From the IMG/VR virus record IMGVR_UViG_3300025645_000294, positions 1 through 31,144 of that record: DNA of 31,144 bases; one strand, given 5' to 3'. Under the pieces are notes generated by a model. The model had not been told where the DNA came from. It did not search any database and was given only the letters and a program-made list of their open reading frames with translations. Each line of letters opens with the position of its first letter. The first letter of the stretch is position 1. Source of the DNA: a virus. Shown one piece after another: positions 1 through 31,144 of this stretch. The translations under genes and the position numbers were made by a program.

Positions 1-173
1 CAAGTGATTAGACCTATAGGTTTACCATCTACGTAGTATAGTCTAATCCTGTTATGAGTAATAGGTAATAGTATATAGGAGATTACTTCACTTGGAGTAT
101 ACGTAGAGTGTGTATCTCCTGTAGTTAGTAACTCTAGGCTATCACCTACTGCCTTATACTTGTCTATGTACAT
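1..173 (-). CDS. HlyC-like (RTX toxin-activating type) lysine acyltransferase, 5' part, cut by window edge
   Basis: An ATG at 173 opens a frame that stays open for 57 codons to the left edge, so only the N-terminal third is visible. The segment from His22 through TPSEVISYILLPI and then YYVDGKPIGLIT matches, from memory, the start of the HlyC family, which moves an acyl chain from acyl-ACP to lysines of RTX toxins. His22 falls where the catalytic His23 of E. coli HlyC lies. HlyC-like proteins are annotated in a number of marine phages, where the substrate is unknown. The gene is last in the leftward block but has its own perfect-consensus promoter at 206-234, leaving a leader of about 25 bases. 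The ribosome site is poor (GGGGGTG about 10 bases upstream). The catalytic Asp and the C terminus are outside the window. A GNAT-like protein is the main alternative. Confidence 0.6.
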   Translation of the reverse strand, partial: MYIDKYKAVGDSLELLTTGDTHSTYTPSEVISYILLPITHNRIRLYYVDGKPIGLIT

Positions 174-205
174 ACCTATATGCACCCCCAGATACCTTAA
201 GTCTT

Positions 206-234
206 ATTATACATGTACCTGAGGGTTTTGTCAA
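206..234 (-). promoter_or_regulatory. Perfect-consensus sigma70 promoter for the HlyC-like gene
   Basis: On the minus strand TTGACA (234-229), 17 bases, then TATAAT (211-206). Both hexamers match the E. coli sigma70 consensus exactly. The predicted start, near 199, is about 25 bases before the ATG at 173. The promoter sits just after the end of the metallopeptidase gene, so the distal gene can be expressed apart from the structural operon. Confidence 0.8.
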
Positions 235-252
235 GTATAAACTTACACTTAG

Positions 253-663
253 TTACAATAAAGCTTGTTTACACTCGTCGAGGGTACGTCCAGTATCGTA
301 ACCATTCAGCATCTTAGCGAAGTCTTCTTCTCGCTCAGGTGATGTCTCAACAGACACACGGTAAGCTTGCACCTCTGCCCAGAAGCGGTACTTCTTGGAT
401 AGAGCATAGAGAGCACCGTGAACGCCTACAGACAGTGCCATAGCCTCAAGAGGTAAGGCTGCGATATACATCTGAGCTACATAGAGTACAGCAGCACAGA
501 TAACTGTAAGCATCCACCACTGCTTGACGTGGGTAAGCTCATGTGGAAGCTGGTGTGGGGTAGTGTCAGCAGGGAGCGTAACGTACGGCCCCCATGCTAG
601 GCCGTAACCACCTGTGTCCTTACGGATACTGATGATTGCTGGTGGGATCAAGTTAAACTTCAT
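253..663 (-). CDS. Membrane-anchored HExxH zinc metallopeptidase-like protein
   Basis: The 136-residue protein carries HELTH at residues 41-45 (the HExxH zinc motif), followed at once by a strongly hydrophobic stretch, about residues 50-85, that would form one or two membrane segments. FWAEVQAY near residues 94-101 gives Glu97 in an ExxA context, a credible third zinc ligand as in gluzincins. Motif, membrane segment, then a Glu in ExxA suggests a small membrane-embedded peptidase; this is a motif-level inference and no family name is certain. Its ATG (663-661) overlaps the stop of the 59-residue gene before it (TAATG), so translation is probably coupled. It lies after the tail-fibre genes at the distal end of the late block, so roles in virion processing, entry or envelope damage are all possible. 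Confidence 0.6.
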   Translation of the reverse strand: MKFNLIPPAIISIRKDTGGYGLAWGPYVTLPADTTPHQLPHELTHVKQWWMLTVICAAVLYVAQMYIAALPLEAMALSVGVHGALYALSKKYRFWAEVQAYRVSVETSPEREEDFAKMLNGYDTGRTLDECKQALL

Positions 664-842
664 TACTCTGCTTCCAGTACAACCAGTGTACCAGCCTCGA
701 CCTGACGCATGATCTCTGCGTAGTGACGGTTAGCTGGGTCTAGTGGGACTGACATCTCTTGGCCGTCGATGGTGGCTTTGATGGATGTGTTAGTGCCGTC
801 TTCAGCAAAGTATTGTGCTGCTGTGATGTTCATATCATTCAT
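663..842 (-). CDS. Small conserved phage protein next to tail fibre (59 aa)
   Basis: The ATG at 842 is two bases after the stop of the upstream fibre gene, and GGAG lies within the end of that gene. The product begins MNDMNITAAQYF, has the segment TSIKATIDGQEMSVPLDPANR and ends in LEAE. Short proteins with this kind of 'IKA-IDG--VPLDP-NRHYA-I' pattern are common beside tail-fibre genes of marine phages and may act as fibre-assembly accessories; that role is inferred from position only. The stop overlaps the next ATG by one base. An internal Met at codon 4 is a possible alternative start. Confidence 0.75.
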   Translation of the reverse strand: MNDMNITAAQYFAEDGTNTSIKATIDGQEMSVPLDPANRHYAEIMRQVEAGTLVVLEAE

Positions 843-844
843 GA

Positions 845-1939
845 TTATAACTCCGCATCAAAGGCTAGGAAAGCAGTAGCGTCGATTGCTAGTCGTGCTT
901 TACAAACACGGTTTGTTGTGAAGGGCGTCCCAGCATCTGCACCAAAACTAACTCCAACCTTATGTATGGACGGGTCCACTGTTGCATTAAGGGAGGCGGC
1001 TGCGAAAGAAACCCCTGATATTAAGCATTCAACTCCGCTTTCGCTAATCGTAGGGGACGACCTCATCGTTGTGGGATAAGCATAGTCTATTACCACAGAC
1101 GACGTGCCAAAAGCATAACCTATGCCCAGTTCCGTTTGGTCTGATGCGTTGCCCTGAAGACGGTGGTAATACCGCTGACACAAAGCCAATTCCTGCCCAT
1201 AGCTGCGATGCTCGAAGGGGGTAGCTGTATCGCCTACTTCGAGTTGTACGCCTGTGATCTGGAAAGTATCAGACGTAGTTGCAAATACGTTTGCTTGACC
1301 TGTGACACTCTTGAACCCAGTCTCACTTGTCCATTCATACTCAGAAGTAATGTCATCTGGACCGCAAGCAAGATGAAATAGTATTGAGAGGGCTAGTACA
1401 TTGCCGCTTGGAAATGCGTTGATAGTATCTCCGTCAAGCTGAATGGTTTTGTATTCCCAAGTTGATGCGCTGCTTATGCTATACGACTTCAAACTTGAAT
1501 AAGATGAGCTGTTAAAGAACTGAACCCCATAAGCACCTGTTACAGTGCTTTTCACCCAGAACGAAAGCGTAACAGTCTTTGCGGAAGATGTGCCGTAGTC
1601 AAGCTGAGATAAATCGTAGCCCTCCAGTTTATAACTAAGCGACTCGTTTTCACTGGCAAGTGGTGTTGCGTCCGCTACTGTACAGCTAACTTTATAGCTG
1701 TTCTGAAAACCAGATGGGGCATCCGTGCTTTGTTCATGTGTTGCTTCTTGCCCAGTCCCAGCAGAGCCGTTCCTGTACTGCCAGCGGTCACAGACATAAT
1801 AACCCGAGCCTGAAACACCAGCCACACTCGTCCCACGCTGGGCCACCTGCATTGCACCATTGATAATCAAGTTACGATTACTCAAAGCACCATCGTTGTA
1901 GACGTTGCCTAGATCGGCTAGTCCTCTTGCTTTACTCAT
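845..1939 (-). CDS. Tail fibre or receptor-binding protein (364 aa)
   Basis: The start at 1939 follows a good GGAGG. The N terminus (MSKARGLADLGNVYNDGALSNRN, then LIINGAMQVAQRGTS) is a pattern found at the head of many phage tail-fibre and carbohydrate-binding structural proteins. Residues about 60-240 are rich in Ser, Thr and aromatic residues with alternating hydrophobics and include LSFWVKSTVTGAYGVQFF and FQITGVQLEVGDTATPFE, as in phage beta-sandwich (carbohydrate-binding-module-like) domains. The region that continues with RSYGQELALCQRYYHR is a known linker before the distal tip in similar proteins. Its position at the end of the fibre cluster fits the host-contacting tip. Receptor unknown. 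Confidence 0.75.
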   Translation of the reverse strand: MSKARGLADLGNVYNDGALSNRNLIINGAMQVAQRGTSVAGVSGSGYYVCDRWQYRNGSAGTGQEATHEQSTDAPSGFQNSYKVSCTVADATPLASENESLSYKLEGYDLSQLDYGTSSAKTVTLSFWVKSTVTGAYGVQFFNSSSYSSLKSYSISSASTWEYKTIQLDGDTINAFPSGNVLALSILFHLACGPDDITSEYEWTSETGFKSVTGQANVFATTSDTFQITGVQLEVGDTATPFEHRSYGQELALCQRYYHRLQGNASDQTELGIGYAFGTSSVVIDYAYPTTMRSSPTISESGVECLISGVSFAAASLNATVDPSIHKVGVSFGADAGTPFTTNRVCKARLAIDATAFLAFDAEL

Positions 1940-1942
1940 GGC

Positions 1943-2197
1943 TTATACCTCCTGAGAAGCTACAACGTGAGCCTCATACGCTGCGATGATCTCTGGGGTG
2001 TGCATCAGTGCTACCAATGCTTGAACCTCTTGTGGCTCCCCTGTCACGTCGTCTGAAGGTGCAATGACGTGGCGGTGGAAGCTACGGCTGATCTCTACGC
2101 CATCACGTTCGATGATTGTTGCGTGACGACATTGGATGTGCTTGAAGTCACCGACGATCTCATATTTGTCGATGATGGTGCGTTCTGTAAGTGCCAT
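1943..2197 (-). CDS. Small fibre-cluster protein, possible assembly factor (84 aa)
   Basis: The protein begins MALTERTIIDKYEIVGDFKH and contains HATIIERDGVEISRSFHRHV and a C-terminal helix ending QEV. It follows AGGAGG and is three bases before the next fibre gene. Similar 'Y-ideGe-isrs-hR-vi-P' proteins recur beside fibre genes in environmental phages; no enzyme motif is seen. A chaperone or virion-accessory role is inferred only from the neighbours. Confidence 0.7.
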   Translation of the reverse strand: MALTERTIIDKYEIVGDFKHIQCRHATIIERDGVEISRSFHRHVIAPSDDVTGEPQEVQALVALMHTPEIIAAYEAHVVASQEV

Positions 2198-2265
2198 GAT
2201 GGCCTCCTTGTTTTATCGTGGCGTTGTTGCCACCTGACTACCCTGTGATCCAACAGGGGTGGTTG

Positions 2266-3384
2266 TTATGCGTCTGTATAGTATTGCATCGTCACGTTGA
2301 CACTAAAGTCGTTGCTAGCGTCAGCGTCATCAAACCTAAGAACGAAGCTCGATGTGGATGAGGTAATTCGCCACAAACTTAGTTCTGAGCTAGATGCAGT
2401 AGTGCTAACCGTTATACCAAGCAGACTATTGCACCCAGACCAGACAGCAGCTACACCGCCCCCCTGCGAGCCAGCTAGATCAGCCGTAGCTGTGAATGGC
2501 AGACCTGTAATATAAGCGTTACCTGTGCTTGATCCCTTATTAGTAAGGGAAAGTGAAGTAGAAATAGTTACTACGTTTCCCACTTTCGTATATTTACCAA
2601 CTTGTTTGCTGTAAACGATACCCACGGAACCGCCACCAAATTCAACTACAGGTGTCCAAGTCCCCTCCTCGTAATCATCCAGCGTATTGTCTGCTGAATA
2701 AACACCAGCAGCAGTGCCAAGAGTTACACCAGCAGGGATGATGGCATGGCCTGACGAGTCGATGCGCATACGTTCTGTGGGTTCAGCGCCACCAGAGTTG
2801 GTATAGAAAAGCAGATCATGCTTGTTACTAGCGCCCTTCAGCGCTTCAATGATGGTGCCTCTTACCGTCGGTGCGTTAAGTCCAGACATGTAAAGTTTAG
2901 CGCCTAATCCACTAGTACCAGATGGGTGGGAAATGTCCATAGTAGAATATTCTGCCGCACCACCACCAACTAGCTGAAATGGGAAGTCAGGCGAAGTCGT
3001 ACCGATACCCACGTTCTTACTGCTATCAATAGTAATAGCTGTGCTTGTAGCATTGTCGTCGATGCCTCGTGAAGTGAAGGCTCCAGTAGTAGTTAGAACA
3101 TCTGTAGTAGTCGTCCCTGTGAACGTCTGATCGGCCACCTCGAAAGGTGTGTAAGCAACGTACTCAAGGATGTCGTCCAGAGCTGCACCAGTAGTCAGCA
3201 CGATGTCTGAACCGTTAGTAGCTGTGTAGTCCGCAGCAGCGAGCTTAACGCCGTTGAGGTACACGTCTACAAACTGAGGGGTGTAACCTACAGTAGCGAA
3301 GGATGTCTGAGAGGCTGTAGCTGTGAATGCTTCACGGTGCTGTGTAGCCTGTGGGACTGGCTGTGCGCCTATGTATCCACTCAT
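2266..3384 (-). CDS. Tail fibre protein (372 aa)
   Basis: The N-terminal region (MSGYIGAQPVPQATQHREAF, then TPQFVDVYLNGVKLAAADYT and EYVAYTPFEVAD) is a module found at the head of many phage fibre proteins, thought to join the fibre to the virion. The middle (about residues 105-215) contains TSTAITIDSSKNVGIGTTSP and ERMRIDSSGHAIIPAGV, the 'GIGTTSP' repeats of phage fibre shafts. The C-terminal 130 residues from about EGTWTPVVEFGG form a predicted beta-rich tip. The start overlaps the stop of the upstream chaperone-like gene (ATGA). Confidence 0.82.
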   Translation of the reverse strand: MSGYIGAQPVPQATQHREAFTATASQTSFATVGYTPQFVDVYLNGVKLAAADYTATNGSDIVLTTGAALDDILEYVAYTPFEVADQTFTGTTTTDVLTTTGAFTSRGIDDNATSTAITIDSSKNVGIGTTSPDFPFQLVGGGAAEYSTMDISHPSGTSGLGAKLYMSGLNAPTVRGTIIEALKGASNKHDLLFYTNSGGAEPTERMRIDSSGHAIIPAGVTLGTAAGVYSADNTLDDYEEGTWTPVVEFGGGSVGIVYSKQVGKYTKVGNVVTISTSLSLTNKGSSTGNAYITGLPFTATADLAGSQGGGVAAVWSGCNSLLGITVSTTASSSELSLWRITSSTSSFVLRFDDADASNDFSVNVTMQYYTDA

Positions 3385-3818
3385 TGTGTAGCCTCCAGTG
3401 GGTTAACGGGCCAAGCGACATTGTCAGGGAAGCCAGCTTGTTGTGGGATGTCTCGCAGTGCTTGACGATAAGCTATCTCAGCATCTGTAGTCACACGATC
3501 AGCCACAGCCCACCAGTCAGTCTTTTGCATCAGGTCATCACGACGGGAACGGACGTTGCGTTCCGCTTGTTCGAGGGGCTGTTGCTCGACCACGTATGGC
3601 AATGACCACGCACCAGCGACTTGCTCAAAGGCACCATCTGTCAGGAGATGCGAAAGGCTGTCGTATTCAGGTGACGATGGTCGTGTGTAGGGATACACAT
3701 CGTAGCTTGCCAGCAGTTCATCAGGGATTTGCTTCGGAAAGCTGGTGTTTGGATTGTCACGGCGCAGTTGTCCCAGCGTGTATTTTGCTGGGGTGCCGTT
3801 TGTAAGTTTCAGGTGCAT
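3381..3818 (-). CDS. Tail-assembly-chaperone-like protein (145 aa)
   Basis: The C-terminal half carries RSRRDDLMQKTDWWAVADRV and IAYRQALRDIPQQAGFPDNV, the 'R--lL--sDW---D-------W--YRqaLRdip' signature of phage tail-assembly chaperones (the Phage_tail_APC-like family, recalled without a search). The N-terminal half (LGQLRRDNPNTSFPKQIPDE) is typical of the same proteins. It overlaps the fibre gene downstream by four bases, as expected for a chaperone made with its client fibre. GGAGG precedes the start. Confidence 0.78.
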   Translation of the reverse strand: MHLKLTNGTPAKYTLGQLRRDNPNTSFPKQIPDELLASYDVYPYTRPSSPEYDSLSHLLTDGAFEQVAGAWSLPYVVEQQPLEQAERNVRSRRDDLMQKTDWWAVADRVTTDAEIAYRQALRDIPQQAGFPDNVAWPVNPLEATQ

Positions 3819-3832
3819 TTAGGTGGCCTCCT

Positions 3833-4492
3833 TTATGCGAAACGTGCCGCTACGGCACACTGGACTTGATCGGGGTCAGACAGAGTAACATCAAAAGTCT
3901 TGCTGCCACTACTGCTATTAAACCCACCCCAAGCTTGCGAATAAGCATTATTTTCCATTTGAAAGTTATAGACTTCTGTAGAGTTTGTAACGGATACACC
4001 ATTACTATCGTTTACAGAAACACCCACAATATAAAGTCCTTGAGACGCATCGCCAACCGTTAAAGAGGTTGCTCCTGTGGCTTCAGCACTGTCTGTAAAA
4101 TCTGGAGAAACCCCAGCAGGCAAAGAGAAAGTGCCTATTGCTGTTCGAAGTTGACTAGCGCCAAAAGTCACAACAATGTCCCCTGTAAAACTGCTTGCAA
4201 GGGATATGTAATAAACTCCAGTTACAAATGTGTTATTTCCAAAAGAACTTATTTGCACAGCCTCAGTAGCGGCGTTGCCCCCCACAGTGACGGAGGATAT
4301 TGTGTTTGCAGAAGAACCAAATTTCTTAGCGTGGATTGCAATTGCAAGAACGCCTGCATCATACCCACTAACGGAAAAAGTATAGGTTGTAAGGCTTCTG
4401 CCATCTTCTTTAGTTTCTATGAAGCTTCCTTCAAGAGCTGCCCCTCCGCCAGCGACAGTACCCATCCGCAATCTGCTAGGTAGAGTAATCAT
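3833..4492 (-). CDS. Probable beta-sandwich virion/fibre protein (219 aa)
   Basis: The sequence is rich in Ser, Thr, Gly and Val with alternating hydrophobics and no catalytic motif. Runs such as SSVTVGGNAAT, GVYYISLASSFTGDIVVTF and SGSKTFDVTLSDPDQVQCAV suggest a single large beta-sandwich, as in appendage proteins. The start overlaps the stop of the preceding fibre gene by four bases (ATGA). It lacks the GTVDGRD repeats of its neighbours. Role as a fibre component is inferred from position. Confidence 0.65.
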   Translation of the reverse strand: MITLPSRLRMGTVAGGGAALEGSFIETKEDGRSLTTYTFSVSGYDAGVLAIAIHAKKFGSSANTISSVTVGGNAATEAVQISSFGNNTFVTGVYYISLASSFTGDIVVTFGASQLRTAIGTFSLPAGVSPDFTDSAEATGATSLTVGDASQGLYIVGVSVNDSNGVSVTNSTEVYNFQMENNAYSQAWGGFNSSSGSKTFDVTLSDPDQVQCAVAARFA

Positions 4493-5358
4493 GACATATC
4501 ACCTGCACTAACGCCGTAGTAGACAGACCCCTCTTTCCAGATTGTGACAATAGCATAACCTGTTGTTGGTAGTGTTGGGGCAGCGCCACCAGACCACTGC
4601 ATCGTAGGCCAGGTGATAGCTGACGCAGAACCATCGTCAATCATAAGGGTGATACCCTCATTAGCTGACCAACCAGCTGCGAATGTAGGCGTTGAAGCCC
4701 CTGCCAATGTCCACGTCTGGATAGTGCCGTTAGTGGGGTCAATAGCAGGGGTGGTGCCTGTCAGTGCGAAGTTCGTCTCTGTGACGCCCTTAACTACGAT
4801 ATCACCTGTCATTGTCCCACCAGATTTAGGAAGGGCAGCATCGGCTGCTGTGCCTTGTGCCGCTGTAGCATAGTCTGAGGAATCAAAGGACTTGACCTGC
4901 GCAAGGTTTGTAACCTCACTATCCATTAGTGCGCCTGCAGCTGTTACATTAGTTGCATCTGTTACATCAGCTAGAGCTTCGATACCATCTAACTTGATGC
5001 CATCTGTGGCAACGTCACGACCATCGAATGTAGAGTTAGTTGTGATAGCCCCCGTCATAGCGCCACCAGATTTAGGCAAGGCGTTCGCTGCGAGTGTTCC
5101 TTGGGCGGCTGTAGCGTAATCGGTGGAGCTAAACGCTTTTACTTGAGCAAGGTTTGTAACCTCACTGTCCATCAGTGCGCCTGCGGCAGTGACACTGGCC
5201 GTGTCGGTTACGTCGGCTAGAGCTTCGATACCGTCTAACTTAGTACCGTCTGTAGATACGTCTCGTCCGTCTACTGTTCCAGTAATTACAATGCTACCAT
5301 TGATATCAGCCCCAGTGGTACTGAGGTTGACCGCCTTAGTTCCGATATAACCAGCCAT
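4489..5358 (-). CDS. Repeat-containing tail fibre protein (289 aa)
   Basis: It begins MAGYIGTKAVNLST, a fibre-type virion-attachment start. Two near-identical units of about 80 residues follow, each with DGRDVxTDGxKLDGIEALADVTD, TAAGALMDSEVTNLAQVK and PKSGGxMTG. The same units (without the MTG end) occur in the 485-residue fibre gene at 5688-7145, so parts of these genes share ancestry. The last 95 residues (NFALTGTTPAIDPTNGTIQT to the end) form a C-terminal tip domain common in phage fibres. Confidence 0.82.
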   Translation of the reverse strand: MAGYIGTKAVNLSTTGADINGSIVITGTVDGRDVSTDGTKLDGIEALADVTDTASVTAAGALMDSEVTNLAQVKAFSSTDYATAAQGTLAANALPKSGGAMTGAITTNSTFDGRDVATDGIKLDGIEALADVTDATNVTAAGALMDSEVTNLAQVKSFDSSDYATAAQGTAADAALPKSGGTMTGDIVVKGVTETNFALTGTTPAIDPTNGTIQTWTLAGASTPTFAAGWSANEGITLMIDDGSASAITWPTMQWSGGAAPTLPTTGYAIVTIWKEGSVYYGVSAGDMS

Positions 5359-5359
5359 C

Positions 5360-5668
5360 TTATGTTTGCTCCAGTACGCTTACGATTACATCAGCTGAGG
5401 TAGCTGCACTACTTGTGATGATCACAGTGTTAGTTGTCTCTAGAATGATCTTACCATCAAGTACTGATACTGCTGAGTTAGCTGGGATAGGTACACCCTT
5501 CACTAAGTAGACACCAGCAACCTGGACATCTACAGCAATCTGAGAAGCAGTTACATTAGAGATATTAAGTCCAATGACAACTGCTGTAGTTGAAGCACCT
5601 ACCGTATACGTAGTGACAGGCGAGGTGCCAACACTAGCTGAGGTGTAGTTAAGAAATGTATTAGCCAT
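5360..5668 (-). CDS. Small beta-rich virion protein (102 aa)
   Basis: The product is rich in Val, Thr, Ala and Ser with no charged core (VVIGLNISNVTASQIAVDVQ; GKIILETTNTVIITSSAATS), predicted as one compact beta-sandwich. AAGGA precedes the ATG at 5668. It lies between two fibre genes that share repeats. A minor virion or fibre-base protein is the likeliest role; family not recognised. Confidence 0.65.
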   Translation of the reverse strand: MANTFLNYTSASVGTSPVTTYTVGASTTAVVIGLNISNVTASQIAVDVQVAGVYLVKGVPIPANSAVSVLDGKIILETTNTVIITSSAATSADVIVSVLEQT

Positions 5669-5687
5669 CTGTTAGTTCCTTGTTTGA

Positions 5688-7145
5688 TTAGCCTAAGGCA
5701 ATTGATAGTGCAAGAGCGCTAGCTTCTGCTGTTGCTAAGATAGTTGCCTTGCTGTCTCCACCTAGTGTAGCAGCATCGACATTTAAAGCATTGACAAATG
5801 CTGTGTCTACCCTAGCGTCTATCGCTGCATTAGCGTTGGCTGTTGTAAAGTACAGGTTAGTTGCACCCTCAGCTAGGTCGTCCGAGTCGTGGTTGGCTAA
5901 TGAAGAAACAGTACCAGTTATTGTCGCCGTGACGCCTACAAAGGTTGGGCTATCTGTGGTAGCTACACCCTGGTCTAGAGCCTTTACAGAAGCAATACTA
6001 GTAAGTTCGCTATCCATCAACGCACCAGCAGCTGTTACATTAGCTGTATCGGTCACGTCAGCTAGAGCTTCGATACCGTCTAGCTTAGTGCCATCTGTGG
6101 CAATGTCACGTCCGTCTACGGTACCACTAACAACAATGTTACTCGTAGCAGTAAGGGTTGTTACAGTTGCCGCTGCTGGAGTAGTAGCACCAATAGTTGT
6201 ACCATCGATAGTACCTCCATTGAGATCAGTAGTTGTAAGGACTGAGGAGGCTACAGTAACGACACCAGTTACATCAGCGATAGTGGCAGCTGCTGTACCG
6301 TCCTTAGCCTTGATATTAGTAACCTCAAGGTTAGTCATATCGAAGGTAGTAGCGTTAACAGTTGTAGCGTTGATAGTTACGAAGGTAGGGCTATCAGTTG
6401 TAGCTACACCTTGGTTCAATGCCTTGATAGCTGCGATGTTAGTAAGCTCAGAGTCCATCAAGGCTCCAGCAGCTGTTACATTGGTAGTATCAGTTACATC
6501 AGCGTTAGTTTCTACAGTGTCTAGCTTAGTGCCGTCTGTAGCAACGTCACGTCCGTCTACAGTACCACCAACAGTGATGTTACCTGTAGCACTCAGTGCA
6601 GTGAAGCTACCAGCCAGGGGAGTTGTAGCACCGATGACAGTGTTATCAACTGTACCACCGTTAATATCCGCTGTAGTAAGGACAGCAGAGGCGATAGTGA
6701 AGACACCTGTTGCATCTGCGATAGAACCGACTGCTGTACCATCGTTAGCTTTGATGTTAGTTACTTGAAGGTTAACGGACTCAAGGGTACCAGCAAAGTA
6801 GCCGTCCTTGAACATGAAGACTGAAGTACCTAAGTCAATATCGTTGTTAGTAACTGGGTAAGCTATACCATCTTCAATACGAAGCTGTTCAACAGAAGCA
6901 GATGCTACATCAATGTAGAAGCTGAGACGATCGTTGAGTGTATCTACTGCTAGCTTGTTGAGTGGGATAGTTACCCCAGCATCACCAATCAAACCGATGA
7001 CTGGACCTTCAGCTGTAGTACCGTCATGAGCATGACCAGTAGAGTTGTTGAATGAGTCTAAAAGAGCATCAAACTCGTTGTTAGAGTCAGACGACTGGAT
7101 AACGTCACCGTCTGTGTATGTACTCTGGCGTATGTAACCTGCCAT
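5688..7145 (-). CDS. Main repeat-shafted tail fibre protein (485 aa)
   Basis: Residues 1-75 (MAGYIRQSTYTDGDVIQSSD and GHAHDGTTAEGP) form a recognisable marine-phage fibre N terminus. Two tandem units of 147 residues follow (about 126-261 and 273-408), each running VTNIKAxDGTA, LTTxDxNGGTxD, GATTP, GTVDGRDxATDGTKLD, TAAGALMDSELTxIA and GVATTDSPTFV. The C terminus (HDSDDLAEGATNLYFT; Ala-rich helix to the end) is a common shaft end. TAAAGGAGAG precedes the start. It is the first fibre gene after the tail proteins, consistent with the fibre that binds the tail. It shares its 80-residue sub-repeat with the gene at 4489-5358. Confidence 0.87.
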   Translation of the reverse strand: MAGYIRQSTYTDGDVIQSSDSNNEFDALLDSFNNSTGHAHDGTTAEGPVIGLIGDAGVTIPLNKLAVDTLNDRLSFYIDVASASVEQLRIEDGIAYPVTNNDIDLGTSVFMFKDGYFAGTLESVNLQVTNIKANDGTAVGSIADATGVFTIASAVLTTADINGGTVDNTVIGATTPLAGSFTALSATGNITVGGTVDGRDVATDGTKLDTVETNADVTDTTNVTAAGALMDSELTNIAAIKALNQGVATTDSPTFVTINATTVNATTFDMTNLEVTNIKAKDGTAAATIADVTGVVTVASSVLTTTDLNGGTIDGTTIGATTPAAATVTTLTATSNIVVSGTVDGRDIATDGTKLDGIEALADVTDTANVTAAGALMDSELTSIASVKALDQGVATTDSPTFVGVTATITGTVSSLANHDSDDLAEGATNLYFTTANANAAIDARVDTAFVNALNVDAATLGGDSKATILATAEASALALSIALG

Positions 7146-7157
7146 CTAATCTCTCCT

Positions 7158-8867
7158 TTAGCGTCTAGCCGCTGTAGTGAATTCTAATTGGAAACCCTTG
7201 AGCGAGTAAGGGATCGATACGCCTGAGTCAATAACACGTAGCGCTACTGAGAAGCCTGAACCTTCAACTGGCTGTCTGACGAGAGGGTCTGTCTGACCAC
7301 CGTAGGTTGCCACTCCGTAAACACTAGTGCCATACAAAGCTACAACCTTGGTAGAGTCGAAAGGATAGGCTGCAGGTCGTGGTGAGTTAGCTGACTCGTA
7401 GTCGTAACGAAGGAATAGGTCAGTGTTGATAGCACCCTCTGGAGCGTAGTTAATGATTACACGCTGGAATGCTTTACGGATACCTGGGTCACCAGCTGTG
7501 ATGTCAGGGCTACGGTAGCGACCAATGATAGTTGTACCATCAAACGTATTACCTTGCTCAGCACGGTAGACGTAGCCGTGGAAGTCACCCATAATCACGT
7601 AGTACTCACCCTGGTACTCCTCCGTATCACTGCAGTAAGGCTTAATGGCCTTTGTTGTAGCGAACTCGTAGGACTGCTCTGTGCGAGTACAGATAACACC
7701 TTGAGTGGTACTGGTGTCAACGTCCGTGGAGCTAAAGAAGATACGGTACTGAGTCTTGTTAGGGATAACTAAAGCATCAAACTCATCTACGTCACTCCTA
7801 TCTTGGAATACCTCTTGGATTGGCTTAGAGATTGTACCTAACTCAACGTCACCAATCTTGTCTGTACCAGCAATAGTACGTAGACCGTCTGGACCAAGGA
7901 ATACAACATCACCCGCAAACTCCTTGATAGTCCAGCCGTTACGGCAACCAATCTCACGAGTAATAGGCTGCAGTGTGAAGTCAGCTTGTGAAGAACCTGT
8001 AAGCTTGTATATACGGTTAGCTGAGAAGATGTACAAGCTATCACGGAATACAATCATACCTGTTACAGCTGAGTCAACTACAAAGCTACCAGCACCGTTA
8101 GCTACTGAGAAGTCATCTAAGGTAAGAGGAGCTGTGTAGATAATCTCTTGTGGGTTAGATGACATTCCTGCATAGAAACCAGTATTCTTGAACACTGAGA
8201 TATAGTGAGGATCAGCTGGAGCATTAGTTCCGTTTACATCAGTAACAGAAGTACCATCCCAGTAAGAAGCGTTGTTAGCTCCGTCAGCAAAGGCAAGCAG
8301 CTCAGTACCGTTGAAGTTGATACGACGGAAGGTGTACTTCATAGCCCCTGTACGGCCAGAGTCCACAACAGTCCAAGTCTGGTATACTGCTGCAGCGTCT
8401 AAGTGAGCTACTGCTGTAGTACCGTTAGCACCTCGTGTACAGCCAGTGAAGGTAGTTGTAGTTAAGCCTGTGTACGTGATCTGCTCAGAACCAATAATAA
8501 TAGTACCTGTAACAGTGAATCCAGTTGTGCTTGCTACAGTAACTGTGGTAGCTACATCTGATAGTGCACCACTAAGTTCATTGATTGAATCAGTAGAACG
8601 GTAGATAGCTGTACCACGGGCAGCAATGACTTCACCTTGGTAGAAGGCTGACATCAGTACTGGCTCAGTAGGAGCTGTAGTAAAGGGTACGACCTCAGAT
8701 GCCCACTTCTCGTGACCATTGATACGACGGTACCCACCAGCTGTGTCTGGTTCGAAGTTCTCTAGCTCAAGGGCCATCCCTGGTTGTACAGAGAAGTTAG
8801 ACTTGTTTAGAACAAGACCACCTTGTAGAGGAAAGATAAAGGGGCTCAGGCCACTTGTGTCTGCCAT
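7158..8867 (-). CDS. Tail (stabilization/tubular) protein, P22 gp10/T7 gp12-like
   Basis: At 569 residues, it starts MADTSGLSPFIFPLQGGLVL and has LENFEPDTAGGYRRINGHEKW, the opening typical of podovirus tail stabilization or nozzle proteins that build the short tail below the portal. Later segments (FVVDSAVTGMIVFRDSLYIF, GCRNGWTIKEFAGDVVFLGP) fit the beta-propeller-like body. Residues about 99-163 look like an inserted small beta domain (GSEQITYTGL, FTGCTRGANGTTAVAH), a module also found in unrelated phage tail proteins. The gene follows the adaptor gene directly, in the order adaptor, tail protein, fibres. Assigned by pattern; structure comparison is not available here. Confidence 0.8.
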   Translation of the reverse strand: MADTSGLSPFIFPLQGGLVLNKSNFSVQPGMALELENFEPDTAGGYRRINGHEKWASEVVPFTTAPTEPVLMSAFYQGEVIAARGTAIYRSTDSINELSGALSDVATTVTVASTTGFTVTGTIIIGSEQITYTGLTTTTFTGCTRGANGTTAVAHLDAAAVYQTWTVVDSGRTGAMKYTFRRINFNGTELLAFADGANNASYWDGTSVTDVNGTNAPADPHYISVFKNTGFYAGMSSNPQEIIYTAPLTLDDFSVANGAGSFVVDSAVTGMIVFRDSLYIFSANRIYKLTGSSQADFTLQPITREIGCRNGWTIKEFAGDVVFLGPDGLRTIAGTDKIGDVELGTISKPIQEVFQDRSDVDEFDALVIPNKTQYRIFFSSTDVDTSTTQGVICTRTEQSYEFATTKAIKPYCSDTEEYQGEYYVIMGDFHGYVYRAEQGNTFDGTTIIGRYRSPDITAGDPGIRKAFQRVIINYAPEGAINTDLFLRYDYESANSPRPAAYPFDSTKVVALYGTSVYGVATYGGQTDPLVRQPVEGSGFSVALRVIDSGVSIPYSLKGFQLEFTTAARR

Positions 8868-8882
8868 GCTACTTAACCCCTA

Positions 8883-9602
8883 TTAAAGTACAGAAGGAAA
8901 GACCGGTGTTGTACCAGACCTTTCAATTACAGTTGAACGTACGTAAGGATAGCGGTTAGTCAAGATACTACGGATGTCTGAGATGCCCTCTTGGAAGCGA
9001 GCCCAGTTAGCGTTGTAATGATCTAGCTCCCCACGGTACTGGTACGCATACGCTGTAGCACCGTCTGTTACTACCTGACGATAAGCCTCAGGTACACCTG
9101 GGACATCAGCAGCAGCTGAGAGGGCTGTAGGTTGGTCGTAGTACTCATACTTAAGCGAGTAAGCCTTATCTGGGTAAGGGTACAGGAGATAGTTGTTATC
9201 TGGAGTACGTACAACCCAACGAGGTTCACCGCCTTGTAGAGTAGCATCATCTTCTTGATCGATGTACTTATCAATGTATTCTTTGTAGTCTAAACGACCA
9301 AGGCCACCCCCTGCAGTGCCAAGACTAGAATCCTTAACCAAACGGAAGGTATCATAGTCAACGGTCTTAGCTGTAGTCGGGATGGCATAACGTGTTGTAC
9401 CAGCTACCAGAACCTCAGTCTTTGAAGCGTGGTTGAAGGGCCAGTTGAATTCACGGTGGTTAATGAAGTTAATAGAATCATTCACAGCATTCTTACACTG
9501 GATCTGGAATCCACGAGCTGTGTTGAAGCTAGAGGAAGTAAGTGTGACCTCGTTCATACGAGCTAATACTTCATTAGTAATGTCGAGGTATGTATAAGCC
9601 AT
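8883..9602 (-). CDS. Head-to-tail adaptor, P22 gp4/T7 gp11-like (239 aa)
   Basis: The protein starts MAYTYLDITNEVLARMNEVT and continues with KNAVNDSINFINHREFNWPF and PRWVVRTPDNNYLLYPYPDK, the pattern of podoviral adaptor proteins that bind beneath the portal and seat the tail. Length (239) fits the family. It lies between the head genes and the tail-tube-like protein. An AAGG-type ribosome site precedes 9602. A UUCG-loop hairpin at 9639-9654 separates it from the gene upstream. Confidence 0.8.
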   Translation of the reverse strand: MAYTYLDITNEVLARMNEVTLTSSSFNTARGFQIQCKNAVNDSINFINHREFNWPFNHASKTEVLVAGTTRYAIPTTAKTVDYDTFRLVKDSSLGTAGGGLGRLDYKEYIDKYIDQEDDATLQGGEPRWVVRTPDNNYLLYPYPDKAYSLKYEYYDQPTALSAAADVPGVPEAYRQVVTDGATAYAYQYRGELDHYNANWARFQEGISDIRSILTNRYPYVRSTVIERSGTTPVFPSVL

Positions 9603-9638
9603 TTCTTACCTTGTCTATAAAGTCTTTACAGGGTTAGC

Positions 9639-9654
9639 GGCCCCCGAAGGGGCC
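9639..9654 (-). terminator. Stem-loop with UUCG tetraloop between decoration and adaptor genes
   Basis: On the minus strand GGCCCC-TTCG-GGGGCC forms a perfect six-pair GC stem closed by a C(UUCG)G tetraloop, which is unusually stable. No T tract follows (GCTAACCC), so it looks more like an attenuator, processing site or 3' end protector for the abundant head mRNAs than a full intrinsic terminator. Confidence 0.65.
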
Positions 9655-9665
9655 CCTAGTTAGTC

Positions 9666-10076
9666 TTATGCGAGTACGTCGCGTACTACTTCAGCAGCGT
9701 CACGAGTTGCCTCGTTTACGTCTACTACGATAGCCCATACACGTGCAGTAGCACCTGTAGTTACACCATCGATAACTGTTACAGCGTCGATAGTGTCTGC
9801 GTCAGCAGAGATACCGAGTGTCTGTGTACCGAATACCATTGTACCAGCAGCTGCAGCGTCAACGCTAGTAGCAGCCATGAAGGTAGTTGTAGCATCAGAT
9901 ACAGCAACAGTGAATGTAGTGATATCTTCTACTGCTGTGATGACTTCTACACCAGCAGCAAGAACAAGAGTACCAGCGCCAACGGCTGGGCCTACAACAG
10001 TACCGGAAGCGGTACCAAGGTTAACCGTCTTTTCGACCATGTAGGCCTTAGACGTAAGGGAAGTTGAGAGAGCCAT
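9666..10076 (-). CDS. Probable head decoration or minor capsid protein (136 aa)
   Basis: The product is rich in Ala, Thr and Val with few aromatic residues (GTASGTVVGPAVGAGTLVLA; ITTFTVAVSDATTTFMAATS) and predicted all beta. It directly follows the major capsid gene, with its own AAAGGA site and hairpins on both sides (9639-9654 and 10113-10138). Small beta-rich proteins in this position often decorate capsids; the sequence itself is not diagnostic. Confidence 0.65.
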   Translation of the reverse strand: MALSTSLTSKAYMVEKTVNLGTASGTVVGPAVGAGTLVLAAGVEVITAVEDITTFTVAVSDATTTFMAATSVDAAAAGTMVFGTQTLGISADADTIDAVTVIDGVTTGATARVWAIVVDVNEATRDAAEVVRDVLA

Positions 10077-10112
10077 TTAAGAATCCTTTCAAGATATATG
10101 ACTAAGAGGAAT

Positions 10113-10138
10113 AGGTACCCCAGTTTCCCAGGGTACCT
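10113..10138 (-). terminator. Inverted repeat after the major capsid gene
   Basis: AGGTACCC (10113-10120) and GGGTACCT (10131-10138) are perfect eight-base arms around a ten-base loop, seven bases after the capsid stop codon. The trailing minus-strand sequence, ATTCCTCTT, is only partly T-rich. It would form a stable 3' hairpin on the capsid message and may reduce read-through. Confidence 0.6.
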
Positions 10139-10144
10139 GCTCAC

Positions 10145-11218
10145 TTATGCAAGGTTGTACTTTGCAGTTACCAGAGCTTCTGGACGAAGGATCTTACGAC
10201 CGTAGAGGTGCATACCACGAACGATGTCAGCAAAGCTGTCAGGGTCACGGTAAGTCTCAGTCTTGTTGATCTGCTCAGCAGAAGCTACAGCGGAGTCATG
10301 GCCACCAACGATAACACCATAGTCAGTGTTCTGGTTATCAGTACCAGTAGTGGCAGCACCACCGCCGACCTGTGGAAGGTTGTTGGATACATACACGCGG
10401 AAGCCGTTCCACTTGTTCATAACCAGACCGTTACGGAGACCACCAGAATCGCCGAAGTCAGCGTTCAAGAAGCGGGAGTCTTCGTCCATCAGGACTTCCA
10501 GCATGACTGGATCGATTACCAACCAACGGCCATCTTTGTCAACGTTCTGCTGGTCGAGCAAACGACCCATACGGTTGATAAGCATGACAGGAGAAGCGTA
10601 AGCTGTTGGCAGAGCAGTCGCACCAGGCAAACGAGCAGCAACAGGGATCGAGTGATCGCCAGCGGAGCCAGTTGTGATGTTACCGAAAGAACCCTTGATG
10701 AGCTTCATGGAAGTCAGCAATTCGTCTGTACCAGCAGTCGAAACAGCAACAGTACCGTTTACCTGATCGTTAACAGTGTCACCAGCTGTGTGCAAAGCAG
10801 ACTGCTTGTAACCTGAGAGGTAACCCAGAACTTCTTGGTCAAGCTGGTCAGCCAAGCGGTAAGCCGCACGGTTGGTTGCAAGGTCCATGAAGTTAACGTG
10901 GCTGTGAGCCTCTTCAATGTCGTCGATCTTGAAAGCGAAGTAGTTAGCTTTGTCGATTGTCAGGGAGAAGTCTTCGTCATCAAGATCTTGAGCAGCGATC
11001 TGTGTACCACGAGCATAGCTGGATACAGAGATTTCAGGCTCTTTGATGATCTTAACAGTATCGCCTTGGGAAGCGATCTCACCGAAGTAGTCGGAGTTAG
11101 TGATGTCGTTGCAGATCGATTTCTTACGGAAAGCAAGTTGTACTTTCTTAGAGTAGATAACCGAAGAGAAGTTGCCGTTAGGCAGGTTGCCGTGACCGGC
11201 TGCAGATTGAAAAGCCAT
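10145..11218 (-). CDS. Major capsid protein (357 aa)
   Basis: The chosen start is the ATG at 11218 (MAFQSAAGHGNLPNG), eight bases after a strong GGAGG; an in-frame ATG at 11263 would add 15 residues with no ribosome site. Signature segments are NFSSVIYSKKVQLAFRKKSI, DTVKIIKEPEISVSSYARGT, DLATNRAAYRLADQLDQEVL and GRWLVIDPVMLEVLMDEDSR, matching marine podovirus major capsid proteins, taken to have the HK97 fold. Order is scaffold, capsid, decoration. It has its own promoter at 11502-11530 and a leader of about 277 bases. Confidence 0.9.
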   Translation of the reverse strand: MAFQSAAGHGNLPNGNFSSVIYSKKVQLAFRKKSICNDITNSDYFGEIASQGDTVKIIKEPEISVSSYARGTQIAAQDLDDEDFSLTIDKANYFAFKIDDIEEAHSHVNFMDLATNRAAYRLADQLDQEVLGYLSGYKQSALHTAGDTVNDQVNGTVAVSTAGTDELLTSMKLIKGSFGNITTGSAGDHSIPVAARLPGATALPTAYASPVMLINRMGRLLDQQNVDKDGRWLVIDPVMLEVLMDEDSRFLNADFGDSGGLRNGLVMNKWNGFRVYVSNNLPQVGGGAATTGTDNQNTDYGVIVGGHDSAVASAEQINKTETYRDPDSFADIVRGMHLYGRKILRPEALVTAKYNLA

Positions 11219-11255
11219 TTGAATATCCTCCAAAGATGTTTGGCTTGATAAGACA

Positions 11256-11295
11256 AGACACACGTATAGTATTGATTAAAGGGAAGGGTGTGTCT
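11256..11295 (-). repeat. Inverted repeat upstream of the capsid ribosome site
   Basis: AGACACAC at 11256-11263 and GTGTGTCT at 11288-11295 are perfect eight-base arms with a 24-base loop. In the leftward mRNA the hairpin ends about 25 bases before the ribosome site of the capsid gene, so it could act as a 5' stabilizer or translation control element. Confidence 0.5.
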
Positions 11296-11501
11296 CAGTT
11301 AAGCGAACCTAAACAATCATTCTAAGAGGCTAATCGTTTCTAGGGTGCAACCTACCTTCGCTTGCCAGCTAGAGTAGATCGGGCCTATACTTAATTAGGT
11401 AGGTCTTTGTGTTGATTATTAGCGTTCAGTAATGGACCCAAAGGGGTCTACTGTAGGGGTCTAACAGGTATCCTACTGAAAGGGGCTATTAGACCTCTAA
11501 A

Positions 11502-11530
11502 GTTATACCATACTCGATACCTGCTGTCAA
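11502..11530 (-). promoter_or_regulatory. Sigma70-type promoter of the major capsid gene
   Basis: TTGACA (11530-11525), 17 bases, TATAAC (11507-11502), with TGG directly before the -10 (extended -10). Predicted start near 11495. It lies in the gap between scaffold and capsid, which would raise capsid over scaffold level. Confidence 0.78.
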
Positions 11531-11547
11531 GGCTTAATATCGAGTAT
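11510..11547. repeat. 10-base inverted repeat bracketing the capsid -35 box (candidate operator)
   Basis: ATACTCGATA (11510-11519) and TATCGAGTAT (11538-11547) are perfect inverted copies 28 bases apart start to start. One arm sits in the promoter spacer, the other just upstream of the -35, so a bound dimer, or a loop between two sites, would cover the promoter. It may instead be an end hairpin of the scaffold message. Confidence 0.6.
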
Positions 11548-11554
11548 AGAGGTA

Positions 11555-12478
11555 TTAGCGAGCTTTACCAGATACGTCGTAAACGAACTTACCTGAAGCC
11601 ATTGCTTCTTGGATAGCATCATAGCGATCCTCGAATTGTTTATCTGACATCTTAGCTACATCAGATTCCTTGATGGTTGAACCTGAGTCGTTAGAGTCAA
11701 CAGATGTACGGCTTCCCTTAGATACAGTCTTAGCTGCATCCTTAGCACGAGCCTTCTTATCTGAAGGTGTAAGACCATTGTCTACTTTGTAGAGGTCAAG
11801 TACACGGATAACACTGTCAGCATCGTCTGAGTTCTCATAGAGAGCATCACGTACCCACTTAGGTTGCTCTTCAACCCAGTCATGGAACTTATCAGCCTCA
11901 CGTAGCTCATCGAAGTCAGCATGTGCCTTACGGATGTTTGTCTCAGCCTTAGTACGAGTAGCCTCATACTTAGCCTCGTCGAGCTCCTTGAAGCGTCCCT
12001 CAGCTGCAGCAAAGCGCTCAGAGGCCTTCTTGTCAGCGATGGTCTCCACAATGGCAGCTACGTCAGGGTACTTACGGGCCCAAGCCTCGATGTCTTCGTC
12101 TGACTTAGGGGCACGGATAGAATCGGATTGAACAGTAGAGGCTACGTCAAGCTTCTCTTTCCACTCCTTCTCCTTCTCAGCCATATGACGACGAAGATCA
12201 CCGTACCGCTTCTTGAAGGACTTCTCCTCACGGCTTAGCTTGGAGTCGTCTTCTTCATCCTCTTCTACTTGAGGCTCAGCTTCGACTACGTCCTCTTCCT
12301 CCTCAGTATCATCGACCTCTTCCGTGTCTTTAGATACGTTAGTACGACCCTTCATCAACTCTTCCAGTTCCTTCTCATCCTTGTCTAGGCGAGCTTGCTT
12401 AGCTGAGTAGTTGGAACCACGTCCTGAGAAACTAGCTGTATCAGGGGTTGCGTTAGTTGCCATTGTGTTGATAGACAT
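11555..12478 (-). CDS. Capsid scaffolding protein (307 aa)
   Basis: The protein is highly charged and helical. It has an acidic stretch at about residues 50-80 (TEEVDDTEEEEDVVEAEPQV) and coiled-coil heptads at about 80-200 (EEKSFKKRYGDLRRHMAEKE; GRFKELDEAKYEATRTKAET). It ends with a basic helix near residues 265-307, the usual place for coat binding. Position just before the major capsid gene and the composition fit a scaffold that is expelled or cut during maturation. AAAGGA precedes the start; Met6 is an alternative. Confidence 0.87.
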   Translation of the reverse strand: MSINTMATNATPDTASFSGRGSNYSAKQARLDKDEKELEELMKGRTNVSKDTEEVDDTEEEEDVVEAEPQVEEDEEDDSKLSREEKSFKKRYGDLRRHMAEKEKEWKEKLDVASTVQSDSIRAPKSDEDIEAWARKYPDVAAIVETIADKKASERFAAAEGRFKELDEAKYEATRTKAETNIRKAHADFDELREADKFHDWVEEQPKWVRDALYENSDDADSVIRVLDLYKVDNGLTPSDKKARAKDAAKTVSKGSRTSVDSNDSGSTIKESDVAKMSDKQFEDRYDAIQEAMASGKFVYDVSGKAR

Positions 12479-12544
12479 TGTATTTCCTTTGTGTTGGGGC
12501 CAGCGTTATGCTGAGTAGCCTTATTATTTATTGTAGGAGTTGTA

Positions 12545-14173
12545 TTACTTCTTCTTCTTGCGAGGCTGGATAAGACCGCCCCTATTCTGCGGCCCTACCC
12601 GAGTGCCTCCACCCGAACCCGAACCTACCTCTGTTCCTGCTTTCATCTGACTACCAGAAAGCTTCGAAGCTGTCTTAGCGCTAACCCCAGCATTACGGGC
12701 TGCGTTCATACTCTTCGCTTTAGACGCAGAAGTTGGAGTACTTACTTGGTTGGCCTTCTGTTGTGTAGCTGCTTTGTTTGTAGCTGCATTAGCTCGTGCA
12801 CGGTCCGCTGCATCATTCTTACCGCCATCAGACGAACTAGACTTAGAGTTAGAACTAGAACTAGAGGCAGGTCTACTTGCTAAGCCAGTTTTAGAGGAAG
12901 AAGATGGAGCAGCAGCACGTTGAGTAGGGTCAGTACTCCAGTCAGCTCCGTACTCTTTCTTAACTGCACCGTATAGTTGATCCCCGTCACGCATAAACTC
13001 AGGAACAAGACTAATACCTGAGTCCTTTACATAGGTTCCATTCTGGGCTCTAAGCTGATCTGCCAAGTCTTTACGGCCCATAGCTTCGAGTGCGTCAGCA
13101 TTAGCCATTGTCTCAGCAGCATTGCGTGTAGCTGTGAACTTACCGATAAGACCACCAGCTAGGCCACCGCTGAGTAGACCTTTGGCTGCATCACCAAGTG
13201 ACCCAAGCCAGCTCTGCTCTTCTTCTTCAGCAGCGCCTTCCTTACGAACACCTAGTTTCTCCATAGACTGATTGAACAGATTCTCTGGGTCTTTGTAGTC
13301 GTACTTATCCATCCAAGCGTTAGGGTTACCAGCATACTCAGGGGCAGGAGACCGATCAGACCGTCCTTGGGTAGGGGCACCACCACCACCACCTAAACCA
13401 CCGTAGTTAGAAACAGGCACACAAGCACTTGTGACTGCGTCCCAGCGGTAACCAGGAGGGCACTGTGGTGCTACAGCAGCTGTTTCTGTACCAGGAGCTT
13501 GACCAGTTACACCAGACTCGATAGAGAAGCCAGGTGTGTGGTCGTAAGGGTTGTACCCACTCTTGTAGTTAGCTGGATTGTACTCACCTTCTCCGTAGAC
13601 CATACCACCTTCAGCAAAGGCTGTTGGCATGTCTTGGCCTTCAATAGCTGGAGGTGCAGCTTGAGTTGGAACAGCACCACCAGCCATAGCTGCCTGTTGC
13701 ATTGTACCCTGTGGTTGTGGCTCTTGTACAAAGATACCTTTAGCCTTAAGCATGTTAGTGATAGATGGGTCCTGCGCTGCAGCAGCTTTGACTCGATCGA
13801 TGATACCGTCTACGTCCATGCCCTCTACGAGGCCACCAGTTGCGTAACCATCAAGAGAAGCCAAGTCACCACCGAGGGTGTACTCTTCTTCCATCTCTTC
13901 CATGTCCTCTTCAACAGGATCACCACCTACACGACCATCTTCTTGCATCTCTTCAAGACCTTCTTTAGCCTTGTTACGGAGCTTCTCAAAGTAGGAGACA
14001 CCGAAGTACTTTACTACGTCAGCAGGTACTACGTACTCACCTTCAGATAGCTTAGCATCTACGTCATCCCGTACGTCTGCAGCATTGGACCCAGTAGGGA
14101 TCTCATTACCTGAGATAGGATCAATGTCCATACCGTCTGTGGCTAGGCCACCTTCTTTATACATCTTATCCAT
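12545..14173 (-). CDS. Virion-associated protein of unknown function (542 aa)
   Basis: Residues 1-85 contain AKLSEGEYVVPADVVKYFGV and KLRNKAKEGLEEMQEDGRVG, a pattern seen in many marine podoviruses and cyanophages beside the portal gene. A second block (SLDGYATGGLVEGMDVD, near residue 105) repeats the 'GG-v-g-dvDgi' theme. Then come Pro/Gly-rich low complexity, PQCPPGYRWDAVTSACVPVS (a two-Cys motif, near residues 238-257), a glycine-rich helix near 325-345 and a Ser/Lys/Arg-rich basic C terminus ending RKKKK. It starts just after the stop of the 68-residue gene. The basic tail suggests contact with DNA; function not known. Confidence 0.72.
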   Translation of the reverse strand: MDKMYKEGGLATDGMDIDPISGNEIPTGSNAADVRDDVDAKLSEGEYVVPADVVKYFGVSYFEKLRNKAKEGLEEMQEDGRVGGDPVEEDMEEMEEEYTLGGDLASLDGYATGGLVEGMDVDGIIDRVKAAAAQDPSITNMLKAKGIFVQEPQPQGTMQQAAMAGGAVPTQAAPPAIEGQDMPTAFAEGGMVYGEGEYNPANYKSGYNPYDHTPGFSIESGVTGQAPGTETAAVAPQCPPGYRWDAVTSACVPVSNYGGLGGGGGAPTQGRSDRSPAPEYAGNPNAWMDKYDYKDPENLFNQSMEKLGVRKEGAAEEEEQSWLGSLGDAAKGLLSGGLAGGLIGKFTATRNAAETMANADALEAMGRKDLADQLRAQNGTYVKDSGISLVPEFMRDGDQLYGAVKKEYGADWSTDPTQRAAAPSSSSKTGLASRPASSSSSNSKSSSSDGGKNDAADRARANAATNKAATQQKANQVSTPTSASKAKSMNAARNAGVSAKTASKLSGSQMKAGTEVGSGSGGGTRVGPQNRGGLIQPRKKKK

Positions 14174-14380
14174 CTAGATCATCTCCGTTCTAGCGCCATT
14201 AACTTTATCACGCAGCTGTTTAAGGCTACGTAATGCTTTGATTTCACCTTGTATGCGGTGTAGTTCAGCAGGTTCAATCCGCTGCTCTAGTTGTTTTTGA
14301 GCAAAGACGATACGTGTATCTACTTCTTCTAAGAAGGAGTCCCAGAGTATCTTATCATTTACTAGTCTTTTGATTTGCAT
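14174..14380 (-). CDS. Small coiled-coil protein between portal and internal protein (68 aa)
   Basis: The product is one long charged helix (MQIKRLVNDKILWDSFLEEV; EIKALRSLKQLRDKVNGART) with heptad spacing. Short proteins of this type commonly follow the portal gene in marine podoviruses and may stabilise the portal or scaffold; role unknown. It directly precedes the 542-residue gene. GAGAAG precedes its ATG. Confidence 0.7.
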   Translation of the reverse strand: MQIKRLVNDKILWDSFLEEVDTRIVFAQKQLEQRIEPAELHRIQGEIKALRSLKQLRDKVNGARTEMI

Positions 14381-14424
14381 TGTACTTCTCTCTAAGGAGG
14401 CTGAGAGGCCTCTGTGTACCTTTT

Positions 14425-14489
14425 GGCTACCCTAGCCTACCTTTGAGCGAGAAGGCCCTCTAGGAGCCCTCTCTGTGGCTCTCAGAGCC
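14425..14489 (-). repeat. Two short perfect hairpins at the end of the portal gene
   Basis: GGCTACCCTAGCC (14425-14437; arms GGCTA/TAGCC) and GGCTCTCAGAGCC (14477-14489; arms GGCTCT/AGAGCC, one-base loop) are perfect inverted repeats 52 bases apart. The second lies over the portal stop codon. No T tract follows, so mRNA processing or stability between portal and the next gene is more likely than termination. Confidence 0.45.
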
Positions 14490-16617
14490 CTTCAGGTGGC
14501 ATACCACCGCCTGTGTTACCTGAGAATCCTTGTTCTCCTGGGACTGGAGCAGAGCCTGTACCCATACCCCCAGCCTGTGCTCCACCAGTAGGTGCAGCTG
14601 GGGCAGCGTTAGGATCAGCAGCAGGAGCAGCAGGAGGAGGAGGGTTCTGCTCTTGGAACTTCTTGAGGATCTCAGCCTGTACAGCAGCTTCACCAATAGA
14701 GTTAGCTACCTTGTCTGGGTCGAGGTCCATAGACTCAGCGATCTCACGGATGATGAAGTCCATCTTAGCAAATGGAGCCAAGGCTGGGTTCTGTACAACC
14801 TGCAAGAACTGAAGAAGACGTTGACTACGTACTTCGTTAGCCATAAGAGAAGATGTACCACGAGCTTTGACTTCTAGGTCACCCTTGATCTCTGGGTCAT
14901 GATCGAACTGCATGTTGAATGAGAAGAAGGCTTTACCGATAGGCCCAAGCAAGTAATCATCTACGTTCTTGATAACTGTACGGATAGAACCGTTAGCAGC
15001 TGACATGAGCATAGAGATGCCTGAGGCAGTGCGACCGACACCTGATACACCAGTCTGACCATGCGAGAAGCTAGGTAGACCAGTAGACTCATCAGCTAGT
15101 ACACGAGCCTTATCAAACATCTGCATGTTCTCGTTAGACACGTTAGGGAAGGATGTACCGAAGATAGCTTGACCTGGGGCACCACCACTACGGCGGAAGA
15201 CCTTGCCAGGGTAAATCTCTAGGTCTTGACCAGGAACTAGGTTGTTCTCGTCTACCTCAAGGATAAGGTTACCTGAGAGTGCAGCATTGTCAACAGCCAT
15301 ACGCATGAAGCCGTTCATGAGTGTCTGTGTATCGTCCATGTTCTCAGCGAGTCCTACACCGAAGAAGGAGTAAGGGTTTACTTCGTATGGTACTGCGTAG
15401 TACGGAATGATCTGTGGGTTAAATGGGTTCATAACCAAACGAAGGACTTGACCGTTACATACCCAGATGTTTACGTTAAGCTGGTCAGCCTTACGTAGTT
15501 CACGAGGGATGTCTACGTCATGATCCTCAAGGATCTCACGATCTACAAAGCCCCAGAACTCCAGAACTTCGTAACGCTCTGTCTGAGTCTCCTGTGAGTC
15601 GTCTTCCATAGCCTGTTCCCACCACTCTTTAGTGTAGGACTCACCGTATGTCAAAGCGAGGTCGATAGAGTTGTTACGGAAGAAAGGACGGCGCTTAAGA
15701 GCACGCATCTGTGATCGAGACATCTTGTGACGCTCGACTACGTACTCAGCTTCGTCCATGTTGTTAGCGTCTGGGTCTGGATAGAAGTTCCATACGGACA
15801 CAGAATCACACGATGGGATAGTTTTGATGCGAGGCTTGTAGTTACCCTCGTCATCCCAGTGCGGATACTCTTTATCTACAGCAAAAGGGCCCTTCATGAT
15901 ACCTGTACCGAACAAAGCACACTCAAATGCTGCTGTACGTAGCTTCTTAGAGGCGTTAGACTCCTCCAGCTGGTCATGAATCTTCTTTTCCATCTTCTTA
16001 GCAGCGTACATAGCTGGATGGAAGGTAACTTCAGTGGCTGTACGGCCTTCACCCTCCTTAAGAAGGTCAGCAACGGGCTCTAGCTTGCTCTTCATGCCTC
16101 CAAGACGCTCCTGGAGGTCCATGAGGGTCTCTCCTGGACGTAGTTTAGCGTCTTCTGGGGAGATTTCAGGCTTAGCTTGGGCAGAACCCTCTTTTTTAGC
16201 CTTCTGCATCTCAGGATTGGACTCAAAGTGCACTGATTCTGCAATGCCTTCAGGCAAAGAGGTAGGATCAATAGAGATTGGGAACTTGTTATTGCCGAAA
16301 AGGACCTCAACAAGCTGCCCGTAGGCTGCTAGAACCTTAGTCTTAGTAACTTTAACAAAGATACGGGACTTCTCAGTAGATGTAAAGCGAACATCAGGAC
16401 CGTACAGGCCCCGATAGTTGCGATAGGAGCGTACCCAGCGTTGCTCGTCTTGGTAACGGGCTGTCTCAGCCTTCCTGAAGCGCTCCGTAACGAAGCTGAC
16501 GACTGTACCAACAGGTGAATCGGTTGTCTCATCTTCACTCATATCATCAATAAAAGAAGATTCTGACTCTTCCATGTTGTACTCAGTGGATGACTTGTCG
16601 TCTTCGAACGTATCCAT
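14482..16617 (-). CDS. Portal protein (711 aa)
   Basis: The large protein has an acidic N terminus (residues 1-45), then VSFVTERFRKAETARYQDEQ and SYRNYRGLYGPDVRFTSTEK, a core with IKTIPSCDSVSVWNFYPDPD and YYAVPYEVNPYSFFGVGLAE, and HGQTGVSGVGRTASGISMLM near residue 520. These are typical of podoviral portal proteins, which form the dodecameric ring for DNA entry and tail attachment. From about residue 640 the C terminus is a Pro/Ala/Gly tail. It directly follows TerL with AAGGA before the ATG. About 100 residues of low complexity make it longer than usual. Confidence 0.92.
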   Translation of the reverse strand: MDTFEDDKSSTEYNMEESESSFIDDMSEDETTDSPVGTVVSFVTERFRKAETARYQDEQRWVRSYRNYRGLYGPDVRFTSTEKSRIFVKVTKTKVLAAYGQLVEVLFGNNKFPISIDPTSLPEGIAESVHFESNPEMQKAKKEGSAQAKPEISPEDAKLRPGETLMDLQERLGGMKSKLEPVADLLKEGEGRTATEVTFHPAMYAAKKMEKKIHDQLEESNASKKLRTAAFECALFGTGIMKGPFAVDKEYPHWDDEGNYKPRIKTIPSCDSVSVWNFYPDPDANNMDEAEYVVERHKMSRSQMRALKRRPFFRNNSIDLALTYGESYTKEWWEQAMEDDSQETQTERYEVLEFWGFVDREILEDHDVDIPRELRKADQLNVNIWVCNGQVLRLVMNPFNPQIIPYYAVPYEVNPYSFFGVGLAENMDDTQTLMNGFMRMAVDNAALSGNLILEVDENNLVPGQDLEIYPGKVFRRSGGAPGQAIFGTSFPNVSNENMQMFDKARVLADESTGLPSFSHGQTGVSGVGRTASGISMLMSAANGSIRTVIKNVDDYLLGPIGKAFFSFNMQFDHDPEIKGDLEVKARGTSSLMANEVRSQRLLQFLQVVQNPALAPFAKMDFIIREIAESMDLDPDKVANSIGEAAVQAEILKKFQEQNPPPPAAPAADPNAAPAAPTGGAQAGGMGTGSAPVPGEQGFSGNTGGGMPPEGL

Positions 16618-16629
16618 TGTAATTCCTTA

Positions 16630-18219
16630 TCAGTAACCGAATGTCGAGTCAGCAGCTTGGAAGCCTGATCTCTGTGAGTTGGGGTCGTAGTCGAAGAGAC
16701 TGCTACGAGGGCGTGTCATGAGTCCGTAGCGTAGGGCGTCGTAGCCGTGGTCAATAGGACTCTTAGTATCTACATCGTCTAGGTTGTTCTTGTCGAGAGG
16801 GAGAGACGGTAGCTCCGAGATAATGTTACGACAAGTGTTAAAGAATATGATACGAGGTTCTTCTGTGAAGTCATCTATCTGTAGTCTGCGGTGTACTTCG
16901 TTCTTACCAGCAATACGAGAGCCACGGGATCGATCTGATGGTCGCCAACGGCAACCTTTGTTAATCATCTGCTCAGCGAGTGAAGGACCAGTGTCGCCTC
17001 GGTTGTGCCACAGTGAGCTGTCTAGTACACCGTACCGTATCTTCTCACCACGTTCAGCCTCTAGGATCATACCAGCTAAGTCTTGTGCTGTAACCTTGCT
17101 GCAGTAGAGCTCACGATAGATCACGATCTGTTCAGAGGGTGACACAGCAAACCAGAGTACTGCTGTCATCGAACCGTATCCGTAGTCACACGCTCTGAAC
17201 TTAGCCCAATCACTAGGGATATCGAATGGAGCGACTACGTGCACCTTAGGGTTGAACTCTGAGAAGGCAGCTCCTTCTGAGATACTCCAATCACCGTCTA
17301 GCAACTGTCTCCGCTGATGCTCAGGCATAGAGAGAAGGTTAGCTTCGTACATACCATCTTCTGACAAGTACGGGTTGTTGAACAGGTTAGCTGGGATGAA
17401 CCTACGCTTAAACAAGGGTTGACCCTCGTTCGTGTGACCCTTGGGCCATCGGATAGTTTCACCGTGTTCGTCTGTAGCCCAGAAGGACGTATTGGCTGGA
17501 GCAGGGTCAATGAACATCTTCTTAACCCAGAAGTGCCCAGGACCCCCAGGGTTTGTTGTAGCCCGCATGTACAAGGGAAGACCTGAGGCCTTAGTTGTAC
17601 GTAGACGAGAGCGCATGTAGTTCCAAGCATAAGGCGTAGGCCACTGAGTCATCTCGTCGAGACCAATCCAGTTGAAGGCTTGACCTTGGTAACGCATAAC
17701 GTCATCGTCTCGGTCTAGGTAGGACATCCAGAGAGTAGCACCACTAGGGGCTACCCAAGTCTTATCTCGTTCCATGAACTTGATACCTGGGATAGCCCTA
17801 GGGTAAAGTTGTTTAGATACTGAGATAAGTTCACGGAGTTCCTCTGTACTACGACGGACTAGGAGTCCGCGGGAGTGAGGGTTGTTAAAGAATCGTACTG
17901 GGTCAGCTACCATCGCGTAGGACTTACCACCACCAGCTGCACCACCGTAGAGAACCTCTTGCTCACAGGACGCTAGGAAGTCTTCCTGTGGGCCTGGGTT
18001 AGCTTCAAAGATAATCTCTTGAGCCTTCTTGATATCGATAGGTTCGGGTCTAGCTGTCGCTGGAGCCTTCGCCTGTATCGGTGTCAAGGTTTCTTGTACG
18101 TCTTCCACCGAGACGGTCTTCTTCGAGCTTGCGGGCCGCTTCCGAGGCTTCTTTGTAACGCCTTTCATAGACTCGATAGGATTGGGCCGCGTTCCGCCGT
18201 TTTGATTCGATGCTGACAC
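16630..18219 (-). CDS. terL: Terminase large subunit (529 aa)
   Basis: The packaging motor and nuclease. Walker A is GGAAGGGKS at residues 92-100, Walker B IGLDE at 185-189, and the coupling motif TTNPGG at 221-226. The nuclease part has FRACDYG (Asp345), GVLDSS (Asp400) and HGYDALRYG (Asp494), the three acidic positions expected in terminase nucleases. The start is GTG at 18219 with TAGGAC upstream; ATG at codon 18 (18168) is the alternative. The first 57 codons overlap the HTH-like gene in another frame. It lies before the portal gene. Confidence 0.93.
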   Translation of the reverse strand: MSASNQNGGTRPNPIESMKGVTKKPRKRPASSKKTVSVEDVQETLTPIQAKAPATARPEPIDIKKAQEIIFEANPGPQEDFLASCEQEVLYGGAAGGGKSYAMVADPVRFFNNPHSRGLLVRRSTEELRELISVSKQLYPRAIPGIKFMERDKTWVAPSGATLWMSYLDRDDDVMRYQGQAFNWIGLDEMTQWPTPYAWNYMRSRLRTTKASGLPLYMRATTNPGGPGHFWVKKMFIDPAPANTSFWATDEHGETIRWPKGHTNEGQPLFKRRFIPANLFNNPYLSEDGMYEANLLSMPEHQRRQLLDGDWSISEGAAFSEFNPKVHVVAPFDIPSDWAKFRACDYGYGSMTAVLWFAVSPSEQIVIYRELYCSKVTAQDLAGMILEAERGEKIRYGVLDSSLWHNRGDTGPSLAEQMINKGCRWRPSDRSRGSRIAGKNEVHRRLQIDDFTEEPRIIFFNTCRNIISELPSLPLDKNNLDDVDTKSPIDHGYDALRYGLMTRPRSSLFDYDPNSQRSGFQAADSTFGY

Positions 18220-18511
18220 GTTTGTTAAGTCCTACATGAGAGATGTATCGTCCTGACTCCTCTGTTAGCCAACGGGCTACCATACGAAGACTATACTCCG
18301 CTAAGTACTTCTTAGCTTGTTCTAGCATCTCTAATTCTAATGGGATAGGTTGGAGGACATTCTCATCCTCAGGATCTTGCTCGTACCCGAAAGGGATGTA
18401 TCTACCTACGCGTACGATAGGGAACCATTCACCATCTTCACCTCGCTTTGGTATCTTCCAAGCTTGGTTAGTTATGATGTTGTTCATTGATGGAGCTTGT
18501 TTTCTAGCCAT
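18050..18511 (-). CDS. HTH-like protein overlapping terL (second packaging or DNA-binding protein)
   Basis: From Met18511 (MARKQAPSMNN) the 153-residue protein has AWKIPKRGEDGEW, VGRYIPFGYEQDPEDENVLQ and LAEYSLRMVARWLTEESGRY followed by ISHVGLNKR. The last parts read as a resolvase-like helix-turn-helix: the 'ys-R-va-wL----Gr-iShvGL-kR' pattern. Such proteins lie beside terminases in marine phages, so a small-terminase-like or DNA-binding role is possible. The C-terminal helix is basic and acidic by turns. The 170-base overlap with terL is large. A TTG at 18541 would start inside the promoter at 18513-18541 and is unlikely; if that promoter is used, ATG at 18487 (MNNIITNQAW) is the first start available. 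Confidence 0.75.
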   Translation of the reverse strand: MARKQAPSMNNIITNQAWKIPKRGEDGEWFPIVRVGRYIPFGYEQDPEDENVLQPIPLELEMLEQAKKYLAEYSLRMVARWLTEESGRYISHVGLNKRVSIESKRRNAAQSYRVYERRYKEASEAARKLEEDRLGGRRTRNLDTDTGEGSSDS

Positions 18512-18512
18512 A

Positions 18513-18541
18513 CTTATACCATATGTGTTCTTGTTTGTCAA
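18513..18541 (-). promoter_or_regulatory. Sigma70-type promoter ahead of the HTH/terL/portal genes
   Basis: TTGACA (18541-18536), 17 bases, TATAAG (18518-18513), with TGG before the -10. It fills the gap after the terS stop (18545). Predicted start near 18506, which would bypass the ATG at 18511 and use 18487. Confidence 0.7.
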
Positions 18542-18544
18542 GCA

Positions 18545-18922
18545 TTAGTCTTCGTCTTTAGAAGACCTTTTAGCTGGGAGAATGAATACTGGCTCAGAAG
18601 TAGTTACTTCTACCTTCTCAGTCTTAACGAAACCAGCACGGTCCATCAAGTCCTTAGCAGCAGCCATACGCTCTTTAGCACCGAGCATGTCTTTAGCACC
18701 CATCACCTTAAACATGGTGTAGGCTGCTTTAGTAGAACTCTGTGCAATGAACTTACGGGTAAGCTCCGCGATCTCATCTACGAGAGAGGCTGTGACAGAA
18801 GAAGTAGGTACGTTGTCTGAGTAACCAGCTAGCTTCTTAGCGGTCAGTGGGTCACCCTCAGCTTCCTCAAAGAGGACATCAAGGAACATCTGCTGCTTGT
18901 CTGTTAGTTCACGTTTAGCCAT
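18545..18922 (-). CDS. terS: Terminase small subunit (125 aa)
   Basis: MAKRELTDKQQMFLDVLFEE, then GDPLTAKKLAGYSDN, is the helix-turn-helix of phage small terminases that bind the packaging site. The middle helix (LGAKERMAAAKDLMDRAGFV) and the C-terminal EPVFILPAKR match the family, recalled from marine phages. It lies one gene upstream of terL. Its ATG overlaps the stop of the preceding gene (TAATG), with GAGGA upstream. Confidence 0.82.
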   Translation of the reverse strand: MAKRELTDKQQMFLDVLFEEAEGDPLTAKKLAGYSDNVPTSSVTASLVDEIAELTRKFIAQSSTKAAYTMFKVMGAKDMLGAKERMAAAKDLMDRAGFVKTEKVEVTTSEPVFILPAKRSSKDED

Positions 18923-19284
18923 TAGATATTCCTCACTGGGTTGTAGAAAAGTTTACCGGAGATAGATACATCAAAAACACCTCCAACTTTGTATGCTAGA
19001 ATCTTATCACCTTGATGAAGATACAAACGTGCCTGAGTAATCACAGAGTGTACACCGTTTGCTTGAATCTTGTAATCCCTAAGCAAGTAATGGTAAGTAT
19101 CATCATCTGAGTGATACATAAGTATATTTATACTATCAGTCCCAGTTCCGTGCGTTATCGTAAGAAAAGAAACCTCTGCATCGTGGTTGTTAGGTACAGT
19201 GTAAATAAGGTCTGACCCAGCCCCAGTCGTCGTGCTTACGATTGAAACACCTTCAACAAAAGTAGTGTATTCTTGATTTGGCAT
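18922..19284 (-). CDS. Small beta-rich protein, possible virion protein (120 aa)
   Basis: Residues 20-120 alternate hydrophobic and polar (SDLIYTVPNNHDAEVSFLTI; ARLYLHQGDKILAYKVGGVF), as in a jelly-roll or beta-sandwich. Similar 'iytvP-g-ta-v--l-i-n' proteins in phages form head or tail fittings; here the neighbours are packaging genes. Start by ATG at 19284 with a weak ribosome site. Family not recognised with confidence. Confidence 0.62.
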   Translation of the reverse strand: MPNQEYTTFVEGVSIVSTTTGAGSDLIYTVPNNHDAEVSFLTITHGTGTDSINILMYHSDDDTYHYLLRDYKIQANGVHSVITQARLYLHQGDKILAYKVGGVFDVSISGKLFYNPVRNI

Positions 19285-19287
19285 TTG

Positions 19288-19572
19288 TTAGTCTTTAACT
19301 ACAAGTTGGGAGGGTGCCTTAGGAGACTCCTGTGGCTCTTCAAGCTTACTCTTTTTAACAGGTTCTTTAACTGTTTCTTTAGTAGCTTTAACTTCTTGAG
19401 ATTCCGCCTGAGCTGCCTTACAGATAAGAACCATAAGGTCATCATCGCTTGAGAGGAAGGAACCGTAAGGGTCCATCTGTCCTGCAACGTCACCACGGCT
19501 GTTCACAATCTGGTCAGTCGAGATAAAGTAACCTGCTTTGTTCAACTCTTTTTCATACTTCTTAAAGATCAT
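19288..19572 (-). CDS. Uncharacterised small protein (94 aa)
   Basis: An ordered N-terminal half (MIFKKYEKELNKAGYFISTD; SRGDVAGQMDPYGSFLSSDD) is followed by a low-complexity Lys/Glu/Pro tail from about residue 55. No known motif. AAGGAAG before the ATG is good, and it nearly abuts the genes on each side, so it is probably expressed. Confidence 0.62.
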   Translation of the reverse strand: MIFKKYEKELNKAGYFISTDQIVNSRGDVAGQMDPYGSFLSSDDDLMVLICKAAQAESQEVKATKETVKEPVKKSKLEEPQESPKAPSQLVVKD

Positions 19573-19573
19573 A

Positions 19574-19948
19574 TTACTTCTTCCTTTGTGTAGGCTTCAT
19601 GGAAGCACCACAGTTAGCCTTCTTGACCATACCGCCCTTAGCGAACCCAGGCTTACGGGTCTGGGTCTTTGTGGACTTGGATGTTCCAGTCTCTTGGTAG
19701 ATGTCTGCAATAGAGATTTCAGCGAGCTGGTTACCCAAAGCACGTGCAAGGCGGTCCTTAACCTCTTTAGATTTACCTTTACCACCAAGGAGGTCTACCG
19801 CCTCTTCGGTTGTTATCTCTCCAGCGGAATGTCTTGCTGCAATGGATCTAGCCTTTGGAGACATATACTGCTGAGAACCTGGGGTGCCACTGCTGCGAGT
19901 TGCAAGTTCCTTCTTTTTAGGTGCACTCTTCTTCTTATCGTCAGCCAT
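19574..19948 (-). CDS. Basic small phage protein with PTQRKK tail (124 aa)
   Basis: ATG at 19948 (MADDKKK) is favoured over the one at 19954 because GAGGAAG lies at the right distance. The product is Lys-rich. Residues 35-80 (ARSIAARHSAGEITTEEAVD, then LLGG) look helical and the end reads GFAKGGMVKKANCGASMKPTQRKK in two pieces (GFAKGGMVKK and GASMKPTQRKK). The GAS-x-x-PTQRKK tail is also found on the HNH-like gene just upstream, so the 3' ends are probably duplicated. Function unknown. Confidence 0.65.
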   Translation of the reverse strand: MADDKKKSAPKKKELATRSSGTPGSQQYMSPKARSIAARHSAGEITTEEAVDLLGGKGKSKEVKDRLARALGNQLAEISIADIYQETGTSKSTKTQTRKPGFAKGGMVKKANCGASMKPTQRKK

Positions 19949-19950
19949 TT

Positions 19951-20256
19951 TCATTTCTTCCTCTGTGTAGGTGGGTTAGATGCGCCAATGTTCTTGGCAT
20001 ACTTCTTAGCGTTAACTTTACGAGAGAAGCTACGGTTAGCTGACTTAGGTTTAACCTTTAGGTTACTCCTACCGTTGTCTAGTGGGTTACGGTTGTTGTG
20101 GTCTACGTCTTTACCATCATGCTTCTTAACCTTCCCCTCCTTCTCTAGCAGACGACGAGCACGCTTACGTGCAGCATTCTTAGCTAGTTCAGAAGGAGTA
20201 GACTGGAGCTCACGCTCACGCTGATAGTCTCTTTTATAATTCTTAGAACTTGGCAT
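19951..20256 (-). CDS. HNH-like small basic protein (101 aa)
   Basis: Residues 46-77 carry HDGKDVDHNNRNPLDNGRSN, followed by LKVKPKSANRS, the pattern of phage HNH-type nucleases (His53, Asn65, Asn74). Arg/Lys-rich helices precede it. HNH proteins next to terminase often aid packaging, but the short length and missing residues around the zinc sites make nicking activity uncertain. It ends in GASNPPTQRKK, echoed by the next gene. A GGTGAG site precedes ATG 20256. Confidence 0.68.
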   Translation of the reverse strand: MPSSKNYKRDYQRERELQSTPSELAKNAARKRARRLLEKEGKVKKHDGKDVDHNNRNPLDNGRSNLKVKPKSANRSFSRKVNAKKYAKNIGASNPPTQRKK

Positions 20257-20262
20257 TAGATC

Positions 20263-20553
20263 TCACCACTTCGCTTTGTCAGCCCAGTAGGCAGCACTAA
20301 GCTTACCCTTCTTGATGTTCTTACCGTGCCGAGCCTTGAAGCTAGCACGTTTCTTCTTCATAGCATCAGACTCACCAGCCTTAGGAGCACCAGCAGTAGA
20401 AGCACCTTGCTCACCAAAGCGAATGGTCTTGATTGTATCACCTTCTTTGGCTACTACAACGTGTGACTTCTTAGGGTGACCAGGGGTACGCTTAGGTTTG
20501 TTGAAGCCAGATACACCTGCTCGCTCTAGACGTGGGTCTTTCTTAGCAGCCAT
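20263..20553 (-). CDS. Conserved small basic phage protein (96 aa)
   Basis: The C-terminal 30 residues contain KKRASFKARHGKNIKKGKLS and end AAYWADKAKW, a strongly conserved pattern in many phages; it may belong with DUF5872-like sequences, from memory. KSHVVVAKEGDTIKTIRFGE in the middle is also typical. Function is not known. Its ATG overlaps the stop of the upstream gene (TAATG), with GAGGA at 13 bases. Confidence 0.72.
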   Translation of the reverse strand: MAAKKDPRLERAGVSGFNKPKRTPGHPKKSHVVVAKEGDTIKTIRFGEQGASTAGAPKAGESDAMKKKRASFKARHGKNIKKGKLSAAYWADKAKW

Positions 20554-20738
20554 TACTTAGTCCTCTTCTTCGGTTTAGTAGCCTTGACCTTAATGGCTTT
20601 AGTTGCGAGCTTTGCAGTGCCCTTCTTCAACTTACCAGACTTCTGAAGTTGGCTCGTAGCTACAGCGTAGGCCTTGTCCTGCGGGACACCCTTCGCCTTC
20701 AACTTAGAGACAAGCTTATCAAGTACTTTAGGCATCAC
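20553..20738 (-). CDS. Small Lys-rich protein (61 aa)
   Basis: MMPKVLDKLVSKLKAKGVPQ, then DKAYAVATSQLQKSGKLKK and a basic tail. The 'l---l---G---dkAyaiA---Lqk-GklkkGt' pattern recurs in small proteins of many phages of unknown role. It begins right after the 44-residue Cys-rich gene and overlaps the next gene by one base. Confidence 0.72.
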   Translation of the reverse strand: MMPKVLDKLVSKLKAKGVPQDKAYAVATSQLQKSGKLKKGTAKLATKAIKVKATKPKKRTK

Positions 20739-20740
20739 TC

Positions 20741-20875
20741 TTATCCGAAGATGCAGATAGACATAATGACGGTTGTGTTGTACAACTTATGCCGTGTAGA
20801 AATAGAAGCTGGGTCCATGTTCCAGCAGCCAAAGCACTTGTTACAAGGTTCGTCTTTGTTAATCCAGCAACCCAT
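20741..20875 (-). CDS. 44-residue Cys-rich protein
   Basis: The protein MGCWINKDEPCNKCFGCW... has Cys at 3, 11, 14 and 17 (C-x2-C-x2-C) and a hydrophobic C terminus ending ICIFG. The start has AAGGA 11 bases upstream and the stop lies two bases before the next ATG, so the spacing is operon-like. A zinc site or a disulfide-linked or membrane-inserted peptide are all possible. It lies between holin-like and basic genes. Confidence 0.6.
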   Translation of the reverse strand: MGCWINKDEPCNKCFGCWNMDPASISTRHKLYNTTVIMSICIFG

Positions 20876-20882
20876 AGTCTTA

Positions 20883-21245
20883 TTATCCTTTTCTCTTCTC
20901 AAACCCACGGGTCAAGAAGTAAGCTCCGAAGATGACCATCTGTAGCTGCCAGTAGGAGGCAGAGAGATCATCGGTGATACCTAAACCTAAGACCTTGTCA
21001 TAGACAATGACCTTGAAGTTATAGATGATGAATGGTAAAGCAAAGAGAGGACGAATCATACGAGTCATCCAAGACCCTTGCTCAGCTATCAGTACAGACT
21101 GTCGTGCTTCCAACTGTAGGATCAGCACATCAGCTTCTATACGTTCTTGTTCTGTCTTAGCATCTAACCGTAGAGTCCTGGCCTCAATCAAGTTGTCAGC
21201 TATCTTAGACAAGGGATTAACTAAGGAGATGAGGAACCCTAGCAC
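20883..21245 (-). CDS. Holin-like membrane protein (3TM holin type)
   Basis: MLGFLISLVNPLSKIADNLI, a charged linker at about residues 22-50, then WMTRMIRPLFALPFIIYNFK and YWQLQMVIFGAYFLTRGFEK. The 'W-tR-iRPl--l-fii-n' region is characteristic of the GTA-type three-segment holin family, which forms the membrane lesion that releases lysozyme. A GTG at 21245 opens the frame. It lies with the lysozyme and two other membrane genes. Confidence 0.75.
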   Translation of the reverse strand: MLGFLISLVNPLSKIADNLIEARTLRLDAKTEQERIEADVLILQLEARQSVLIAEQGSWMTRMIRPLFALPFIIYNFKVIVYDKVLGLGITDDLSASYWQLQMVIFGAYFLTRGFEKRKG

Positions 21246-21250
21246 TACTA

Positions 21251-21439
21251 CTACTTCTTACCCATTGGGGTAGTTGTAACAGAACGGAGGTACACGTTAC
21301 CCATAGCTACAGCTAAGACGTAGAATGGTAGATACTCTTCTGGTACGATACCCTTCATCTCTGTGAGTTCAAGGATAGGTACAACAGCAGCTAGTACGTT
21401 GAATGTGACTGTCTTCCAGCCTTTGAACATATCAGTCAT
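21251..21439 (-). CDS. Small membrane protein in the lysis cassette (62 aa)
   Basis: Residues 9-25 (TVTFNVLAAVVPILELT) and 35-55 (EYLPFYVLAVAMGNVYLRSV) are two likely membrane segments and the tail is basic. Similar 'Wktv-fN-laavl-i' proteins in phages are candidate holins or antiholins. Here it lies between the XhlA-like and holin-like genes. AAGGAAG precedes the ATG. Confidence 0.68.
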   Translation of the reverse strand: MTDMFKGWKTVTFNVLAAVVPILELTEMKGIVPEEYLPFYVLAVAMGNVYLRSVTTTPMGKK

Positions 21440-21679
21440 TTATACACTTCCTTTGAGTAGGTAGAGCCCTACACTGACTACGACAGATACAAGAGTAGTT
21501 AAGACTAGCTTAGAGTTATTGTCGAGCTTCTCAGTGATCTTAGTCAAAGCTACGCTCGTGTGAACGTAGTTAGTCTTAAGCTCTACAATATCGTCTTTCA
21601 TCTTACGTTGGTCATCGGCGAGTCGATGTTGCTCTGCTCTGATCTGTTCAATATCATCTTTTAAATGATCCCCTGACAT
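21440..21679 (-). CDS. XhlA-like coiled-coil membrane protein (79 aa)
   Basis: A charged helix with heptads (MSGDHLKDDIEQIRAEQHRL to VALTKITEKLDNNSK) is followed by one C-terminal membrane segment (LVLTTLVSVVVSVGLYLL). This layout fits XhlA/hemolysin-type cell-surface or lysis-associated proteins that sit next to a holin and lysozyme. GGGAGAG precedes the ATG. Confidence 0.7.
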   Translation of the reverse strand: MSGDHLKDDIEQIRAEQHRLADDQRKMKDDIVELKTNYVHTSVALTKITEKLDNNSKLVLTTLVSVVVSVGLYLLKGSV

Positions 21680-21711
21680 GCATCTCTCCCTGCTGTCGAT
21701 AATTAAGTAAC

Positions 21712-22272
21712 CTACGTCAGGAACAGATCTCGTTCATGGTTACGTCTGATAGTAAGACCTTTGAGAGTCTTACCCTTTTGCTTATCCCAACGAGGCAACT
21801 GGTCAGCTGCTCCTTGGTAGTCACCCTTGTTCAACATCTTCAAGAGTGTCGAGTTCTTGAAGTTAGTCTCACCTAAGTTATAAACGAAGGAGGCAAGGGC
21901 ATCATATTGATTCTGTGTGAGGGGTACCTTAACGTACTTCTTGAGTGCTGCCTCAACCCAAGCTAGATCGTGCTTGAGGAGTGCTTCAGCACCAGCGAGT
22001 GTAATACGCATACCTGGCTTAGCTGTCTTGGTGTGACCGTACCCAATGGTCCATACGTCGTTAGGAGTAGGAAGGTAGGCCTCTAGTCGTATACCTTCAG
22101 ATACCTTAATCAACTCCACATCACCTAAGAACAACTGGTCTACAGGATAGAACTTGTCTTCACCTTTAGGTGGACCCAAGTCAATGACCTGACTAGTCTT
22201 ACTAGAAAGAGACTCAAGGATCTTCTTCAGCATCGCTATGATCTGTTCCATACTCATCTCTTCCTTAGTCAT
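21712..22272 (-). CDS. Endolysin, T4-type lysozyme (GH24), 186 aa
   Basis: The GH24 core has SEGIRLEAYLPTPNDVWTIG, then YGHT, giving Glu59, Asp72 and Thr75 as the catalytic Glu-Asp-Thr triad in the expected order. Residues 130-150 (NQYDALASFVYNLGET) and the RWDKQKGK region complete the fold. The chosen ATG at 22272 overlaps the stop of the preceding gene (ATGA); an in-frame longer start at 22368 would run through that gene and is rejected. Residues 1-45 are a helical leader without a membrane segment, so release depends on the holin. Confidence 0.9.
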   Translation of the reverse strand: MTKEEMSMEQIIAMLKKILESLSSKTSQVIDLGPPKGEDKFYPVDQLFLGDVELIKVSEGIRLEAYLPTPNDVWTIGYGHTKTAKPGMRITLAGAEALLKHDLAWVEAALKKYVKVPLTQNQYDALASFVYNLGETNFKNSTLLKMLNKGDYQGAADQLPRWDKQKGKTLKGLTIRRNHERDLFLT

Positions 22273-22523
22273 TCCCAGTCTCGCTTCCTGTGAGGGTCCT
22301 TCACATCGTGTGCGTGTAGGTGCCTCTCTAAGTACATTGCTCGTTCCATTCGGTCTAAGGAGATCCAACTCCCTGTATCCTGGAAGTACTTCTGCCTTAC
22401 GTAGAAGACATCAGAACGAGGGATGTGGATAGAACGTAGAGCTTGTATATTGTCATCTGCTAGAGCATTGAAAAAGTCAGCTAAGACATCATCTCCGTCT
22501 AGGTATGTTTCATTGGTTCTCAT
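22269..22523 (-). CDS. First gene of the leftward block, uncharacterised (84 aa)
   Basis: The product begins MRTNETYLDGDDVLADFFNA and includes IHIPRSDVFYVRQKYFQDTG, a compact mixed alpha/beta protein with no membrane segment and no motif recognised. It is the first gene downstream of the leftward promoters. Its stop overlaps the lysozyme ATG, so they are probably coupled; a lysis regulator is possible. The ribosome site before 22523 is weak. Confidence 0.68.
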   Translation of the reverse strand: MRTNETYLDGDDVLADFFNALADDNIQALRSIHIPRSDVFYVRQKYFQDTGSWISLDRMERAMYLERHLHAHDVKDPHRKRDWE

Positions 22524-22569
22524 GAGCTTGGTCTCTTATGATTAGGAGTAAGCTTGATGGACCCCTCCA

Positions 22570-22598
22570 GTTATAACATAGGGGTCTGTGTAAGTCAA
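22570..22598 (-). promoter_or_regulatory. Leftward promoter P1 of the late block
   Basis: TTGACT (22598-22593), 17 bases, TATAAC (22575-22570), with TGT before the -10. Predicted start near 22563, leaving about a 40-base leader to the ATG at 22523. It directly precedes the lysis genes. Confidence 0.75.
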
Positions 22599-22692
22599 GC
22601 TAAAAGGAGGGGAGGGTCCCCAAAAAGTTACCTTCTTGGAGAAGGGTATGACATAGAGGGATGACAACCGAGAGGTTAGATGGAACTCTAAG

Positions 22693-22715
22693 CCGCGAGG
22701 TCAACCCTCAAGCGG
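22693..22715 (-). repeat. GC-rich hairpin in the leftward leader
   Basis: CCGCGAGG-TCAA-CCCTCAAGCGG folds with CCGC/GCGG and GAGG/CCTC pairs around a short loop. It lies between P2 and P1, within the predicted leftward mRNA. Next to it, at 22716, begins the first TACTTTAAGT motif. Confidence 0.45.
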
Positions 22716-22805
22716 TACTTTAAGTGTACTATAAGTATTACTTTAAGTACTTATCATCTATTGTTATTATTAATAGGTATTACATACTTATAGTATACTT
22801 TAAGT
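22716..22805. repeat. Three TACTTTAAGT near-palindromes (hub copies)
   Basis: The 10-base word occurs at 22716-22725, 22739-22748 and 22796-22805. Its core ACTT-T-AAGT is a dyad with an odd centre, and around the middle copy TAAGTA...TACTTA extends the symmetry. Two more copies lie at 28669-28689. A repressor or activator site is the likely use. Confidence 0.6.
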
Positions 22806-22873
22806 TACACTCTAAGTAGTTAATATCTAATAATCAATAATAGATTATAACCTCTACTCTCTACTCTAAGTAT

Positions 22874-22902
22874 ATTATACCATAAGTGCTAAAAGATGTC
22901 AA
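22874..22902 (-). promoter_or_regulatory. Leftward promoter P2 (perfect consensus)
   Basis: TTGACA (22902-22897), 17 bases, TATAAT (22879-22874), with TGG before the -10. Predicted start near 22867, which gives a 345-base leader that runs through the TACTTTAAGT motifs and two hairpins to the first gene. Confidence 0.8.
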
Positions 22903-23128
22903 CCCCTAATCGTATGTCACCCCCTGTCTACCCCTCAGATATCCTGAGAGTGTGTCATTGTTGCACCACTTATTACACCTAGTATACTAGCAGGACCAGA
23001 ACATAGGCCAGAATACCCTCGGTATAACCTAAAGTGGTTAACAGAACGGTATTTACCCCCCGCTGTCATCCTGGGTGTATATGTACCCCTGGACCCCCCG
23101 TGGCCCCTCTACCCCCCCTCGATGCTAT

Positions 23129-23156
23129 AGTATAACATATCGTTACAATAGGTCAA
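23129..23156 (-). promoter_or_regulatory. Leftward promoter P3
   Basis: TTGACC (23156-23151), 16 bases, TATACT (23134-23129), with TGT before the -10. The -35 is part of the 24-base tandem repeat at 23145-23192, so a protein that binds the repeat would touch the promoter. Confidence 0.55.
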
Positions 23157-23192
23157 CCTTGCTGACATACAATAGGTAAGGACTGCTGACAT
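23145..23192. repeat. 24-base tandem repeat with CAATAGGT core
   Basis: Unit 1 (23145-23168) and unit 2 (23169-23192) share ACAATAGGT at the start and TGCTGACAT at the end, 19 of 24 bases identical, differing in the middle. CAATAGGT also occurs twice in the 25-base repeat at 23644-23720, so four copies lie in the same orientation across the hub. Confidence 0.6.
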
Positions 23193-23306
23193 ACCCCTAA
23201 TGTAACAACCATTAACAATGTAACGGGGTATTACATACGGTTTTCGTAGGGTAACTCGCGGTAAGGTTGTTTTTGTATACCCCTAGACAACCTATACGAT
23301 ACCCCT

Positions 23307-23370
23307 CAACTGCTAGTTGCACGACCCCTAACGCCACTCGCCTTAAACGATACAACTCGCCTTCTAGTTG
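23307..23370. repeat. Two CAACT...AGTTG dyads
   Basis: CAACT-GCT-AGTTG at 23307-23319 and CAACT-(8 bases)-AGTTG at 23353-23370 are two inverted repeats with the same arms. The word ACTCGCCTT also occurs twice between and in them. They lie after the C-rich tract. Confidence 0.45.
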
Positions 23371-23559
23371 CAATACCCATACCCATACAACCTGAATGCG
23401 ACTGGGAAGAACGGAACGAGAACATGCAATAGGAACATAACGTAAACACGACGTAGACCCCGATTTTAGCCCCATACAGCGCAACCTTGCTATTTCCCTT
23501 ACCTTGACCCACTAAAACCTATGTTCTTGCTCTGTTCACGTTCTCAGAGCTTTGCATAA

Positions 23560-23610
23560 ACGCGCATACGCGCATACGCGTAGTAATACTATACGCGCAT
23601 CATGCACGCG
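23560..23610. repeat. ACGCGCAT array, alternating purine-pyrimidine
   Basis: ACGCGCAT occurs at 23560-23567, 23568-23575 and 23593-23600, with related ACGCGTAG and GCACGCG around it. The stretch is almost entirely alternating purine-pyrimidine, able to form left-handed DNA or a cruciform (CGCGTAGTA / TACTATACGCG). It stands out from the surrounding AT-rich sequence. Confidence 0.55.
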
Positions 23611-23643
23611 TAATCTAATCACATATTAGAAGGCTTATCTGGG

Positions 23644-23720
23644 TTTATCGTTTGTTTTCAATAGGTTAGCCAATTGTTACAGTTCGATCACGACTTTTAT
23701 CGTTTGTTTTCAATAGGTTA
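23644..23720. repeat. 25-base perfect direct repeat
   Basis: The 25-base word starting TTTATCGTTTG and ending CAATAGGTTA occurs at 23644-23668 and again at 23696-23720, with no mismatch, 52 bases apart (about five helical turns). Perfect conservation of a non-coding repeat points to protein binding, as for replication iterons or operator pairs. Confidence 0.75.
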
Positions 23721-23819
23721 TAAGAAAGTTTATTTAATCTCAAATTAGTTGTTGTTTATCTCGGTCACTCAATCTAGATTTAACTCATCGGCAAGACGGA
23801 CAGACAATCCAGCCAGCCG

Positions 23820-24110
23820 AAGCGGGGACGGGAACCCCTAGGATCAAAGTTAAATCCCCCGACTAGTAGGTCCACGTGAAGCCGATACCCCGATAGGACG
23901 GGTAAGCAACGTGGGTCTGGTTTCTAGCGGTTATCCATCGAGTAATTCGGTAGCAACTATGGTTCGCTACTTAACGAGTGAAGGAGGTGGATAGGTTCCC
24001 GATTGCAAGTATCGGACTCGCGTATTTCTCCTTTAAGTAGGGTTTGGTCACGAGGTAGAAAAAGCGAAAGGGAATCCATTTTATATAAGAGCGCATCCGT
24101 TGTGGGTGCG
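23820..24110 (+). ncRNA. Possible structured leader or non-coding RNA before the rightward genes
   Basis: Several short hairpins follow each other: GGGG-ACGGGAA-CCCC (about 23824-23838), GTAGCAAC-TATG-GTTCGCTAC (23950-23970, one bulge), CCGAT-TGCAAGT-ATCGG (23999-24015) and CGCATCC-GTTGT-GGGTGCG (24092-24110). TTATATAAG at 24081 may be a weak -10. The region has no open frame of note on the plus strand. It may be a 5' leader of the gene at 24140 or a stable small RNA; no known family is recognised. Confidence 0.35.
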
Positions 24111-24139
24111 TTGCTAGTGAAATGGAAAAGGAAAACCCC

Positions 24140-24634
24140 ATGACAAATACAGCAATCGTAAACGACATCAAAGTAATCGAGAACAACTTCGTAACTGCAA
24201 TGGGTAGCGGTGTTGCTGCTACTGCCCACTTGATTGCTCTCATTCAATCAGTAGTGAAGTCAGAGCAAGGCGGTGTCCTTGCTAGTGCCATTGCCCGATT
24301 GAATAAGAAGGGCGATGCGCATGGCTCACGTGCTGTCCGCTCTATTACTGCTGCCATCTTTGTTGGTGCCAAGATTGGGACTGCCAAAGACAAGAAAACC
24401 CTCCTTGTATCCCTCAAGGATGCTACCGTTGACGTCGAGGCCCTTGGTCGCTTGGTTGCCGCTGGTGGTGAGAAGCTCTCCATTCGTGATGCATTGGTAA
24501 AGCGTGTGAAGGGTGAGACTGAAGTGAAGGAGTTGGACTTGGTCAAGTATGCCGAAGGTCTTGTGAAGCGCATGGAGAAAGAGGGTGTTACATCCGCTGC
24601 CCTTATTGCTGCCATCCAAGCCGCTGCCAAGTAA
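24140..24634 (+). CDS. First gene of the rightward block, unknown Ala-rich protein (164 aa)
   Basis: The ATG at 24140 follows AAGGAAAA; an ATG at 24122 would add six residues but has no ribosome site. The protein is mainly helical and Ala/Val/Lys-rich (MTNTAIVNDIKVIENNFVTA; VTSAALIAAIQAAAK at the end) with basic patches (ARLNKKGDAHGSRAVRSI). No known motif. As the first gene of the rightward block with a strong ribosome site it is probably made early and in quantity; DNA or RNA binding is possible but unproven. Confidence 0.78.
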   Translation: MTNTAIVNDIKVIENNFVTAMGSGVAATAHLIALIQSVVKSEQGGVLASAIARLNKKGDAHGSRAVRSITAAIFVGAKIGTAKDKKTLLVSLKDATVDVEALGRLVAAGGEKLSIRDALVKRVKGETEVKELDLVKYAEGLVKRMEKEGVTSAALIAAIQAAAK

Positions 24635-24646
24635 TTGCTTTCTAAT

Positions 24647-24673
24647 GGGTGCCGCTATCGGTGGCACCTTATT
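24647..24673 (+). terminator. Terminator-like hairpin after the first rightward gene
   Basis: GGTGCC (24648-24653) and GGCACC (24663-24668) are perfect arms around a nine-base loop, followed by TTATT. It lies just after the stop at 24634 and could partly end transcription after the first gene. The T tract is short. Confidence 0.5.
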
Positions 24674-24722
24674 GAGTGCAATCGAGTGCTTACATGAAAC
24701 ACGTAGGAAAGGTGTGACTACT

Positions 24723-24851
24723 ATGACACAAGTAATTTTGAACGGACAGAGCGTGGGTGCAATCACTCGTGAGAACCTCTCCACATTCCTTCGTGTCTCC
24801 ACTATGGTGGTGGTGTCACATACGCCAACAACAATCTGCTTGGAAGGGTAA
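24723..24851 (+). CDS. Micro-ORF with QVILNGQ start (42 aa)
   Basis: The product starts MTQVILNGQSVGAITRENLS, then LSTFLRVSTMVVVSHTPTT and a short end. GGAAAGG lies upstream. The first nine residues and the MVVV segment recur, closer together, in the 25-residue ORF at 25459, so the two are probably duplicates. No function is recognised. Confidence 0.6.
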   Translation: MTQVILNGQSVGAITRENLSTFLRVSTMVVVSHTPTTICLEG

Positions 24852-24855
24852 TACC

Positions 24856-24933
24856 ATGGGTGCTGCCCTCCTACTTATCATATCAACGGCCGTGATGGCC
24901 TATCTCATATACAAGGACGAAAGCAATGGGTGA
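24856..24933 (+). CDS. Single-pass membrane micro-protein (25 aa)
   Basis: MGAALLLIISTAVMAYLIYK plus DESNG: one membrane segment with a short charged end. GGAAGGG precedes the start. Its end, KDESNG, and the next gene's start are encoded together, as also at the end of that gene (see the 17-base repeat). The size suggests a regulatory or envelope peptide. Confidence 0.6.
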   Translation: MGAALLLIISTAVMAYLIYKDESNG

Positions 24934-25323
24934 AGTATATCTTGAAAAGGTGGTGTTTGCCATCGATGACAATTGGAATGTCCATACCGTCGCCAAGTTC
25001 TTGCGACACGTGGACACCTTGCGTGCCATGGGAAAGATCAAGCCTGTGGTGCAATGCATCGGGAACTGGGAAGGCGTTCTGGAGGTCTCTTACATGATGG
25101 ACCTCAAGGAATTCGACAAGCATGTAGTCCCATACGGCTTTGTGGAGGGGCAGGAGGCCGTCCTAGTGGTGGCAGGTGATACACGCCAACCTTGCCATAT
25201 CCGCTTCCCTACCGGTCACACAGTGAGCGTGGGGCCTATGGTGGAAATTGACGGGCCTATAGGTAACTGGACGTATGTTCCAGCCACAAACAAATACTTC
25301 ACATGTAAGGACGAAAGCAATGG
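24913..25323 (+). repeat. 17-base direct repeat at two gene junctions
   Basis: AAGGACGAAAGCAATGG occurs at 24913-24929 and 25307-25323. In each place it encodes the KDESNG end of one gene, holds the ribosome site (AAGGA) of the next, and includes its ATG. The span given is from the first copy to the second. Confidence 0.7.
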
Positions 25324-25327
25324 TTAA
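24926..25327 (+). CDS. Uncharacterised protein (133 aa)
   Basis: MGEVYLEKVVFAIDDNWNVH, then HVDTLRAMGKIKPVVQCIGN and a C-terminal part ending CKDESNG. Mixed alpha/beta, soluble, with two Cys. No family recognised. Its start overlaps the membrane micro-ORF and its end overlaps the next gene through the 17-base repeat, so translation is chained. Confidence 0.7.
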   Translation: MGEVYLEKVVFAIDDNWNVHTVAKFLRHVDTLRAMGKIKPVVQCIGNWEGVLEVSYMMDLKEFDKHVVPYGFVEGQEAVLVVAGDTRQPCHIRFPTGHTVSVGPMVEIDGPIGNWTYVPATNKYFTCKDESNG

Positions 25328-25448
25328 GAAACTATCTCTCACGATCATCGCCGCGTGCTACCTAGTGAACACGGTCGCCATTTATGGGGCCGAAGGTGGT
25401 GGCTCTAACGTTTGTGCAGGTAACTTCTGCTATCATATTGAGGATTAA
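25320..25448 (+). CDS. Secreted small peptide with signal sequence (42 aa)
   Basis: MVKKLSLTIIAACYLVNTVA is a typical Sec signal (basic N terminus and hydrophobic core). A mature part of about 17 residues follows (EGGGSNVCAGNFCYHIED) with two Cys in C-x4-C. If secreted, a disulfide is likely. It overlaps the previous gene and has AAGGA upstream. Envelope-targeted action is inferred. Confidence 0.6.
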   Translation: MVKKLSLTIIAACYLVNTVAIYGAEGGGSNVCAGNFCYHIED

Positions 25449-25458
25449 GGCAAGGACT

Positions 25459-25536
25459 ATGTCACAAGTAATCTTGAATGGACAACGTGTTAAACTTATG
25501 GTGGTGGTAACGATCACCAAACATCTAAAGGATTAA
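25459..25536 (+). CDS. Shortened relative of the 24723 micro-ORF (25 aa)
   Basis: MSQVILNGQRVKLMVVVTIT then KHLKD. At DNA level the first part (CACAAGTAAT, then TTGAA.GGACA) and ATGGTGGTGGT match the ORF at 24723, but about 40 bases between them are missing. AAGG lies upstream. It may be a peptide gene or a degraded copy. Confidence 0.5.
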   Translation: MSQVILNGQRVKLMVVVTITKHLKD

Positions 25537-25540
25537 GAAC

Positions 25541-25630
25541 ATGATGGACTACCTAGAAGAACTAGCCGACACACCCACCTTGTCCGAGGACATGGATGAT
25601 ATTGAAACAATCTTGATGGAGGAACTCTGA
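25541..25630 (+). CDS. Acidic micro-protein (29 aa)
   Basis: MMDYLEELADTPTLSEDMDD, then IETILMEEL: very acidic and helical. AAGGA is upstream and the stop lies one base before the next ATG. Acidic phage micro-proteins often mimic DNA or bind host enzymes; this is a suggestion only. Confidence 0.6.
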   Translation: MMDYLEELADTPTLSEDMDDIETILMEEL

Positions 25631-25631
25631 T

Positions 25632-25853
25632 ATGTCATATATTTCTGGATGGTTTGAAGGGGAGTGCGGTGCAGTCTTGTTTGAATACGAGGGTATCACT
25701 GACTTTGAGGCCCTCGCCTTTCGTCTATACCTAGACTTTGGTGACGATTGTTGGGGTGTAGATATGGAGATTGAAGGGGAGTATCTAGACGGGACAGACG
25801 TTGAGACTACTATGACAGAGCTACGCAGCGACTTGGAGTTCCTGTGTAGTTAA
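25632..25853 (+). CDS. Acidic small protein (73 aa)
   Basis: MSYISGWFEGECGAVLFEYE, FRLYLDFGDDCWGVDMEIEG and a C-terminal acidic helix. Net charge is strongly negative, about 20 acidic to 2 basic residues. GGAGG precedes the start. No family recognised. A DNA-mimic or inhibitor role is possible. Confidence 0.68.
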   Translation: MSYISGWFEGECGAVLFEYEGITDFEALAFRLYLDFGDDCWGVDMEIEGEYLDGTDVETTMTELRSDLEFLCS

Positions 25854-25891
25854 TGGAAACCAAGACACTAACTTAGGAAAGGGTTAGTCTG

Positions 25892-27397
25892 ATGGAAAAC
25901 GTTAGAGAACCAATCAAGGTGGGTGACTACCTGCAAGTGAAGCGCGGCTCAGTTACTGCGCACTGGTGTGAAGTCGTGGCTATATCACAGTGTGGTAGGC
26001 ACATCGTGTATACGGGCCAAGGCCTCTTGGATACGCACCTATTCTTTGAGCCAAGGCTGCGTGAGTATGCATCAGCTGGTGATGTATACGACATGGCTGG
26101 CTCAGTCTTTGATAGAAGTGGGATCAAGCCGTCCAAGTATGGCACAATTGATGAGGTGGCCGCTGTCCTGTTGCAAACAGCTATGACATCCTCTCACTCT
26201 CAGCCTTGGCGTCCTTTCGTCTCCTTCTTGGAAGGTAACTATTCAGGTGCTGGTATCCAGTATGATGGTCTATGTGAGGCCGATCGTGCCCTAGCTATAT
26301 TCAAGCCAGAAAAGGTGGAGGGTAGCTCAGCTATCAGTCTCTACCTTAACGCCAAGGACGCTAAGCGTGAGCGCCGTACAACAATGAAAGGTGGACGTGC
26401 GTTCAAGCACATGTTCAACCACCTGTCCGATAAGGAGATTGCCGCTTTAGCTGAGGCATGGATCGAGGAGAGTTCACCTCGTGAGTTCGTTCTCAAGGTA
26501 GGTGGTGAGCGTAAAGACTTTCGCAGGGCATACTGTGGTGTTCGTGCTAAGTATCGCAACCCAGCAACAACTAGCTACCGTAAGTCTCTTGCTACCTCAT
26601 GTATGCATACCACCAAAGTAGATGATGGTTGTGAGAACATGTCACCAGCTGAGGTGTATGCATCAGGTGACTTCAAGGTTGCTTGGCTAGAGACGCTGGA
26701 AGGCCACATAGCGGCCCGTGTTGTGTTCTCAGCTAGGGTAGACACCCAGTCGTACCATGCACCCATCTACGGAGCCTGTGAGCAATCCTTAGACATGCTT
26801 GACACCTACTTGCAGGATAACAAGGTAGAACTGTCCTCTGACTTAGGTGAGTGGCATAGCCTCAAGCTTCTGAACATAGAGTCGAATGGTCGCACCGTTG
26901 GCCCATACATGGATGGATGCATCAGGGGTAACGTTAGCGGTGACCATATCGTTCTGTCACACAGTGGAGACCTTGACTTTGACTCCACTGATGGTTACGC
27001 TAGTGATGGTGAGATGTGTGCTCACTGCGGTGATAGTGTTCATGAGGATGAGCTATACCATACTGACGATGGTGGCCTTTGCGAGCACTGCTTCAATGAG
27101 AACTTCGCTTACACTGAGGGTGGTGACGTTATCCCAGCTGAGAATGCTGTCTATGCTCTGAATCGTAGCTCATGGAATGGTAACTGCTACGAGATCTGCG
27201 TTCACATTGATGATGCTGTATTCTGTGAAGACCTTGACCAGTATTGGGTTGAAGAAGATGTTACTTACTCTGAGTGTGGTGACTATGCTATCCCTACCCA
27301 CCTCATGAAGGACTACCCTGCGTATTTCCCTAGTGAGTTCGGGGAAGATGATGATGAAACAACTAACAACAACAACATAGAGGAGGAAGCAGCATGA
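25892..27397 (+). CDS. Large unknown protein with zinc-ribbon-like CxxC pair (501 aa)
   Basis: The N-terminal 60 residues resemble a small beta domain (KVGDYLQVKRGSVTAHWCEV). Residues about 165-300 are a conserved phage block (GRAFKHMFNHLSDKEIAALA; RKSLATSCMHTTK; EVYASGDFKVAWLE; PIYGACEQSLD) seen in other phages without a known function. At 376-400 CAHC and CEHC are 17 residues apart, a zinc-ribbon-like or LIM-like site, with Cys432, 436, 445 and 462 after it. The C terminus is acidic and Asn-rich. It is translationally coupled to the peptidase gene (overlap 27394-27397). RNA or DNA binding is possible; function unknown. Confidence 0.72.
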   Translation: MENVREPIKVGDYLQVKRGSVTAHWCEVVAISQCGRHIVYTGQGLLDTHLFFEPRLREYASAGDVYDMAGSVFDRSGIKPSKYGTIDEVAAVLLQTAMTSSHSQPWRPFVSFLEGNYSGAGIQYDGLCEADRALAIFKPEKVEGSSAISLYLNAKDAKRERRTTMKGGRAFKHMFNHLSDKEIAALAEAWIEESSPREFVLKVGGERKDFRRAYCGVRAKYRNPATTSYRKSLATSCMHTTKVDDGCENMSPAEVYASGDFKVAWLETLEGHIAARVVFSARVDTQSYHAPIYGACEQSLDMLDTYLQDNKVELSSDLGEWHSLKLLNIESNGRTVGPYMDGCIRGNVSGDHIVLSHSGDLDFDSTDGYASDGEMCAHCGDSVHEDELYHTDDGGLCEHCFNENFAYTEGGDVIPAENAVYALNRSSWNGNCYEICVHIDDAVFCEDLDQYWVEEDVTYSECGDYAIPTHLMKDYPAYFPSEFGEDDDETTNNNNIEEEAA

Positions 27398-28359
27398 GTA
27401 ACGTAACAAGACACACGCTGATAAACCTACTGCAAACCATGCGTCCAGCCTACTCGCTGACTGAACGTAGGTTCTGTGAGACTTACCTTGAACCTACATT
27501 CGGTAAGCCTGACGCACATGGTAACTATATCTTGAGTGTAGGCAACAACCCAACGATTGCCTTCACTGCCCATACCGACACTGTCCACCGCACTGAGGGT
27601 GTTCAGACCCTATCCGTGGAGAACAACTTTGTTACTTCTATGACGGGTAGTTGCTTGGGTGCTGATTGTACTACAGGCCTTTGGTTACTCTTAGGAATGA
27701 TCGAAGCGGGTATCGAAGGTGTCTACATTGCCCATGCCGCCGAGGAAATCGGTGGGGTCGGTAGCTCCAAACTGGTAGAGGACAACCCTGCTTGGCTCTC
27801 TAATATCCAAGTATGCTTGTCTTTCGATAGGTTCGGCACCAACAGTGTCATCACCCACCAAGGTGGTAGGCGGACAGCTAGTGACGACTTTGCGGAATCC
27901 CTCGCGGATATCCTTGGGATGCCACAGCTTAAACCCGACACGACAGGGACCTACACAGACAGCATGGAGTATGCTGGTATCGTGCCTGAGTGTAGCAATC
28001 TCAGTGTCGGATACTACGATCAGCACACGTCTAAGGAGTCACAGGACATACTCTACGCTGAAACACTGCTTGAGAGGCTCTGTAAGGCCGACTGGAGCGC
28101 CTTGGTGGTTTCTCGTGACCATACCCAGCCTATAACGTATGACGACGCTCTACGGTCCTCTTATCAAGATGCCTCTGATGAGGTGAATGAGGAGGACATA
28201 GACGCCATTACAGCTCTACTCCTTGACAGGCCACGCCTGATAGCCGAGCTTCTATATGATTACGGCTTGACTATCGACGTGCTGGCTGACGAGCTAAAGC
28301 TTGACTACTCAGATATGAGATATTATACTGATGAACACTCAGCTAAGTCTTATTATTAA
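27394..28359 (+). CDS. M28/M20-type metallopeptidase (321 aa)
   Basis: All metal-site positions of co-catalytic zinc peptidases are visible in order: AHTDT (His60, Asp62), ADCTTG (Asp91, bridging), AAEEIGG (Glu117 base, Glu118 ligand), LSFDRFG (Asp144) and YYDQHTSKE (His210), with TDSMEYAGIVPECSNLSVG before it as in M28/M42 peptidases. About 220 residues form the catalytic part and 100 C-terminal residues are unknown. An aminopeptidase, deacetylase or carboxypeptidase role is likely; the substrate is not known. GAGGAGG precedes the start. Confidence 0.78.
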   Translation: MSNVTRHTLINLLQTMRPAYSLTERRFCETYLEPTFGKPDAHGNYILSVGNNPTIAFTAHTDTVHRTEGVQTLSVENNFVTSMTGSCLGADCTTGLWLLLGMIEAGIEGVYIAHAAEEIGGVGSSKLVEDNPAWLSNIQVCLSFDRFGTNSVITHQGGRRTASDDFAESLADILGMPQLKPDTTGTYTDSMEYAGIVPECSNLSVGYYDQHTSKESQDILYAETLLERLCKADWSALVVSRDHTQPITYDDALRSSYQDASDEVNEEDIDAITALLLDRPRLIAELLYDYGLTIDVLADELKLDYSDMRYYTDEHSAKSYY

Positions 28360-28378
28360 TCCTTGGAAAGGAAACACT

Positions 28379-28582
28379 ATGTCTTTCACATACATCTTCG
28401 AAATCAAAGTAAACAAGAATGTGGTCGAGTCCTTGACGACTAATGACATGAGCGAGGGCCAAGAGTGGGCCTCAGCTAACACACTCGTAGGGGACTTGGT
28501 CGTCGTCTCAGAAGCCTATGAAGGCTTGGATGGCCAACTAGAGGTGACAGAACATGTGACCTCCTACTATGTAGACCTATAA
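28379..28582 (+). CDS. Small unknown protein (67 aa)
   Basis: ATG at 28379 follows GGAAAGG; a longer in-frame start at 28331 lies inside the previous gene and is rejected. MSFTYIFEIKVNKNVVESLT, then EWASANTLVGDLVVVSEAYE: mixed alpha/beta, acidic. No family recognised. Confidence 0.7.
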   Translation: MSFTYIFEIKVNKNVVESLTTNDMSEGQEWASANTLVGDLVVVSEAYEGLDGQLEVTEHVTSYYVDL

Positions 28583-28591
28583 AGATTTAGC

Positions 28592-28621
28592 TTGACAAGG
28601 TGCCTAACTGTTTGTTATACT
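28592..28621 (+). promoter_or_regulatory. Rightward sigma70-type promoter
   Basis: TTGACA (28592-28597), 18 bases, TATACT (28616-28621), with TGT before the -10. Predicted start near 28628. About 105 bases of leader then run to the ATG at 28735 through the two TACTTTAAGT copies. It serves the genes from 28735 on. Confidence 0.7.
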
Positions 28622-28666
28622 TGCCGTAGGGCATATAAGAGAATGACTATAAATTAGAAGATTGGT

Positions 28667-28689
28667 TATACTTTAAGTATACTTTAAGT
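28667..28689. repeat. TATACTTTAAG tandem repeat (right-arm copies)
   Basis: TATACTTTAAG occurs twice in tandem (28667-28677, 28678-28688). TACTTTAAGT copies are thus at 28669-28678 and 28680-28689. The 11-base period puts both sites on the same face of the helix. The same word occurs at 22794-22804 in the hub. Confidence 0.65.
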
Positions 28690-28734
28690 AACACTTAGAG
28701 TTAGCCAACCTCCTACTCAGAAGGAGTAACTACT

Positions 28735-28959
28735 ATGAGACATTCACCAGTATCATTCCACGAGGAGCTTGAGGAGATTATGGATCAGATGTCCGACGAT
28801 GATATGTCGGTAGGTGATAAGCTTGATGTAGCAATCTCCTTAGCTGGTCTCCTCCTACTTCGAATAGATGACCTTCAAGGCTTCGCAGTAAGCAAGGGTC
28901 TAACTGACAAGGACTTCCAAAGATACATTGAGGGTATTTCGAATGTCACATACCATTGA
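28735..28959 (+). CDS. Small unknown acidic protein (74 aa)
   Basis: MRHSPVSFHEELEEIMDQMS, then MSVGDKLDVAISLAGLLLLR and a charged C terminus. Helical, one amphipathic or hydrophobic stretch about residues 30-43. AGAAGGAG precedes the ATG. First gene after the promoter at 28592. Confidence 0.68.
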   Translation: MRHSPVSFHEELEEIMDQMSDDDMSVGDKLDVAISLAGLLLLRIDDLQGFAVSKGLTDKDFQRYIEGISNVTYH

Positions 28960-29044
28960 CACCGTCGATGATCCCTGCGATGATATCAGTGAGAACATTG
29001 ACAAGTGGATCAGAACCCTAACACCAAAGACAGAGGAGACCTAA
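28943..29044 (+). CDS. Acidic micro-protein (33 aa)
   Basis: MSHTIDTVDDPCDDISENID, then KWIRTLTPKTEET. The start lies inside the end of the previous gene (17-base overlap) and the stop is three bases before the next ATG, which supports coupled expression. No motif known. Confidence 0.5.
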   Translation: MSHTIDTVDDPCDDISENIDKWIRTLTPKTEET

Positions 29045-29047
29045 CAG

Positions 29048-29227
29048 ATGTTTATAACACTTGACACAGCTCTACCAGTCATCACGTTACTTATCGTAGC
29101 ATATCAGTCATATAAGCTGTATGAGCTAGACAAGGACATGGATGACCTAGTAGACAAGCACAACGACTTCGTGGAGAGTGTAGCCACTGTCTTCGACGCC
29201 ATCATTGAACAAACACCAGAGGAATAA
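29048..29227 (+). CDS. Membrane-anchored small protein (59 aa)
   Basis: MFITLDTALPVITLLIVAYQ is an N-terminal membrane segment; SYKLYELDKDMDDLVDKHND starts a charged helix. A type II-like small membrane protein with a cytoplasmic or periplasmic coil. It precedes the secreted collagen-like gene directly. Confidence 0.62.
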   Translation: MFITLDTALPVITLLIVAYQSYKLYELDKDMDDLVDKHNDFVESVATVFDAIIEQTPEE

Positions 29228-29231
29228 CACC

Positions 29232-29864
29232 ATGAAAACCATCATCACAACAACCGCAATCATCCTGCTAATGACTACAGCAGCAACAGCAAGCCCTAAG
29301 ACTTGCCCAGTTAAGACAAACACAAGCGGCGTACAGATCATCAAGAATGGCTGCGCTGCCTTTGTAGGTGGCACAGGCGCTACAGGCCCTCAGGGGCCCC
29401 AAGGAGAGCAAGGTCCACAAGGTGAGCAAGGGGTATCAGGTAATGACGGACAAGACGGCGCACAGGGCCTTACAGGGGCTAATGGAACAAACGGAACGGA
29501 TGGAACAGATGGACAAGACGGGACCAACGGTACTAACGGTGTTGATGGTATTAATGGCACAGATGGGGCTAATGGCTCTGACGGTTCTGCTGGTCGTGAC
29601 GGTGTAGATGGTGCTGACGGAGACAAGGGAGACACTGGTAAGGATGCTGTAGCACCACTAGGCTCACTATCCTTTGCAGCAGCTAGTGCAACCTTATACG
29701 GGGATGGTATCGGCTTTGGTCTATCTAACTCTAACTACGGTAGCCTTGAAGGTTCTATCGTGGTAGGCTTCGACCTTGATAACGACTGGCGCTTGGTGGG
29801 TGGTATCACTACAGACTTCAACGGTAAGACTGCGGTATCTGTCGGCCTCGGCTACAACTTCTAA
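29232..29864 (+). CDS. Secreted collagen-like protein with autotransporter-like C terminus (210 aa)
   Basis: Residues 1-20 are a Sec signal with an ATA-S cleavage site. After a short linker with Cys25 and Cys41, residues 46-138 are 31 uninterrupted Gly-X-Y triplets (GPQGPQGEQ at the start, then GTN, GTD and GVD types rich in Asn and Asp). Residues about 145-210 form a series of beta strands ending GLGYNF, with a C-terminal Phe as in outer-membrane beta proteins. The order signal, stalk, short beta anchor is that of trimeric autotransporters; the collagen stalk also needs trimers. The ATG at 29232 with GAGGAA is preferred over 29205. A surface role, such as superinfection exclusion, is inferred. 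Confidence 0.78.
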   Translation: MKTIITTTAIILLMTTAATASPKTCPVKTNTSGVQIIKNGCAAFVGGTGATGPQGPQGEQGPQGEQGVSGNDGQDGAQGLTGANGTNGTDGTDGQDGTNGTNGVDGINGTDGANGSDGSAGRDGVDGADGDKGDTGKDAVAPLGSLSFAAASATLYGDGIGFGLSNSNYGSLEGSIVVGFDLDNDWRLVGGITTDFNGKTAVSVGLGYNF

Positions 29865-29876
29865 AGGAGAACTAAC

Positions 29877-30113
29877 ATGCTACTCAAGGTAGAAACAATC
29901 GAGAAGGTACAAGGCAGCTCAATCCAAGAATTCTGGACTGCACCTATGTATATCGTGAACGGTGAGTTCTTGGCCTCGTCTATTGACCGCCATAACATTC
30001 AAGGTAAGCCCTTCGACTTAAAAGAAGGTGAGACGGTGGAGGTGCTTACCAAACCCGATAGTCAGTCCGACAGGTTCACATGGATAGCCCGCAAGTATAC
30101 GCAAACGAAGTGA
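29877..30113 (+). CDS. Small unknown protein (78 aa)
   Basis: MLLKVETIEKVQGSSIQEFW, then KPFDLKEGETVEVLTKPDSQ and an end KYTQTK. Mixed beta, soluble. AAAGGAG is upstream. No family recognised. Confidence 0.7.
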   Translation: MLLKVETIEKVQGSSIQEFWTAPMYIVNGEFLASSIDRHNIQGKPFDLKEGETVEVLTKPDSQSDRFTWIARKYTQTK

Positions 30114-30126
30114 TAGGAGAACTACT

Positions 30127-30324
30127 ATGACTAAGGAAACACAAGCACAGATCGACTCACTACTCCGAATGATTGCACTGAACCAAGGACGAGTAGACAG
30201 CCTGATCGAAGAGCATGGTCATGGGTGTCGCCCCTCCTACGTTAGTGAGGAGCTATGTCACTACGGGGAACGAGTGGAACGTTACAAGGCTGAGCTCAAA
30301 GAACTACAAGGGGAACCTAAATGA
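30127..30324 (+). CDS. Small helical protein (65 aa)
   Basis: MTKETQAQIDSLLRMIALNQ and ERVERYKAELKELQGEPK: two amphipathic helices with a His/Cys-containing middle (HGHGCRPSYVSEELCHYG). TAGGAG is upstream. The stop overlaps the ThyX start (ATGA), so coupling is likely. Confidence 0.7.
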   Translation: MTKETQAQIDSLLRMIALNQGRVDSLIEEHGHGCRPSYVSEELCHYGERVERYKAELKELQGEPK

Positions 30325-30983
30325 CTAACCAGATAACAGCAACTTACATCGACCACTGCGGATCGGACCTATCAACTGTCAACGCAGCACGGGTTAGCTT
30401 CGGTAAGAGCAGCCATTTTGAAGGACGGGTAGGTGGCCCTAACGTACTGTCAGACAGAGACACTAAGCTAATCAACTACCTAGCCAAGCACAAGCACCTA
30501 TCACCCTTCGGGCATGCCTTCTCATCCTTCCACGTCAAGGCTCCTATCTTCGTAGCACGTCAACTAGTCAAACACCAATACCTACGTTGGAATGAGATCA
30601 GTCGTCGGTACGTTGATGATGAACCAGAGTTCTATGTACCAGAGGTATGGCGTGGACGAGCAGAAAACGTGAAGCAAGGTAGTTCTGGGACAGTTAAGTT
30701 ACCTGCTGACTTAGTTGGAAATATGGCAAAGTCAGCTAAAGAGGATTACCAATATTTACTGGACATAGGTATTTGTCCTGAGCAGGCACGTATGGTACTG
30801 CCACAGTCTACAATGACTGAGTGGTACTGGTCAGGTAGCCTTGATGCCTTCGCTAACATGTGCCGACTTCGTTGTGCTACAGATACACAAGCAGAGACAC
30901 GGTTAGTTGCAGATGACATTAGCAAGAAGATGTCTGAACTATTCCCTGTGTCGTGGGCCGCTTTAATGGTCTGTAGATCATAA
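30321..30983 (+). CDS. thyX: Flavin-dependent thymidylate synthase ThyX (220 aa)
   Basis: Makes dTMP from dUMP using FAD and methylenetetrahydrofolate. FVARQLVKHQYLRWNEISRRY (residues 77-97, quoted in two parts: FVARQLVKHQ, YLRWNEISRRY) is the ThyX core, with K-H-Q in place of the common RHR triad, as in several phage ThyX. ICPEQARMVLPQS and SLDAFANMCRLRCATDTQAE (residues 173-192) are family segments. Length fits. It may supply thymidine for phage DNA in hosts that use either ThyA or ThyX. Confidence 0.93.
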   Translation: MTNQITATYIDHCGSDLSTVNAARVSFGKSSHFEGRVGGPNVLSDRDTKLINYLAKHKHLSPFGHAFSSFHVKAPIFVARQLVKHQYLRWNEISRRYVDDEPEFYVPEVWRGRAENVKQGSSGTVKLPADLVGNMAKSAKEDYQYLLDIGICPEQARMVLPQSTMTEWYWSGSLDAFANMCRLRCATDTQAETRLVADDISKKMSELFPVSWAALMVCRS

Positions 30984-31060
30984 ACCATTGATATGACTTG
31001 TGGATCATACTACTGAGCAATTCGTGACGATCCTAATGAACAAATGGAAGGAGAAATAGA

Positions 31061-31144
31061 ATGGCTTGGCACTATCAACTGATGAAACACACAGAACCTG
31101 ACGGTGAGGTCTGGTACGCAGTACATGAGTTTTACGAACGTGCT
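31061..31144 (+). CDS. N-terminal fragment of a small phage protein
   Basis: AAGGAGAAATAG precedes ATG 31061. The 28 visible residues begin MAWHYQLMKHTEPDGEVWYA and end at the window edge. The 'WHYqlM-h---DGe--Yai-E-y' opening is frequent in small phage proteins of unknown role. The remainder is outside the window. Confidence 0.65.
   Translation, partial: MAWHYQLMKHTEPDGEVWYAVHEFYERA

Follow-up and report, generated by a model that had tools for sequence, protein, structure and literature searches.

Phage homologues of the trimeric autotransporter (TAA) YadA had been reported as agglutinating adhesins by 2013, in a paper whose pertinent passages place the yadA genes of phages SP-058 and SP-076 seemingly away from tail genes (PMC3728262) and in which a word search does not find 'collagen'. 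A YadA-anchor-like ORF also lies within a deletable region of a T4-like phage, according to part of another report (PMC5449768). Other accounts connect such domains with the particle: a passage on pelagimyophages lists collagen and YadA domains side by side in structural operons (PMC7029224), and a section on a cyanophage gives a 'YadA domain-containing structural protein' as detected in virions by LC-MS (PMC9146016). Several public records name YadA-type phage proteins tail or tail fibre. In the portions of the literature searched, we found no description of a phage protein that combines collagen with a YadA anchor, and no remark on the recurrence of collagen-stalked, YadA-anchored proteins across phages, E. 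coli-grown ones included. Word searches found 'collagen', 'adhesin' and 'YadA' absent from PMC9965538 and from a study of particles of kuravirus SU10, which may lack the gene (PMC9509320), and 'collagen' and 'YadA' absent from PMC10386132; PMC7881722, PMC8217332 and PMC6563267 held nothing of use.

The build itself can be found in sequence records. The 'agglutinating adhesin' gp119 of phiEco32, read from an internal Met (a start reading made here), has a signal, a Cys pair, a collagen repeat (36.1 bits) and a YadA_anchor domain (68.7 bits). Its gene is in the leftward block of a genome in which, as outlined in part of PMC8948821, the late structural genes point rightward, with the early and middle genes on the opposite strand. 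The four such proteins that were scanned (phiEco32, SP-076, Munch and PCSE1) all score above the Pfam cut-offs for both collagen and YadA_anchor. The yadA-type genes of Salmonella phages FSL SP-076 and SP-058 adjoin a dUTPase gene, and that of PCSE1 points in the opposite direction to the capsid genes beside it. We inspected 13 phage YadA-type proteins, gp119 and 12 others picked for variety among the best 60 of 84 records; six carry collagen runs of 21-44 triplets and seven do not, which is no frequency, since the set was chosen by hand. The original prediction had supposed more novelty than this leaves, given that phage YadA homologues were published by 2013 and that 6 of the 13 are collagen-stalked. 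The class of phage agglutinating adhesins with signal, collagen and YadA anchor is itself not new; what is new is the present version, minimal and strongly diverged, with ties to marine phages and a history of shuffling among unrelated ones.

That version is encoded at 29232..29864 (+, stop included; 210 aa) of the window, by which we mean the whole 31-kb virus record analysed. The sequence AGAGGA, at 29218-29223, lies 8 bases 5' of the ATG. Four parts can be told apart, all on the + strand: a Sec-type signal peptide (residues 1-20, 29232..29291) with a predicted cut at A20|S21, a short mature N-terminal tip (residues 21-45, 29292..29366) with Cys25 and Cys41, a collagen stalk (residues 46-138, 29367..29645), and a C-terminal anchor-like domain (residues 139-210, 29646..29861), hereafter the C-domain. 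The original prediction placed and described the ORF exactly as we read it, with an uninterrupted run of 31 Gly-X-Y triplets and a beta-rich end finishing in Phe; only its figure of 65 residues for that end needed correction, the true length after the collagen being 72.

The collagen repeat is not a chance product. The triplets number exactly 31, without interruption; runs in the other window reading frames of at least 50 residues reach four triplets at most, and runs in 20,000 shuffled versions of the protein nine. Pfam Collagen (PF01391) scores 56.8 bits against a gathering cut-off of 27.2. A collagen triple helix rises 0.286 nm per residue, and the stalk would thus be about 27 nm long if triple-helical. 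The tip cysteines, which may be joined by a disulphide at the rod's distal end, are paired in five of the six distinct family proteins, the exception being L087. Matches of the whole protein to PHROGs and NCBIfam were set aside as due to the collagen repeat; the C-domains alone have no PHROGs match.

The signal peptide was judged by crude criteria of our own (a K at position 2, a hydrophobic core and A-x-A, here ending at A20), which the protein passes, as the original prediction of a Sec signal would have it. A strict A-x-A signal is present in 6/6 distinct family proteins that have their N-terminus (the window, L004, L005, L006, L084 and L087). The background was 152 coding sequences, the annotated rightward genes from the non-structural blocks of six related phages, excluding one very short gene and genes cut by the ends of the stretches used; among them no sequence passes strictly and two pass loosely. 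None of 12 other ORFs of the window's own rightward block pass. Twelve of the 13 phage YadA-type proteins also pass, nine strictly (the strict rule here also allowing V at -3), with phiEco32 and Bas90 passing only from an internal start and with the start of the Aeromonas D6 protein cut off. These counts bear on a different account of the gene, in which the product is a virion appendage: the collagen would be a fibre, the beta-rich end a trimerising knob and the N-terminal hydrophobic stretch an attachment segment. The 6/6 strict signals in the family, against 0 of 152 in the background, argue for export and against an attachment segment.

The C-domain was modelled with AlphaFold2 as a single chain from a five-sequence alignment. 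The best model (pLDDT 78, pTM 0.65; the other four have pLDDT 69-70) contains a helix at 8-15 and strands at 22-29, 35-45, 49-58 and 63-71 in domain numbering, that is, a predicted helix at residues 145-152 (29664..29687) ahead of four predicted strands at residues 159-166, 172-182, 186-195 and 200-208 (29706..29855). The first strand, of eight residues, is short for a membrane strand. Foldseek ranked 3emo, 2gr7, 2gr8, 9vnj and 2lme first to fifth among 350,542 PDB chains, and these are TAA anchors only: Hia (three entries), AtaA and YadA (probability 0.98-1.00, TMq 0.56-0.65, E 7.6e-3 to 0.18). The best E is 7.6e-3, none falling below 0.001. VIA-align gave Z of 7.9-7.0 for the same five anchors against 5.8 for the next chain; the tool rates Z below 8 as middling, and such values are weak taken alone, but the set of anchors matched by the model is specific. 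In a fold search of BFVD, nine of the 12 named matches in ranks 1-19 are phage YadA-like proteins or agglutinating adhesins. The four-stranded, TAA-type anchor per chain proposed from the letters alone therefore agrees with the predicted monomer fold in all three analyses, and an anchor-type fold speaks against the trimerising knob of a virion fibre.

The modelled strands also have the residue pattern that a narrow membrane barrel would need. With strand limits taken from the AlphaFold2 model, large hydrophobic residues fill 16 of the 21 odd positions against 2 of the 19 even; 13 of those 19 hold Gly, Ser, Ala, Thr or Asn. An alternation as good arose in 3 of 20,000 shuffles of the window sequence, and in 14, 7, 1 and 1 of 20,000 for other family members. 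The protein ends in AVSVGLGYNF (29832..29861), which we take to be a BAM-type terminal signal.

The link to YadA anchors at the level of sequence is faint. Pfam YadA_anchor (PF03895) has one match in the window, at 29784..29861 (+), which reaches the last residue of the protein and the last position of the profile and scores 11.7 bits against a cut-off of 22.7; scores where the family is matched run from 11.7 to 15.1 bits and never reach the cut-off. There is no match in L004, in the broken copy in L006 or in Synechococcus virus S-ESS1. In all, the profile matches 6 of 15 phage records, always at the end of the collagen gene, and none of six isolates of the HMO-2011 type; the control genomes, which are far larger, are not free of weak matches either (E up to 1; 6 of 14, archaea included). 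Against single family members it matches three of five (best E 0.025). As to a possible common descent of the anchors, an hhalign comparison of the family C-domain with the 13 phage YadA anchors gave P 0.0016 and a probability of 16%; its score of 20.61 was not equalled in 200 column-shuffled controls, the best of which came close at 20.02. A tblastn search with the C-domain matched no phage anchor of the gp119 type, and the A2 profile found no credible chain among PDB sequences (two matches, best E 0.51). Because the window anchor falls below the gathering score, we do not file it as a PF03895 member.

Compared with known systems, the protein follows the gp119-type order of signal, collagen and YadA-type anchor, the last as judged from the modelled fold. 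Like gp119 and its kin in Bas90, FSL SP-076, SP-058, Munch and PCSE1, it has a signal, a collagen run (21 to 44 triplets in those six) and a YadA-type end, and like four of the six it has a Cys pair before the collagen; those proteins end in Trp, whereas the window protein ends in Phe. In phiEco32 about 50 residues, by eye partly coiled coil, separate the collagen from the Pfam anchor, whereas in the window the anchor follows the collagen directly and is too diverged for Pfam, in a phage related to marine phages. With the TAAs (YadA, Hia, AtaA) it has in common a C-terminal helix and four strands, a Sec signal and a rod that would project outward. It differs in being phage-encoded and below the PF03895 cut-off, in having a collagen rod, and in lacking a head and room for a coiled coil: in place of the head and coiled-coil stalk that are usual in TAAs, if not defining, there are 25 residues and the collagen. 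The protein is neither a PF03895 member by curated score nor a classical TAA, yet by its build it would work like one.

The bacterial proteins Scl1/Scl2 and Lcl also have collagen rods, on anchors of other kinds; all three NCBIfam models match the window protein through its collagen, far below their cut-offs. A further phage protein, ARB05735.1 of S-ESS1, has a signal, a Cys pair and nine collagen triplets, and ranks 18 in the BFVD search with the window C-domain model (probability 0.92); it differs in having neither a YadA match nor a terminal aromatic residue. Its gene (L103:38662-39168, -) shares a leftward block with genes for a methyltransferase, a dihydrofolate reductase and ThyX; the product, which has a non-collagen end, is called a collagen repeat protein in one record and a tail fibre in the RefSeq copy. 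A single-sequence AlphaFold2 model of it (pLDDT 41) was too poor for a fold search.

The window is probably a fragment of a roseophage of the HMO-2011 type. Its large terminase is closest to phages of that type (best CRP-13, 73.6% identity), and since the complete records with terminase matches are about 53-56 kb long, a 31-kb record is probably incomplete. In CRP-13 the structural genes run leftward and a DNA-metabolism block with thyX runs rightward. The window has the same arrangement, with the terminase leftward and thyX (30321..30983, +; PF02511, 155.9 bits), our marker of the non-structural block, rightward; the collagen gene lies upstream of thyX, separated from it by two small genes. 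The placement of the gene in the rightward, non-structural block, as originally proposed, is borne out by the thyX in the same block and the terminase on the opposite strand. Virion collagen fibres are expected among the structural genes and on their strand; the window gene is away from them, its relative in L084 is opposite both portal and terminase genes, and the PCSE1 gene is opposite the capsid gene. For a place in the particle speak the tail families that make up 15 of the best 25 among 49 PHROGs matching the collagen part, the tail labels in public records and the cyanophage and pelagimyophage reports cited above. On account of the signal, the gene position and the fold we lower the virion fibre to an unlikely rival.

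Since the gene sits with DNA-metabolism rather than particle genes, the protein probably coats the infected cell. Decoration of the infected cell rather than the particle, the central proposal of the original prediction, is kept as the best reading because of the predicted anchor fold, the non-structural block and the YadA-anchored collagens of other phages. Specifically, we give a probability of about 0.7 to a minimal, collagen-stalked protein with a YadA-like anchor that stands, TAA-like, on the surface of the infected cell; surface display taken by itself is highly probable.

A consensus promoter scan found five sites in the stretch covered, where 2.8 were expected. One of them (28592..28621, +; 11/12 matches, TG before the second hexamer; consensus scan only), some 600 bases upstream of the collagen gene, may drive the series of small genes of which thyX is the last.

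Scanning IMG/VR for the C-domain yielded eight contigs: L002, L003, L004, L005, L006, L084, L085 and L087. The genes in L002 and L003 are identical to that of the window, and L085 is a fragment. In one of the scans nearly all of the best 80 of 279 relatives were similar in the collagen only, with 29 of the 80 inspected. No relative was found among the isolated phages or the bacterial species genomes searched, a point against the infected-cell reading, and 149 pattern matches in bacterial genome contigs included no relative. A Burkholderia plasmid match (E 5), in an ORF read by eye as pyruvate-oxidase-like, was taken as chance. The search for homologues in other phages that the original prediction had called for was thus productive, giving C-domain relatives in unrelated phage contigs and YadA-anchored collagens in others.

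The gene has different neighbours in different contigs. In L005 and L006, which we label T7-like, it comes after genes for a phage RNA polymerase and a DNA polymerase. In L084 it is between the portal and terminase genes; in L004 its neighbours are again on the opposite strand (one a PF20557 match, one with no assigned function), and three leftward ORFs look near-identical to ORFs flanking the L084 major head gene. In L087 the order is a ribonucleotide-reductase gene, one small gene, the collagen gene and then thyX. Among the contigs of unrelated phages, DNA similarity starts at most about 13 bases from the ORF start and stops a few tens of bases past the stop; the related pair L005 and L006 also have the polymerase gene in common, and L087 and the window have thyX in common as a separate stretch of similarity. 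The C-domains of L084 and L087 are 91% identical in DNA although the contigs are unlike, while the alignment of their tips is poor, scoring 34 where that of L084 and L006 scores 186, and the longest triplet run per family member ranges from 13 to 77. The anchor is under purifying selection, dN/dS being 0.08-0.19 in 10/10 pairs among five different intact proteins (not counting L006, L085, which is a fragment, or L002 and L003, which are identical to the window gene). As the contexts differ, the similarity is bounded by the ORF, the anchor is conserved and the tip and rod vary, it looks as if one gene passes from phage to phage, keeping its anchor and changing its tip and rod.

The same mobility could mean that the gene is a hitch-hiking cell gene, a moron acquired from other phages and of little use to the phage. 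It does occur alone in differing contexts with similarity stopping near the ORF, and one copy is broken: L006:8001-8530 has an in-frame stop and a 3' frameshift, from gene decay or assembly error. We consider this very unlikely in view of the low dN/dS, the 91% identity of the C-domain between such unlike contigs and the failure to find a close bacterial source in the genome contigs searched. Nor was a 'moron with its own promoter' shown, because consensus sites around the collagen gene occur at about the chance number (three against 2.1 expected in L084, one against 1.1 in L004). Terminator-like sites number none in L084 and three against 0.7 expected in L004, one of these at 8689-8708, on the strand of the gene and 170 bases past it. 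Phage_integrase matched none of eight records, which may be fragments, and an integrase is listed in four of six related isolates looked at.

If the infected-cell reading holds, the chain would be exported through the host Sec machinery, and three C-terminal domains, each of a helix and four strands, would close a 12-stranded barrel across the outer membrane of the host; both the trimer and its insertion are what we infer from the monomer fold. The three collagen segments would wind into the 27-nm rod with the small tip, often carrying a Cys pair, outward. Signal, collagen, monomer anchor fold, gene context, transfer and purifying selection come from computation; expression timing and function are conjectural. 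The most likely benefit of such a coat, through crowding or binding of surface receptors, would be that neither other phages nor the phage's own offspring attach to the infected cell or its debris. Exclusion or receptor masking is ranked first by analogy with phage proteins that stop adsorption to infected cells and debris, as treated in part of PMC9586334, and we hold it tentatively, at somewhat under even odds. T5 Llp, in the account given there, offers a parallel: the phage makes it, it sits at the infected cell's outer membrane, and the proposed benefit is the same; it differs in being a periplasmic lipoprotein that acts on one receptor by allostery, with a build unlike that of the window protein.

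Ranked a close second, though less likely than not, is a benefit from adhesion or aggregation: as an outer-membrane adhesin, the protein would make infected cells clump or stick to fresh hosts or surfaces, raising the hit rate of the progeny, or would alter grazing by protists. The closest solved anchors are those of adhesins, phage homologues with this architecture carry the annotation 'agglutinating adhesin', and a variable tip and rod on a conserved anchor is what varied targets would lead one to expect; against this, there is no head domain and only some 25 residues lie outside the rod and anchor. More broadly, and with the reserve due to a conjecture, many unrelated phage groups may have in common an unrecognised class of 'surface collagens', passed on as a single gene with swapped tips and rods on a conserved barrel anchor, that re-coat the host during infection against rival phages, progeny or predators.

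Should the infected-cell reading hold, the phage would dress a cell about to die in an extracellular-matrix-like protein, and one may ask what it gains from such remodelling of the surface. Because phiEco32 and Bas90, whose listed host is E. coli, carry proteins of the same build, the idea of host coating is directly testable. There is also a consequence for annotation: several public records give the products of these genes as tail or tail fibre proteins, and the Pfam anchor model misses the marine branch.

Some other features of these records deserve mention. Directly before the collagen gene, a 59-aa ORF (29048-29227, +) with, by eye, a hydrophobic stretch and then a charged tail stops four bases short of it; it has no Pfam match, and no homologue was reported among the other loci compared. 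At 27394-28359 (+) a 321-aa protein matches Peptidase_M28 (21.6 bits, cut-off 21.3), a zinc-peptidase-like enzyme within a phage non-structural block. The 133-aa product of 24926-25327 (+) is S-adenosylmethionine lyase-like (PF23780, 22.5 bits, cut-off 28), possibly an anti-restriction gene; its homologues are the genes directly after the collagen gene in L006 (S-AdoMet-lyase-like, 26.1 bits, same cut-off) and in L005 (a homologue of the L006 gene, with no Pfam match). PADLOC gave no match for the five proteins submitted. Two small enterobacterial plasmids, AP022423.1 and AP022232.1 (H126 and H128; 12.4 and 9.5 kb), code for YadA-type ends with 54.5% identity to that of phiEco32 over 57% of the query, and exchange between phages and plasmids may have occurred. 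Finally, a small protein with a QTFSAR motif is encoded at L087:7513-7716 and L006:9347-9553, with homologues of 50-60% identity in CRP-9, CRP-2 and CRP-603 and, somewhat lower in places, in L005.
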